Below, piece after piece: positions 1-64,000 of a stretch of 64,000 nucleotides of DNA. The position numbers and the translations under genes were made by a program. Position 1 is the first letter of the stretch. Each line of letters starts with the position of its first letter. The notes below the pieces were generated by a model. It was not told the origin of the DNA. It made no database searches and saw only the letters and a list, made by a program, of their open reading frames with translations. This DNA comes from Dehalococcoidia bacterium (GTDB lineage Bacteria > Chloroflexota > Dehalococcoidia > GIF9 > AB-539-J10), in the NCBI GenBank assembly GCA_016930935.1, contig JAFGFT010000019.1:52627-116626 (forward strand), in the 5' to 3' direction.

Positions 1-909
1 TTTTGCGACCCCATGTTTCCGCAACTCTTTCAACGTTTCTACACGGCACGAAGTGAGCGAGTACTGGGCCGGACTATGCTGCTCTATCCCGCCATCTGCA
101 CGCTGGCCTTCTTCCCTCCCGTGGCACTTGGCGTCCTGGGACGGCTCAACTTTCCGGGCCTGGCTGACAAGGCTGCCGACAATATCGTCCCTCTGCTGAT
201 GACGACTATCGCGGGTGACTTCATGGGCACCCTCATCCTCACCGCCGGGCTGGCTGCCCTTATGTCCACAATGGATTCCCAACTTCTCACGCTGTCCTCG
301 ATATTCGCACGTGACCTTCATCCCCTCATCTCCCGAAAACCCGACACGACCGGCCGCACGGGCCGGTTCTTCGTCCTGGGTCTCGCCATCGTCGGGTTCG
401 CCCTTGCAATCAACCCTCCCGCCACCATCCTGCAGATTGCCACTCAGGCCTTCACAGGCCTCGCAGTGCTGTTCCCAACGGTCTTCTTCGGGCTCTATCT
501 GAAGACACCACGCCCTACAGCGGCGCTCGCCTCCATCATCACAGGCGAGGCACTGGTCATTGCCTACGCCCTTCACCTCCTGCCCACCTTCGGATTCCTG
601 CCCGCCGTGCCGGCAATCGCAGGAGCTATCCTTGCCTACGTGTTGGCTCTGCCGCTGCATCGACTGCGCTACAGTCCCTGCCTCCAACGAAGACCTGCCA
701 TATGCCTCACAGGATTCGGCCTTCTGTTCCTCGCGGCTCAGGACTTCTGGCGCTGGGGGGAAACGGGGCCTCTCATCCTCGGATGGCCGACCTGGGCCTG
801 GTATTTCGTGGTTCTCAGCGCCGCACAGACAGCCCTCATGGTCTACTGGCTGCAAACCCCTGAACCTGTTGCAGGGACACTGGACGGAACGAGGACCGTA
901 ACGAACTGA
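1..909 (+). CDS. Sodium:solute symporter (SSS) family protein, C-terminal part; 5' end outside window
   Basis: Frame is open to base 1 (F-C-D-P-M...); multiple TM segments and SSS-like motif AALMSTMDSQLLTLSSIFARDL. Confidence 0.8.
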   Translation, partial: FCDPMFPQLFQRFYTARSERVLGRTMLLYPAICTLAFFPPVALGVLGRLNFPGLADKAADNIVPLLMTTIAGDFMGTLILTAGLAALMSTMDSQLLTLSSIFARDLHPLISRKPDTTGRTGRFFVLGLAIVGFALAINPPATILQIATQAFTGLAVLFPTVFFGLYLKTPRPTAALASIITGEALVIAYALHLLPTFGFLPAVPAIAGAILAYVLALPLHRLRYSPCLQRRPAICLTGFGLLFLAAQDFWRWGETGPLILGWPTWAWYFVVLSAAQTALMVYWLQTPEPVAGTLDGTRTVTN

Positions 910-989
910 CACGAACGCACTGTGCGACTACCAGACTCCCATGCGGCCCGTCTTCTCCATCTCCAGCCCACTCCTGCTATCATTTCCAC

Positions 990-1721
990 ATGATGCAGCA
1001 CCTTGCCGAGGGCGCCGCCCTGATGGGATACGCGCTTTCTTCCGCTCAGCTTCAGCAGTTTGAGGAATTCCGCACCGAACTGCAGCGCGGGAATGAGAGC
1101 ATGAACCTGACGTCCATCAAACAGCCGGCAGATGTGGAGAAATTGCATTTTCTTGACTCTCTGACCGTGCTGCTCGCGCTCGACCTGCCGCAGAATGAAG
1201 ACAACTCCCCATTGATACTGGACGTCGGCTCCGGCGCCGGATTTCCCGGCATTCCACTCAAGATAGTGCTCCCCAAAGCACGCATCAGAATGCTGGAAGC
1301 AACAGGGAAGAAGGTGTCTTTCATGAGACAGGTAATCACCACGATGGGCCTGCCCAACATCGAGGTACTACAGGGTAGAGCAGAGGAACTCGCTCACACT
1401 CCAACCCTACGGGAATCCTTTCCCTTCGTCGTTTCACGTGCGGTTGCCCCGCTCGCAACCCTCGTCGAACTGTGCCTGCCCTTCTGTAGCGTCGGCGGCA
1501 CGTTCATCGCAATGAAGAAGGGGGACATGGATGCCGAACTGAAAGCAGCCGCGCACGCCATCAGGGTTCTTGGAGGAGAGCCCCTCAGTCGCATGGCCGT
1601 CCCATCAAAGCTGTTCGAGGACAACCGCATACTGGTCACCATCGAGAAGCGCATCGCCACTCCACGTTCCTACCCACGGAGGCCCGGCGTACCGTCCCAC
1701 AACCCCCTGCTCAAGGGCTGA
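990..1721 (+). CDS. rsmG: 16S rRNA (guanine-N7)-methyltransferase RsmG
   Basis: Translation has NLTSI...LHFLDSL and LDVGSGAGFPGIPLKI, typical of RsmG/GidB. Confidence 0.93.
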   Translation: MMQHLAEGAALMGYALSSAQLQQFEEFRTELQRGNESMNLTSIKQPADVEKLHFLDSLTVLLALDLPQNEDNSPLILDVGSGAGFPGIPLKIVLPKARIRMLEATGKKVSFMRQVITTMGLPNIEVLQGRAEELAHTPTLRESFPFVVSRAVAPLATLVELCLPFCSVGGTFIAMKKGDMDAELKAAAHAIRVLGGEPLSRMAVPSKLFEDNRILVTIEKRIATPRSYPRRPGVPSHNPLLKG

Positions 1722-1826
1722 TTCACCCTCTTTGAGGCCCCCCTTCGGATCCCCGGCGCCCGCTTCAAGGCACACACGAAAATGTGCTAGGATACGAGCA
1801 AACCACCAAAAGGAGACTACACAACG

Positions 1827-2597
1827 ATGGATTCTTCTCCATTCTCGCTTGAGGGCAAGATTGCTCTTATCACGGGTGGAAGCAGGGGTATTGGAAGGGA
1901 GGCCGCTCTCCAGTTCGCCGGCGCTGGTGCCGACGTGGTTGTCGTCGGCCTCGATCTCCCCGACCTTCAGAACGTTGCTGCCGAGGTCAAGGCTCTTGGG
2001 CGCAGGTCCCTCGCACTCGAGGTAGATCTGACAGACAGCGAGCAGATATTCTCAACCGTCGCCCGCGCAACTACGGAGATGGGAGCGATAGACATACTCG
2101 TCAACAATGCAGGCATGGGTCTGACCGAGCGCTTCATGGAAGGCAAGATAGCAACCTGGACGAAGCTCCTCAGCCTCAACCTTCTCGGCCACATCGTGAT
2201 TACACGGGCCGTCCTGGAAGGGATGATAGAGAGGCAGTCAGGAAAAATAGTCAACATTGCGTCAGATGCTGGCCGAGCCGGCAGCTCCGGCCAGGTTGTC
2301 TACGGCGCCACCAAGGGTGGCATGATAGCCTTCACACGGAACCTCGCCGTGGAGATGTCTCGCTACAAGATAAACATCAACTGTGTTTCGCCCGGCCTTA
2401 TCAACACTGTCATGTGGAATAAGACCCGACAGGTGACTCCCAAACTCGCCGAGGCGTACGAGAAGACCATCCCTTGGAAGAGGCTTGGAACACCGGCCGA
2501 GATTGCCTCTGCGATACTCTTCCTCGCCTCAAACAAGGCTGACTACATCACCGGACAGATACTCAGCGTCAATGGCGGTGTTTTCATCGGCGGTTGA
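1827..2597 (+). CDS. SDR family oxidoreductase (FabG-like 3-oxoacyl reductase)
   Basis: ALITGGSRGIGREAA, NNAG, YGATKGG and C-terminal ITGQILSVNGG; RBS aaaggag upstream. Confidence 0.9.
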   Translation: MDSSPFSLEGKIALITGGSRGIGREAALQFAGAGADVVVVGLDLPDLQNVAAEVKALGRRSLALEVDLTDSEQIFSTVARATTEMGAIDILVNNAGMGLTERFMEGKIATWTKLLSLNLLGHIVITRAVLEGMIERQSGKIVNIASDAGRAGSSGQVVYGATKGGMIAFTRNLAVEMSRYKININCVSPGLINTVMWNKTRQVTPKLAEAYEKTIPWKRLGTPAEIASAILFLASNKADYITGQILSVNGGVFIGG

Positions 2598-2642
2598 CGG
2601 CAAGAGCCGATTGTCATTCGGACATAAGGAGGAACGCGCAGC

Positions 2643-3500
2643 ATGCAAATCAAGAAGATCGGTGTCGTCGGCTGCGGCCTCATGGGTTCCGGCATCGCAG
2701 AGATTTCCGCGAAGGCCGGCTATGATGTCGTGGTAGTCGAGGTTGCGGAAGAGTTCCTGAAGAAAGGACTCTCACGAATTGAAACGTCCACACAGAAGGC
2801 CGTAGACAAGGGCAAGTCCACAGCGGAAGAGCGCACCGCCGCGCTCGCACGCATCAAGGGCTCCACGAAGATGGAGGACCTGAAAGACTGCCAGATGGTC
2901 ATTGAGGCCGTCATCGAGAAGATGGAGGAGAAGAAGAAGGTCTTCGCCATTCTCGAGGGTATCTGTCCTGCTGAGACCATCCTCGCCAGCAACACGTCTT
3001 CCCTTTCAATCACGGAGATTGCCAGTTCAACGAAGCATCCAGAACGTGTGCTCGGACTGCACTTCTTCAGTCCTGTCCCTGTGATGAGGCTGCTTGAAGT
3101 CATCCGAACCATCATGATTCGCGACGACGTTGTCGAGGCAGGCGTTGCCTTCGGCGCCGCGGTTGGTAAGGAAACCGTAGTCTGTAAGGACTCCCCCGGC
3201 TTCATCGTGAACCAGTTGTACCTGCCGTACTCGCTGGTCGCCATCCGGCAATGGGAACGCGGACTGGCGAGCATGGAAGATATCGACAAGGCAATGATGC
3301 TCGGGCTGAACTACCCCATGGGTCCTTTCACACTGATGGATTTCGTGGGTCTCGACATTCACTACAACGCATGTATGGCCATCTATGAAGAAACCAAGGA
3401 CCCTGCATACCTTCCCCCACTCGTGCTGAAGAAGATGGTTCAATCGGGACAGCTCGGTAGGAAGACAGGCAAGGGATTCTACGACTATGCGAGCAAGTAG
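2643..3500 (+). CDS. 3-hydroxybutyryl-CoA dehydrogenase family protein
   Basis: VGVVGCGLMGSGIAEI-type Rossmann start, SNTSSLSITEIA, GLHFFSPVPVMRLLEVI, DSPGFIVNQL. Confidence 0.92.
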   Translation: MQIKKIGVVGCGLMGSGIAEISAKAGYDVVVVEVAEEFLKKGLSRIETSTQKAVDKGKSTAEERTAALARIKGSTKMEDLKDCQMVIEAVIEKMEEKKKVFAILEGICPAETILASNTSSLSITEIASSTKHPERVLGLHFFSPVPVMRLLEVIRTIMIRDDVVEAGVAFGAAVGKETVVCKDSPGFIVNQLYLPYSLVAIRQWERGLASMEDIDKAMMLGLNYPMGPFTLMDFVGLDIHYNACMAIYEETKDPAYLPPLVLKKMVQSGQLGRKTGKGFYDYASK

Positions 3501-3552
3501 CAACGCGATGGAGCGCTGCACTTGTCCGGCAGAAGGAAGGAGTCAATAAGAA

Positions 3553-4968
3553 ATGACAGGAATCGTATCGTACGCACCATATCTGCCCCTCAACAGGTTG
3601 GACAGGGCCGAGATTGGCCGCGCCTGGGGTAAGGGAGGCAAGGGAGAAAAGGCGGTCGCCAGTTTCGACGAAGATGCTCTGACCATGGCGGTTGCAGTCG
3701 GCCAGTCGTGCCTCAAAGGCATCGACGTCAAGACGGTCGACGGACTGTTCTTCGCCTCAACCACCGCACCCTACGCCGAGAAGCAATCGGCTGCCACCAT
3801 CGCGGCAGCGCTCGGGATGGGAGCAGAAGTCTACACCGCCGATTTCGGCAACTCTCTCAGGAGCAGCACCAATGCGCTCCGTGCGGCCGTTGATGCCGTC
3901 AACAGCGGTTCTCTCAAGAATGTCCTTGTCTGCGCAGCAGACCGCCGAATTGCCCTCCCCAATGGCGCAAATGAGATGGCGTTTGGCGATGGCGCAGGCG
4001 CATTGCTCATCGGCAAGGAAGGCGTTGTGGCCTCCATCGACTCGATGTACACGATGTCCGACGAGATAATCGATGTATTCAGGTCAGACACCGACCGTTA
4101 CGTGAAGTCATGGGAGGTCCGCTTCGTTCGCGACGATGGTCACGGCCGTGTGGTCCCCCAGGCAATCAAGGCCGCCCTGGACAAGCAGGGCGAGACGATT
4201 GCTGACTTCACGAAGATAGTGATGTACTCACCGGATGCGCGACAATTGGGCGCTGTCACCAAGGCCATGAAACTGGACCCTGCGAAGGTACAGGACACGT
4301 TCTTCAACGAGTTTGGCGATACAGGCAACGCACAGGTACTAATCACCCTCGCGGCCGCTCTTGAGCAGGCCAAGGCGGGCGACCGGATTCTGGTTGCGTC
4401 CTACGGCAATGGTGCGGATATATTCGCGCTTACCGCAGCCGAAGGTCTCGCCGCAGCGAAGCCTGCGCGCGACATAGACTACTACCTCACGACGAAACTC
4501 ATGATCTCAACCTATGAGAAGTATCTTCGCTGGCGTGAGGTAGTTGAAGTGGAGCCCCCCGCCACCGCTGCAATGGAGCAGCCCTCTCCTGTTGCGCTCT
4601 GGCGCGACAACAAGAGCGGCCTTGACCTCCATGGTGTGAAATGCAGGAAGTGCGGCACCCCGCAGTATCCAGCACAGCGCGTGTGCATCGAGTGTGGCTC
4701 GAAAGACGATTTCGATGACTACTCGTTCTCAGACAAGGAATCGTTCCTTTCAACCTATAGCCATGACTCCCTGGGCGTCAGCGCTGACCCGCCAACCACC
4801 ATCGCTGCTGTCGACTTCACGGGAGGCGGCAGAATCACGTGCGACATGACGGACAGAAACCCTGCGGAGATCAAGATTGGCATACCGATCGAGATGGTCT
4901 TCAGGATACTCAGAAACATCGGTGGCTTCTACACCTACTGGTGGAAAGCACGCCCGAAGAGAGACTAG
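3553..4968 (+). CDS. HMG-CoA synthase-like (thiolase superfamily) protein fused to DUF35 Zn-ribbon/OB domain
   Basis: N-terminal HMGCS/KAS-III-like fold sequence; C-terminal CRKCGTPQYPAQRVCIECGS Zn ribbon plus OB region. Confidence 0.85.
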   Translation: MTGIVSYAPYLPLNRLDRAEIGRAWGKGGKGEKAVASFDEDALTMAVAVGQSCLKGIDVKTVDGLFFASTTAPYAEKQSAATIAAALGMGAEVYTADFGNSLRSSTNALRAAVDAVNSGSLKNVLVCAADRRIALPNGANEMAFGDGAGALLIGKEGVVASIDSMYTMSDEIIDVFRSDTDRYVKSWEVRFVRDDGHGRVVPQAIKAALDKQGETIADFTKIVMYSPDARQLGAVTKAMKLDPAKVQDTFFNEFGDTGNAQVLITLAAALEQAKAGDRILVASYGNGADIFALTAAEGLAAAKPARDIDYYLTTKLMISTYEKYLRWREVVEVEPPATAAMEQPSPVALWRDNKSGLDLHGVKCRKCGTPQYPAQRVCIECGSKDDFDDYSFSDKESFLSTYSHDSLGVSADPPTTIAAVDFTGGGRITCDMTDRNPAEIKIGIPIEMVFRILRNIGGFYTYWWKARPKRD

Positions 4969-4995
4969 CAACACTAGCTACAAGCGAGGTGAAAA

Positions 4996-6186
4996 ATGGA
5001 CGGAATCAAAGATAAGGTCGCTATCGTTGGGATGGGATGCTGCAAGTTCGGCGAAAACTGGGACAAGAGCGCCGACGACATGATAATCGACTCGGTATAC
5101 GAGGCCTACGAGGACGCGGGCATCGAGCCGAAGGATATCCAGGCTGCATGGCTCGGCACCTACATGACTGAATGGACAGGACAGATGCTGTCACGTGCGT
5201 TGAAGCTCGACTTCATTCCAGTCACCAGGGTCGAGAATGCGTGTGCTACGGGTTCGGACGCCCTCCGGAATGCGTGCTACGCAGTCGCGTCCGGCGCGTG
5301 CGACATCGCACTCGCCGTCGGCGTCGAAAAACTGAAGGACTCAGGGTTCAGTGGACTGCCCGACTTCGAGATTCACCGAAGGCAGCTCAACACCTACCGG
5401 AGCCGCTCCTTCAGCCCTCCAGGGCACTTCGCGATGATGGCCACGAAGTACTTCGATAAGTACGGCCTCAGTTACGAGGAAGGCAAGCGCGTCATCGGGA
5501 GCATCTCCGTGAAGAACCACTACAACGGTTCGCTTCACCCCAAGGCTCACTTCCAGGCCGAGACAACCCTTGAGAAGGTTCTCAAGTCCCCAATCATCGC
5601 ATCACCCCTCGGATTGATGGACTGCTGTGGCGTCAGTGATGGTGCGGCCGCAGCCATCGTAACCAGGGCCGATCTGGCGAAGAACTTCAGGCCAGACCCC
5701 ATCTACCTCAAGGGACTCCAGATTGCCGTCGGCCCGGGCGAAGGCTACATGAGTCAGAAGTATGACTGGGTCCACGTCGAAGAGACCCTCAGGGCCGGAC
5801 AGCGCGCGTACGCCGAGGCAGGCGTCAAGAACCCGCGAGAAGAGATCAGCATGGCTGAAGTGCATGACTGCTTCAGCATCACCGAACTGGTCATCATGGA
5901 GGACCTGGGATTCAGCGAGCGCGGCAAGGCGCCCGAGGATGTTGATGCCGGCTTCTTCAAACTGGACGGCGGTCTGCCGATCAATACCGACGGCGGTCTG
6001 AAATGCTTCGGACATCCCATCGGAGCGAGCGGCCTCAGGATGATGTACGAGGTCTACAAGCAGCTTCAGGGCAAGGCCGACAAGCGGCAGATTAAGAACC
6101 CGCGACTGGGTCTCACACACAACCTTGGCGGCACACCCGCCACTTGTAGTGTGAGTGTCATCATCGCCGGCAACGAGAAGGGATAG
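4996..6186 (+). CDS. Thiolase / acetyl-CoA acetyltransferase (SCP-x-like)
   Basis: ENACATGSDALRNA (catalytic Cys), CFGHPIGASG, C-terminal GLTHNLGGTPATCSVSVI. Confidence 0.92.
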   Translation: MDGIKDKVAIVGMGCCKFGENWDKSADDMIIDSVYEAYEDAGIEPKDIQAAWLGTYMTEWTGQMLSRALKLDFIPVTRVENACATGSDALRNACYAVASGACDIALAVGVEKLKDSGFSGLPDFEIHRRQLNTYRSRSFSPPGHFAMMATKYFDKYGLSYEEGKRVIGSISVKNHYNGSLHPKAHFQAETTLEKVLKSPIIASPLGLMDCCGVSDGAAAAIVTRADLAKNFRPDPIYLKGLQIAVGPGEGYMSQKYDWVHVEETLRAGQRAYAEAGVKNPREEISMAEVHDCFSITELVIMEDLGFSERGKAPEDVDAGFFKLDGGLPINTDGGLKCFGHPIGASGLRMMYEVYKQLQGKADKRQIKNPRLGLTHNLGGTPATCSVSVIIAGNEKG

Positions 6187-6247
6187 ACACCTTCCGCAGG
6201 GTCGCCATGCCGATGGCGCATGGCCCTACGACGGCAACAGGACATCG

Positions 6248-6293
6248 AAAGGCGGTAGGACTGAGGACGACGGGTCCTCAGCCCGCCGCCTTT
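6248..6293 (+). terminator. Intrinsic terminator-like hairpin after the thiolase operon
   Basis: AAAGGCGG (6248-6255) / CCGCCTTT (6286-6293) around CTGAGGAC (6261-6268) / GTCCTCAG (6274-6281), followed by tttgtctttcccttttcc. Confidence 0.8.
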
Positions 6294-6370
6294 GTCTTTC
6301 CCTTTTCCAGAGACGCTGCGCACGAGTCAGGTTTCAGTTTCCTCGATTGACCCGCACGAGTATGATGCCT

Positions 6371-6408
6371 TTGCTTCCCGCGAGTAGCTGACCTATAATA
6401 CAACCATG
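6371..6408 (+). promoter_or_regulatory. Sigma70-like promoter directly abutting the pdxS start codon
   Basis: TTGCTT (6371-6376), 17 bp, TATAAT (6394-6399); predicted +1 = A of ATG at 6406; no Shine-Dalgarno. Confidence 0.7.
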
Positions 6409-7287
6409 GAGAAGAGCACTTTCCGGACGAAGAGCGGTCTTGCACAATCCCTCAAGGGCGGCGTGATTATGGACGTCGTGACCGCAGAGCAAGCAAAGAT
6501 AGCCGAGGACGCCGGGGCATGCGCAGTCATGGCCCTTGAGCGCGTCCCTGCCGATATCAGGGCAGCCGGCGGCGTGGCCAGGATGGCTGACCCGACGGTG
6601 ATAACTGCAATCATGGAAGCCGTCAGCATCCCGGTCATGGCCAAGTGCCGCATCGGGCACTTCGTCGAAGCGCAGGTCCTGCAATCGATGGGCGTCGACT
6701 TCATCGACGAGTCGGAAGTGCTCACCCCCGCAGATGAGAGTTTCCACGTATGGAAACACGATTTCGATGTCCCCTTCGTGTGCGGTTGCCGGGAACTCGG
6801 AGAGGCGCTACGCCGCATCGCAGAGGGAGCGGCGATGATTCGAACCAAGGGAGAGGCTGGCACTGGCAACATCGTCGAGGCGGTACGCCACATGCGCGCT
6901 GTGCAGGACGGCATCCGCAGAGTACAGTCTCTGCAGAAAGAACAACTCGTCACAGAGGCCAAGAATCTCGGTTCACCCCTTCAGCTTCTCCTCGACCTGC
7001 ACGAGTCAGGAAAGCTACCTGTCGTCAACTTCGCTGCCGGGGGAGTTGCCACTCCTGCCGATGCAGCACTCATGATGCAACTCGGAGCCGAGGGCGTGTT
7101 CGTCGGTTCAGGCATCTTCAAGTCCAGCAATCCCGCAGCGAGAGCGAAGGCTGTGGTGGAGGCTGTGACTCACTACCAGGACCCAGCCATCATCGCGCAG
7201 GTCTCCAAGGGACTTGGTGAGGCAATGCCCGGCATCGAGATCGGGTCCATTCCTCCGCAGGACCTTCTGGCCTCCAGGGGTTGGTAG
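6406..7287 (+). CDS. pdxS: Pyridoxal 5'-phosphate synthase lyase subunit PdxS
   Basis: [45 protein letters not shown] and [20 protein letters not shown]. Confidence 0.97.
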
Positions 7288-7295
7288 GAGCGCGG

Positions 7296-8723
7296 TTGCG
7301 AAAGGTAGTAGCTGACGCACTTGATGCTCTCCTTGACGTGCTTCCGCCCCATGTCCGCGAACCTCTTCGCGAGCAGTCACGGATAAACGACATCCTCGAG
7401 ATTGTCATAGACCTCGGGAGTCCCCCCGAAGCGCGCTTCCCTCAAGAGGAAGTGCTCGTCAGCAGCAAAGAAGTCGACCAGGAAGACATCGCCTATGTCG
7501 TGTCGCGAATCGGGGAGTTTACCAGTGACAACAGGGCGGGCATCGAACGTACGCTGCACCGCATCTCAGCGATGCGCAACCGCCATGGCGCCATTGTCGG
7601 ACTCACCTGCAGGGTCGGCCGTGCCGTATTCGGCATGGTTGACATGATAGAGGACCTTATCGAGTCCGGGCAGAACATCCTGCTCCTCGGCAGACCGGGA
7701 GTTGGCAAGACGACCATGCTGCGCGAGGCAGCCAGGGTACTCGCAGACAGCGCGAAGAAGCGCGTCATCGTTATCGACACATCGAACGAGATTGCCGGTG
7801 ATGGTGATATTCCCCATCCCGCCATCGGTCACGCTCGGCGCATGCAGGTCTCTTCTCCTGAACGGCAGCACGCAGTGATGATTGAGGCCGTCGAGAACCA
7901 CATGCCCGAGGTCATCATTATCGATGAAATAGGAACTGAACTTGAGGCTCAGGCCGCGAGGACGATTGCCGAAAGAGGGGTACAACTCATCGGAACGGCA
8001 CACGGCAACAGCTTGGACAACCTCATTCTGAACCCCACACTTGCCGACCTCGTTGGAGGCACGCAGTCCGTGACACTGGGAGACGAAGAGGCACGGCGGC
8101 GGCGCACGCAGAAGTCCGTGCTGGAACGCAGGGCACCTCCCACGTTCGACGTAATCGTTGAGATTGTCGATTTCTACCGTGTCTCGGTCCATCTGAATGT
8201 TGCCGAAGCTGTGGACAGCCTTCTGGCTCACAAGTCCGTGCAGACGGAGACTCGCTGGGTTGATAGCGAAGACCGCGTCCGGCGGGAGACCCAGCGCTCC
8301 ACTGCCACTGGTGCCACAACTCGTGAAGAAGAAGCCGAGGTTTCGTTCCTTCCGGGTCATGAGATACCCGTCAGAATCTTCCCCTTCGGTGTGAACAAGT
8401 CCCGCCTCGATGTCGCTGCCAGAAGAGAGAAGAAAGCAATACAGATAGTGGAGGATTTCCGCGGCTCCGACCTGTTCCTGACAACGTTGCCTCACTACCG
8501 GCGGAAGCCGCAGCGGGTTCGCGACGCCGAAGCGCTCGGCATTCCGGTCTACGTGCTCAAGAGCAACGACCTCTCACAATTGCGCCAATGCCTGCACTCC
8601 ATGTCGCCCGGCCTCTCAAGAACCAGCTATGTCCAGGAACTGCAGCAGACCCTCTCCAGCAGGAAAGGCAAGAACAGGGGCAGCGCCCAGCCACATGACA
8701 GAATCCCGCAGGAGGCAGCGTAG
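7296..8723 (+). CDS. SpoIIIAA/Ycf45-like AAA ATPase with R3H-type C-terminal region
   Basis: Walker A GRPGVGKTT; IVIDTSNEIAGDGDIPHPAIGHARRMQV; IDEIGTE. TTG start at 7296 has an aggag RBS (ORF track begins at 7281). Confidence 0.85.
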   Translation: MRKVVADALDALLDVLPPHVREPLREQSRINDILEIVIDLGSPPEARFPQEEVLVSSKEVDQEDIAYVVSRIGEFTSDNRAGIERTLHRISAMRNRHGAIVGLTCRVGRAVFGMVDMIEDLIESGQNILLLGRPGVGKTTMLREAARVLADSAKKRVIVIDTSNEIAGDGDIPHPAIGHARRMQVSSPERQHAVMIEAVENHMPEVIIIDEIGTELEAQAARTIAERGVQLIGTAHGNSLDNLILNPTLADLVGGTQSVTLGDEEARRRRTQKSVLERRAPPTFDVIVEIVDFYRVSVHLNVAEAVDSLLAHKSVQTETRWVDSEDRVRRETQRSTATGATTREEEAEVSFLPGHEIPVRIFPFGVNKSRLDVAARREKKAIQIVEDFRGSDLFLTTLPHYRRKPQRVRDAEALGIPVYVLKSNDLSQLRQCLHSMSPGLSRTSYVQELQQTLSSRKGKNRGSAQPHDRIPQEAA

Positions 8724-8727
8724 TCTG

Positions 8728-9366
8728 ATGGGGCTGCTCATCACATTCGAAGGAGGCGAGGGCTGCGGCAAGAGCACCCAGTCCAAGCGCCTTGCCCAGA
8801 AGTTGACAGAAGCAGGTCATGAGGTGGTGCGGACCTACGAGCCAGGAGGTACCGACCTCGGCATGGAGATTCGGCGCTCATTGAAGAAGCCCCGAGAGAC
8901 CACCGTAGCTCCCGAGACTGAACTGCTCCTCTTTGCCGCGGCAAGGGCGCAACTCACACAAGAGGTCATCCTTCCTGCACTCTCAGAGGATTGCATTGTC
9001 ATCTGCGACAGGTTCACAGACTCCACTCTCGCATACCAGGGATACGGGAGAGGAATTTCTCTCGACCTCGTTGAGACTCTCAATACCATTGCGGCACGGG
9101 GAATCATTCCCGACCTCGTTCTGCTACTCGACATGGACCCGGCTCTCGCCCTCAAGAGGAAAATGCAGTCGCGCGACCGCTTCGAGTACGAGGACATCAG
9201 TTTCCATGAGCGCGTGAGAAAGGGCTACCTGTTCCTTGCGGAGCAGGACCCGGAGCGATGGCTGGTCCTGAACGCGGCACAGCCCCTGAACTACACGTCA
9301 CAGGCTATCCTCGAAAGAGTCCAGGGTCTCATTGCACAACACCGGATACGGTTGCGCCGTTCGTAG
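8728..9366 (+). CDS. tmk: Thymidylate kinase
   Basis: MGLLITFEGGEGCGKSTQ, DRFTDSTLAYQGYGRG; ATG 8728 preceded by aggaggcag. Confidence 0.95.
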   Translation: MGLLITFEGGEGCGKSTQSKRLAQKLTEAGHEVVRTYEPGGTDLGMEIRRSLKKPRETTVAPETELLLFAAARAQLTQEVILPALSEDCIVICDRFTDSTLAYQGYGRGISLDLVETLNTIAARGIIPDLVLLLDMDPALALKRKMQSRDRFEYEDISFHERVRKGYLFLAEQDPERWLVLNAAQPLNYTSQAILERVQGLIAQHRIRLRRS

Positions 9367-9407
9367 TAGACGCCACCTGTGAGAGCAAGCAGGTCTGGCG
9401 GATTTCC

Positions 9408-10454
9408 ATGACACATCGAGCAGCGATCGCCCTCAGCGGAGGCGCCGATTCCGCGGTGACGGCCCTCATCCTGCGAGAGCAGGACTACGACTTGTTCGCC
9501 CTCCATCTCCTTCTCGTCAACACGCCCGCATCATTGTTGCAGCACGACAGGGCGCGCGATATCTCACGTCGTCTCGGCATCGAATTCCAGGTTGTCGACC
9601 TCACTCAGCAGTTCGCTGAACGCATTGTGACGCCCTTCTGTTCGGAGTATGCCAGAGGAAGAACGCCGAACCCCTGCATCAGCTGCAACAGGGACATCAA
9701 GTTCGGCCTTATGCTTCAGGAAGCGTGGGAGAGAGGGGCCGACTTTCTGGCGACAGGTCACTATGCCAGGGTTGTGCGCACAGCGGGACAGGCCTCGCTG
9801 CTACGCGCAACTGACAGGCACGCAGACCAGTCCTACTTCCTCTACGCCATCGACGATACCGCCCTGGCAAGCGTCCTCTTTCCCCTCGGTGCAATGCCAA
9901 GAAAGAAGGTCCGAGCAGTCGCGCAGGACGAGGGTTTCCAGACGGGACAGCCGAGCCAGGACATCTGTTTCGTGAGCGAGAAGAGCTACCATCAGTTCCT
10001 TGAACCAAGGACGTCGGCTGTGCCGGGCGACATCGTGGACACCGCAGGGAAGGTCCTGGGAAAGCACAAGGGGCTTCCGTTCTACACTGTGGGACAGCGC
10101 CGTGGATTGCGATTGTCTCTTGAGGAGCCGCGCTACGTACTGAGACTCGATGCACCCAACAACAGGGTGGTGGTGGGCAAAGAAGATGAATTGTACGTCG
10201 ACGCAGCACTATTGTCCGACCTCGTCTGGCATGGCGGCACGCCGGCCACGAGTGAACTGGATGTATGCGCGAAGACCCGATTCCGCTCGCGAGAGGCTCC
10301 CGCACGCGTAACTGTGGATAAAAACGCCGCGTGCGTAGCTTTCAGCGAGCCACAGCGTGCGATTGCCCCCGGTCAGTCGGTCGTGTTCTACGAAGGCGAT
10401 GTCGTGCGTGGAGGCGGCATCATCACGGAGAGCACGCGTGGAGGCACCCCGTGA
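9408..10454 (+). CDS. mnmA: tRNA 2-thiouridine(34) synthase MnmA
   Basis: PP-loop ALSGGADSAV, GRTPNPCISCNRDIKFG, ATGHYAR, SQDICFV, YTVGQRRGL. Confidence 0.92.
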   Translation: MTHRAAIALSGGADSAVTALILREQDYDLFALHLLLVNTPASLLQHDRARDISRRLGIEFQVVDLTQQFAERIVTPFCSEYARGRTPNPCISCNRDIKFGLMLQEAWERGADFLATGHYARVVRTAGQASLLRATDRHADQSYFLYAIDDTALASVLFPLGAMPRKKVRAVAQDEGFQTGQPSQDICFVSEKSYHQFLEPRTSAVPGDIVDTAGKVLGKHKGLPFYTVGQRRGLRLSLEEPRYVLRLDAPNNRVVVGKEDELYVDAALLSDLVWHGGTPATSELDVCAKTRFRSREAPARVTVDKNAACVAFSEPQRAIAPGQSVVFYEGDVVRGGGIITESTRGGTP

Positions 10455-11092
10455 CCACCGCACAACGCTACCCCACTGCAGAGAGGGAGACCGAACTGCG
10501 TGAAGAGCGACTGTGGCCGGTCGCGGGAGTGGATGAGGCGGGCCGCGGTGCGCTGGCCGGCCCCGTTGTTGCCGGAGCTGTGGTGGCTGACTGGTGTCTG
10601 CACTTTCCATGGCACGATGAAGTGCGCGACAGCAAGCAACTCTCGGCCTCCAAACGAGAGCAACTGTTCGACATTATCTGTCTCGAAACAAGCGGCGTCG
10701 GCGTCGGAATCGTCCCGAATACGGACGTTGATGCGATTGGCATCGCTGCCGCCACCCGCAAGGCGATGTGCCTGGCACTCGACAACCTTGCGGTGCGCCC
10801 GAACTACGTGCTCATCGACTGGATGACGCTGCCACAACTGCGGATTCGGCAGGAGGGAATCGTGAAAGGAGACAGCCGATGTCTCTCCATCGCCTGCGCA
10901 TCCATCATTGCGAAGGTCACCCGTGACCGCATCATGAACGAAATGGATACGCTCCATCCGGGGTACAACTTCTCTCAGCACAAGGGCTACGGCACTGTTA
11001 GTCACCTCGCGCTTCTCAGGGACAATGGGGCATGTCCCGTTCACCGTTTCAGCTTCCGGCCCGTGCGACTGGTAGAGGCAGGTCTTCTTTGA
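10451..11092 (+). CDS. rnhB: Ribonuclease HII
   Basis: VAGVDEAGRGALAGPVVAGAVV, DSKQLSASKRE, ACASIIAKVTRD; GTGA overlap with mnmA stop. Confidence 0.94.
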   Translation: MTTAQRYPTAERETELREERLWPVAGVDEAGRGALAGPVVAGAVVADWCLHFPWHDEVRDSKQLSASKREQLFDIICLETSGVGVGIVPNTDVDAIGIAAATRKAMCLALDNLAVRPNYVLIDWMTLPQLRIRQEGIVKGDSRCLSIACASIIAKVTRDRIMNEMDTLHPGYNFSQHKGYGTVSHLALLRDNGACPVHRFSFRPVRLVEAGLL

Positions 11093-11457
11093 AGCCTGCG
11101 GAGGTCGGACGGCGTGGCGAGGAACACGCAAAGGACCTGCTCAAGAAGCGCGGGTATAAGATAATCGAGACCAACGCTCGTGGCCACTACGGAGAGATAG
11201 ACATCGTGGCGAAGACGAAGGACTGCCACGTGTTCGCGGAGGTGAGAACACGTACTACGAACGAATTCGGGACTCCCGAGGAGTCCGTCAACCACCGCAA
11301 ACAGCACAAGCTGGTCACCTGTGCACTGGATTATGTGGCTACTCACGAGGGGTTCGAGGACAAGCCATGGCGAATCGACGTAGTGGCGATTGAGCTGGAT
11401 GAGAAGGGCAACCCAACGCGCACCGATATCATCGAGAATGCTGTGCCCCTGTCCTGA
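11089..11457 (+). CDS. YraN/UPF0102 family endonuclease-like protein
   Basis: VGRRGEEHAKDLLKKRGYKIIETNAR..GEIDIVAKTKD; TTGA overlap with rnhB stop. Confidence 0.88.
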   Translation: MKPAEVGRRGEEHAKDLLKKRGYKIIETNARGHYGEIDIVAKTKDCHVFAEVRTRTTNEFGTPEESVNHRKQHKLVTCALDYVATHEGFEDKPWRIDVVAIELDEKGNPTRTDIIENAVPLS

Positions 11458-11469
11458 TAGTCCCCGTAG

Positions 11470-11475
11470 TATAAT
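11470..11475 (+). promoter_or_regulatory. Putative -10 element (TATAAT) upstream of the 2-hydroxyacid dehydrogenase
   Basis: tataatggcgc 33 bp before an ATG that has its own gaggaggc RBS; -35 weak. Confidence 0.45.
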
Positions 11476-11508
11476 GGCGCAGATTCCGTTGGAACGAGGA
11501 GGCATCAC

Positions 11509-12474
11509 ATGAAGGTTTTCGTTTCTTTCTGGCTGCCCGAAGCCCCTATCGCAATACTGCGGCAGAAGCACACCGTCGTCATGAACGAGGAGCAACGCGT
11601 ATTGCCGCAGGACGAACTCATAGCAGGGCTTGCGGATGCTGATGCCATGCTCTGTGTCGGAAGCCGAGTAGACAAGACGGTGCTGGATGCAGTTGGCCCG
11701 AAGCTGAAGATTATTGCCAACTGGGGCGTCGGCTACAACAACATCGATGCGGAATATGCCGCCACAAAAGGCATCATGGTCACCAATACTCCGGACGTGC
11801 TGACGGAGACAACTGCAGACCTTTCCTGGGCGATACTTATGGCCGTGGCAAGAAGAGTCGTCGAGGCCGACAAGTACGTCAGGGCGGGCGATTTCGTGGG
11901 CTTCAAGCCGTTCGCGATGCTGGGGGCGGATGTGTGGGGCAAGACGATTGGCATCATCGGCTACGGACGTATCGGTCAGGCAGTCGGACGGAGAGCAAAG
12001 GGCTTCGGCATGAGGGTCCTCTATCACAACAGGAAACCGGTCGCGGATGACCCGTCGGGTGCTGAGTACACCGATATCGACTCGCTTCTGAAGGAATCGG
12101 ACTTCGTGTCTTTGTATGTACCTCTTTCCGACGAGACGCGGCACCTTATCGACGCAAAGAGACTCGCTCTCATGAAGCCGTCTGCCTTCCTCGTGAACAT
12201 ATCACGCGGCCCCGTGGTCGACGAGCAGGCGCTTGTCGACGCGCTGAAAGCGAAGACGATTGCCGGAGCTGCGCTCGACGTGTTTGAGAAGGAGCCCGAA
12301 GTGACAAAGGAGCTTCTCACCATGTCCAACGTGGTGCTGACACCTCACATCGGTAGCGGAAGCTGGGAGACAAGGACCAACATGGCCCACGTGTCCGTGA
12401 AGAACATCATTGCCGCTCTCGACGGACAGACTCCCCCCAACCTCGTGAACAAGCCGGTAGGACCTCGAGGCTAA
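11509..12474 (+). CDS. D-isomer 2-hydroxyacid dehydrogenase (glyoxylate/glycerate dehydrogenase-like)
   Basis: IANWGVGYNNID, IGIIGYGRIGQAV, VNISRGPVVDE, LTPHIGSGSWETR. Confidence 0.92.
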   Translation: MKVFVSFWLPEAPIAILRQKHTVVMNEEQRVLPQDELIAGLADADAMLCVGSRVDKTVLDAVGPKLKIIANWGVGYNNIDAEYAATKGIMVTNTPDVLTETTADLSWAILMAVARRVVEADKYVRAGDFVGFKPFAMLGADVWGKTIGIIGYGRIGQAVGRRAKGFGMRVLYHNRKPVADDPSGAEYTDIDSLLKESDFVSLYVPLSDETRHLIDAKRLALMKPSAFLVNISRGPVVDEQALVDALKAKTIAGAALDVFEKEPEVTKELLTMSNVVLTPHIGSGSWETRTNMAHVSVKNIIAALDGQTPPNLVNKPVGPRG

Positions 12475-12497
12475 GCAGCAATCCAGATTGACATCGC

Positions 12498-12523
12498 GGT
12501 GGCGGGCGCGGTTGCCCGCCACC
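12498..12523. terminator. Perfect 10-bp hairpin between convergent genes
   Basis: GGTGGCGGGC-gcggtt-GCCCGCCACC; no strong T-tract on either side. Confidence 0.5.
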
Positions 12524-12543
12524 GTCGCATCCAACGAAAGAGT

Positions 12544-14253
12544 CTATGCGGTCTTCGTCCCGGCAGCCTTCTGCAATCCGAGTTCCGCGATGGCAGTCTC
12601 CCGCATCTTGAACTTCTGTATCTTGCCCGTGACCGTCATGGGAAACTCGCTGACGAACTTGACGTACTTCGGTATCTTGTAGTGGGCAATCTTACCCTTG
12701 CAGTACACCTTCAGCTCCTCTTCTGTGAGCGTCTCACCTTCACGTACCTCAATCCACGCCTGAATCTCTTCACCGTACTTCTCATCAGGGACGCCAATGA
12801 CCTGGACGTTCTTCACCTTCGGGTGACTGAAGAGGAACTCCTCAATCTCCCGTGGATAGATGTTCTCGCCTCCCCTGATAATCATCTCCTTGGCTCTGCC
12901 CGTTATCTTGCAGTATCCCCGCTTGTCCATGGTGGCAAGATCACCGCTGTGCAGCCACCCCGCAACGTCGATGGTCTGAGCGGTCGCTTCGGGATTGTTG
13001 TGATAGCCACGCATGATGTTATAGCCGCGATAGCAAATCTCACCATTCACTCCGCAGGGAACGATGGCGCCGGTTTCCGTATCGATAACCTTGACCTCAA
13101 CGTGCGGACTGGGGAGGCCAACGGTGTTGGTGCGGTCCTCCAGCGCTGCGTCCACGGGCGTCTGGGTCGCAATCGGTGATGACTCGGTCTCGCCATAGCC
13201 GATGGTCATCTCGCTCGCGTGCATCTTCCCGCCGACCTTCTTCATAATTTCCACGGGACAAGGCGCCCCCGCCATGATGCCCGTGCGCAGCGAACTGAGG
13301 TCGAACGAATCAAACTCCGGATGTTCCAGTTCCGCAATGAACATCGTCGGCACTCCGTGAAGCGCCGTGCACCTCTCCTGCTCCACCGCTTTCAGAGTCG
13401 CGAGGGCATCGAAGCTCTCCGCAGGCACTACCATCGTTGCTCCATGCGTGACGCACGCCAGGTTCGCAAGTACCATGCCGAAGCAGTGGTAGAAAGGCAC
13501 GGGTATGCAAAGCCGGTCAGCGTGTGTCAGTTTCATGCCTTCCCCGGAGAAGAACCCGTTGTTGAGGATGTTGTGGTGCGTCAGCGACGCACCCTTCGGT
13601 TGGCCAGTTGTCCCCGACGTGTACTGGATGTTGATAACGTCGTCGAAATCCAACGATGCTTGACGATTGTCAAGTTCCTCGTCACTCACGCCCTCACCGA
13701 GAGCAAGGAACTCCTTCCATCCATACATGCCGGGATTGCTGCCTTCTCCGATAAGAACCGCGCTGCGGAGTTGAGGCAGAACAGCCGACGCTATCGCCCC
13801 GGGAGAGGCTTCACGTGCTTCGGGGCACACCTCATAGAACATCGAGACGTAGTCCGAGGTCTTGAACCGCTCAATGAGCAGAAGCGCGCGTGCACCGGAG
13901 TTGTTGAGTGCGTGCTCAAGTTCGTGCGTCCGGTACGCGGGATTGATGTTCACCAGGACGGCCCCCATCATGGCACTGCCGAATTGCACGAGCACCCATT
14001 CGGGGTGATTGGTCGCCCATATCCCCACCCTGTCTCCCGCTCCAATTCCGAGCTTCATCAGGGATTTGGCCACTCTGCGGCAATCACCCCTGAACTGAGA
14101 GTAGGTCCAGCGGCGTCCGCCGGGAACGTCAACAAGTGCCTCATTTGCGGGAAACTTCTCAGCGATGTGGTCCAGGTAGTCCGGAATGGTGAGTCCTAGC
14201 AGCGGTTGGGCTGAGACGCCATGCGCGTAGCTCAGCAAAAGTGAGCGCGTCAT
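12544..14253 (-). CDS. AMP-binding acyl-CoA synthetase
   Basis: YTSGTTGQPKGASLTHHN, GYGETESSP, ITGRAKEMIIRGGENIYPREIE, TVTGKIQKF. Confidence 0.93.
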   Translation of the reverse strand: MTRSLLLSYAHGVSAQPLLGLTIPDYLDHIAEKFPANEALVDVPGGRRWTYSQFRGDCRRVAKSLMKLGIGAGDRVGIWATNHPEWVLVQFGSAMMGAVLVNINPAYRTHELEHALNNSGARALLLIERFKTSDYVSMFYEVCPEAREASPGAIASAVLPQLRSAVLIGEGSNPGMYGWKEFLALGEGVSDEELDNRQASLDFDDVINIQYTSGTTGQPKGASLTHHNILNNGFFSGEGMKLTHADRLCIPVPFYHCFGMVLANLACVTHGATMVVPAESFDALATLKAVEQERCTALHGVPTMFIAELEHPEFDSFDLSSLRTGIMAGAPCPVEIMKKVGGKMHASEMTIGYGETESSPIATQTPVDAALEDRTNTVGLPSPHVEVKVIDTETGAIVPCGVNGEICYRGYNIMRGYHNNPEATAQTIDVAGWLHSGDLATMDKRGYCKITGRAKEMIIRGGENIYPREIEEFLFSHPKVKNVQVIGVPDEKYGEEIQAWIEVREGETLTEEELKVYCKGKIAHYKIPKYVKFVSEFPMTVTGKIQKFKMRETAIAELGLQKAAGTKTA

Positions 14254-14341
14254 CCCTATCCCTCCTTACAGAACGAGTTCACCACCTCGCAGCCCTGCAG
14301 ATGCAGGGGAGCACAGAGCCGCGGATAGACCTTACCCTACG

Positions 14342-15583
14342 CTACATGTATTTGCTGAGAGCCTCGGGCACCAGTACAGTGCCTTCCGGTTGCTGGTAGT
14401 TCTCCAGCACGGCAATGAGTACTCTCGGTAGCGCCAATCCCGAACCGTTCAGTGTATGGACGAATTGAGGTTTGGCCCCAGCCTCCGCGCGGAATCGCAC
14501 GTTGGCCCGCCTCGCCTGGAAATCCTGGCAATTGCTGCATGAACTCACTTCGAGCCACTCGTTCGAGCCGGGTGCCCACACCTCAATGTCGAACGTCTTG
14601 CAGGACGCGAATCCGATATCTCCGGTACAGAGTTGTACGACGCGGTAGGGAAGGTTCAGTTTCTGCAGTACCTCCTCTGCATCAGAGAGCAGCGAGTAGA
14701 GTTCTGCATCGGAGTTCTCGGGCAAAACGTATTTATAGAGTTCGACCTTATCGAACTGATGACCTCTCTTGATGCCGCGCGTATCTTTTCCTGCAGCCAT
14801 CTTCTCGCGGCGAAAGCAGGGAGTGTATGCCGCGTAGTAGATAGGCAGTTGTGCCCCATCCAGAATCTCATCACGGTGCATGTTGGTCAAGGGAACCTCG
14901 GCCGTGGGAACGAACCAGAAGTCCTCTTCGGCATCGTGATAGAGATTGTCCGCAAACTTCGGCAGATTGCCGGAACCGACCATGCATTCCCTGCGCAGCA
15001 TGAACGGCGGATATATCTCTGTGTACCCGTGGTCTTTCGTGTGCAGTTCGAGCATGAAGTTGATGAGCGCATGTTGCAGGCGGGCACCAAGCCCCTTGAG
15101 TACATAGAATCGGCTACCGGACAGCTTGACGCCTCTCACGAAATCGATGATGTCCAGACGCTCGCCTATCTCCCAGTGGGGAGCGGGAGTGAAATCGAAC
15201 TGTCTCGGAGTTCCCCATGTGCGAGCGATAACGTTGTCGTCAGCGTCCTTTCCCAGTGGTACGCTCTCATGCGGCATGTTGGGAAGCTCGAGAAGGAGCG
15301 AATCCAGTTCGTCCTTCGCTTCCTTCATTCTGCCCTGCAACTCGGCTATCTCTTCACCCAGTTCGCGCATCTCCGCCATGAGTTCGGGAGGGCGTTCCTT
15401 GCTCCGTCCGAATTCCTTACTGGCCTGGTTGTGCTTCGCACGAAGGCTCTCAATCTCCTGCAACAGCGCCAGGTGTTTCTCATCGGCCTTGATGACAGCG
15501 TCGAGGATGCCGGGCATGCCTCGCGACTCCATCGCCCGCTCAACACGTTGACGGTCTTCCCTGATTAGCCGTATATCAATCAT
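14342..15583 (-). CDS. serS: Seryl-tRNA synthetase
   Basis: [29 protein letters not shown]; class II motif 3 region [30 protein letters not shown]. Confidence 0.97.
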
Positions 15584-17048
15584 CGCGCTTCCCCTTTAGC
15601 TGAGGAAAAAGTATCACGTCGCGGATGGAATCCTGCCCCGTCAGCAGCATGACAAGCCGGTCGATGCCGATGCCGAGTCCCCCCGTTGGTGGCATACCAT
15701 ACTCCATCGCCTCAATAAAGTCTTCATCAGCAATCTCGACTTCTTCATCGCCAACCTGCTCCCGCAGTTGCTGCTCCAGGCGCTCGCGCTGGTCGACGGG
15801 GTCGTTCAATTCCGTGAAGGCATTCGCGAATTCCATTCCCGAAATGAATGCCTCGAACCGCTCCACCATCCGGTCATTGCCCCTCTTCCGCTTCGGAAAC
15901 GGCGACATATCGATAGGATAGTCGAGCAGAAATGTCGGCTGCACGAGCTTCGGCTCCACGAAGGTTGAGATGAGGTCATCGATGAGCTTGGCCCGACGTG
16001 GCTCGCCCTCGACTCTCATTCCCTGTTGCAGCATCCTCTCATGAAGAAGCTCGGCTTCCTGAAACTCCTCGATGTCGATTCCGCACGCCTCTTTGATGGC
16101 ATCCCTGAGATACAGTCGCTTCCACGGTGGTGCCAATTCAATCTGCTGTCCGCGGAACTGGACGCAGCTGCTGCCAAGCACCTCCTGTGCAACCGTCGAG
16201 AAAAGGCGCTCAGTGAGGCTCATCATGTCTTCATAGTCGGCATACGCGCAGTAGCACTCCATGAGCGTGAACTCAGGGTTGTGCCGCACTGAGATGCCCT
16301 CGTTCCTGAACACTCTGCCAAGTTCGTACACCCTGTCGATGCCGCCAACTATGAGTTTCTTAAGAGAGAGTTCCAGCGCAATGCGAAGGAAAAGGTCTTC
16401 TCCCAGGGCATGGTGATGGGTGACAAACGGCTTCGCAAGCGCGCCGCCTGCTTTCGACTGGAGAACCGGGGTCTCTACCTCGACGTATCCCTGTCCATCC
16501 AGGAAGCGCCGGGTCGCACTCACTATCCTGCTGCGCAGCATGAACGTGCGGCGCACTTCTTCGTTCGAAATAAGGTCGAGATACCGCTGCCGGTACCTCG
16601 TCTCAACATCCACGAGGCCATGCCATTTCTCAGGCAGAGGCCGTATGGACTTGGCAAGAATCTGATACTTCGCCACATCGACGGTGACCTCTCCGGTCTT
16701 TGTGAGGAAGAGTTCTCCCTTCGCGCCGACGAAATCGCCTACACCGATATCGCGCAGGAGTGCGTATTCCTCATCTCCCAGAAGGTCTCTTCGAAGGCAT
16801 ACCTGCATCCTGCCTGAGGCATCCATGAGGTCAAGGAAGGCCATCTTCCCCATCTTTCGCCTGGCCATTACCCGGCCGGCAATTGAGACAACCTGCGTCC
16901 GCTCACCCTCCCGTTCGCACAATGCGCGGGCAGCGGCAGCGGTGTGGTCCGAATGATACGTGTGGGGATACGGGTCGATGTCACGCGCTCTCAGGTCCTG
17001 AATGGTCTTGAGACGTTCTTCCGTGACACGATCAAGGCGTGAAGTCAT
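15576..17048 (-). CDS. lysS: Lysyl-tRNA synthetase (class II)
   Basis: [61 protein letters not shown]; 8-bp overlap with serS. Confidence 0.97.
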
Positions 17049-17114
17049 GGTATTCCCTTCGCTGCCGGAGGCACGTGTGCCTCGACGTACAACAGCACCG
17101 TCTTTGAGGATGCC

Positions 17115-17369
17115 CTAGGCCAGGTCGTCCGCCCCTTCACTCTCCGCACGAGCGTTGTCCATAAGGACGGACTGCGCTCGCTCCAGGTATGATTCGGGGA
17201 CAAGAACCCGAACTTCGCCCAGTCCGTCGATGGTAAGACCATATACGACACTGGCGCTTTCGTAGCTGAGCGCTGCTGGGATACCTTCGTCCTCCAGCCG
17301 GGCGCGGATTATCTGGGCTTCACCGTGCCTTGACTTGCAGAGGACCACCAACGCATTCCCGGCATCCAT
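17115..17369 (-). CDS. Small DUF2007-like (putative signal transducing) protein
   Basis: LCKSRHGEAQIIRARLEDEGIPAALSYESASVVYG...VRVLVPESYLERAQSVL pattern. Confidence 0.65.
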   Translation of the reverse strand: MDAGNALVVLCKSRHGEAQIIRARLEDEGIPAALSYESASVVYGLTIDGLGEVRVLVPESYLERAQSVLMDNARAESEGADDLA

Positions 17370-17522
17370 TGACTCTGTCGACTATTCTAACAGAAAGCAC
17401 AATCGCCACCAACGTACACGCCCTTCTCGCAAGCACCACAATCATACGTGAGGAGTGACATCACCCCGCTGCTGTGATGGACTGTGCGCCGATTGCCGGA
17501 CAGGCCAAGGAGGACCACGCGC

Positions 17523-18059
17523 ATGAAGGTCGACGCAGTACAAGCATCTCCTGTTCTTCCCATGAACAGGGACGCAATCGTCGACATCGCGTCGCGCGCC
17601 TGTACGCTCGCAAGTCCGTGTTTCGTGGTGTTGTCCACAAAGTACGTTACTCCTTGTGAAAGGGGACGTGCAGGATCTGGCAATGCAAGCTGGACCTTCT
17701 TCGGCGGAAGCGCGATTATCGGGCCTGAAGGCGACCTTATCGCGGGACCAGTGCATGATGAAGAACTTATCTTGCACGGAGATGCCGACTGCGACCGACT
17801 GGTGCCTCGCAAAGCCAGCACAGATGTGAGCGGAAAAGACAATCGATGGGACATCATGCGCGTCGAGAGTAAGGCGCGGCGCTACACCCCTTCCAGCGGG
17901 TCGTTCGGCCAACAGCAATCATCGGACATGACACTGACAGCCACGACGCAGGATAGTATGGAGCAACTAACCAGCGCGTTTGAGAGCAGGCTCGATGCGA
18001 TTGCAGAAGAGTTGCGACGGCTGAGACAATCCATCGAATACCCGGGAGAACTTCATTGA
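17523..18059 (+). pseudogene. Nitrilase-family protein with large in-frame internal deletion (catalytic core missing)
   Basis: MKVDAVQASPVLPMNRDAIVDIA joined to FVVLSTKY..GGSAIIGPEGDLIAGPVHDEELILHGDADCDRL; matches the N- and C-terminal parts of the nitrilase at 26147-27112 but lacks FPET, Lys and CWEH regions; SD AAGGAGG at 17507-17513. Confidence 0.75.
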
Positions 18060-18171
18060 CCGCTCGTATCCTTGACCAGCTTCCCTTTCCTACGATAGAA
18101 TTCGTTGGTTGTCCGTCGTTTTCGGACAATCCGCGGCGTGCCTTTTACCATTGCAAGGGAGGAACTGTGAT

Positions 18172-18549
18172 TTGTTTGCGTTGGGACGACATCTCCTTAT
18201 AGAACTCACTGGCTGCAACGTGACACTGCTCGATGACCTCGAGTTCCTCAAGCAGAGCCTCCACTCAGCGGCAGTCCGCAGTGGTGCCACGGTTGTTGGC
18301 GATTCCTTCTACCACTTCAGCCCACAAGGGGTGAGCGGTGTGGTGAACATCGCCGAATCGCACATATCGATTCACACATGGCCGGAATGTGGCTACGCTG
18401 CGCTGGACGTATTTACCTGTGGCGACAGGGTGGAACCGGAAGAGGCCGCACGCCTCATCTCCGAGTCCCTTGAGGCAAAGCACTGTTCCCTGGTGGAGTT
18501 GAAGCGCGGCCTACTACAGCAAGGCGTGGTGAATAACGCAACCATATGA
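18172..18549 (+). CDS. speD: S-adenosylmethionine decarboxylase proenzyme
   Basis: LGRHLLIELTGC and self-cleavage motif ESHISIHTWPE; TTG start at 18172 with aagggagg RBS. Confidence 0.92.
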   Translation: MFALGRHLLIELTGCNVTLLDDLEFLKQSLHSAAVRSGATVVGDSFYHFSPQGVSGVVNIAESHISIHTWPECGYAALDVFTCGDRVEPEEAARLISESLEAKHCSLVELKRGLLQQGVVNNATI

Positions 18550-19472
18550 GCAATTCCGCCCTCGATAACAAGCGCACGTGGTTTCACGACGGACTGACTC
18601 CCAACCTCGAAATGGTCCACAGGGTTGAGGATTTCCTGTACTGTGGCCACAGTGCGTATCAGTCGATTGAGGTCATCAAAACAAGCACCTTCGGCACGTG
18701 TCTCGTACTGGACGGCAAGATTCAGTCGAGCGAAGCCGATGAGTTCGTCTATCATCAGGCCCTTGTCCAACCAGCGATGATTACCCATCCCGACCCACGG
18801 CGTGTGCTCATAGCGGGCGGCGGCGAAGGAGCCACACTTCGTGAGGTCCTGAGGCACAAGACCGTTGAGCACGCGACGATGGTTGACCTCGACGAGGAAG
18901 TTGTCTCCACCTGTCGGCAGTATCTCCCCTCCTTCAGTGCGGGAGCCTTCGATGACCCACGGACGGAGTTCATCGTGGGCGACGCGAGGAAGTTCGTTGA
19001 AGAGAGCACAAGGACGTTCGACGTCATCATAATCGACCTGCCTGACCCTCTTGAGGCCGGTCCCGCCCAGTTTCTCTACACCCGTGAGTTCTACACCGCA
19101 GTCAAGAACCGGCTTGCCCCGGGCGGCATGATTGCCGTCCAGTCAGAGCCGTCGCGCTGGTATGACCTCGACGCATTCGTAGCCATCGTACGGACGCTCC
19201 GAGACGTCTTCACCCATGCCACACCCTACCAGGCCCACATCCCATCCTTCTCAAGTCTCTGGGGCTTCACAAATGCGTCCGACACGCTTGAGCCTGGCTC
19301 CTTGTCTCCGAGAGAAGTCGACGACCGAATCGCCGCGCGCGTCACTGGCGACCTGCGCGCATTCGACGGCATTACGTACACCGGGATGTTCTCAATTCCA
19401 CGGCACATCCGCAGCGAGATTGAGAAGGCGGACAGAGTAATCACGGATACGTGCCCCCTCGACGTCTACTGA
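18546..19472 (+). CDS. speE: Spermidine (polyamine aminopropyl) synthase
   Basis: VLDGKIQSSEADEFVYHQALVQPA, VLIAGGGEGATLREVLRH, VDLDEEVV; ATGA overlap with speD. Confidence 0.94.
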   Translation: MSNSALDNKRTWFHDGLTPNLEMVHRVEDFLYCGHSAYQSIEVIKTSTFGTCLVLDGKIQSSEADEFVYHQALVQPAMITHPDPRRVLIAGGGEGATLREVLRHKTVEHATMVDLDEEVVSTCRQYLPSFSAGAFDDPRTEFIVGDARKFVEESTRTFDVIIIDLPDPLEAGPAQFLYTREFYTAVKNRLAPGGMIAVQSEPSRWYDLDAFVAIVRTLRDVFTHATPYQAHIPSFSSLWGFTNASDTLEPGSLSPREVDDRIAARVTGDLRAFDGITYTGMFSIPRHIRSEIEKADRVITDTCPLDVY

Positions 19473-19531
19473 CCGAGATTCACCCTGCAGTTTTCCTCTC
19501 GACGAGCCCGATGGTATACTGCTCTATTCGT

Positions 19532-21703
19532 ATGGATGTACTGACTTCCTTAAACCCCTCGCAAAGAGAAGCGGTCGAGACGACCAGCGGCCCTCTTCTC
19601 ATCATAGCCGGCCCTGGAAGCGGCAAGACCCGCGTCATCACGAATCGCATTGCACACCTCGTGACTTCATGCGGCGTGAGTCCCAGCAACATCATGGCCG
19701 TCACGTTTACGAACAAGGCCGCCCGTGAGATGCGACTGCGCATCCAGGAGATAATGGGTAGCGCCTGTGCCGGACTCACCGTTGGGACGTTCCACGCCAT
19801 CTGTTGTCGCATATTGAGAACCGATGGAAAGGCAGTGGGGCTGAGTCCGGGCTTCGTTGTGTACGACGACGATGACCAGATTAACCTGATCAAGCAGACC
19901 TTGCAGGAACTCAAACTCGACCCCAAGCAATACTCGCCGAGAAGCATCCAGTCCTCCATCAGCGCCGCCAAGAGCCGCCTGCTCACCGAGCAGACGCACG
20001 CCGAATCAGTAAGCAGCTACTTCGAAGAGATCGTCCAGCGAGTTTATCAGCGATATCAATCGCTGCTGTCCTTGAGCGACGCTGTCGACTTCGACGATAT
20101 CCTCCTCAAAACGGTACACCTGTTCCAGGCAAATCCCGACGTGCTTGCCCGCTATCAGGAACAGTACGTGCATCTGCTCGTCGACGAGTTTCAAGACACG
20201 AACATGGCCCAGTTCGAACTGGTGAAGCTGCTTGCAGGCAAGCATCGAAACCTGTGCGCAGTAGGCGACCCCGATCAGTCTATCTACTCGTGGCGATGTG
20301 CCGATGTACGGAACCTCTTGAGTTTCAACAACGAGTATCCCGACGCCACCGTCGTCATGCTGGATCAGAACTACCGCTCCACAAAGACTATTCTGAAGGC
20401 TGCCACACAGGTCATAGCCAGCAACACGCTGCACAAAGAGAAAGACCTGTGGACAGAGAACGCCGAGGGCAAGCCTGTTGTGATGTCCGAATGCCTGAAC
20501 GAGAAGGACGAGGCTCAGAAGGTCATTGCCATTATCGACAAGCTCGTTCAGCGCGACGGGTTGTCGTATGGAGACTGTGCCGTTCTGTACCGTATTAATG
20601 CACAGTCACGGGCGCTGGAAGAGGGATTGATGAGGTTTGGCGTGCCCTACCGACTTGTCGGCGGCACGAGATTCTACCGCAGGCAGGAGATTCGAGACAT
20701 CATCGCCTACCTCAGGGTCGTACACAATGCGCACGACTCGATAAGTCTCGCGCGCATCATCAATACGCCCGGCAGAGGCATAGGACAGGGCACGCTCACG
20801 AGGCTCCAGACAAGAGCCAGCGAGAATGGAGAGTCGCTCTACGATGCTCTCTCATACACTGCGAAAAGGACAGACCTCGCCGCTAGGGCCAGTAATGCGC
20901 TGAGCCGGTTTCTCGCCCTTATCGATGGGATTATCGAGCGTAGTCAGGAGCTTGCGCTGCCTGAACTCATTGAGGAGATCCTGGTTCGTACTTCCTACCG
21001 CGCGTACCTCATGGAGCGCGACGATGGCGAGGACCGCTGGGAGAACGTACAGGAACTCAAGACTGTCGCGGCGGACTATGCCGACCTCGCTCCCAGAGAG
21101 GCTTTGCCCATGTTCCTCGAGAAGGTGAGCCTGGTATCCGATACGGACGAGATGAACGGGGCATCCGACGTAGTGACGCTTATCACGCTGCACCAGGCGA
21201 AAGGCCTCGAGTTCCCTGCAGTCTTCATGATAGGGATGGAGGACGGCGTTCTGCCGCACCGGAAGTCCTTCGATGACCCGGCCGCGATGGAGGAGGAGTG
21301 CAGGCTCTGCTACGTGGGTATGACCAGGGCACAGAAGTATCTCTTCCTCTCACGTGCGCACCGCCGCAACCTTTTCGGCAATGGTCTCGCCAACCCCCCA
21401 TCACGATATATCGAACGCATCAGCCCTGACATCCTCACTGCCCGCGGACTGTGGGGCGAGGACGACGTTGACCTCAGCGGCGCTCTCTACACTCAACCGC
21501 TGGCCTACGGCGTGTCCGACGAAGAATTCCGCGTGGGAGACTGGGTCTACCACAAGAAATTCGGGCAGGGCGTTGTCATGGACTGTTTCCCCGACAAGAA
21601 CGACCTTGTTATTACCGTCTCCTTTGAGGATTCAGGCCCCAAGAGACTCCTCCTCAGCCTGGCCCACCTCGACAAGATCGAGCGCTTCGACAGCATGCCC
21701 TGA
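19532..21703 (+). CDS. pcrA: ATP-dependent DNA helicase PcrA/UvrD
   Basis: LNPSQREAVETTSGPLLIIAGPGSGKT, VTFTNKAAREMR, VDEFQDTN, GDPDQSIYSWRCAD, TLHQAKGLEFPAVF. Confidence 0.95.
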   Translation: MDVLTSLNPSQREAVETTSGPLLIIAGPGSGKTRVITNRIAHLVTSCGVSPSNIMAVTFTNKAAREMRLRIQEIMGSACAGLTVGTFHAICCRILRTDGKAVGLSPGFVVYDDDDQINLIKQTLQELKLDPKQYSPRSIQSSISAAKSRLLTEQTHAESVSSYFEEIVQRVYQRYQSLLSLSDAVDFDDILLKTVHLFQANPDVLARYQEQYVHLLVDEFQDTNMAQFELVKLLAGKHRNLCAVGDPDQSIYSWRCADVRNLLSFNNEYPDATVVMLDQNYRSTKTILKAATQVIASNTLHKEKDLWTENAEGKPVVMSECLNEKDEAQKVIAIIDKLVQRDGLSYGDCAVLYRINAQSRALEEGLMRFGVPYRLVGGTRFYRRQEIRDIIAYLRVVHNAHDSISLARIINTPGRGIGQGTLTRLQTRASENGESLYDALSYTAKRTDLAARASNALSRFLALIDGIIERSQELALPELIEEILVRTSYRAYLMERDDGEDRWENVQELKTVAADYADLAPREALPMFLEKVSLVSDTDEMNGASDVVTLITLHQAKGLEFPAVFMIGMEDGVLPHRKSFDDPAAMEEECRLCYVGMTRAQKYLFLSRAHRRNLFGNGLANPPSRYIERISPDILTARGLWGEDDVDLSGALYTQPLAYGVSDEEFRVGDWVYHKKFGQGVVMDCFPDKNDLVITVSFEDSGPKRLLLSLAHLDKIERFDSMP

Positions 21704-21710
21704 GATACTG

Positions 21711-21750
21711 TTGACAGGATACACGCAACCGTGTAGACTCGAATCACGTG
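21711..21750 (+). promoter_or_regulatory. Sigma70-like promoter abutting the mutL GTG start
   Basis: TTGACA (21711-21716), 17 bp, TAGACT (21734-21739); predicted +1 about 21746, GTG at 21748; no SD. Confidence 0.7.
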
Positions 21751-23439
21751 GACCTGCATGTATTGCCTCCTGATGTCGCCTCCCGAATAGCTGCGGGAGA
21801 GGTCGTCGAACGGCCTGCATCGGTCGTGAAGGAACTCGTCGAGAACGCGATTGATGCCCGCGCGACCAAGATTGACATTGAGTGCCGAAGAGGTGGTATC
21901 GACCTCATCTGCGTGGCCGACAATGGAACCGGCATCCCGTCTTCGCAGGTGGAGATTGCCTTCCGGCGCTATGCCACCAGCAAGATAGGCTCAATCAACG
22001 ACCTTGTGAACGTCCGCAGTCTCGGTTTTCGCGGAGAGGCGCTGCCAAGCATCGCGGCAGTCGCAGACGTCGAGATATCGACCTGTATTGAAGGTGAGCC
22101 CCTCGGCAGCTATGTCTACCTTCACGGCGGCGTCGTTGCCCAGAAGGAGAGTAAACCCCGCGCACAGGGAACAACTATTGCGATACGGCGACTGTTCCGC
22201 CACTTCCCTGCACGATTGAAGTTCCTGAAGTCAGAGTCAACCGAGAACAGCCACAGCGCCCTCGTCATCAGCCAGTATGCGCTCGCCTACCCGCTTGTCA
22301 GCTTCAGCCTGCTCATGGAAGACCGCCTCGCACTCCGCAGCCCCGGAAGTGGAGACGTCCGTGACGTTGTCACGCAACTGTACGGCACGGAGCTGGGCAA
22401 AGCGATGGTTCCCATCGACGTCTCGCTCGATTCACTGCACCTCACCGGCCTCATCGCACCGGCATCGCTGTCAAGGGCAGGACACGGACATCAAAGCACG
22501 TTCGTCAATCAACGGTGGGTGCGCAGCCCCCTACTTCAGAGAGCCATCGATGAGGCATACCGAGGACTCCTTCCCGAAGGTCGGCACGCGATTGCGATTC
22601 TCAACATCGAACTACCGCCAGACCGTGTTGATGTGAACGTGCACCCGAGCAAAGCCCAGGTGAAATTCGCCGACGAGCAATCCATGTTCAGAGCCGTCCG
22701 CGAAGCAGTCCGCACCACGCTTTCGAAGACGAGCATAGCCAGTGAGGCGCAGCACCTGTCTTCATGGGGAAGTACCTCCACACAGAGCACATGGGCGGTG
22801 CACGAGTCGGAGCCACAGACCCCTGCATTTGAGACCGGTCTGATACCACCATCCACAGACTCGGCTTCGATTCCCCCTCTACGCATACTCGGACAGATAG
22901 CAACCACCTACGTAGTGGCGGAGGGTCCCGACGGGATGTACGTCATCGACCAGCACGCGGCACATGAGCGCATCACGTATGACCGGCTGATTGAACGCCG
23001 AGAAGGACGCGAACCTGAGATTCAGGGTTTGCTCGAGCCACTCGCTATCGAGCTCACACCTGCAGAGGACGCGGTGTTGGGGAGTCTGAGGGAGGAGATA
23101 GCGACTCTTGGCTTCACGCTGGAGCCATTTGGCGGACGCAGTTACCTGCTTCGAAGTATCCCTGCCGTTCTGGCAGGCGGAGACGCCGCCTCAGTCCTCA
23201 GGGAGATTCTTCTGGACCTGTCACGGGGCAATCAACCCCACACCCTGGAGGGACTTGCAGAGACGGCTGCGTGCCATGCAGCTGTCCGCGCAGGACAGAC
23301 ACTCTCGCCGCAAGAGCTGCGACATCTCCTGATTCAACTCGAACAGTGCACCCAGCCAAGGACCTGTCCGCATGGACGACCTACGATAATCCGCTTCAGC
23401 CTGGGTCAGCTTGAGAGACTGTTCGGCCGCCGAGCCTAG
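21748..23439 (+). CDS. mutL: DNA mismatch repair protein MutL
   Basis: IAAGEVVERPASVVKELVENAIDA, DNGTGI, SLGFRGEALPSIAAV; C-terminal CPHGRPTIIRFS. Confidence 0.96.
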   Translation: MDLHVLPPDVASRIAAGEVVERPASVVKELVENAIDARATKIDIECRRGGIDLICVADNGTGIPSSQVEIAFRRYATSKIGSINDLVNVRSLGFRGEALPSIAAVADVEISTCIEGEPLGSYVYLHGGVVAQKESKPRAQGTTIAIRRLFRHFPARLKFLKSESTENSHSALVISQYALAYPLVSFSLLMEDRLALRSPGSGDVRDVVTQLYGTELGKAMVPIDVSLDSLHLTGLIAPASLSRAGHGHQSTFVNQRWVRSPLLQRAIDEAYRGLLPEGRHAIAILNIELPPDRVDVNVHPSKAQVKFADEQSMFRAVREAVRTTLSKTSIASEAQHLSSWGSTSTQSTWAVHESEPQTPAFETGLIPPSTDSASIPPLRILGQIATTYVVAEGPDGMYVIDQHAAHERITYDRLIERREGREPEIQGLLEPLAIELTPAEDAVLGSLREEIATLGFTLEPFGGRSYLLRSIPAVLAGGDAASVLREILLDLSRGNQPHTLEGLAETAACHAAVRAGQTLSPQELRHLLIQLEQCTQPRTCPHGRPTIIRFSLGQLERLFGRRA

Positions 23440-24881
23440 TCGTTGGCCTCCCCGTGCGCCTCAAGTCGCTCGTTGTACCGCAGCAGCCGATTTCCTGAGC
23501 GCGCCGCGTGCCGGATGGAATTGAAGACCGCGATTCCTGCCCTGTAGCACTTCTCTCTTGCCTGCACCATCCACAGGTAGTGCTCGGGGAATGTCATCAT
23601 CTGGATTGCCACAACCACGGGTTTCCCAAAATCGGTATGCGCCTGGACGATGTCGTCAATCAGCTTGGTCCATATCTGAGCATGGGTTTCAGGAGGCCGG
23701 GCGATAAGACCCATGGAGATGTGAACGATAGTCACATCGATGCCGTCGTATTCACTGAACGCCTTGAGAATGGGATAGTAGCCGATGGTCCACGCTTCGG
23801 CAGAGAGGTCCATAGGGTTGTTGATAATCGTGCCAGCCTCACTTCCGAGGAGGGCCGACATCCGCTGTCTCAGTTCATCCGGGAAGGGAGAGATAATCAG
23901 CCCTTCCTTCGAGGCTTCGTCTCCCGCTAGCACAGTCGCTCCCCCTCCCAGACCGAGCAATGCCACCCTCCTGCCCGGCGGAGTGGGGAAGAACGTGAAA
24001 GCAACGGCCATGTCTATCCACTCTTCAATAGTGTCGACTCGCACTGCATTCACCTGCTCAAGTAGTCCATCCCACACCTTGTCCGCACCTGCGAGAGAGC
24101 CGGTGTGGGATGCCGCTGCGAGTGCACCCGATTCGGTGACGCCGACCTTGAGGACGATGACCGGCTTCTTCCGTGCAGCGCGCTCAAGCGCCCGCTTGAA
24201 TGCAGGACCATCCTTCACTCCCTCGATGTAGGCCATGATGATGGTCGTCTCCGGGTCATCAGCCATGTACTCCATAAGGTCCGTCTCATTGACGTCGCTC
24301 GCATTTCCATATGACACCACTTTGCTGAAGCGAACACCCCTGCGTGCGGCCTCACGTGCGACGTACATCGCGTTGCCGCCGCTCTGACAGATTACCCCTG
24401 TGCCACCACTCTCCTTCTCGACGTCAGCGAGGAATGAGACGCCGGAGCCGGGACAATACACGCCCATGCAGTTGGGGCCGACTATCCGGATGCCATGCTC
24501 GCGCGCCAGCCGCAGCAGCTCGCGTTCCATGTCGATTCCCTCTTGCTGCCTCAACTCTGAGAAGCCTGAGGTGAAGAAGTGCACCGCTTTGACGGACTTC
24601 ACGATGCAGTCCTTCATGAGCTGAATCGCACCGGAGGCGGGAATCGCGGATATGACAAAGTCGACAGTCCCTGGAATCTCCGTCAGCCTGGAGTAAACCG
24701 GTAATCCCTGTATCTCTCCCCCTTTGGGATTGACGGGGTACAACTTGCCTTTGAAACCCATTTCAATCATCGAGTTGAGGTAGCTGTTGCCACCGAGCTG
24801 GCCACGCCCCCCTTTGGTCGAGACTCCCACAATGGCGATGGACTTCGGCTTGAAAAGAGCGTCTAGATTGGACGTACTCAT
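23436..24881 (-). CDS. Acetate--CoA ligase (ADP/NDP-forming) alpha-type CoA-binding protein
   Basis: LFKPKSIAIVGVSTKGGRGQLG, GPNCMGVYCPGSG, AAASHTGSLAGADKVWD; no ATP-grasp beta domain in the 482 aa. Confidence 0.85.
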   Translation of the reverse strand: MSTSNLDALFKPKSIAIVGVSTKGGRGQLGGNSYLNSMIEMGFKGKLYPVNPKGGEIQGLPVYSRLTEIPGTVDFVISAIPASGAIQLMKDCIVKSVKAVHFFTSGFSELRQQEGIDMERELLRLAREHGIRIVGPNCMGVYCPGSGVSFLADVEKESGGTGVICQSGGNAMYVAREAARRGVRFSKVVSYGNASDVNETDLMEYMADDPETTIIMAYIEGVKDGPAFKRALERAARKKPVIVLKVGVTESGALAAASHTGSLAGADKVWDGLLEQVNAVRVDTIEEWIDMAVAFTFFPTPPGRRVALLGLGGGATVLAGDEASKEGLIISPFPDELRQRMSALLGSEAGTIINNPMDLSAEAWTIGYYPILKAFSEYDGIDVTIVHISMGLIARPPETHAQIWTKLIDDIVQAHTDFGKPVVVAIQMMTFPEHYLWMVQAREKCYRAGIAVFNSIRHAARSGNRLLRYNERLEAHGEAND

Positions 24882-25056
24882 GCTTCTCCTTGCTACGGCC
24901 GCAGTAGTGCTGTCTGTTGATTGTACTATTCGCACACATGGGCATCAAACCGACGCTGCCTGCGTAAGAATCCAACTACCCTCAACGACCGGGTTGCACT
25001 TTCAGTCCCTTGTGCTACACTTTTTGGCTCGCGCACACGTTGGCGCAGGAGGGACC

Positions 25057-26136
25057 ATGATTAGAGCAGCAGTCGTCGGAGCCACAGGAATAGTTGGACA
25101 GCAGTTTCTGGTCGCACTCAAGGGCCACCCGTGGATAGAAGTGAAGTCACTCGCGGCCTCCGAGCGGTCGGCGGGCCAGCTCTATCGCGACGCAATTACG
25201 GACAAGTCTTCCGGAGCGGTCCGCTGGTTCTGCGACGAAGCACCGGTTGAAGAGTTCATGGACCTGCCCGTGGTGAACGCAAACGAACTATCGACTGCGG
25301 ATATAGACGTCGTGTTCTCCGCCATCGATTCCGGGCCTGCGAAGATTCTTGAACCGATATACGCGGCCGAGGTACCCGTGGTAAGCACTGCCTCAGCGTT
25401 CCGCTACGAGGATGATGTGCCGATACTCCTCCCCGGCGTCAATGCCGACCATGCCCGTTTGCTGGAGGCGCAACAAAAGAGGCGCGGATGGAAGGGCTTC
25501 GTGACGCCGGACCCCAATTGCACAACCATCGGGCTCGCCATCACGTTGAAACCGATCCAGCAGGCATTTGGAATCGACTCCGTGATAATGACCTCCTTGC
25601 AGGCCATGTCGGGAGCAGGTCGGAGCCCCGGCGTGATTGGCCTGGACATACTGGACAACATCATTCCCTACATCCCCGGAGAGGAAGAGAAGGTCCAGAT
25701 TGAGACACAGAAGATTCTCGGCATTCTTGAGGGCGACAGCATACGGCCGGCCGGATTCGCGGTAAGCTGCACCTGCACCAGAGTAGCAGTGCTGGAAGGG
25801 CATACCGAGTCCGTGTTCGTGTCCACGAAGACACCGTGCGACGTAGCCTCCGTCATAAAGGCGATGACCGAATACAACAGCGGGCTCGCGATTGCAGGAC
25901 TTCCTTCCGCTCCGCAGAATCTGATTTCCGTCACCACGGACCCCTTCAGGCCCCAGCCGCGACTGGACAGAGACAACGAAGGGGGAATGGTGACGACAGT
26001 GGGTCGCGTCCGTCAGGATACCGCTCTCAAGAACGGCATTAAGTACATGCTCGTCTCACACAACACGAAGATGGGTGCCGCGAAGGGGGCCGTGCTTACC
26101 GCGGAGATGCTCATCAGAGACGGGTATATCGCGTAG
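25057..26136 (+). CDS. asd: Aspartate-semialdehyde dehydrogenase (USG-1/archaeal-like type)
   Basis: MIRAAVVGATGIVGQQFLVAL, DPNCTTIGLAITLKPI, MSGAGRSPGV, CTCTRVAVLEGHTESV; RBS caggagg. Confidence 0.93.
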   Translation: MIRAAVVGATGIVGQQFLVALKGHPWIEVKSLAASERSAGQLYRDAITDKSSGAVRWFCDEAPVEEFMDLPVVNANELSTADIDVVFSAIDSGPAKILEPIYAAEVPVVSTASAFRYEDDVPILLPGVNADHARLLEAQQKRRGWKGFVTPDPNCTTIGLAITLKPIQQAFGIDSVIMTSLQAMSGAGRSPGVIGLDILDNIIPYIPGEEEKVQIETQKILGILEGDSIRPAGFAVSCTCTRVAVLEGHTESVFVSTKTPCDVASVIKAMTEYNSGLAIAGLPSAPQNLISVTTDPFRPQPRLDRDNEGGMVTTVGRVRQDTALKNGIKYMLVSHNTKMGAAKGAVLTAEMLIRDGYIA

Positions 26137-26146
26137 GGACTTCCGG

Positions 26147-27112
26147 CTACTCGTCGAACGAGGCGGCCTCCATGGGCTGCCGGTTCACGTGAAGCGAGAA
26201 CACATCCGGTCGGGCATAGTGCCCCACGTTGTCGAGCATCATCTTCTCCTCCGGCAGCCGGTTCAGGTCTATGTCTCCATAGACTATGGTCTCGCAGTCG
26301 TACACGGGACCGGCAATGAACCGTCCATCGGGGCCAATGATGGCACTACCGCCAAGACACAACTTCTGTGGCAGGTTCCGCATCTCTTCCCGCAGTTCGA
26401 AATCCGGCGGGAGCATCTCCTGTGTGAAGTAGCTTCCCGCAGCAACGACGAACATCCGCCCCTCGAAAGCCATAGTGCGACACGAGAGCAGGAATGTCTC
26501 TGTCGCAGTTGGCCATACCGCGGCGTGCACCTGCTCGCCTGCCGCGTAGAGTGCGTACCGGGCAAGGGGCATCCAGTGCTCCCAGCACACCAGACCACCG
26601 ATACGCCCAAGTGAACTGTCGAAGACCGACAAGGTAGAACCGTCCCCCCTTCCCCACACCATTCTCTCATGATAGGTCGGCACAAGCTTCCTGTGCTTGC
26701 CAAGCAGCGTTCCATTCCTGTCGATGAACACCATCGAGTTGTAAAGGGTTCCACTCGTCGTTCGTTCGTGCACTCCCATCACGACCGCAACGTTGTGCTC
26801 CCGCGCTGCCTGACAGAGACGGTCCACCGCAGGACCGGGGATGTCAACTGAATTACGGTACAGTTCACCGTAGATCCTCTTCGCGGGTCCGTAGTTCCAG
26901 CGGGAATCGGCGTTGGTCCACACGGGATAGCCGGGAATCCACGTCTCCGGAAACACCGCCAGCGATGCGCCTCCTGCGGCGACTTCGCCAATGAGGCCTA
27001 TGGCCTTGTCGACGGTCGCGTCACGATTCATGAACACGGGAGCCGCCTGAACAGCCGCCACTCGATAGGAGGGCAATCTGTCACCAGGATTCTGCACTTC
27101 GTCACTATTCAC
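26147..27112 (-). CDS. Nitrilase / carbon-nitrogen hydrolase family protein
   Basis: VAAVQAAPVFMNRDATVDKA, FPETWIPGYPVW (Glu), RKLVPTYHER (Lys), GGLVCWEHWMPLARYAL (Cys). Confidence 0.94.
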   Translation of the reverse strand: MNSDEVQNPGDRLPSYRVAAVQAAPVFMNRDATVDKAIGLIGEVAAGGASLAVFPETWIPGYPVWTNADSRWNYGPAKRIYGELYRNSVDIPGPAVDRLCQAAREHNVAVVMGVHERTTSGTLYNSMVFIDRNGTLLGKHRKLVPTYHERMVWGRGDGSTLSVFDSSLGRIGGLVCWEHWMPLARYALYAAGEQVHAAVWPTATETFLLSCRTMAFEGRMFVVAAGSYFTQEMLPPDFELREEMRNLPQKLCLGGSAIIGPDGRFIAGPVYDCETIVYGDIDLNRLPEEKMMLDNVGHYARPDVFSLHVNRQPMEAASFDE

Positions 27113-27295
27113 TGGAATATCTCCCTTCTTGCACTGATTCGCGACCGTTCCGCCGCCGAATACGGCAGAGTATAGAGTTGCGAATATTGTCGGTCAACGT
27201 GCAGGAAGGCGGGCAATCAACGCAATGTGTTCCTTGCAGTACACAGCGCGCTATAATGCCATGCAGAGAGAGAAATCCGCCCTGGAGAGTGTCCA

Positions 27296-27547
27296 TTGGA
27301 AGACATGGTTGCGATAGAGATAACAGTTCCTCAATCCCTTCTCACTTCGGTAGAAGAACAGAGTGCGGCGCGTGACGAGACCGTGAGCCGGTTCTTCTGC
27401 CGTGGAGCCGAGACTCTCCTTCGCCGCCACAAAGAGCGGCGAATGCTCGAGGAATATGTTCAGGCGCGCACAAAGATGCCTGACGCGGATGAAGTGACGG
27501 AAGCAATGAGAACCCTCAAGGAAGAACCTGAAAGCCAGGACTCCTGA
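27296..27547 (+). CDS. Small ribbon-helix-helix-like protein (possible regulator/antitoxin-like)
   Basis: MVAIEITVPQSLLTSVEEQSAARDETVSRFFCRGAETLLRR resembles an RHH fold; TATAAT at 27252-27257, GGAGAG RBS, TTG start. Confidence 0.5.
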   Translation: MEDMVAIEITVPQSLLTSVEEQSAARDETVSRFFCRGAETLLRRHKERRMLEEYVQARTKMPDADEVTEAMRTLKEEPESQDS

Positions 27548-27554
27548 CCCTGTC

Positions 27555-29258
27555 CTATCGGTACAGACGCGGCAAGAGTCGCGTCAGTACCGACGGTAGT
27601 TCCGAGACTGTGTACGCCACCTCGCACCTGTCCACGCCATAGAGCGCTTCCTGCGACGCCCCGACGGAAATCGTCAGCACATCCACGCGGTCTCTGCGGC
27701 ACAACTCGAGGGCCTGCCGAACCACATAGGTGTCCTTCGGGTGGCCATCTGTGAAGTGCAGAATGAGCTTCCTCTCCGCCCTGCGCATCCTCAGTTCCAG
27801 CAGTGCCGCCGAAATCGCCTCACCCGTTGGGGTCCCGCCATCACTCCAGACGTCGCGAAGCGACAACGGAAAGCCGGTCGATGCCAGCCGCGTAAGTTGA
27901 ACCGGAGCGCCGGGATGGAGTCCTCCGCTCGTATACGTCAGAACCTCATACCACACCTGGGGGGCGAGGCCACGGAGCGCCTCGGCAACGACACAGGCGG
28001 CTCTATCAACAACCGACATGTAGGAGCGCATCGATGCCGACACGTCGATCAGGAACACGAGTGCCATGGAGGTGCGGTGTCGATTGTCACGAAGTTTGAA
28101 CACGTTCAGCTTGCCTGCACCCAACTTCGAAAGACTTCTTCCATCCAGCTTCCCTCGGCGGAGGCCGTGCCTGAAGCGCGATTCCACGTCATCCAGCCGG
28201 GCGAACAGATGTCGCACAGCCTCAATCTCCTGTACAACCTGCATCCGTACTTTCTCGTAGTCGTCAGGGTCAAATCTGGCGTTCCGGACCATCGTGGTCG
28301 AAGCCCTGATGCCGAGTTCGTGCAGTTCCCTTGAGACGATGCGCGTTCCCTCTCCAGCTCCATTCACGAAGTCGGTTGACTCCTTTGTGGCCGGCTTGCG
28401 AGGCGTGTCCAGAAGATAGCAGCTCAAGTCAGTGAAGCCACCTTCTGCGGCTCCTCCCATTACGTTCTTGCGCATCTGAGTGCGGTTAGCTTCTGCCTCG
28501 CTCTCCAGTCCAGAGTCAAGAATGGCATCGCTCGCCCGTTCATCAAAGGAAGGCTCTGCGCGCACGGACCGCGGCAGTGTCCTCAACCAGGACCACACCT
28601 CACCGGCGCGGTCCAACCTCTCCCGTGGATGCCGAAGTGTGGTGTAGCCCACAGTCATGTCGTTCAGTATCGCAACCGCCTCTCGCAACTCGGCACTGCT
28701 ATCGTCAGGCAATCGTTCTTCATGAAGGACACCTCTCAACCACAGTTCAAGGACGATGTCACGTGACACTATGTCCAGGACGTCTCCCGACGGCATACGG
28801 GGCGCCAGCATGGCGCGCATGGCTGTAAGATATCGACCCAGCACTGTCGCAATGCGGGTCAGGCGAGCATAGGCATAGACGTCTTCGAGGGCACGATGCA
28901 CGCGAGAGAACTCACGCTGGTCCTCCTCAGAGAGGCTTTCCCAGTGCTGCCAGTTTGAACTGTCGATGAAGAGTTCTCTGAAGGCAGCTTCTCGAATGGC
29001 GAGTCCGACAAGGCAGTCGACCACTGGCGCGGGAATGGGAGCGGAGAAACCGCTCAGCAACCTCGGGTCAACGACGACGGGAGCTATCGAAGCGCGACCG
29101 GTACTATGCCGGGATTGGCGTAGACGCGTCTGCACGAGTTCCGCCAGAGACGCAGCTCCGCTCAGCACGGAGGCCAACTCCCGTGAGCGGTCCTCTGAAG
29201 TGTCTATACGCCAGTAGCCGGACAGGCCCAGGGCAGGCCCTCCGGATTCAACTCTCAT
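27555..29258 (-). CDS. VWA-domain (CoxE/CobT-like) protein
   Basis: MIDAS motif DVSAS, GGTPTGEA, FTDGHPKD in C-terminal 200 aa; starts 11 bp inside the ATPase gene. Confidence 0.85.
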   Translation of the reverse strand: MRVESGGPALGLSGYWRIDTSEDRSRELASVLSGAASLAELVQTRLRQSRHSTGRASIAPVVVDPRLLSGFSAPIPAPVVDCLVGLAIREAAFRELFIDSSNWQHWESLSEEDQREFSRVHRALEDVYAYARLTRIATVLGRYLTAMRAMLAPRMPSGDVLDIVSRDIVLELWLRGVLHEERLPDDSSAELREAVAILNDMTVGYTTLRHPRERLDRAGEVWSWLRTLPRSVRAEPSFDERASDAILDSGLESEAEANRTQMRKNVMGGAAEGGFTDLSCYLLDTPRKPATKESTDFVNGAGEGTRIVSRELHELGIRASTTMVRNARFDPDDYEKVRMQVVQEIEAVRHLFARLDDVESRFRHGLRRGKLDGRSLSKLGAGKLNVFKLRDNRHRTSMALVFLIDVSASMRSYMSVVDRAACVVAEALRGLAPQVWYEVLTYTSGGLHPGAPVQLTRLASTGFPLSLRDVWSDGGTPTGEAISAALLELRMRRAERKLILHFTDGHPKDTYVVRQALELCRRDRVDVLTISVGASQEALYGVDRCEVAYTVSELPSVLTRLLPRLYR

Positions 29259-30282
29259 TCCCCTGTGCTGCAACCGGCTCTTCCTCAATCCACTGGAGCG
29301 CCTGAAGCGCTGCCTTCTCCTGAGTGACATCGTCGATTCCGTAGAGGATTGCAGTCTCGACTGCTTCTCTCAGCGAGGCACCTTCACTGATCTCCTCCGC
29401 GACGACGAGCAACTGCCGCGTGGAGATGGGGACAGGCCGTGCCGCCTTACGGAGCGTGTGCGCGAAGTCGGAGAGCTTCTCTGCCGTCCGCAATGACAGT
29501 CCATGTGAGCGCAGGATGCCTGCCTCCTCCTTACGCGGCGGGTAGTCAAGTCTGACCGTCCTCGGGAAGCGGTCCCGAAGCGCACCATCGAGGGGATTCA
29601 CTCCGTAGAACTCCTCTCCCTCGTTCAGCGTGGCAAAAAAGACGACGCCCGGCGCCACACGCACCTCATAGGTAAGGTCGTCGCTCCACATCGCACGGCG
29701 CCAGTCCAGAAGCCCCAGAATCGCGTTCAGAACCTCCGGATGCGCCCTGTTTATCTCGTCGAGCAAGACGACGCACCCCGGCATCTCAACCGCGTGTATG
29801 AACCGGGCTTTGCGATACCACGTCTCTCCCTCGCTCAGTCTATCCTTGCCGAACCACTGCTCCGCGTCGACGAACGAGCCGCAGTGCACCTCATAGAACG
29901 GTCTCTGCCAGAGTGAAGCGCTCACGCGCGCAAGCGTGGTCTTTCCGCAGCCCTTCGGTCCACGGATGAGCACGTTCACCTGTTCGCCTCGCTCTGACCT
30001 TGAAGCAACTCTCCCAAGCCGCTCCAGATTGCGCGATGCAATCCAGAAACCCTCTTCCATTGGAGGGACTGGAAAAGACTGCACTCCCTGATTCAACTGC
30101 GTTCCCTCGCTTCCTGCTTTGCCACAGCCAGGCACGAATTCGGTTTTTGTCGCTCGACCAGTGTTTCGCTTCCAGGCATCAGAAGTACATTCTACCGCCG
30201 TGGGGACTCCCAACCAAGCGCTGGTGAGAATCGCCGCTGCGCGGTCATTTCCTGCACGGGCGAGATGGAACACTACCACCAC
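29248..30282 (-). CDS. MoxR/CobS-like AAA+ ATPase (start uncertain; conserved region begins about 30060)
   Basis: Walker A GPKGCGKTT, Walker B VVLLDEINRAHPEVLNAILGLLD, FFATLNEGEEFYGVNPLDGALRDRF. Confidence 0.87.
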   Translation of the reverse strand: MVVVFHLARAGNDRAAAILTSAWLGVPTAVECTSDAWKRNTGRATKTEFVPGCGKAGSEGTQLNQGVQSFPVPPMEEGFWIASRNLERLGRVASRSERGEQVNVLIRGPKGCGKTTLARVSASLWQRPFYEVHCGSFVDAEQWFGKDRLSEGETWYRKARFIHAVEMPGCVVLLDEINRAHPEVLNAILGLLDWRRAMWSDDLTYEVRVAPGVVFFATLNEGEEFYGVNPLDGALRDRFPRTVRLDYPPRKEEAGILRSHGLSLRTAEKLSDFAHTLRKAARPVPISTRQLLVVAEEISEGASLREAVETAILYGIDDVTQEKAALQALQWIEEEPVAAQGNES

Positions 30283-30315
30283 ACGGAAGGGGCTGCAAAC
30301 GCGACCGAGAGCAGC

Positions 30316-31614
30316 TCAGCGCTGATGCTGTCCCTGGACTGGGACCAGTTTGCGCGGCGCCGCGAACCAGACCAGCAATCCGCACGTGAGCAGCGCTGCA
30401 AGGAGCATGATGAGAGTGGAATCGTAGCTTCCGGAGACATCGTGCATGTATCCCGCAAGCCATGGACTCAGTGCGCCACCCATGGAGAATCCGAGAGCCA
30501 CCGAACCCATTATCGCTCCGTAGGAACGCCCATGAAAGAGATCCGCAATAGAGGCAAACAATACGGGCGGCATAATCCCCATGCCGAATCCGAAGACCAC
30601 GGCGAACAGATATGCCATCCCCGGTTGTGATGCATCGTCGATGACGAACAGCAATGCTGTGCCCAATATGGCAAGCGCACATGCCGGAATGTAGACCTTC
30701 TCGCGTCCCATCTTGTCCGACAGGGAGCTGACAAGGTTCCCAACAACGAACACGAGCCCGAACACGCTGTAGACTGATGCAGCCTGCATCGGACTGTAGC
30801 CGACATCCTGAAAGAAATAGACCTCGTGGGCAATCGCCGCCTTCTCAGCCAGTCCCAACTGACAGAACCCCGCCACCCACAGCATCCAGAACTGCGGCGT
30901 CTTGAGCGCCCGCCGCAGCGTCCAGTCCGTTGCGTGCCATCCCCGTGCACGTCCATTACTCTGCACGGGTCCTGCAGCTTTCGCAGCATCCACGAGTTCA
31001 GGTTTCGCCACTCCGGACACAGGAGCGCGCCGGATGAACACGAGAGCGAGCGGCACCATGACCGCTGCCACGGAGAGTCCGGAGTAGATGAGCGCCCGCT
31101 GCCAGTCATACGTGGTGATGAGGTACTGCACGAGCGATGCAGATACAAGGCTGACACCGAATCCGGCGGCGAGCACCGCGAAGACGAGGGCCCTGTGCCG
31201 GGAAAACCAAGGCGTGATGACTGCAGCCAGGGGTGTGATGCCCATCATGGACACACCAAACGCGGCTATTACTCCGTACAGAAGGTAGAAATGCCACTCC
31301 TGCGTGGCCAGTCCACAGAGCGCTATGCTGCCGCCAAGGACGGCCATGCCTCCACCGATAACGTACTGTGGTTTGAACCTGTCGATGAGGCCACCAACCA
31401 CAGGTGACAGCGCTCCATACACGAAGATGCTGAGAGAGAACATGATGGCCGTATTCCCTCGAGTCCAACCGAAGTCTGTCACCACTGCGGGGTAGAAGAC
31501 TGAAAACGCGTTGCGCAGTGCGAAGCCGGAGGCCATCACGAGGAATCCGACGCACAGCACCACCCATCCGCGATTGAAGGTATGCCGTTCTCTTTCGTTT
31601 GTACGACTAGTCAT
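30316..31614 (-). CDS. Major facilitator superfamily transporter
   Basis: 12-TM pattern, GWTRGNTAIMFSLSIFVYGALSPVVGGLIDRF, C-terminal GFSMGGALSPWLAGYMHD. Confidence 0.88.
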   Translation of the reverse strand: MTSRTNERERHTFNRGWVVLCVGFLVMASGFALRNAFSVFYPAVVTDFGWTRGNTAIMFSLSIFVYGALSPVVGGLIDRFKPQYVIGGGMAVLGGSIALCGLATQEWHFYLLYGVIAAFGVSMMGITPLAAVITPWFSRHRALVFAVLAAGFGVSLVSASLVQYLITTYDWQRALIYSGLSVAAVMVPLALVFIRRAPVSGVAKPELVDAAKAAGPVQSNGRARGWHATDWTLRRALKTPQFWMLWVAGFCQLGLAEKAAIAHEVYFFQDVGYSPMQAASVYSVFGLVFVVGNLVSSLSDKMGREKVYIPACALAILGTALLFVIDDASQPGMAYLFAVVFGFGMGIMPPVLFASIADLFHGRSYGAIMGSVALGFSMGGALSPWLAGYMHDVSGSYDSTLIMLLAALLTCGLLVWFAAPRKLVPVQGQHQR

Positions 31615-31791
31615 GAAGCTTCTACTGTGACACCGGCTCACGTCCCGGAGCAGTGTGCTTTGCCCTTTCGCTCCGTAGCCGGCACGAGGGACCGCCTGTT
31701 CTCCGCTGGGTCCCCGCGAGATGGACAGGCTGATTGTATCATCCCTTCGTGTTGAAGTCAGTGTTGCGTGTAGTGACAGAGGGCGCGCGGC

Positions 31792-32622
31792 TCAGAGCCT
31801 GAGCGCCGTCCATGCTGCGATGTGTCTGAAGAGGTCTGCTTCCATGTCTTCCCTGTGGATGTTGTGTGACAAATTGGGCCAGAGGGTGAATGTTGCGTCG
31901 CCTGAGGAATCTGCAACGAAGCGCTTGCTTCCCTCGTCCGATGTTGCCCTGTCATCCCCACCGTGAACGATAAGTAGAGGCGATCCGAAGAGATGTGCGT
32001 TGTGGCGAGCCCAATTTGCAGCATCGCGCGATTCGAAGAAGAGTCGCGGCGTTATGATGCCATGCATGAGACCGTCCCAATCATCGTTCTTCTCAGTCTT
32101 CGCGTCACCCTTTTTCGACGAGGCAGGGTATCCAGGCTTGAAAGCCCCGAGAATACGCATAGCGGCCACTCGCCACAATGGCGGGCGGAACGCCAGGTCG
32201 AGCCAGGGAGCGGTGCAGATAGCGCCACCCAGCAACGGCTTCCGTCTGAGCACGTAGTTCAGCGCAAGGTTGCCACCAAGACTATGGCCGAAGAGAAACT
32301 GCACTCGCCCAGGACAGGCCATCCCTGCCTCACGGAGAAGCAGTCCCACGTCGTCCATCAACTGTGTATATGACGGAGTGTCCCCACGATGACCCTCGGA
32401 CCTGCCATGTCCGCGCAGGTCGAACGCATGCACCGCGAACCCGGCGACAGTGAGTTCCTCGACTGCCGATTCGTACCGCCCACTGTGTTCCCCGTGTCCG
32501 TGCACCAGGCACATGACTCCGGCTTCTCTCTCTGATGGCCGCCACGACTGGAAGAAAAGCCTGGTGCCGTCGCTCGCGCGCCGCATGTACTCCTCGTGAC
32601 GTATGGTTGTCATCTCCACCAT
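31792..32622 (-). CDS. Alpha/beta hydrolase (monoacylglycerol lipase-like)
   Basis: VMCLVHGHGEHSGRYE, FDLRGHGRSEG, LFGHSLGGNLALNY, VHGGDDRAT; start at 32622 or 32613. Confidence 0.88.
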   Translation of the reverse strand: MVEMTTIRHEEYMRRASDGTRLFFQSWRPSEREAGVMCLVHGHGEHSGRYESAVEELTVAGFAVHAFDLRGHGRSEGHRGDTPSYTQLMDDVGLLLREAGMACPGRVQFLFGHSLGGNLALNYVLRRKPLLGGAICTAPWLDLAFRPPLWRVAAMRILGAFKPGYPASSKKGDAKTEKNDDWDGLMHGIITPRLFFESRDAANWARHNAHLFGSPLLIVHGGDDRATSDEGSKRFVADSSGDATFTLWPNLSHNIHREDMEADLFRHIAAWTALRL

Positions 32623-32657
32623 CTGTGCGTGCTCCCTGGGCCGATATTCCTGCAAGA

Positions 32658-32693
32658 GAGAGGGGTACGCCGCGAAGCGACATACCCCCTCTC
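32658..32693 (-). terminator. Hairpin downstream of the APC permease
   Basis: gagaggggta (32658-32667) / taccccctctc (32683-32693), one bulged C; no long T-tract. Confidence 0.5.
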
Positions 32694-32711
32694 GCTGTGT
32701 TGTCTTTTGCG

Positions 32712-34058
32712 CTAGTCCATTTCGGACGGCATACGTTGCATCAACTTGTCGAGTGACACACCTTCCTTGGCGAGTTGCTTGCGCCTCAGCAGGAAGACCA
32801 CGGCACCGATGGCGAGCCATATCACCGTCCACAGCATCGCTTCAGGCTCCTGCAAGGCCATGAAAATCACAGTGACTATGATGGCCAGAAGCGGCAGGAT
32901 GAAGCGCCAGGTACCAGGGAGCTTGATGGGAGCCTTCTCGTAAAGGTCAGGCTTGCGCGCCTTGAGGTACATGACCGCAACCATCACCAATACGTAGCTG
33001 AACAAGAATGTCAGGTTTGATGTGTAGGCCGCGAAAATGAGCCCCTTGCCCGAGAAGACGAATATGAGCGCGATTATCACTGTCGCCGTCAGTCCCCAGA
33101 CTGGTGTATGGAAACGGGGATTCACGGAACTGAGCTTCTCAGGAATGGCACGGTCACGACCGAGACTCATCACGATTCTCGATGCCGCAAGCTGAAAACC
33201 GTTCTGAGAGGTGCTGACGGCAAGGACCACGATGAGCAACAGCATGGTTGAGGCGACGCTCGGTAAAACAAGCTTCGCGGCATCGTAGATGGGAGTGCTA
33301 CTGGCCGCCTGATCTGACCAGAGCAGGGTTCCGGAGGCAGTGATTGACATGAGTACATAGAGCACGATACAGGCACCAAGGCCCAGGATCATACCCAGGG
33401 GGACGTTGCGCGCAGGGTTCTTTACTTCCTCTCCAATCTCCGCCGCTGCTGTGAAGCCAACGTAGGCGAAGAAGAGAAGCGCCGCGCCCTTTACTGCGCC
33501 AGAAAGGCCGAAAGGCAGCATAGGGCTGAAGTTCTCGGCCTGGACTTTCGGAAGTCCCGCGCCGATGAAGATGACAAATCCGGCAACGAGTATGGCGAAC
33601 ATCACCACCTGTGCCGTCGCCGAAATCTTGACACCCAGCACATTCAGTAGATAGAAGAAGCCGATAAACGCAACCATCAGAACCGGGGCTGAAAGGCCGG
33701 GAGCTACCGTCATGATGTGGTCAGCAAAGACGAAAGCCGTGAGCGCCAGAGGCGTGATGTAGGCCAACCATCTGGCCCAACCAGCCAGGAACCCCCAGAA
33801 CGGGGATAGCACCCTGCTGGGATAGTAGTACGTCCCGCCCTCAATGGGCATAGCAGATGCAATAGAGGCGTAACACACGGCCACTATTATCATCGGCAGG
33901 CCAATAATCAAGTATGAGAGCCAGACTGCCGGGCCTGCCAGGGCTGACGCCGGACCTGCGAGCACGAACGGGCCACCGCCAATGACGGAGCCTGCCGCGA
34001 GCGCGACCACGCCGAAGAGACCAACGTCACGCTTGAGTCCTGTTTTGGTATTGGACAT
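32712..34058 (-). CDS. APC superfamily amino-acid permease
   Basis: LFGVVALAAGSVIGGGPFVLAGPASALAGPAVWLSYLI, FFAYVGFTAAAEIGEEVKNPARNVP; strong RBS aaggagg. Confidence 0.9.
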   Translation of the reverse strand: MSNTKTGLKRDVGLFGVVALAAGSVIGGGPFVLAGPASALAGPAVWLSYLIIGLPMIIVAVCYASIASAMPIEGGTYYYPSRVLSPFWGFLAGWARWLAYITPLALTAFVFADHIMTVAPGLSAPVLMVAFIGFFYLLNVLGVKISATAQVVMFAILVAGFVIFIGAGLPKVQAENFSPMLPFGLSGAVKGAALLFFAYVGFTAAAEIGEEVKNPARNVPLGMILGLGACIVLYVLMSITASGTLLWSDQAASSTPIYDAAKLVLPSVASTMLLLIVVLAVSTSQNGFQLAASRIVMSLGRDRAIPEKLSSVNPRFHTPVWGLTATVIIALIFVFSGKGLIFAAYTSNLTFLFSYVLVMVAVMYLKARKPDLYEKAPIKLPGTWRFILPLLAIIVTVIFMALQEPEAMLWTVIWLAIGAVVFLLRRKQLAKEGVSLDKLMQRMPSEMD

Positions 34059-34146
34059 CCTTCCTCCTTATGATTTTCTCGTATCTCTTGTTTCTCGTCG
34101 ACGTCTCAACCACAGAATCGCAAGAAACGCCTCTGAATCAATATCC

Positions 34147-35052
34147 CTAGGGATTCGCCGTGAACGTCACGCTATCTCCCGCATGTAACTCTCTGAACGC
34201 TTCGCCATACGCCTCCGCCATACGCGCGCTCGGCCTGAGACCGGTGCAATGCATCGGGGCAATGAACGAGAGTCCCGGGGCATGTTTCCTGAAGGACTGT
34301 ATCGTCTGATCCGTGCGCTCAATTGGAGCCTGTAGCAGATGAAAGCCGCCAATAATGCCCGCAACGCTCTGTCCTCCGGAAAGGCGCGTACACTGAGTCA
34401 CGATGTTGACGATACCCGCATGCCCGCAGCCACTGAGGACAATGACGCCGACATCCCGCACACTCACCAACACCGACATATCATCCTTCAGCCGGTCCGG
34501 CACCATGTTTCCTTCCCCGTCGATGGTAAGACAGGAGACTCCTCCCGACTCTTCGAAGGCGGTTGTGTGCTCCACCTCGCCGGTCAGCATCAGGCCGGGG
34601 AAAGGCTCAACAGGGCTCTTCGTGAGAACCAGACAAGCCCCACGTGCTTCCAGACTCTGCCGCCCATTTTGCCCGCACATGGAGTAGTCCATGAACTCGG
34701 GTTTGAGGACGAAGTTGGGGCGAAAGATGTCGGGGTGACCGAACACCGGCATCGGTCGGCCGAGCTTGTCAAGAAGGCCTGCCAGAGCTGCGGTATGGTC
34801 GAAATGGCAGTGTGACAGCAGAATCATGTCCACGGTGTTGAGATCAACGCCCAGCATTTCGGCATTGCGAAACAGGCTGTCAGCGCGGGGCCCCACGTCA
34901 AAGAGCACTCGCTTGCAGGTGTCACCTGACCGCAACTCCAGCCACAGGGAAAGGCCGAAGCAGCCCTCAAGGTACGTGTCGTACCCCGGAGAGTTTTCGA
35001 TGAGCACAGTGAGCTTCAGACTATCTACAGAACCTATGTGCGTATTGCCCAT
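34147..35052 (-). CDS. MBL-fold metallohydrolase (COG1237-like)
   Basis: LSHCHFDHTAAL; LSGCGHAGIVNIV; GGFHLL; APMHCTG. Confidence 0.87.
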   Translation of the reverse strand: MGNTHIGSVDSLKLTVLIENSPGYDTYLEGCFGLSLWLELRSGDTCKRVLFDVGPRADSLFRNAEMLGVDLNTVDMILLSHCHFDHTAALAGLLDKLGRPMPVFGHPDIFRPNFVLKPEFMDYSMCGQNGRQSLEARGACLVLTKSPVEPFPGLMLTGEVEHTTAFEESGGVSCLTIDGEGNMVPDRLKDDMSVLVSVRDVGVIVLSGCGHAGIVNIVTQCTRLSGGQSVAGIIGGFHLLQAPIERTDQTIQSFRKHAPGLSFIAPMHCTGLRPSARMAEAYGEAFRELHAGDSVTFTANP

Positions 35053-35196
35053 ATGAGCGCCTCCATGATGGAATAGTACGGGCGTTCCCTTCTCTGAGTC
35101 GGGTAGCGAAAATTGGTGAGAGGGTTGCCGTTGAAGAAGCTGCTAGCCGCCGAAGGCCAGCAGCCCGATACCAATACCCAAGAACGGACTCCGTGG

Positions 35197-35216
35197 GAAT
35201 CCGCTTCTGCGGATTC
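35197..35216. repeat. 8-bp perfect inverted repeat GAATCCGC-ttct-GCGGATTC
   Basis: Read directly; a related GGCGGAATCCGCC dyad lies further on in the same intergenic region. Confidence 0.6.
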
Positions 35217-35450
35217 TGAAAGAGGATGTGCTCATAGGATGCAACATGTGGAAAGTCATTATGGTCGCACTCGTTTTCAGTGTCAATAGTCGATTGCGCG
35301 TATTCCGTATACGGTGCGCTGATACTTCCTGCTTGGTTCGGCCGGACACCAGGGCAGTGCGGGCGGAATCCGCCGGTGGAAGGGCCAGCACACAGGCCAT
35401 TTCACGACCTGGAGCATAGAGAAGAGACCGTCCGTGCGTTTGAACTCCGT

Positions 35451-35489
35451 TTGACAGTCCACAGCATTCAGCCTAGTATCCCCCTCGTG
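35451..35489 (+). promoter_or_regulatory. Sigma70-like promoter abutting the marC-like GTG start
   Basis: TTGACA (35451-35456), 17 bp, TAGTAT (35474-35479); predicted +1 about 35486, GTG at 35487; no SD. Confidence 0.75.
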
Positions 35490-36086
35490 TCTGCATGGTT
35501 CGATGCCTTCATCCCGGCTTTTGTCCCGCTATTCATTGCTATCGACGCTCTCGCGCTACCTCCAGTCATCCTGTCTCTGAGCGAGGGATTGACGGTGCAA
35601 CAACGCAGGCACATGGTGCATCTCGCCATCCTGACGGCTCTCCTCGTTGGACTGGTTTTCCTGTTCTTTGGCAAGCTTATCCTCACCCTCATGGGCATCT
35701 CGGTCGGCTCATTCGCCATCGCAGGTGGCCTGATCCTGCTCATTCAGTCCATCCGCAATATGACCATTGGAAGGATGATTGAGGCTGTGAAAGAGGAGAT
35801 GGTCGCCATCGTGCCCATCGGCACCCCTCTTCTTGCCGGTCCCGCTACCATAACAACACTGCTCCTGCTGGCAGACCAGCAGTCCATTAAGGTAGTCGTC
35901 ATCGCGTTTCTTGCCAACGTTCTGCTCGCATGGACCATATGCCTCTTGAGCAATCGCCTCCTCAAGATCATGGGGCAGGGAGGACTGAGGGCAGTCTCAC
36001 GAGTGTTCAGCCTCCTCCTCGCGTCGATTGCCGTGAACATGATTCTCAGGGGCATGGACATGGTCGGCATTATCACCCTGCCGTAA
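35487..36086 (+). CDS. MarC-family integral membrane protein
   Basis: FIPAFVPLFIAIDALALPPVILSLSEG, MGISVGSFAIAGGLILLIQSI, VPIGTPLLAGPATITTLLLLAD. Confidence 0.9.
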   Translation: MSAWFDAFIPAFVPLFIAIDALALPPVILSLSEGLTVQQRRHMVHLAILTALLVGLVFLFFGKLILTLMGISVGSFAIAGGLILLIQSIRNMTIGRMIEAVKEEMVAIVPIGTPLLAGPATITTLLLLADQQSIKVVVIAFLANVLLAWTICLLSNRLLKIMGQGGLRAVSRVFSLLLASIAVNMILRGMDMVGIITLP

Positions 36087-36268
36087 AACAAGCACGCGTC
36101 ACGCAGAGGCATTCCCAGGACTGTTCACAGCATTGTCCCTACGTGCCAAGAAGACCCCCTTTTGCACCCATCACCCCCATCACCGCGCCATTATGTAGGG
36201 CAAATGCCTACACGACATCAAGGCTTTTGCCACAAGACAGCCTCCTGTGTTCGCCCATACAATTGTGA

Positions 36269-36997
36269 ATGTCACTGAGGCTGCGCCTTACAAGGGCCTA
36301 TTTCGATTCAGTCTACAATCGTCTCTACGATGCAACGACCGCTCAACTCGTGCGCTATAAAGAGACGCAAGAACTGCTGGCTGAACGGCTGAGCGCGGTG
36401 GAGCGACAGAAGGTGTTGTGCGTGGGGCTCGGCACCGGAAACGAGTTGACTCACCTGAGGCAAAGAGCTCCCGATCTCGAAATCACAGGCATAGACTTCT
36501 CCCCTCAAGCACTACGACACGCGGGACAGAAACCTGCAGGACAGCAGACGTCCCTGGCTCTCATGGATGCCAAGCTTCTCGCTTTTCGCGATGAGAGCTT
36601 CGACAGGGTCCTCTGCTATCACGTGACGGACTTCCTGCTTGACCCCTCTCAGGCCGTGGCCGAATTGATGCGCGTCCTCAGGCCTGAAGGCCGCTTCGTC
36701 ATCAGCTTCCCTGCATCCAGTGATGGCCTTGGCCTCGGCACGGGGCTCCTCTCCCACGGAGTGGGCAGTGGCTGCTCCGATGCCCGGCACTGTGGTGCTC
36801 TGAAACGTGGACTGACTGCGATTCTAACAGGAATAGTCTACCTTCCCCTCCTGTTAAGGCCACGTCCGGCAACCTTCACGGAATCACAAGTGCGGACGTT
36901 ACTGCGCACTCTTGGCACAGACGGCTGCACCGTCGAGCACGACCCGATCTACAGGGACCATCTCGCCAGCGGAATCAAGATGGAGGGCGTTTCATGA
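36269..36997 (+). CDS. Class I SAM-dependent methyltransferase
   Basis: VLCVGLGTGNELTHL, ITGIDFSPQALRHA, FDRVLCYHVTDFLLDPSQAVAELMRVLRPEGRFVIS. Confidence 0.87.
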   Translation: MSLRLRLTRAYFDSVYNRLYDATTAQLVRYKETQELLAERLSAVERQKVLCVGLGTGNELTHLRQRAPDLEITGIDFSPQALRHAGQKPAGQQTSLALMDAKLLAFRDESFDRVLCYHVTDFLLDPSQAVAELMRVLRPEGRFVISFPASSDGLGLGTGLLSHGVGSGCSDARHCGALKRGLTAILTGIVYLPLLLRPRPATFTESQVRTLLRTLGTDGCTVEHDPIYRDHLASGIKMEGVS

Positions 36998-38610
36998 AGT
37001 ACACACATCCGGAAGACGACTACTTCGACAAGCTTACGGAACCTGAACTGTGGAAGCGCTACTGCGGCTTTCTCGACCTTACCGTGCAGGAATTCATGGA
37101 GATACAGGAGAACCTGCTGCTCGACCAGATAGACCGAGTCTGGCCAAGCGTGCTGGGGAAGAGGATCATGGGCAACGAGAAGCCGATGAGCATGACCGAC
37201 TTCCGCAGCAGAGTGCCTTTCACATCTTATGAGGACTATGAACCGCACCTCAGCAACAAGGACGAGGATGCGCTTGCGTGCAAGCCGGGTTTCTGGTGCC
37301 ATTCATCAGGAAGGATGGGCCAATTCAAGTGGTTTCCGCACAGTCCGGAATTCATTGAACGCGCCAACAAGGCCTGCGTTTCGATTGTCGCGCTGGCCTC
37401 CACGAAAGAACGTGGAAAGATGAATTTCGCACCGGGATTCCACATGCTGCTCGTGCTGCCAAAGGCTCCTTACATGTCAGGTGCCACGATTGATTCTATG
37501 GCGAAATACATCTCCTTCCGAGCCATACCCCCGAGAGACAACGAATCCACACTGCCGTTTCAGCAGCAGGTTGCTGCGGGATTCCAGATTGCGCTCAAGG
37601 AAGGCGTCGACATCATCACCGCCATCGCCAGTGTGCTCGTCAAGATGGGTGAGCAGTTCGAAGAGCAGGCACGCCGCACGAAGTTCACTGTCTCAATGCT
37701 GCACCCTGCCGTGCTCAGCAGGCTCATCAGAGCCAAGCTACGAGCGCGGAGAGAACATCGCCCCATGCTGCCACGAGACCTCTGGCCATCCAAAGCCCTC
37801 GTGACCTCTGGCATGGACACCTCCATCTACAAGCAAGCCATTACACGCTACTGGGGCGCCGAACCATGCGAGTTCTACGGGTGCGCAGAGGGCCTCATAA
37901 TCGCCATGCACGGGTGGAACAAGAACGGCCTGTATTTCCTTCCGGACATCGCATTCTACGAATTCATACCCGAGAAAGAAGTCCAGAAATGGCAGGCCGA
38001 CCCCTCCTACCAGCCTTCCACCGTGCTGTATGACGAGGTAGAGGAAGGCCAACTCTACGAGGTGGTCATCACCCAGCTTTACGGCATGCCACTTCTGCGC
38101 TACCGTATGAAGGACATCGTGAAGTTCACCGGTATGGCGGACAAGGAAACGGGTGTGCGCCTACCCCACATCCGGTTCCAGCGACGGGTCGGGGAGACCA
38201 TCGACCTCGCGGCACTGGCCCGCCTGGACGAACGCACTCTCTGGCAGGCGCTCGCAAACACCGGACTTCGCTACGCCGACTGGGCCGCCACCAAAGAATA
38301 TGACGGTGACAGCACCTATCTCCGCCTCCACATCGAACTCAAAGATGGTGCCTCTTCTGAGAGAGTGGCAGAACTCATGGACCAGAATCTCAAGCTCATC
38401 GATGTTGACTACCGGGACCTCGAATCATACCTGGGCCTCAATCCGGTCAAAGTCACGCTTCTACCGCCGGGGACATTCGACCGGTACACTGATAGACAGC
38501 GCGCCGCAGGGGCCGACCTGGCACACCTGAAGCCGCCACATGTGAACGCATCCCAGGACACGGTGCGCGCCCTGGAAGAATTGTCACAAGACATCACGAA
38601 CGCTTCATGA
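36994..38610 (+). CDS. GH3 (auxin-responsive promoter-like) acyl-adenylate family protein
   Basis: GH3-like length and regions: SSGRMGQFKWFPHS, GCAEGLIIAMHGWNKNGLYFLPDIAFYEFIP, LYEVVITQLYGMPLLRYRMKDIV, C-terminal LKPPHVN; ATGA overlap with upstream gene. Confidence 0.82.
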   Translation: MKYTHPEDDYFDKLTEPELWKRYCGFLDLTVQEFMEIQENLLLDQIDRVWPSVLGKRIMGNEKPMSMTDFRSRVPFTSYEDYEPHLSNKDEDALACKPGFWCHSSGRMGQFKWFPHSPEFIERANKACVSIVALASTKERGKMNFAPGFHMLLVLPKAPYMSGATIDSMAKYISFRAIPPRDNESTLPFQQQVAAGFQIALKEGVDIITAIASVLVKMGEQFEEQARRTKFTVSMLHPAVLSRLIRAKLRARREHRPMLPRDLWPSKALVTSGMDTSIYKQAITRYWGAEPCEFYGCAEGLIIAMHGWNKNGLYFLPDIAFYEFIPEKEVQKWQADPSYQPSTVLYDEVEEGQLYEVVITQLYGMPLLRYRMKDIVKFTGMADKETGVRLPHIRFQRRVGETIDLAALARLDERTLWQALANTGLRYADWAATKEYDGDSTYLRLHIELKDGASSERVAELMDQNLKLIDVDYRDLESYLGLNPVKVTLLPPGTFDRYTDRQRAAGADLAHLKPPHVNASQDTVRALEELSQDITNAS

Positions 38611-41000
38611 CGCAGATTGGAAGCCTTCCGTACGTAGCGCCGCCAGCGATTGCCGCGGTCATCGGGCTCGCAATAATCGCTGTCGTGATGAAGTGGGCAC
38701 CGCCTTCTCCGAGCCGACGTCCGTTCATTCTCATGGTGACGGGGCTCGTTGCGTGGGGCGCAACCATTTTCGGCATGCGCATCAATACCGACATTGCCAC
38801 TGCCCTTATATGGGACCAATTGGCTGCGCCGGCAATCGTAGTGATGTTCCTCGGGTTCTACCACTTCTCTCTCGTGTACACGAAAACGTCCGGCCAGCGA
38901 CACGCACTGGCCGTCGGATACGCACTAGTTGTCGTCTTTCTGATGAGTACGCCGACAGGCCTCATCGTGAAAGGGCTGCGAGTTGAGGATTATGGCTACG
39001 CCCCAATCTCCGGCGTGCTGGCAATACCGGCTGTAATCACGTCGGTGATGTTACTGTTCGCAGGCGTACGCACACTGGTGCGTCGCTACAGGATGACCTC
39101 CTCGTACGAAGAGAGGAACCGCCTCCTGTATCTCATTGCGGGCGCATCCTTGTCGGCGCTCGGTTCAGTTCTCGACATAGTCACGAATCTCCCCCCTGTC
39201 GGTATCTGGACCAATATCCTGTTCTGCGGCATCAGCGCCGTCGCGTTGCTGGGATACCGACTGCTGGACATCCCCGAGGTTGCGCGGCACACCATCACGT
39301 ACCTGGTGCTCGGGGTGATGGTCGCCCTTCCCTACGCGGCAGTACTCCTCGCACTGCAGACTCTCGTTGGAGATAGACTTCAAACGACATGGGGATACGC
39401 TGCTTCGATTCTCATCCTGGCCATTCTGCTTCGCCCTCTCTATGGCGCAGCCCAGAATCTGGTTGACCGGCTTTTCTTTCGCGACCGCTACGACGCTCTC
39501 CGCGCGCTTGAGCAATTTGCACACGATGCCCACAGCGTCGTCGACCTGCACCTGCTCAGCAGCAAGCTTACGAGCCTGGTAACAGAAGCGCTGCATGCGA
39601 CAAGCACCTGCCTTTTCCTCCCCGCAGAGAACGAACGGGTGTTCGAACTCTTTCACTATGATGGCCCGGGTGAGCCACCTGAGCATCGCACTCTCGCTGC
39701 GAACAGTGCCCTCATACGCTGGCTTCGGGAACACCCTCAGCTACTCTATCTCCGAAACCTCGATATAGAGCCCCGCCTGCAGAGCCTGTCACTCAAGGAA
39801 CGGTCACTGCTTGAGGCTCTCAATGCACGTATCCTCGTCCCGATCACGTCTCGAACCGGCCAGATATCCGGTCTTCTCGTGCTCGGAGAGAAGCAATCGC
39901 ACGGCGACTACTCTGCCCAGGATGGGCAGTTTGTACAGACCATCGGTCGTCAACTGGCGCTGTCTCTTGAGAACGCGCGACTGTTCAGCGACTCCCGACG
40001 CGTCCGCGCAGACCTTGAAGGATGGCTTGACGGCATGAGTGACCACGTCGTCATCATTGGACCGGACCGCAGAATCCGGTTCATGAACCGTTCGGCGAAG
40101 GACAATCTCGGCACCTCAATAGGAGCCCCCTGCTGGACTATGTACGGGTCGGGGAAGCTGTGCGCCGAATGTGATGCTGCGGCTGCCTGGCGTGACCGGA
40201 AAGGAAGTGCGCGATTCTCACGGACCATAAGGAACCGACAATATGACGTCGTCGCAGCCCCTCTGCGCGACCCGGGAGGAGAACTTTCCCTCATCAGCGT
40301 GTCCCGAGACGTTACTGAGAGATATCAGTTTGAAGAACGGCTTCGCCGCTCAGAAGACGAGTTGCGACAACTGGCCGCCCACATCGAGTCTGTGAGAGAA
40401 GAGGAACGCACCGGCATTGCGCGTGAACTCCATGACGAGCTCGGTCAGTCGCTCACCGCACTGAAGATGGACATATCCTGGATATCACGCCATCTGTGCG
40501 ATGGTCGCCCCGACATCACTGCAAAACTGAGTTCGATGATTTCACTCACCGAGTTCACCATTGAGACTGTCCAGCGCATCTCTTCGGAACTGAGGCCGGG
40601 AATCCTTGACGACCTCGGTCTTTCCTCTGCGATTGAGTGGTTGGCCATCGGCTTCCAGGAGAGGAGCGGTATCGCCTGCAACGTTGATCTGGACGAGGAA
40701 CTGGAAATGAGTGGTAACCCCGCGACCGTCCTGTTCAGGATATGCCAGGAGTCTCTCACAAACGCCGCGCGGCATTCGGAAGCGCAACGGATAACAATCA
40801 CGCTGCGCAAAGTGGACACTTCAGCGGTGCTTACCGTCTCGGACAATGGCAGAGGAATCACGGAGGCTGAAATAAGCAGGTCTGACTCCCTCGGCATCAT
40901 CGGAATGCGAGAACGAGTACGGGCTCTCGGAGGCCACATCGAGATTTCGGGGGCTCAAGGCAAAGGAACGAGCGTCAGAGTCTCGCTTCCTCTCATGTAG
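38607..41000 (+). CDS. Sensor histidine kinase: N-terminal ~7 TM, GAF-like, PAS-like, HisKA_3 (NarL-type) and HATPase
   Basis: Hydrophobic N-terminus; EERTGIARELHDELGQSLTALKMDI; DNGRGI; GIIGMRERVRALGGHIEI; ATGA overlap with GH3 gene. Confidence 0.9.
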   Translation: MTQIGSLPYVAPPAIAAVIGLAIIAVVMKWAPPSPSRRPFILMVTGLVAWGATIFGMRINTDIATALIWDQLAAPAIVVMFLGFYHFSLVYTKTSGQRHALAVGYALVVVFLMSTPTGLIVKGLRVEDYGYAPISGVLAIPAVITSVMLLFAGVRTLVRRYRMTSSYEERNRLLYLIAGASLSALGSVLDIVTNLPPVGIWTNILFCGISAVALLGYRLLDIPEVARHTITYLVLGVMVALPYAAVLLALQTLVGDRLQTTWGYAASILILAILLRPLYGAAQNLVDRLFFRDRYDALRALEQFAHDAHSVVDLHLLSSKLTSLVTEALHATSTCLFLPAENERVFELFHYDGPGEPPEHRTLAANSALIRWLREHPQLLYLRNLDIEPRLQSLSLKERSLLEALNARILVPITSRTGQISGLLVLGEKQSHGDYSAQDGQFVQTIGRQLALSLENARLFSDSRRVRADLEGWLDGMSDHVVIIGPDRRIRFMNRSAKDNLGTSIGAPCWTMYGSGKLCAECDAAAAWRDRKGSARFSRTIRNRQYDVVAAPLRDPGGELSLISVSRDVTERYQFEERLRRSEDELRQLAAHIESVREEERTGIARELHDELGQSLTALKMDISWISRHLCDGRPDITAKLSSMISLTEFTIETVQRISSELRPGILDDLGLSSAIEWLAIGFQERSGIACNVDLDEELEMSGNPATVLFRICQESLTNAARHSEAQRITITLRKVDTSAVLTVSDNGRGITEAEISRSDSLGIIGMRERVRALGGHIEISGAQGKGTSVRVSLPLM

Positions 41001-41108
41001 CACGACAGCATTTCCTGCCCCTCTCTCGCCACTGCCAGAAGCGATTTGCTCGCGCCCTCCAATATCACAGAAGAGCAGGGAGCTGCACCCTGCCGTCGCT
41101 ATCTTCCT

Positions 41109-41648
41109 CTAGTCGATTTCCTCGAAGACAGTCTCGCAATAGGGGTCACCCCAGGTCAGCAATGAACGGCAATAGACCTTCACTTTGGGATTGTGTGTCC
41201 TGCACACTTCTTCCTCAAAGCAGTCTTCTGCAAGGCAGAACGCCGGCGGGACATCAAGGTCAGGGAACCAGAGGCAGGGTGGATAGAGCCTGTAGACAAC
41301 CTTCTTCGGCCCTTCCTGGATGAGTTCGGCCTTGTAGCCTACGACGTCACCCGTGGCAAGCTTGAAGTAGCTCGCGAGTGCCCACGCATCATTCCCCTCG
41401 ATACCGAATTTCTGCATCGATGCGTCGAAGTACCGGTGTGCCATGCCCTTCATGAGCTTGCAGAGAATGCCCGCAGTCTTTTCCTCTCCTACTTCCTCGT
41501 GAAGCAGTTTCACGAGCTCCCTGTAGTAGGTCCACCCGGTCTTGGCGGATGCCTTCGCCTTTCTCAGTTCCGTCCAGCCTTCAGGCAACTCCGGTTGTTC
41601 CCTCTCGATTCGCGGAAGTCGCTCGTCGTCTCGTCTCACCTCAGTCAC
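41109..41648 (-). CDS. L-2-amino-thiazoline-4-carboxylic acid hydrolase-like / DUF family protein
   Basis: Cys-rich C-terminus FCLAEDCFEEEVCRTHNPKVKVYCRSLLTWGDPYCETVF; GTG start at 41648 with aggaggg RBS. Confidence 0.5.
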   Translation of the reverse strand: MTEVRRDDERLPRIEREQPELPEGWTELRKAKASAKTGWTYYRELVKLLHEEVGEEKTAGILCKLMKGMAHRYFDASMQKFGIEGNDAWALASYFKLATGDVVGYKAELIQEGPKKVVYRLYPPCLWFPDLDVPPAFCLAEDCFEEEVCRTHNPKVKVYCRSLLTWGDPYCETVFEEID

Positions 41649-41787
41649 GAGAGCCCTCCTTTTTGTGTGGCCTTGACCCACTGCTCGCGGTCATACAGGC
41701 GTTGGCCTGCCAGTGTATCGAATCAGTTTCCGAATGCAAAGGCACATAACGCGGCAGGTGACACCGGATGAGGGCGTCATCCGTGTG

Positions 41788-41817
41788 TTGCGCGCATGCG
41801 GCAGGCATGGCTATAAT
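41788..41817 (+). promoter_or_regulatory. Sigma70-like promoter of first DUF401 gene
   Basis: TTGCGC (41788-41793), 18 bp, TATAAT (41812-41817). Confidence 0.65.
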
Positions 41818-41852
41818 GTCCGTTCCGTTATGTATTCCCTGGAGCTAGTACG

Positions 41853-43058
41853 CTGAACCCGTCTGTCGCACTGCTGGTAACCATCGCGGCTGTCCTCCTA
41901 TTTCTGCGAGTGAAGGTCCATCCGGGCCCTTCAGTGTTCGCCGGTAGCCTTCTCCTCGCCTTTCTCGTTCTTCGTCCTGCAGATATTCCACAGCTGGTGC
42001 TCGACGCAACCATAGACATTCAGACTCTACGCCTGCTGGCGATAGTCATCTGCGCACTGACCATGAGCCGCATCATGGAGATGAAGGGGCTGCTGGTACG
42101 ATTGGCAAACGCGCTCGAGACCATCGGCCCAAAACTGGCCATACAGGTCGCGCCCGTTGCCATCGGCCTCCTGCCACTTCCTGGCGGTGCAGTGGTTTCC
42201 GCAACGGCGATGAAGGACCTGGTGAGACGTCTGAAGCTCAGTCCTGAACAGGCCACCTTTGTCAATTTCTGGTTTCGACATCTGTGTGAGTTCGCCACCC
42301 CTGTGTATCCCGGTGTCATAATGGCAGGCGTCTTTCTGGCGATGCCACTGTCCACCGTCCTGTTGCACTTGGCACCCATATGGATACTCATGCTTGCCTC
42401 CGGCGCGCTGCTTTCTTGGCGCATCCTGCGAGATTCACCCGCCTCAGACAAGAAAGGGGCTCCGCGCAGCAATGTACTCAGAGAACTGGCAAGGTCCGCA
42501 TGGCCTGTCGCGCTGGTGTTTCTTCTCGTGGTTCTCGGGATGGATGCAGCGCCGGCTTTCATGGTCACGGTTCTCGCACTGATCCTGCAGCAGCGGCTTT
42601 CCGTGCCGGAAATCAAAAGCGGATTCGCCTATGGATTCAATCTGAAGATTATCTTCCTGCTCTGCGCGGTTATGGTATTCAAGAGTGTTGTCGAAGCATC
42701 TGGAGCAGCTCAAGCGTTGTTCGACGAGATGCAGGCATTCGGCATGCCTGAGGTTGTCGTTCTCATTGCCCTCCCCATGCTCATCGGGTTCTCCACAGGA
42801 CTCTCATCAGCAATGGTCGGTATTTCCATTCCGCTGGTCATGCCGTTCATCATCGCAGGAGACACGTTCAATGGCTGGGCCTTTCTCGTCGCCTACGGGG
42901 CGGGCGGTTTGGGCTATCTTCTGTCCCCACTACACCTCTGCCTGATACTGTCCGCAGAATACTTCCATGCCAGGCTTCTGGACGTCTATCGCTACTTACT
43001 GCCCCCGGCAGCAGTCGTGCTGACAGGTATCACGGCACTCTACTTCCTGTTCGCCTGA
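41853..43058 (+). CDS. DUF401 family integral membrane protein (probable transporter), copy 1; probable CTG start
   Basis: ORF track starts at GTG 41910, but homology to copy 2 extends upstream as LNPSVALLVTIAAVLLFLR; GGAG at 41841-41844 precedes CTG 41853; no ATG/GTG/TTG in frame between the stop at 41814 and 41910. Confidence 0.75.
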   Translation: MNPSVALLVTIAAVLLFLRVKVHPGPSVFAGSLLLAFLVLRPADIPQLVLDATIDIQTLRLLAIVICALTMSRIMEMKGLLVRLANALETIGPKLAIQVAPVAIGLLPLPGGAVVSATAMKDLVRRLKLSPEQATFVNFWFRHLCEFATPVYPGVIMAGVFLAMPLSTVLLHLAPIWILMLASGALLSWRILRDSPASDKKGAPRSNVLRELARSAWPVALVFLLVVLGMDAAPAFMVTVLALILQQRLSVPEIKSGFAYGFNLKIIFLLCAVMVFKSVVEASGAAQALFDEMQAFGMPEVVVLIALPMLIGFSTGLSSAMVGISIPLVMPFIIAGDTFNGWAFLVAYGAGGLGYLLSPLHLCLILSAEYFHARLLDVYRYLLPPAAVVLTGITALYFLFA

Positions 43059-43076
43059 TTCCCGCGCTTCAGTGCT

Positions 43077-43105
43077 TTGCCGCTCAAAAGTGAATCCTCT
43101 ATAAT
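43077..43105 (+). promoter_or_regulatory. Sigma70-like promoter of second DUF401 gene
   Basis: TTGCCG (43077-43082), 17 bp, TATAAT (43100-43105). Confidence 0.68.
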
Positions 43106-43134
43106 GGCGCGAATGCCCATATTCCCCTGTACCG

Positions 43135-43233
43135 GACAATTGATTCTATGGCTGAACTAGTGAGTACCCGTACGTATACGAGGGATTACTTCTTCCGCGG
43201 ACAACGTTGTTCTCACCCCCACAATCAATTGTC
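43135..43233 (+). ncRNA. Candidate structured 5' leader closed by an 11-bp perfect inverted repeat
   Basis: GACAATTGATT (43135-43145) / AATCAATTGTC (43223-43233); inner GTGAG (43160-43164) / CTCAC (43212-43216) and hairpin CCCGTA-CGTA-TACG(A)GG (43167-43183). Confidence 0.45.
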
Positions 43234-43263
43234 ACTCAAGGACAAGAGGGGCTTTCGACTTCG

Positions 43264-44469
43264 TTGAGCGCGTCTATCGCTCTCCTGCTGTCGATGGCAG
43301 GAGTCCTGATCCTGCTGAGACTCAAGGTCCATCCGGGGCCTGCGGTGTTCGTCGGCTCGCTCATTCTCTCACTTCTCGTGCTGCCCGCCATCGAAACACC
43401 ACGATTGATGTTCGCCACCGTCACGAGTCTCCAGACTCTGCGTCTCATCGGAATCATCATCTGCGCCCTGACACTCAGTCGGCTCATGGAACTCAAGGGC
43501 CTGCTAATCAAGCTGGCTCACACGCTTGAGACCATCGGCCCGAAGGTGGCGCTGCACGTTGTCCCGGTAATTATCGGATTGGTGCCGATGCCTGGCGGTG
43601 CACTCGTGTCCGCCACTGCAGTCAAGGGCCTTGCGGAACGCCTTCGCCTGACAGCCGCCCAGGCTACGTTCATCAACTTCTGGTTCAGGCATATCTGGGA
43701 ACTGTCCACCCCTGTCTATCCAGCAGTCATCGCTGCCAGCGTGGTCCTCTCCGTTCCTCTCTCAACGGTTGTCATCACGATGCTCCCGGCAATCCCCTTG
43801 TTCATTGTGCTCGGCTGTATCAAGAGCCGCGAAATACTGCGCCACGTACAATCCGAACCTCTCGACAGCATCCCCGGTCGACAGCTTGCGCAAGAACTGC
43901 TGCGGGCTGCATGGCCCGTCGTCCTGCTCATCGGACTCGTCATCGCAGGTGTCGAAGCAGCCATTGCATTCCTCATTGCCGCAATTCTCCTCGCGCTGCA
44001 ACAACGTGTCTCCCGGCCAGAGTTGCGCAACGCACTCAGGTACGCGTTTGGTCTCAAGACTCTGTTCCTGCTCTTCTCTGTGATGCTCTTCAAGGGCATC
44101 GTGGAGCAGTCCGGCGCCGCCGCGATTCTGTGCGCGGACATGCAGAGTATCGGCATGCCGCCGGCTCTTGTCATTCTCGTTCTTCCCGCGCTTGTGGGAT
44201 TCGCCACCGGCCTCTCCATGGCCTTCGTGGGCATCTCCTTCCCGCTACTGCTACCATTCATCACTAACGCGGGAGGCGACATACAGAGCACCGCGCTATT
44301 CCTTGCCTACATCGGCGGAGGTCTGGGCTACATGGTGTCTCCTCTTCACCTCTGCCTTATTCTTTCTGCGGAGTTCTTCCAGGCCAGACTGGCAGACGTG
44401 TACCGCCTGATGGTGCCTCCTCTCCTCGTCCTCATAGCCATAGCACTCGGCGCGTATCTGTTATTCTGA
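43264..44469 (+). CDS. DUF401 family integral membrane protein (probable transporter), copy 2
   Basis: LSASIALLLSMAGVLILLRLKVHPGPAVFVGS...; TTG at 43264 aligns with CTG of copy 1 (ORF track begins at 43207). Confidence 0.8.
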   Translation: MSASIALLLSMAGVLILLRLKVHPGPAVFVGSLILSLLVLPAIETPRLMFATVTSLQTLRLIGIIICALTLSRLMELKGLLIKLAHTLETIGPKVALHVVPVIIGLVPMPGGALVSATAVKGLAERLRLTAAQATFINFWFRHIWELSTPVYPAVIAASVVLSVPLSTVVITMLPAIPLFIVLGCIKSREILRHVQSEPLDSIPGRQLAQELLRAAWPVVLLIGLVIAGVEAAIAFLIAAILLALQQRVSRPELRNALRYAFGLKTLFLLFSVMLFKGIVEQSGAAAILCADMQSIGMPPALVILVLPALVGFATGLSMAFVGISFPLLLPFITNAGGDIQSTALFLAYIGGGLGYMVSPLHLCLILSAEFFQARLADVYRLMVPPLLVLIAIALGAYLLF

Positions 44470-44558
44470 CTTTCGTCCCTGCCTCGGGACACACCGCTAC
44501 CTGCTCGTATACAATCGAAACTGGCCTATTGCGCTTACTTTGAGGAGGGTCCAAACCG

Positions 44559-45623
44559 ATGCCGCCAACGGGAGACTGGAAGTTCAGAGTTGTGCTGCCC
44601 ATGGCAGTGGTAAATGAGGCCGCGAAATATCCAGATAGATTTGACGAGATGGGCGTGGCCTTCGAGGGCCATCTCTGTCATTCCGAGGATGAGGTCATTG
44701 AACTGGCGTGTGATGCGGACGCGATTATCACAGAGGGCAGCCAGGTACCCATACCGCGCCGGGTAGTCGAGAACCTTGCGAAATGCAGGATTATCGCCGG
44801 CACGCAGATAGGATACGACAGCATCGATATCATCGCAGCCGCTGAGCGCGGCATCCTGGTCACCAATGTTCCGGGCTACTGCATTGAAGAAGTCAGCGAC
44901 CACGCAATGGCTCTCATTCTCGCGTGCTCCAGGAGAATCGTGGCTCTGAACAACTCCGTAAAGAACGGAGCCTGGGGCTACGGACCACATTCCTCTGCCG
45001 TCAAGGACGTCATACGCCCCGGAATAGGTCGTTTGCGCGGTCGGACGCTCGGGCTGTTCGGATTCGGTGCCATATCGAGGACTCTGGTGCCCAAGGCCGA
45101 AGGGTTTGGACTCCGCATCATCGCCTGTGACCCCTATGCTGATGCCTCGATAGCGGCTGGCAAGGGTGTCGAAATGGTTGACTGGCCGACGTTGCTGGCA
45201 GAGTCAGATTACCTGTCAATCCACGCCGCCTATGGTCCTGAGACAAGGAAAGTCTTCAACCGGGAAGCGTTCAAGGCGATGAAGACTTCCGCTTGCCTGA
45301 TAAACACCGCGCGCGGAGGATTCATAGATGAGGCAGCCTTGTTTGAATCCTTGAAAGCAGGTCGTCCTTCCATGGCGGCACTGGACGTGCTTATCACCGA
45401 ACCTCCGTCCGCCAACCCCTTGTTGTCATTGGACAACGTCATCTGCACAGGGCACCTGGCATTCTTCTCCCCGGAATCGCTAGAGGCACAATGGAGACGC
45501 CCCTCTGAAGAGGTTCTGCGTGTGCTGCGAGGCGAATGGCCGACTGCCATCGTGAATCCCATGGCGAAGGAGAGGTTCGTTGAGCGCTGGGGCGAGATGC
45601 TCGAGCCATCCGTGAGTCAGTAG
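44559..45623 (+). CDS. D-isomer 2-hydroxyacid dehydrogenase family protein
   Basis: IIAGTQIGYDSIDI, LGLFGFGAISRTLVPKA, CLINTARGGFIDEAALFESL; TACAAT -10 and gaggaggg RBS upstream. Confidence 0.9.
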   Translation: MPPTGDWKFRVVLPMAVVNEAAKYPDRFDEMGVAFEGHLCHSEDEVIELACDADAIITEGSQVPIPRRVVENLAKCRIIAGTQIGYDSIDIIAAAERGILVTNVPGYCIEEVSDHAMALILACSRRIVALNNSVKNGAWGYGPHSSAVKDVIRPGIGRLRGRTLGLFGFGAISRTLVPKAEGFGLRIIACDPYADASIAAGKGVEMVDWPTLLAESDYLSIHAAYGPETRKVFNREAFKAMKTSACLINTARGGFIDEAALFESLKAGRPSMAALDVLITEPPSANPLLSLDNVICTGHLAFFSPESLEAQWRRPSEEVLRVLRGEWPTAIVNPMAKERFVERWGEMLEPSVSQ

Positions 45624-45821
45624 CCTGCCCTTCCTTAGCATGTCTGTCGCCGCGCGGTGAGTTGGACACGGTTCCTTTACCTGCGTGCTGCCGGCACTCA
45701 CATGGACGGATGTCATGGTCTTGTATCGTCTACCCGCTGCTTTTCGACTGTTGATGGCGGACAGGAAGTAACTCTCCAGTATATAATCGCCAGCATTACC
45801 GACAAGAGGAGGGTTCTGACC

Positions 45822-46172
45822 ATGTCTTCAACAGCGGACTTCAAGGGGCTACTCGACCAACTCGAAACCATGAAGGGAGAGGTGGCGAGTCAGGACCCTG
45901 AATTCCTGGCAGCGTGGACCCAGCTAAGCCAACAGGCAAAGAAAGAAGGCGCGCTCAGCACCAAGACGAAGGAACTGATTTGCGTGGCACTCGGTCTTGC
46001 AGCCCGCTGCAACTACTGCATCGCGTCTCACGTGAAGAAGTCTGTCGAACTCGGCGCGACACGAAGTGAGATTATCGAGGCTGGCTTCGTGGCCGTATCG
46101 ATGGGCGGGGGCCCATCTCTCGCCTACCTTACCCAGGTAATAGAGGCGTGCGACGAGTTCGGCGCGCGCTGA
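45822..46172 (+). CDS. Carboxymuconolactone decarboxylase / AhpD-like protein
   Basis: ELICVALGLAARCNYCIASHVKKSVELGATRSEIIEAG; ATG 45822 with agaggaggg RBS and TATAAT at 45782-45787. Confidence 0.9.
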   Translation: MSSTADFKGLLDQLETMKGEVASQDPEFLAAWTQLSQQAKKEGALSTKTKELICVALGLAARCNYCIASHVKKSVELGATRSEIIEAGFVAVSMGGGPSLAYLTQVIEACDEFGAR

Positions 46173-46191
46173 AACCGTTTCTCTCGAGTCG

Positions 46192-47424
46192 TCAGGCCCG
46201 TCGTATGAGTGGGTGACGGGCGAGCAAGCCTATTCCGAAGCTCATGCCCGCGCTCACAACGAAGACAGTTGAGAGTCCGGTGGTATCCGCTATCAGCCCG
46301 GAAACCATTGGCCCTGCCATCATCCCTGCCGCGTAGACGGCCTGATACACGCCCATTGCTGTCGCACGCGCTCCTGGCGGGGCGGACCTGATGCTCAACA
46401 CCATCAGCAATGTTGCAAGGCAGCCTCGCCCGAACCCACTCACCAGTTGTACCGCCGCGAGTTCTGCCGGTACACGAGTATGTGGCACGAGCAGCAGTGA
46501 CAATCCCAGCACGCCAGCCCCCACAATAAGCGCCCGAGAGTAGCCGATTCGGTCGGCCAGGCGCACCGACGTATACGCAGCAACGGCGGCCCCACCGAGC
46601 GTAAGCATCGTGATGGCGCCGAGCTGACTACTCGACGCGCCGATACGTGCTCCGTAAACGGGAACGAATCCGAATACGCTTGCGAAGTTCGCGAACTGCA
46701 GCAGGATTGCCATCACCGCGCTTGCGATGAGCAACGGACTGGATGCAACCCGAACAAACTGATGCCTGACAATAGCGCCCACGTCCGCAAGCGGTTCCCT
46801 GACAAACGCAAGCACCACGAGGCCACATATCCCGAGCGCCGCGGCGCCGTAGAACGCCGCTGTATACCCACCAGCCTCGGCAATCAGACCGCCTGAGCCT
46901 GTAGCGACAACCAGCGCCACCTGGTTCACCGCGTTTATCGTCCCTATCGCCCGCGATGACTCACCAACTGCATAGTACCTGGTGAAGAACACGGTGAACG
47001 CAACCCATCCGGCCGCCCCGACTCCCGTGGATGCGCGCGCCAGTGCCAGAGACCAGCCTCCTCCAGCGACCGCGAGCCCTACCGCACCCGCTACACACGT
47101 CAACAGACTGAGTGCAATTAGTGGCTTTCGCCGCGAGACTGAATCGAAGTACAGGCCGACCGGTATTCTCAGGAGGAGCTGGGGAAGTGCATACGAGGCA
47201 ATCACCACTCCAACCATGGACATCGTGCCGACCACCGACTCCGCGTAGACGGGGAGTATCGGCACATACAGATACAGCGATGTCCAATAGAAGAAGGTAG
47301 CCAGACAAAAGAGCTGACGGTTTCTTCTGATGGACCGCCCGTCACTACAGGAAGGGTCGCAATGTGGATGAACTGATGAGTCAACTGACATGCAGACGGC
47401 CATTCTATCACTGTACGTTTGCAC
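46192..47424 (-). CDS. Major facilitator superfamily transporter
   Basis: 12-TM pattern, IPVGLYFDSVSRRKPLI, GFGRGCLATLLMVLSIRSAPPGARATAMGVYQAVYAAGMMAGP. Confidence 0.88.
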   Translation of the reverse strand: MQTYSDRMAVCMSVDSSVHPHCDPSCSDGRSIRRNRQLFCLATFFYWTSLYLYVPILPVYAESVVGTMSMVGVVIASYALPQLLLRIPVGLYFDSVSRRKPLIALSLLTCVAGAVGLAVAGGGWSLALARASTGVGAAGWVAFTVFFTRYYAVGESSRAIGTINAVNQVALVVATGSGGLIAEAGGYTAAFYGAAALGICGLVVLAFVREPLADVGAIVRHQFVRVASSPLLIASAVMAILLQFANFASVFGFVPVYGARIGASSSQLGAITMLTLGGAAVAAYTSVRLADRIGYSRALIVGAGVLGLSLLLVPHTRVPAELAAVQLVSGFGRGCLATLLMVLSIRSAPPGARATAMGVYQAVYAAGMMAGPMVSGLIADTTGLSTVFVVSAGMSFGIGLLARHPLIRRA

Positions 47425-47523
47425 GCGTCAGAAGCCGGTCTCGCGGTGTGTCCGGTTGCCTGCGAAACACTATCAAGCTATAGTCTAGGCTGAAAGATTG
47501 TCACTCCCAGGGAGGCAGGAAAC

Positions 47524-48090
47524 ATGCAGGAACACATCCCGTCCCATGATGAAGCCCTCGCCGTACTCAAGGAATTCAACAAAACCGACGGTCTACTCAA
47601 ACACGCCTACTCAGTGGAGGCAGTCATGCGGTACATTGCCCGCAAGCGTGGCGAAGACGAGGAAAAGTGGGCTATCGTGGGACTCATACACGACCTCGAT
47701 TACGAAAGGTACCCGGCAGAGCATTGCAAGAAGACGCGAGAGATTCTCTCCGAGCGGGGCTGGCCGGAGGAATACATACAGGCTGCCGTCTCACATGGAT
47801 GGGGCATCTGTACTGACGAAGAGCCCACGTCGGATATGGCGAAGACCCTGTTCGCTGTGGACGAACTGACGGGACTAATCGCGGCAGCCGCGCTCGTCAG
47901 ACCTTCAAAAAGCGTGTCTGACATGGAAGCCAAATCTGTCGTCAAAAAGTGGAAGGACAAGTCGTTCGCAGCTGGAGTGGACCGGTCGATAATCGACAAA
48001 GGTATGGAGCGACTCGGCGTCGAACGCAACGAATTGATTACGGACTGCATCATGGGCATGCGCGAGGCCAGAGAGCAGATAGGTCTCTAG
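47524..48090 (+). CDS. HD-domain hydrolase-like protein
   Basis: LLKHAYSVEAVMRYIARKRGEDEEKWAIVGLIHDLDYERYPAEHCKKT; RBS gggaggc. Confidence 0.85.
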   Translation: MQEHIPSHDEALAVLKEFNKTDGLLKHAYSVEAVMRYIARKRGEDEEKWAIVGLIHDLDYERYPAEHCKKTREILSERGWPEEYIQAAVSHGWGICTDEEPTSDMAKTLFAVDELTGLIAAAALVRPSKSVSDMEAKSVVKKWKDKSFAAGVDRSIIDKGMERLGVERNELITDCIMGMREAREQIGL

Positions 48091-48103
48091 ACCCCAGCCG
48101 CTA

Positions 48104-50023
48104 TCACAGCGCCTCTCCCACCGCGTAACCGTCCCGCACCGCCTCTGCGATTGCCTGCGGTGCTACGCAATCGCCTATCGAGTGAAGTTCAGGCACCTTG
48201 CCCCTGAGTCCCTCATACAGGCTCATATCGGCTACAGCACCTGAGGCAAGAACGAAGGTATCCGCCTCCAGTATTCGCGTGGCCCCATCAGGTGTTTCGA
48301 TTACGAGTCCTCCTGGCAGCATCTCCTGATAGCGCACTCCCGGCAGCAAGACAACGCCTTTCTTCCGCAATCTCTCCAGGAAGAACGGGCGCAGCGACGG
48401 TCCGATACTGGTTGCCATTTCCTGTCCACGCCGCACCACCGTGACAGTCTTGCCCTGCTCCACAAGGTATTCGGCGGTTTCGCAGCCAACCAATTCGCCA
48501 CCTATGACAACCACCCGCTTCCCAACCTTGACAGTCCCGTTCAATGCATCTCCTGCACTCACAGCGGCTGTTGACTCCAGCCCCGGAATTGCAGGTATTA
48601 CATTCTTTGGCCCTGTCGCCACGACAACTGCATCGGGATGGAACCTCTGAACCGACTCCACCGTCGCTTCCTCGCGACAATGGACCGTGACGCCGAGCCG
48701 ATGCAGCTGAGACTCGAGATAGCGAGTGAAAAACCCTATGGCATCCTTGTGCGGAGGGACTGCGGCCTGCAGCAACTGTCCTCCCGGCGTGCTGCTCTTC
48801 TCCCACACGGTGACATCATGCCCCCTGCGCGCTGCCACCAACGCCGACGTCATCCCAGCCGCCCCTGCCCCCACTATGAGCACCTTCTTTGGCACCGCAG
48901 GTGCCGGTGGCAGAGATTCGTGGTCTCGTGCCAGCTTCGGGTTGACCTGACACCGGATTCCGACAATATCCGGGTTCTGCAGGGTATCCCGACAGTGCAT
49001 GCAGACAATGCAGGGAACGATATCTTCTTCCCGTCCGACTGCCAGCTTGTTCGGCAGTTCCGGGTCAGCCAGTAGCGCCTTGCCTATCGCAATGAGGTCA
49101 GCATCGCCTTCACCCAGAATGCGTTCAGCACTCTCAGGGGTTATACGCCCGACCACCATTACCGGCACTGAAACCACCTGCTTCACCGCAGCCGCGAGAT
49201 GCTGGATAACTGCAGGTTTGAAGACTGCGGTCGTTCTATTCGTCGGTGTGCTGGGACCGTAGGAAGACACGTTGATAGCGATTGAACCCGCCCGCTCCGC
49301 GAGCTTCGCCACTTCCAATCCTTCCTCTAGTGAGGTTCCTCCCTCAACTCCGTACTCGCGTGCATTCGTCCTCACCCATACGGGATAGGTGGAACCTGTT
49401 GCAGCCCTGACGGCCTCCAGAACCTGCACAAGGAAACGGACGCGATTGGAGACTCCACCTCCATACTCATCACCGCGCTTGTTGGCGGCTGCGGAGATGA
49501 ACTGGTCGATCAAATAGCCATGCGCACCGTGCAATTCCACCGCGTCGAAGCCTGCCTCCTTCGCCCTGACGGCAGCGCGCGCGAAGGATTTCACAACCTG
49601 TCCTATCTGCTCCTTGCTCAACTCAGCCGGCAACACACCTCCGGCACCAGCTATGGCAGACGGCCCAACCGGTTGTATGCCCGTCAGCGCCGGCTTCGCC
49701 ATGCGGCCCCCATGATGCAGCTGAATCGCGGCTACCGCGCCATGTCGCTTGATGACTGCGGCGAGTTCGCTCAGTCCAGACAGTAGTGTGTCTTCGTAGA
49801 TGCCAAGTTGATTCGAGAACGCCTGTGCCACAGGTTCGATGTAGGTTGCCTCGACAATGATGAGTCCGGTGCCACCCCTGGCGCGTGCTTCATAGTGGCC
49901 GAGGAGTTGCTCCGTCACCTGCCCGACAGTATCAGCGTACTGAGTCGTGATTGGCGCCAGTACGATTCTGTTACGCAGAGACAGCGGTCCCAACTGAAAC
50001 GGTTCGAGAACACGCCTAGTCAT
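48104..50023 (-). CDS. NADH:flavin oxidoreductase (old-yellow-enzyme / 2,4-dienoyl-CoA reductase-like) with FeS and FAD/NAD domains
   Basis: IQLHHGGRMAKP, GFDAVELHGAHGYLIDQFISAAANKRGDEYGG, CIVCMHC, VLIVGAGAAGMTSALVAARRGHDVTVWE. Confidence 0.92.
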   Translation of the reverse strand: MTRRVLEPFQLGPLSLRNRIVLAPITTQYADTVGQVTEQLLGHYEARARGGTGLIIVEATYIEPVAQAFSNQLGIYEDTLLSGLSELAAVIKRHGAVAAIQLHHGGRMAKPALTGIQPVGPSAIAGAGGVLPAELSKEQIGQVVKSFARAAVRAKEAGFDAVELHGAHGYLIDQFISAAANKRGDEYGGGVSNRVRFLVQVLEAVRAATGSTYPVWVRTNAREYGVEGGTSLEEGLEVAKLAERAGSIAINVSSYGPSTPTNRTTAVFKPAVIQHLAAAVKQVVSVPVMVVGRITPESAERILGEGDADLIAIGKALLADPELPNKLAVGREEDIVPCIVCMHCRDTLQNPDIVGIRCQVNPKLARDHESLPPAPAVPKKVLIVGAGAAGMTSALVAARRGHDVTVWEKSSTPGGQLLQAAVPPHKDAIGFFTRYLESQLHRLGVTVHCREEATVESVQRFHPDAVVVATGPKNVIPAIPGLESTAAVSAGDALNGTVKVGKRVVVIGGELVGCETAEYLVEQGKTVTVVRRGQEMATSIGPSLRPFFLERLRKKGVVLLPGVRYQEMLPGGLVIETPDGATRILEADTFVLASGAVADMSLYEGLRGKVPELHSIGDCVAPQAIAEAVRDGYAVGEAL

Positions 50024-50062
50024 GGCTATTTCCCTCCACTCGCGTTCGGCCCAGCAAGAACT

Positions 50063-51022
50063 CTACTCTGTCCCCAGATGTGAGCCCACGAAGTCGCTGT
50101 GACCACGGACGAATTCTTCCGCTGAGACCTCTCTCTTCCCTTCCATCTGGATGCGGTCGAGGGCAAGAACGCCCTCTCCTGTCACGACGCCGATTCCCCG
50201 GGGGAATGAGGCGTCCAGTTCGACCACCTTCCCAACATCTTCCCCAGACACAGAAGGAAGCGCCATGCCGCTCTGAATCTTCAGTCGCTTCCCCTTCCAT
50301 GTCGTGTGGCAACCGGGCCACGGGTGGTAGGCCCTCACTCTTCGCCAGAGACTGTCAGCTGACCGGGTCCAATCCATGATTCCATCTTTCGCGTGTATCA
50401 ACTCACTATAGGTTGCACGTGAATCATCCTGCGGTTCGGGAGTGATTTCACCTCGAATCCACTGATCGAGCGTCCGTGACAGGAGGTGGCTCCCCAGAGA
50501 TGACAACAGGAGCGTCAGACTCCCGGTCGTATCGATCTCCCGGATGGTGACTCGCTCCTGGCTCAGCACCGGGCCCGTATCCAGTCCCTCGTTCATGAGC
50601 ATGATTGATACGCCTGTCTCGCTATCTCCCTGCAGCAATGCCGCTGCCACCGGAGAAGGGCCACGGTGCCGTGGCAACAGAGAAGGGTGCACGTTGAGGC
50701 ACCCCAGTCGGGGCGTCGCCAGAACATCGGGCGGTAGAAGGTATGAGAACGCAGCCACGACAACAACGTCAGGCCGGAGTCCAGCGAGAAGGGCGACAGC
50801 TGCAGAGCCGCGCATCGTCTCCGGCTCAATCACGCGAAGTCCATAGTCGAGTGCGGCTTGCTTCACAGGAGAGGCCACTACCTGCCGACCTCGGCCGGAC
50901 GGTCGGTCGGGGCGCGTATACACAGCCACCACCTCATGACCACCCGCCACCAACAATTCCAGAATCGGCACGCCGAATTCCGGAGTTCCCATGTACACAA
51001 TACGTTGAGCCACGTGCTGCAC
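50063..51022 (-). CDS. fmt: Methionyl-tRNA formyltransferase
   Basis: IVYMGTPEFGVPILE, LNVHPSLLPRHRGPSPV, ALLQGDSETGVSIMLMNEGLDTGPVL. Confidence 0.95.
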   Translation of the reverse strand: MQHVAQRIVYMGTPEFGVPILELLVAGGHEVVAVYTRPDRPSGRGRQVVASPVKQAALDYGLRVIEPETMRGSAAVALLAGLRPDVVVVAAFSYLLPPDVLATPRLGCLNVHPSLLPRHRGPSPVAAALLQGDSETGVSIMLMNEGLDTGPVLSQERVTIREIDTTGSLTLLLSSLGSHLLSRTLDQWIRGEITPEPQDDSRATYSELIHAKDGIMDWTRSADSLWRRVRAYHPWPGCHTTWKGKRLKIQSGMALPSVSGEDVGKVVELDASFPRGIGVVTGEGVLALDRIQMEGKREVSAEEFVRGHSDFVGSHLGTE

Positions 51023-51205
51023 ATTTTCTGCGATTTATCTTGTTTATGTCAAAGGTTCCCTAGAGAACCCCATTTCCAACTGCTAAATTTTGACCATGCT
51101 CGTTTCTCCCTCCAAGTTGCTTGAATTCCCCAGCATTCCTGCATAACTTCTCTCCCTTTTGCTATCCCTTGGTAACCGCATCTAGATGGGTCATTTGGAG
51201 GTCTG

Positions 51206-52540
51206 TTGGAGTCAGCGAACGAGACTTGGGTAAAGGCTTTAGGCGAACTGCAGACGCAGGTAAGCCGGGCAAATTTCAACACGTGGCTGAAGAACAGCCA
51301 CGGAGTATCCTTCCAGAATGGCGTATTCGTCGTTGGGACGCCAAGCGCATTCGTTGCAGAATGGCTGACAAAGCGTCTCCACTCTCTTGTGAAGAAGACG
51401 CTTACCCACGTCCTGGACACTGAGACCGAAGTCGAGTTCGTTGTTCGCGGCAAGACTACGCCCTCACCGAGAAAGCAATTGCAGTCTTCACTCGCTGACG
51501 GCGGCACAATCACCAGGTCGCGCACCGACCCACTTACTGCGCGATGTACATTCGACACTTTCATCGTGGGAAGTTGCAACCGCCTTGCGTATGCCACCGC
51601 CCTTGAGATTGCAGAGAATGCTTCGAGCACCTTCAATCCACTCTACATATACGGCAGTACAGGGCAAGGAAAGACCCACCTGCTACAGGCAATAGGACAC
51701 GCGGCACGCATGAACGGACGAGAGGTGCTCTATACCACTGCAGAACGCTTCACAGACGACTTCGTTTTGTCCGTGAAACAGAAGCGCGTTGAGGAGTTCA
51801 GTGCACGGTTCAGATCGCTGTCACTGCTCCTGTTCGACGACATACAGTTCCTGGCAAGCAAACGCCAGACTCTTCAGTGCTTCTATCACATTTTCGATGA
51901 GCTGCATCAGAACGGTTGTCAGATAGCACTTACCGGAGACAGCCATCCACGCGACATCCATATGCTTGGAGAGAAGCTTAGAAGCCGTATCGAAAGCGGA
52001 ATGGTGGCATCTATCCAGCCTCCCGAGTTCGAGACGCGACTCAGTTTCCTTGAGACGAAAGGAACTGAGTTCGATACCCCGATACCCCCGGATGCTCTCG
52101 GACTGCTCGCCGAGGAAGTACGTGGAAATATGCGGCAACTCGAAGGAGCCCTCGTATATCTTACTGCACACACCAGACTCACTGGAGACACAATCAGTAC
52201 ACAGTCTGTCCACAATCTGCTCACCAGTATCTCGTCCTCGAATGGAGACTTCAGAACGATACTCCAAGCAGTATCTGACTCTTTCGACGTCTCAATGGAA
52301 GACCTTCTCAGCACGAAGAGAGACAAGAAGACAGCTTTCGCACGACAGGTAGCGATGTATATTCTCCGAACCGAGACCGGCTGCTCCTTCTCTGCCATCG
52401 GCCACGAGTTGGGGAACCGCAATCATGCAACCGTCATGCATGGCTACAGGAAGGTCTCGGATGAGATTTCTGAAAACCACAAGCTTGCCAGGCAAATAGG
52501 CAGGATTCACGATCTCCTCTCATCCGAGAAGCAGTTGTAG
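51206..52540 (+). CDS. dnaA: Chromosomal replication initiator DnaA
   Basis: FNPLYIYGSTGQGKTHLLQAIGH, LLLFDDIQFLASK, domain IV GHELGNRNHATVMHGYRKV; TTG start with ggaggt RBS. Confidence 0.94.
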   Translation: MESANETWVKALGELQTQVSRANFNTWLKNSHGVSFQNGVFVVGTPSAFVAEWLTKRLHSLVKKTLTHVLDTETEVEFVVRGKTTPSPRKQLQSSLADGGTITRSRTDPLTARCTFDTFIVGSCNRLAYATALEIAENASSTFNPLYIYGSTGQGKTHLLQAIGHAARMNGREVLYTTAERFTDDFVLSVKQKRVEEFSARFRSLSLLLFDDIQFLASKRQTLQCFYHIFDELHQNGCQIALTGDSHPRDIHMLGEKLRSRIESGMVASIQPPEFETRLSFLETKGTEFDTPIPPDALGLLAEEVRGNMRQLEGALVYLTAHTRLTGDTISTQSVHNLLTSISSSNGDFRTILQAVSDSFDVSMEDLLSTKRDKKTAFARQVAMYILRTETGCSFSAIGHELGNRNHATVMHGYRKVSDEISENHKLARQIGRIHDLLSSEKQL

Positions 52541-52873
52541 CAGCCAACTGCTACCAACTCCCATTTTGCGCAGGCCACTGCCGCCTCTGTCCGTGTACCG
52601 CTACACCCTCACACCAATGATGTGATACACACATGGATGATTGCTCACTTGTGAGCCATGACATAAGCGGGACATAAGAGGGTGTCAACAACATGTTGAT
52701 AGTCGCCCGATAGGCCTTGCATACACGGTCAACAACTGCTGCTATCAGTGGGATAGACTGTGCAGGAACCAATCCTGATTGTGCACTACTACTCGTTGTA
52801 CACCTCTCCTCTATCCCTATTATCTCTAATGATATAATCCTGTACCCATCTACTCTTGTGTATAAGGATAACA
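52541..52873. other. Candidate origin-of-replication-like intergenic region (dnaA-nadD)
   Basis: DnaA-box-like TTATACACA on minus strand (52857-52865), TGATACACA at 52623-52631, two GTCAACAAC repeats, palindrome CAACATGTTG, two GACATAAG repeats and an AT-rich stretch. Confidence 0.4.
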
Positions 52874-55431
<2,558 letters not shown>

Positions 55432-55543
55432 TTATGTCTCTAAACCGAGCAGTCACATGGGTAGTCATGGAGTGATGTGGTGGTGACTTGGCCGAGAACA
55501 CTACCGAATTATAGCATGTTTTGTGATAGCCCAGCTATGAGAC

Positions 55544-56833
55544 CTACATAGCCGCAGAGGTTCGGGGTGGTGTGCTCAGATATTCAACCAACTCATCCAG
55601 AGGAAGGGTGAGCTGCTCATTGCCTGACATATCGCGGACGATGGCCGTGCCGGCCTGAACCTCGTTCTCTCCGATGATGACCGAGTACTTCATGTTGAGT
55701 GAGTTGGACTGTCGGAGTTGTGCTTTGAGACTCTTGCTTCCCGTTGACGAAACCACTCCGATGCCGGCATCCCTGAGTTGTCGAGCCAGTCCGACAGCGG
55801 TGTGCCGTGGCAACTGGCCCATGCACGCCAGGTACACAGTGGGTCCTTCCATTTCGGGAATCTCTACTCCCTGTTCCTTGAGGTTGAGGATGATTCTCTC
55901 CATACCCGTGGCGAATCCCACTCCAGGCGTAGGCTTTCCGCCGATCTGCTCGATGAGTCCGTCATACCTGCCACCGCCAACGATGGCGCTCTGACCGCCC
56001 TCCCGCTCCGGCAGGACTTCAAAGACGGTCCTTGTGTAGTAGTCGAGACCACGCACGAGTTTGTGGTTGAGCGCGAAGGGAATCCCCAGCAGCCGCAGCT
56101 GATCCTGGACCTCCTGGAAGTGCTCATTGCACTCCGGACAAAGGTAATCCGAGATGTGTGGTGCTTCATCTGCGATTGCTCGACACTCTTTCTCCTTGCA
56201 GTCAAGGAGCCTGAGGGGATTCCTGACCATGCGTATCCGGCAATCGTCGCACACCCGTTCAGAGAGGGCCTTGTAGTGGTTCCGGAGCACTTCGACATAT
56301 TCTGGCTGACACTCACGGCAGCCGATGCTGTTCAGCAGTACCGAGAGGCGCTTGAGGCCGAGTGCTTCCAGGAAGCGAATGGCGAGTTCTATGACCTCAA
56401 CGTCAAGGCTTGGCGAGGCGTCGCCGAGAGCCTCGCAGCCGAACTGGTTGTGCTGGCGGTAGCGGCCGGCCTGAGGCCGCTCATACCTGAACGCAGCACC
56501 GAGGTAGTACAGTCGAATGGGTTGCGCAAGGTTGAACATGCCGTGTTCTACGTACGCGCGGCAGACGGGCGCGGTGTTTTCGGGCCGGAGCGCGAGCTTC
56601 TGTCCGCTCCGGTCCTCAAACACGTACATCTCTTTTTCTACAAGGTCAGTGCCCTCTGCATCCGCACGTGCAAACAGGCTGTAGTCTTCAAACACAGGTG
56701 TATCAAGTCTTTCATAACCGTAGAGGCGGCACACGTCAGCAGCCTTCCGCTGGACGTGCGCCCAATACGACTGCTCTGCCGGGAGAATATCTACGGTTCC
56801 TCTTGGTGCCTTGTACACTTTGTCGCAACTCAC
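55544..56833 (-). CDS. hisS: Histidyl-tRNA synthetase
   Basis: APRGTVDILPAE, LRPENTAPVCRAYVEHGM, LVRGLDYYTRTVFEV; GTGA overlap with iorB stop. Confidence 0.96.
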   Translation of the reverse strand: MSCDKVYKAPRGTVDILPAEQSYWAHVQRKAADVCRLYGYERLDTPVFEDYSLFARADAEGTDLVEKEMYVFEDRSGQKLALRPENTAPVCRAYVEHGMFNLAQPIRLYYLGAAFRYERPQAGRYRQHNQFGCEALGDASPSLDVEVIELAIRFLEALGLKRLSVLLNSIGCRECQPEYVEVLRNHYKALSERVCDDCRIRMVRNPLRLLDCKEKECRAIADEAPHISDYLCPECNEHFQEVQDQLRLLGIPFALNHKLVRGLDYYTRTVFEVLPEREGGQSAIVGGGRYDGLIEQIGGKPTPGVGFATGMERIILNLKEQGVEIPEMEGPTVYLACMGQLPRHTAVGLARQLRDAGIGVVSSTGSKSLKAQLRQSNSLNMKYSVIIGENEVQAGTAIVRDMSGNEQLTLPLDELVEYLSTPPRTSAAM

Positions 56834-57462
56834 TTTTCTGAAAATTGTTTGGACTCGGCGATGGCTTTCATGCCGCGCGCAAGCGCCTCGAAGTTGACTT
56901 CGAGACGGTCCGGTGGCAGATTCTCCCTCAATTCGGCCTTGATGTCCTCTACTTCGAGCGGAAGCTGCTTCGTCCCGAGCAGTGCACCAACCATCACGAT
57001 GTTGAGGGCGATTGGTGCATTGATGTCGAGCGCGATGCTGGTGGCATCGATGAAGTAGGCCTCCTTGCAGAGGCTCTCTACCGCTTTCTTCAGTTCAGCC
57101 ATGTCGGGATAGGTATCCTGGCCGGAGGATACGCTGGCGGTGACCACCGGATAGGTGTTGCTGATGACGACCGTGTCGGAGTTTCCGTATTTCTCCACAA
57201 GGCGAAGCGTTTCAAGGGGCTCGAGGCCAACAATGAGATGTGCCTTGCCATCAGGCATGATGGGACCGTATTCCCTCTTCTGAGAGAGGCGCACGGTGCT
57301 GAAGACAGCACCTCCGCGCTGCGCGGCACCGAAGGTCTCGCCGATAGTCACGTAGTAGCCCTTCTTCATGAACGCGCCGCCAAGCATTCCTGAGAGCAGG
57401 ATATTGCCCTGTCCTCCAACACCGGTGATGACGAGGTTCAAGGGATCAGCAGAGATAGCCAT
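56830..57462 (-). CDS. iorB: Indolepyruvate ferredoxin oxidoreductase beta subunit
   Basis: LNLVITGVGGQGNILLSGMLGGAFMKKGYYVTIGETFGAAQRGGAVFSTVRLS; ATG 57462 overlaps iorA stop. Confidence 0.92.
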   Translation of the reverse strand: MAISADPLNLVITGVGGQGNILLSGMLGGAFMKKGYYVTIGETFGAAQRGGAVFSTVRLSQKREYGPIMPDGKAHLIVGLEPLETLRLVEKYGNSDTVVISNTYPVVTASVSSGQDTYPDMAELKKAVESLCKEAYFIDATSIALDINAPIALNIVMVGALLGTKQLPLEVEDIKAELRENLPPDRLEVNFEALARGMKAIAESKQFSEK

Positions 57463-59375
57463 TATGCTCTTTCCTCCTTCACGATCGCCTTGCTTGGGCA
57501 CAGATCTGCGCAGAGACCGCATTCGGCGCACAGGGCCGGCTGGATCTTGGCCTTGCCCGTCTCTGCGTCGTATGCGATTCCCGGGCACCTGAGGATGCGA
57601 TAGCAGAATCCGCACTTGTCGCCCTTGCACTTCTCGGTATCCACATAGACTTTGTAGAGATGTTTCTTCTCCTGCCGCATACGCAGCAGTTCGCATTTGC
57701 GCCTCAGTATGAGGACCTTCACACCATTGTCGTCCTTGAGCAACTCCATGAGCTTCGCAGTAGTTGCCTTGGTGTCGAACGGATCCTGTATCTCCACCCT
57801 GCAGCCCACCGTCTTGCACAACGCTTCGATGTCAATCTGGCTGGTGACGTCCTGTGTCGCGGTTCTGCCGCTCGCTGCATGGGGCTGGAAGCCGGTCATG
57901 GCTGTGATGGCGTTGTCCAGTACGATGTAGGTCACGTTGGACTTGTTGTAGACCGCGTTTATCAGTGCAGGAATCGCACCGTGGAAGAACGTCGAGTCGC
58001 CACAGATGCCGATGGCTGGCTGGGTGAAGCCGAACTGGGCAAGCTGGCCAAGGCCGCCAGCCTCTGCGAAGCCCCCTCCCATGCAGTGCAGGATGTTCGT
58101 TATCTGGGTGCCGGCAGGGAAAGCGTCCATGGTGTAGCAGCCGATATCGCTTGCAAGAATAGGGTCTCTACCATCACGCTTGATGGCGTTGCCGATGGCG
58201 TAGAAGCTTGCCCTGTGTGGACAGCCCGGACACCAGGCGAGGCCTCGACTCACAACCATCTTGCCAATGAGGTCGTTCATCTTCTCCTGATATTCGGGTT
58301 CACGAGACTGGTATTCGATGCCGAATATGCGACATAGTGCGGCGATTACTCTGTCAGGATTGTTCTCTCCCACGTAGTCCTGGTGACCCGAACCCTTGCC
58401 GAGAATCTCCGGAGCCGGAGAGAGCCTCGCATCCGCGACGGCTGCTTTCACATGTGTCTCGACGAAGGGGTCAGATTCTTCGACAACAAGTGTCTTGCCC
58501 GCTTTCTGCACGTGGGATACGACGGTGCGGGCAGGGAACGGCCACAAGGTTCCCAGCTTGAGTATACCCACCCGATCGCCGAGGCCCAACTCCTCGATTG
58601 CATCGAGCGAAGATGGCATGCCGCTTCCGCTGCAGATGATGAGAAGTTCCGGCTTCTCGGGCCCCTGGTAGATGTTGAATGGAGAGTCTTCGAAGCGCTC
58701 GCGAATCTCTGCCATCTTCTTGATGAGCGCCGCGCGTTTCGGAGGCGCGATATAGGGGGTGAACATCTTTGACCTGTCGAACCAGGCCTTCGTATCGGCC
58801 TTCTTGTAGTCACCAACCTTCACCTTCCCACGCGAGTGGGCAAGGCGGGTATAGCCGCGCAAGTAGCCAAAGATGCTGAATTCCGCAGAGAGTTCGAAAA
58901 GTGCCTTCGTCATGTCCAGGGCTTCCTGGAAGTTGGCCGGCTCCATGAGTGGCGCGTTCGCCATCTGAGCTGCCCAGCGCGTATCCTCTTCGTCGCCGCT
59001 GGCGTGCGATTGTGGGTCATCAGCGACAACCACGACCATGGCGCCCTTCCGGTCGCCGAGGGTGGCAAGGTTGATGTGTTGCAGGGTATCCATCGCCACG
59101 TTCAGCCCCGCGTTCTTCATGGAACTGATTGTACGCAATCCTGTGTAGGCAGTAGCCAGAGCGGCCTCCGTCGCAACCTTCTCGTTGCTGGACCACTCGG
59201 CATGGATTCCTGCCTCCTTTGCTATGGCGGCCAGGCTGGTCAAGATCTCAGTTGAAGGAGTGCCCGGATATGCCGCGCAGTACTGGACTCCTGATTCCAG
59301 GGCTCCACGAGCAATGGCTTCGTTGCCCTGGAGGAGGTACTCTGAACCTGATGCAAGTTTCACGAGATTTGGCAT
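57462..59375 (-). CDS. iorA: Indolepyruvate ferredoxin oxidoreductase alpha subunit
   Basis: LLQGNEAIARGALESGVQYCAAYPGTPSTEI, CPGCPHRASFYAI, GDSTFFHGAIPALINAVYN, C-terminal 4Fe-4S cysteines. Confidence 0.95.
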   Translation of the reverse strand: MPNLVKLASGSEYLLQGNEAIARGALESGVQYCAAYPGTPSTEILTSLAAIAKEAGIHAEWSSNEKVATEAALATAYTGLRTISSMKNAGLNVAMDTLQHINLATLGDRKGAMVVVVADDPQSHASGDEEDTRWAAQMANAPLMEPANFQEALDMTKALFELSAEFSIFGYLRGYTRLAHSRGKVKVGDYKKADTKAWFDRSKMFTPYIAPPKRAALIKKMAEIRERFEDSPFNIYQGPEKPELLIICSGSGMPSSLDAIEELGLGDRVGILKLGTLWPFPARTVVSHVQKAGKTLVVEESDPFVETHVKAAVADARLSPAPEILGKGSGHQDYVGENNPDRVIAALCRIFGIEYQSREPEYQEKMNDLIGKMVVSRGLAWCPGCPHRASFYAIGNAIKRDGRDPILASDIGCYTMDAFPAGTQITNILHCMGGGFAEAGGLGQLAQFGFTQPAIGICGDSTFFHGAIPALINAVYNKSNVTYIVLDNAITAMTGFQPHAASGRTATQDVTSQIDIEALCKTVGCRVEIQDPFDTKATTAKLMELLKDDNGVKVLILRRKCELLRMRQEKKHLYKVYVDTEKCKGDKCGFCYRILRCPGIAYDAETGKAKIQPALCAECGLCADLCPSKAIVKEERA

Positions 59376-59437
59376 CTTTTCCCCCTTATCGTTGGCGTGC
59401 TACTCGCGCTGCCAGATGTCTCCGCGTGTTTCTCCTT

Positions 59438-60226
59438 CTACTCGAAACGTACGGAGACCGAGCCGAGACGATCGAACGTTGCTGTCATGTTCGTGCCCGC
59501 TTCCACTTTGACAGCCGAAACAAGACTGCCTGACATGACGAAGTCGCCCTTCTTGAGCGAGATGCCATATGTGGTCAGCTTGTTGGCAAGCCAGGCGACC
59601 GATTCGGCGGGGTTACCGAGCACGGCAGCCCCTGCTCCGGTGCTGATGACCTCTCCATTCTTTTCCATGACCATGCCAATCAATCGCAGGTCCAAGTCTT
59701 TGATGGGAGTCAGTTTTCCGCCGAGTATCATCGTGGAGGCAGAGGCATTGTCTGAAATGGAATCCTTGACCGTTATCTTCCAGTCCTTATAGCGGCTATC
59801 GATTACCTCGAAAGCAGGCATGACGCCTTCTGTGGCGTCCAGCACGGTGGCTACATTGACGCCCGGACCTGTGAGGTCCTTCTTCAGCAAGAAGGCTATC
59901 TCCGGTTCAACCCTTGGCAGGATGAGGCTGCTCATGGGAAGAGGCGCGCCTTCACGGGCTACCATGGCATCGGTAATCATGCCGTAGTCAGGTTCGCGGA
60001 TTCCGAACTGGTCCTGCATTCCTTTGCTTGTGAGGCCGATCTTCTTGCCCACAATGACTGCACCGGCATTGACCTTCATCTCAAAGGTCTTCAGCTGGAT
60101 GGCATAGGAATCCTCATAGGTCACATCTTTGAATCTGTCGGTGAGGGCCACAATGGGGACGCAGGTCTTCTCCGCTTCTATCAATTCAATGGAGATCTGC
60201 TCTACTTGTTCTTTGCTGAGTGCCAT
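59438..60226 (-). CDS. 2-keto-4-pentenoate hydratase / fumarylacetoacetase-like protein
   Basis: VGKKIGLTSKGMQDQFGIREPDYGMITDAM, RVEPEIAFLLKKDLTGPGV, NPAESVAWLANKLTTYGISLKKGDFVMSGSL; RBS ggagg. Confidence 0.93.
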   Translation of the reverse strand: MALSKEQVEQISIELIEAEKTCVPIVALTDRFKDVTYEDSYAIQLKTFEMKVNAGAVIVGKKIGLTSKGMQDQFGIREPDYGMITDAMVAREGAPLPMSSLILPRVEPEIAFLLKKDLTGPGVNVATVLDATEGVMPAFEVIDSRYKDWKITVKDSISDNASASTMILGGKLTPIKDLDLRLIGMVMEKNGEVISTGAGAAVLGNPAESVAWLANKLTTYGISLKKGDFVMSGSLVSAVKVEAGTNMTATFDRLGSVSVRFE

Positions 60227-60381
60227 ATATCCTCCTTGACAAGGACTCGTCATCCCGGCAATCAAGACCGAGACAATTGTAGCAGAGTGACTGGGCGCAA
60301 TACAGGATAACGGCCCCGGTAGACTCCAGGACCGTATGGAGCAACGCCACGCAAGGGCCTGCGCAGACAAGGGACGCAGTT

Positions 60382-61197
60382 TCAGTGCTCGTAACAGTAG
60401 GGATAGACGGAACTGTAGCTCTCTGCGGGGATGGGGTGGTGCGTTTCGTACACTTCACCAAGGTGAACAGCGACCGGATAAGAGTGACCTGTAAGCCATG
60501 TGTTCTCGAGACCCTTGATGAAGCGGTCGAATTGCTTGATATTGACGGCGAGTGCGAGGTCCATGTCTGTCATCCCTCCCCAGCGTCGCGATCCCATGCA
60601 AGGGAAGGCGACGACGGACACTCTGGATTCGTCGACATAGGCCTTCGCGGCGGCGGATGAGCAGATTCCGGCGAGGCTTCCGTAAGAAGTGGTGTAGGGG
60701 CCACCGGTGTACCAAAGAGAGGCGTCCATGATGCGGTTGACCATCCCCGGGTAGACAGCTGCAAACACGATGTCCGGCTCAACCGTGAGATGTTCGAGCG
60801 CTGCTACTGTGACGCCCTGCATAGTATGGGGTGGGACACTTGGAAGCGTGTCCATCGTGCTCTTCGCCAGCTCTTTTGATTCGAAATGAATCTGCTCGAC
60901 GTGTTCTCCGCTCAGGATGCTCTCCAGCTTCTCTGTGATACCGAGCATTCCCGGCCCAATCAGGCACGAGAAGTCATCGGCTTTCAAGAGGAAGGTTGGT
61001 TGGACATCTGCAGCGTACGTCCTGGCCATCGTCAGATACTGACAGAATGAATGCTTCTTAGAGGGTCTCTCTCCAGCTCCGTCCGGGATAGACTCTCTGT
61101 TCTTCCACAGGCGGATGCCGACAGGCATTGTGGTCAGGCGCAGATGGCGTTCCATCTGTCGGGCACGTTTGATGTTCTTCTCCAGAATACTATTCAT
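60382..61197 (-). CDS. DUF169 family protein (function unknown)
   Basis: Overall DUF169-like pattern: MPVGIRLWK, KKHSFCQYLTMAR, EPDIVFAAVYPGMVNRIM, VVAFPCMGSRRWGGM. Confidence 0.75.
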   Translation of the reverse strand: MNSILEKNIKRARQMERHLRLTTMPVGIRLWKNRESIPDGAGERPSKKHSFCQYLTMARTYAADVQPTFLLKADDFSCLIGPGMLGITEKLESILSGEHVEQIHFESKELAKSTMDTLPSVPPHTMQGVTVAALEHLTVEPDIVFAAVYPGMVNRIMDASLWYTGGPYTTSYGSLAGICSSAAAKAYVDESRVSVVAFPCMGSRRWGGMTDMDLALAVNIKQFDRFIKGLENTWLTGHSYPVAVHLGEVYETHHPIPAESYSSVYPYCYEH

Positions 61198-61226
61198 AGC
61201 GAACCCTCCTTACCAGCAAAAGAAGA

Positions 61227-61260
61227 GAGCCCCCGGGTGCCAGTTGGCACCCAGGGGCTC
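61227..61260 (-). terminator. Intrinsic terminator/attenuator-like hairpin between larA-like gene and DUF169 gene
   Basis: 15-bp stem, one mismatch: GAGCCCCcGGGTGCC (61227-61241) / GGCACCCaGGGGCTC (61246-61260); on minus strand followed by tcttctttt. Confidence 0.75.
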
Positions 61261-61284
61261 GAACGCACGAATGTGTCAGGGAAT

Positions 61285-62529
61285 CTATACTACGTGTGAG
61301 GGGAAGTACTGGATGGTGGCGTCGGGGATGACTGCAACCTTGGCTTTGTCGCCGTGTGCAGCCTTGAGTTGCTCGATGGTCGTCGCCCAGTCCCTGGTAA
61401 AGTTGATCATGTCATAGGGCGCGAGCCAGTCTCCACCGACGTAGTCCGGATACGGCTGCATGACGGTGAGTTTCTTCGTGTTCATTGGCAGCCCCGCCTT
61501 GGGCATGTACGAGCGGCCACCAACGTTCTTGCCGAAACTCCTGCTCCAGTAGTGATTGATCTGTCCCTCGGGGGTGACACAGACAATTACCATGTCGCCG
61601 CCGGACTTCTTGAGGAGCGGCCATACAACGTTGGGCGCAAGCAGCATCTCATTCGCCTTGGCGAAGCAGTTGGCTATGACGATATCGCAATCATCGACGG
61701 CATCGGTCGCGAAGAACTCTCTCGCTACCTTGACGCCAGCGACGTGTTCGTCAACGACATCGCCTACGAACAGGTGAGTGATCTGGCGCTTGAGGTTGAA
61801 TATGCAGTCCACCTTCACATCGAGTCCGGCCATCCTGGCCGCGTCGTTCATGTCGAGTTTCAGCGTGTTGCCCTCATACTTGCCGATGCCTGTGGTCTTG
61901 TTGGGGCACAGCCTCGTGTGATTCAGATCGATCGTCGTGATGGACGAGATGCCGGGAAGGATAATCTTGCTGCCGCCGCCGAATCCGCTCATGGGATGCG
62001 GGACGATGGAGCCTATGCCGATCTTGAGATCGCACATCATCACGCCTGCGTTGAACTGCATGGGGATACCAGCGGGGCTGGGTCCGACTGACGTGCAGTT
62101 CTCGTAGGGGTTGTGGTTGTAGACGCGGAAGCGGCTCATGACATCAGCGCCAAGCTTCTTGGTGAAGTCGATGGCGGTCATGGAGCCGTGGGCGCCAATT
62201 GCCGCATAGAAAGCAATATGTTCGTCTTTGATGCCTGCTGCTGCAAGCTCTTCAAGTACGTAGGGAACCATGTCCGCAGTTGGAGTTCCGCGGGACATAT
62301 CGTCGAAGAGGATTGCGACCTCTTTCTTTCCCTTGGCCATTTCACGAATGGTCTTTGTGCCTATTGGGTTTGCAAAAGCCTTCCTGAAACCTGCGTCATC
62401 GAGAGGGGGAGTGGAAGCACCCTTTATGTTGCAGACGGAAACGTCCCAGGAATCCGGGAACTCAATCTCAAGCTCAGTGTCGCCGTACCATGCGAGTACT
62501 GGCAGTGTTGCCTTCTTTGTGTCGCTCAT
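61285..62529 (-). CDS. LarA-like (DUF2088) lactate racemase-domain protein
   Basis: ILFDDMSRGTPTADM, IGSIVPHPMSGFGGGSKIILPGISS, DLNHTRLCPNKTTGIGKYEGN. Confidence 0.85.
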   Translation of the reverse strand: MSDTKKATLPVLAWYGDTELEIEFPDSWDVSVCNIKGASTPPLDDAGFRKAFANPIGTKTIREMAKGKKEVAILFDDMSRGTPTADMVPYVLEELAAAGIKDEHIAFYAAIGAHGSMTAIDFTKKLGADVMSRFRVYNHNPYENCTSVGPSPAGIPMQFNAGVMMCDLKIGIGSIVPHPMSGFGGGSKIILPGISSITTIDLNHTRLCPNKTTGIGKYEGNTLKLDMNDAARMAGLDVKVDCIFNLKRQITHLFVGDVVDEHVAGVKVAREFFATDAVDDCDIVIANCFAKANEMLLAPNVVWPLLKKSGGDMVIVCVTPEGQINHYWSRSFGKNVGGRSYMPKAGLPMNTKKLTVMQPYPDYVGGDWLAPYDMINFTRDWATTIEQLKAAHGDKAKVAVIPDATIQYFPSHVV

Positions 62530-62560
62530 ATCATCTCCTCTTCAGTATTGCCTCACAGCG

Positions 62561-63715
62561 TTATGCAAGTGTGCCCACGATGAATATGCCATTGTCTACA
62601 TCCTGGTGGAGCGTCTCGGCCTTTGTCTGCTTGCCGGACGCAACATCAAGAGCTTCCGCGTAGAGAGCCTCTCCGATTTCGCCCATATGGCTCTTCTTTT
62701 CGAGGTCCACGTAGAAGTCCATGTTGTCGTTCATCGTCTTGAAAGTCGCCCCGTTCGCGGTGACCTTGATGACGGGAACGAATGGCGAGCCAAGAGGAGT
62801 GCCCCTCCCTGTCGAGAAGAACATGACTGTCGCTCCTGCCGCGGCGAGGGCAGTCAATGATGGCGCATCATAGCCCGGGCCGTCCACGATGGAGAGGCCT
62901 CCCTTTCTGGGTCTGTCGCCATATTCGTACATCTCCTGGATGGGCTGAGAGCCGCCCTTCGCGATGGCCCCGAGGGACTTCTCTTCGATGGTGGTCAATC
63001 CACCTTCGATGTTGCCCTTCGTCGGATTGGCGCCTCTCATGTCTACGCCCATATCGATGAACCGCTTCTCGTATCGGCGTACCATGTGAGTGATTACGTC
63101 GCCGACATCGGGCGTAACAGCTCGAGCTGCAAGAAGGTGCTCAGCCCCGATGAACTCGGTCGTCTCGCTGAAGACGGCTTTGCCGCCTTTCTTGACGAGG
63201 ATATCGAAGGCAGCGCCAATTGCGGGGTTGGAGCCCAGGCCTGAAGTGGTGTCAGAGCCGCCGCACTCGGAGCCGAACATCAGCATAGAATCGTCGAACT
63301 GCTGTCGCGTGACTCGCGTGGCGTCGCTCACCATCTGGCGGGCGATACGAACTCCCTTCTCCACGGTGGCAACTGTGCCGCCGACCTGCTGTATGACGAG
63401 CTTCTCGACGGGCTTGCCGGAGCGGGCGATGTCTTCAGCGATGCCATCAATATCTATGGGGTCGCAACCAAGGCTCACGAGAACGACGGCGGCCACGTTC
63501 GGGTTGCGGCCGAGGTTGGCGAGCGTCCGGTTGACCTGTGCAAGGTCGTCAGGAGCAAGTGCGCATCCTTGATGATGCAGAAAAGGTACCGAGCCTCTCA
63601 CCGATTCACTTATCTGTCGCGCTGTGGCTGCCGCGCATACGACTGTTGGAATAATCGCAACGTGGTTGCGGGTTCCCACAGAGCCATCAGGTCGTGGGTA
63701 GCCAAGGAAACTCAC
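62561..63715 (-). CDS. UxaA family hydrolase, altronate dehydratase large-domain-like
   Basis: GYPRPDGSVGTRNHVAIIPTVVCA, HHQGCAL, FGSECGGSDTTSGLGSNPAIGAAFD, FSTGRGTPLGSPFVPVIKVTANG. Confidence 0.9.
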   Translation of the reverse strand: MSFLGYPRPDGSVGTRNHVAIIPTVVCAAATARQISESVRGSVPFLHHQGCALAPDDLAQVNRTLANLGRNPNVAAVVLVSLGCDPIDIDGIAEDIARSGKPVEKLVIQQVGGTVATVEKGVRIARQMVSDATRVTRQQFDDSMLMFGSECGGSDTTSGLGSNPAIGAAFDILVKKGGKAVFSETTEFIGAEHLLAARAVTPDVGDVITHMVRRYEKRFIDMGVDMRGANPTKGNIEGGLTTIEEKSLGAIAKGGSQPIQEMYEYGDRPRKGGLSIVDGPGYDAPSLTALAAAGATVMFFSTGRGTPLGSPFVPVIKVTANGATFKTMNDNMDFYVDLEKKSHMGEIGEALYAEALDVASGKQTKAETLHQDVDNGIFIVGTLA

Positions 63716-64000
63716 TTGGAAGCTGCCTTCGCTATATCACCGCGGCCGCGGGTGCTTGCGACGTTGTGAACGTGAACGTGCTCTCCCGTCTTGATGTCCT
63801 TCGTTGCTTCGCCGATGACTTCACCATACTTGATGATCTGACTTCCTGCCTTGACGTCGACGAGACTGAACTTGTGTCCGAACTGAATCGGGTTCACAAG
63901 CGTCACAGACACTGGCTTCTTGTCTATTTCAAGCGCGACATTGTCGCCTGAGACGAGGTCTGCCAGTGCAGTGGCTACGTTGTCCTTGCTGTTGAGTACG
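63712..64000 (-). CDS. SAF-domain UxaA N-terminal-like protein; 5' end outside window
   Basis: Frame stays open past the track ORF (63712-63912): ...VLNSKDNVATALADLVSGDNVALEIDKKPVSVTLVNPIQFGHKFSL..GEHVHVHNVAS; ATGA-type overlap with the next gene. Confidence 0.85.
   Translation of the reverse strand, partial: VLNSKDNVATALADLVSGDNVALEIDKKPVSVTLVNPIQFGHKFSLVDVKAGSQIIKYGEVIGEATKDIKTGEHVHVHNVASTRGRGDIAKAASK

Follow-up and report, generated by a model that had tools for sequence, protein, structure and literature searches.

In the window, the 64,000-nucleotide stretch of Dehalococcoidia DNA that was analysed, three consecutive genes lie on the forward strand. The first encodes a SAM-dependent class-I methyltransferase (36269-36997, 242 aa; Pfam Methyltransf_11, 2.5e-21), the second a GH3-family acyl acid amido synthetase-like enzyme (36994-38610, 538 aa; Pfam GH3_M, GH3_C, and GH3), and the third a membrane sensor histidine kinase (38607-41000, 797 aa) with the order 7TM, two further TM helices, GAF, PAS, HisKA_3, and HATPase, as assigned by Pfam. 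An earlier sequence-only reading described these genes as coupled by two 4-bp ATGA overlaps, and both are confirmed: the methyltransferase stop overlaps the GH3 start at 36994-36997, and the GH3 stop overlaps the kinase start at 38607-38610, each on the forward strand. The genes are as that reading described them, except that it placed the start of the region at 36258 and the methyltransferase ATG lies 11 bp further downstream (36269).

A Shine-Dalgarno-like GGAGGG (36982-36987) precedes the GH3 start. No obvious Shine-Dalgarno sequence is present ahead of the kinase start, which fits translational coupling. Since a MarC gene on the same strand lies 182 bp upstream and an opposite-strand gene follows downstream, the operon is probably limited to the methyltransferase, GH3, and kinase genes. 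Scans for promoters and terminators gave no excess over shuffled sequences, and no response regulator was recognised beside the window kinase. Convergent with the operon is a 190-aa open reading frame (41109-41681, reverse strand) with no Pfam or NCBIfam match. Two neighbouring genes for DUF401/TIGR00529 membrane proteins (41910-43058 and 43207-44469) have clear Pfam matches and fall under the NCBIfam cut-off.

Predicted proteins of the operon

The methyltransferase carries the SAM motif GLGTGNE at residues 53-59 and, on inspection of the sequence, a conserved hydrophobic stretch; it reaches no equivalog cut-off in NCBIfam. The second protein belongs to the GH3 family, its scores against the Pfam models of the N, M, and C domains (36.7, 59.1, and 38.2 bits) all exceeding the cut-off of 23.6, and profile searches match it to plant GH3 enzymes in the PDB. 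Its AF2 model has a pLDDT of 88.3 with a low-confidence loop at 106-109, and plant GH3 enzymes are the best folds found by Foldseek (6e1q, 1.6e-24; JAR1, 4epl, 4.9e-22). E299 and RYR..D374 (motifs II and III) are kept. The P-loop SSGT (nucleotide-binding motif I), which is a functional motif and not a criterion of GH3 membership, is replaced by SSGRMG (residues 103-109). In the alignment, SGT is changed to SGR/K/Y in most sensor-linked GH3s, and the other-phylum GH3s examined have SGT or SGS; loss of the threonine is a possible hallmark of the sensor-linked subfamily. Because the replacement extends to most of this subfamily, adenylation by its members may be altered or lost.

The kinase opens with a HisKA_7TM region (38649-39272, residues 15-222; PF16927, 4.4e-13), which scores 50.0 bits against a cut-off of 28.6 and is accompanied by HisKA_3 and HATPase_c, so that the protein belongs to this family. 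Between TM4 and TM5 of this region, DSSP on the AF2 model finds a beta-hairpin (residues 121-135), predicted to lie on the extracytoplasmic side. The sequence-only reading called the protein a 7TM kinase; seven TM helices are indeed there, but the AF2 model adds a predicted two-helix membrane hairpin (39276-39479, residues 224-291; DSSP helices 224-259 and 261-291), which brings the predicted total to nine. The GAF domain follows (39543-39968, residues 313-454; Pfam GAF, 2.5e-6), and alignment identifies it as a constant part of the GH3-linked receptor module. A PAS domain (40026-40328, residues 474-574; PAS_4, 3.9e-6) leads to the HisKA_3 and HATPase_c output module (40404-40994), whose catalytic motifs are intact (LHDELGQ with the phospho-acceptor His609, N box at 719, G1 at 746). 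The AF2 model of the membrane-GAF part has a pLDDT of 86.3 and a pTM of 0.66. A fold search with this model recognised the GAF domain and found no known ligand receptor matching the membrane part; the top 50 included GAF-containing and phytochrome structures and therefore offer no clue to a ligand.

Conservation of the GH3-receptor pair

GH3 loci were collected by whole-genome searches of the family, order, and class and by a scan of genome contigs, which took in Dehalococcoidia, other Chloroflexota (e.g., Anaerolineae and Caldilineales), one MAG labelled Deltaproteobacteria, and Ca. Lucifugimonas marina. Duplicate loci were recognised by the DNA stretches they share and were removed. Most of the loci retained are from Dehalococcoidia; the remainder belong to further Chloroflexota and to two MAGs that bear the labels of different phyla. 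Absence of the three-gene order from related genomes, which the sequence-only reading had named as grounds for abandoning its idea, is contradicted by recurrence of the full methyltransferase-GH3-receptor order in 13 loci (the window, L033, L034, L035, L082, L084-L088, L125, L130, and L134). L033 belongs to the same genus as the window, and its GH3 is 70% identical. The MAG that contains L130 bears the label Spirochaetes, and the contig may be mis-binned. For L130, and likewise for L132, a GH3-receptor pair in a MAG contig labelled Deltaproteobacteria, transfer and mis-binning are both possible.

The same reading proposed a survey of bacterial GH3 homologs for adjoining methyltransferase and HisKA_3 kinase genes. 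The triple does recur, but the methyltransferase is specific to certain clades and HisKA_3 is not conserved. The conserved core is the GH3 enzyme with a membrane-GAF receptor, not the triple. The receptor membrane-GAF module lies downstream on the same strand in 113 of the 120 GH3 loci with at least 1 kb of downstream sequence, a count that is slightly inexact because a stop divides the GH3 of L035, which enters it twice, and because tandem GH3s may have one receptor between them (L038). Across all loci, the gap between GH3 and receptor hits is at most 400 bp in 105/121, and the overlap of the two genes recurs in L033, L036, L082, L084, and L089. The receptor is kept divergently, 3-5 kb from GH3, in L095 and L100; in L156 and L177, the GAF kinase that is present has no TM part and is accompanied by an OmpR-type regulator. 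L011 and L027, with tandem GH3s, show no receptor on their short contigs; L112, which lacks one, is the sole true exception. Tandem GH3 duplicates occur in L038, L011, and L027, some with an RHH-like gene, and may have diversified substrates.

The linkage also holds in reverse. A profile of the membrane-GAF part found about 55 such genes in 52 genomes of the family, and 48 of the 51 that could be resolved stand beside GH3: 46 adjoin GH3 hits, as compared by coordinates, and two adjoin GH3 fragments at contig ends. Of the remaining genes, four are at contig ends and three, from one genus, lie beside a gene for a large secreted protein. In these last loci (L199, L200, and L201), the protein encoded next to the receptor is secreted, very large, and repeat- or propeller-like. 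On one Streptomyces and two Bacteroidota replicons, a small control, no receptor was found beside GH3. Three other PF16927 members were tested, and any relationship that they have with the GH3-linked branch is a distant one. The recurrence of both triple and pair in related genomes places the operon layout far beyond chance. PF16927 proteins are rare (0-2 per genome) and yet are found beside GH3; chance adjacency was rejected on this ground.

Most carriers of the GH3 subfamily belong to the class: 108 of 393 class genomes have it, and a phylum-wide draw of 400 gave only two matching genomes from elsewhere. The pair is present in an apparent Dehalococcoides (L094, which is probably Dehalococcoides mccartyi 195).

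Output modules and upstream genes

The output attached to the receptor, typed by small HMMs as HisKA, HisKA_3, or GGDEF plus HD-GYP, has switched five or more times across a 91-row GH3 tree, and the pair persists throughout. Most relatives have HisKA or GGDEF plus HD-GYP; in its 11-row clade, the window kinase alone has HisKA_3, the others being of HisKA type. A mirror-tree comparison of GH3 with membrane-GAF gave r=0.80 against a permutation maximum of 0.08, with 42/87 splits shared, values which are inflated by shared ancestry. In genomes with two systems, each GH3 is paired with the receptor of its own clade. The genome of the window has such a second system on another contig (C65, locus L037, 7655-13143), consisting of an RHH-like gene, a GH3 paralog 38% identical to the window GH3, and a receptor with GGDEF and HD-GYP.

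The genes upstream of GH3 vary by clade in the locus survey. They comprise the window-type methyltransferase, PEMT/ICMT-like membrane proteins, another class-I methyltransferase, RHH-like proteins, response regulators, and secreted lipocalin-like proteins; PEMT and one ThiF-like protein were matched to Pfam, and the rest of the upstream and accessory genes were recognised by reading the sequence. The window-type methyltransferase is kept upstream of GH3 in the 13 loci listed above, including the sister locus L033, where it shares 60.9% identity with that of the window (tblastn). The PEMT/ICMT-like proteins match PF04191 (best 1.9e-7), one of the four falling under the curated cut-off, and a different class-I methyltransferase precedes GH3 in L139, L141, and L142. 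These methyltransferases are of mutually unrelated types, and some GH3 loci have none. RHH or response-regulator genes stand upstream in many loci. Accessory genes include those for a FabF-like ketoacyl synthase (L092 and L110), a 4HBT-like thioesterase (L178 and L179), B12-radical-SAM proteins (L120 and L171), and ThiF-like proteins (L090 and L158). Taken with the methyltransferases, these occasional FabF-like, thioesterase, and radical-SAM genes suggest that the product is an acyl compound whose tailoring differs between lineages.

A secreted lipocalin-like protein of approximately 190-280 aa with a signal peptide is encoded directly upstream of GH3 in several loci (L036, 9769-10428, reverse strand; L089, 7144-7725; L093, L113, L138, L162, and L169). 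Pfam searches with three of these proteins found no family above cut-off.

A putative acyl-amide circuit and its alternatives

Plant GH3 enzymes attach amino acids to hormones and inactivate auxin by such conjugation. JAR1, GH3.5, and GH3.15 share family and fold with the window GH3 but keep the P-loop threonine, and plant GH3 enzymes are not known to be gene-linked to receptors. Canonical HisKA_7TM kinases have a TM region of the same Pfam family as the receptor; the GH3-linked branch is nevertheless distant (35.9 bits in the reverse test) and differs by two more predicted TM helices, the GAF domain, and outputs that are often not kinases. The synthase of DSF signalling, RpfF, is a crotonase and not a GH3 enzyme, and RpfC/RpfG is a further DSF receptor pair that works with it. 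The RpfF/RpfR system resembles the circuit proposed below in its fatty-acid-type signal and in receptors with kinase or c-di-GMP outputs (PMC6361424), although no shared receptor module is known. In Ralstonia, a methyltransferase, PhcB, makes a fatty-acid-derived signal which the sensor histidine kinase PhcS reads (PMC11960443, PMC8578825); PhcB, however, produces a 3-OH fatty acid methyl ester without any GH3, and the likeness is one of putative function. The feature that marks pairs of the PhcB/PhcS and RpfF/RpfR type, a putative synthase linked to its receptor across genomes, is found here in both directions (113/120 and 48/51).

Bacterial GH3 enzymes are widespread, and in the literature found OlsH is the only one with an assigned function. 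This planctomycete GH3 (Singulisphaera acidiphila) makes N-acyl-ornithine from fatty acids and is encoded in an operon with the N-methyltransferase OlsG (PMC12493201). The window shares with OlsH/OlsG/OlsI a GH3 gene beside a SAM methyltransferase, and the Ols operon yields a methylated N-acyl amino acid lipid; on the other hand, no sensor gene is reported there (PMC12493201), and the P-loop is SGT in OlsH and SGR in the window GH3. The window GH3 scores 34.6 bits against the 620 required by the OlsH lyso-ornithine lipid synthetase model (NCBIfam NF052613). No OlsI-like alpha/beta-hydrolase acyltransferase, as in the OlsH/OlsG/OlsI operon, stands beside it; the only alpha/beta-hydrolase gene nearby in the window (31792-32832) is 3.4 kb off on the reverse strand, and in family loci it does not accompany GH3. 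The literature searched, on GH3 in Dehalococcoides, on ligands of HisKA_7TM proteins, and on signalling by Dehalococcoides, yielded no description of a GH3-receptor pair and no cell-cell signal in Dehalococcoides.

The near-constant adjacency of GH3 and receptor suggests a circuit, so far undescribed, by which cells would produce and detect a molecule derived from fatty acids. The GH3 enzyme would activate a fatty-acid-like carboxylic acid and couple it with an amine or amino acid to form an acyl amide, and the upstream methyltransferase would set the identity of the product by methylating its acyl, amino, or carboxyl part. The linked receptor, through some part of its membrane bundle and GAF module, would sense this product and drive the attached output, namely, histidine phosphorylation in the window and c-di-GMP turnover in many relatives. 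We give about an even chance to the operon being such an acyl-amide synthase-receptor module with a methyl-tailored product. The sequence-only reading held that the methyltransferase and GH3 make or inactivate a small acid signal sensed by the kinase. On the genomic side, this idea is strongly supported, also beyond the genome of the window, by the conserved order of the genes and by the near-absence from the lineage of GH3 genes that have no linked receptor, but its core is the pair; a putative signal of this kind fits all the evidence. A broader proposal, more tentative, is that bacteria, mainly Dehalococcoidia, have an equivalent of the acyl-amide hormone signalling of plants. GH3 enzymes would make N-acyl amino acids or amines, diversified and methyl-tailored, as signals that possibly act between cells, and dedicated membrane-GAF receptors would read them through outputs swapped among histidine-kinase and c-di-GMP modules. 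No exporter was seen to be conserved alongside the pair, nor were any target genes under its regulation.

The main rival, which we consider somewhat unlikely, is membrane amino-lipid homeostasis: the N-acyl amino-acid lipid made by the GH3 and methyltransferase would be a structural one, and the receptor, instead of detecting a messenger, would monitor the state of the membrane and tune lipid synthesis or a stress response. The methylated ornithine lipid made by OlsH-OlsG-OlsI of Singulisphaera (PMC12493201), the methyltransferases and PEMT-like proteins upstream of GH3, and the hydrophobic stretch of the methyltransferase speak for it. It is weakened by the shortfall against the OlsH model and by a search of family loci with the window proteins, which found no OlsI-like hydrolase next to GH3, and one receptor module with swapped outputs and clade-matched double systems resembles ligand-receptor pairs more.

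Conjugation could also serve to inactivate an environmental carboxylic acid sensed by the receptor, in detoxification or uptake, as plant GH3 does with auxin; the regulatory genes (RHH or response regulator) upstream in many loci would suit this. We regard it as improbable, given that the coupled FabF-like and thioesterase genes of some loci suggest an endogenous acyl supply and no transporter was seen conserved with the pair. The altered P-loop of most members and the low-confidence loop in the model would agree with a catalytically changed GH3 that partners the sensor by binding a ligand or by regulating it, but E299, RYR, the D374 region, and the whole fold are retained and the tailoring enzymes would be left unexplained, which makes this quite improbable. 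Adjacency without function, by hitchhiking or operon fusion, is strongly disfavoured. Linked neighbours can persist by descent, and some gaps reach 200-400 bp; nevertheless, linkage is nearly exclusive in both directions, the pair survives output-domain swaps and rearrangement in genomes of the L095/L100 type, and the receptor is absent beside three other-phylum GH3s.

The near-obligate link to one receptor family provides a direct, testable hypothesis for the role of GH3 in Dehalococcoidia, including the apparent Dehalococcoides, and assays of the adjacent enzyme offer a way to look for the ligand of this receptor family.
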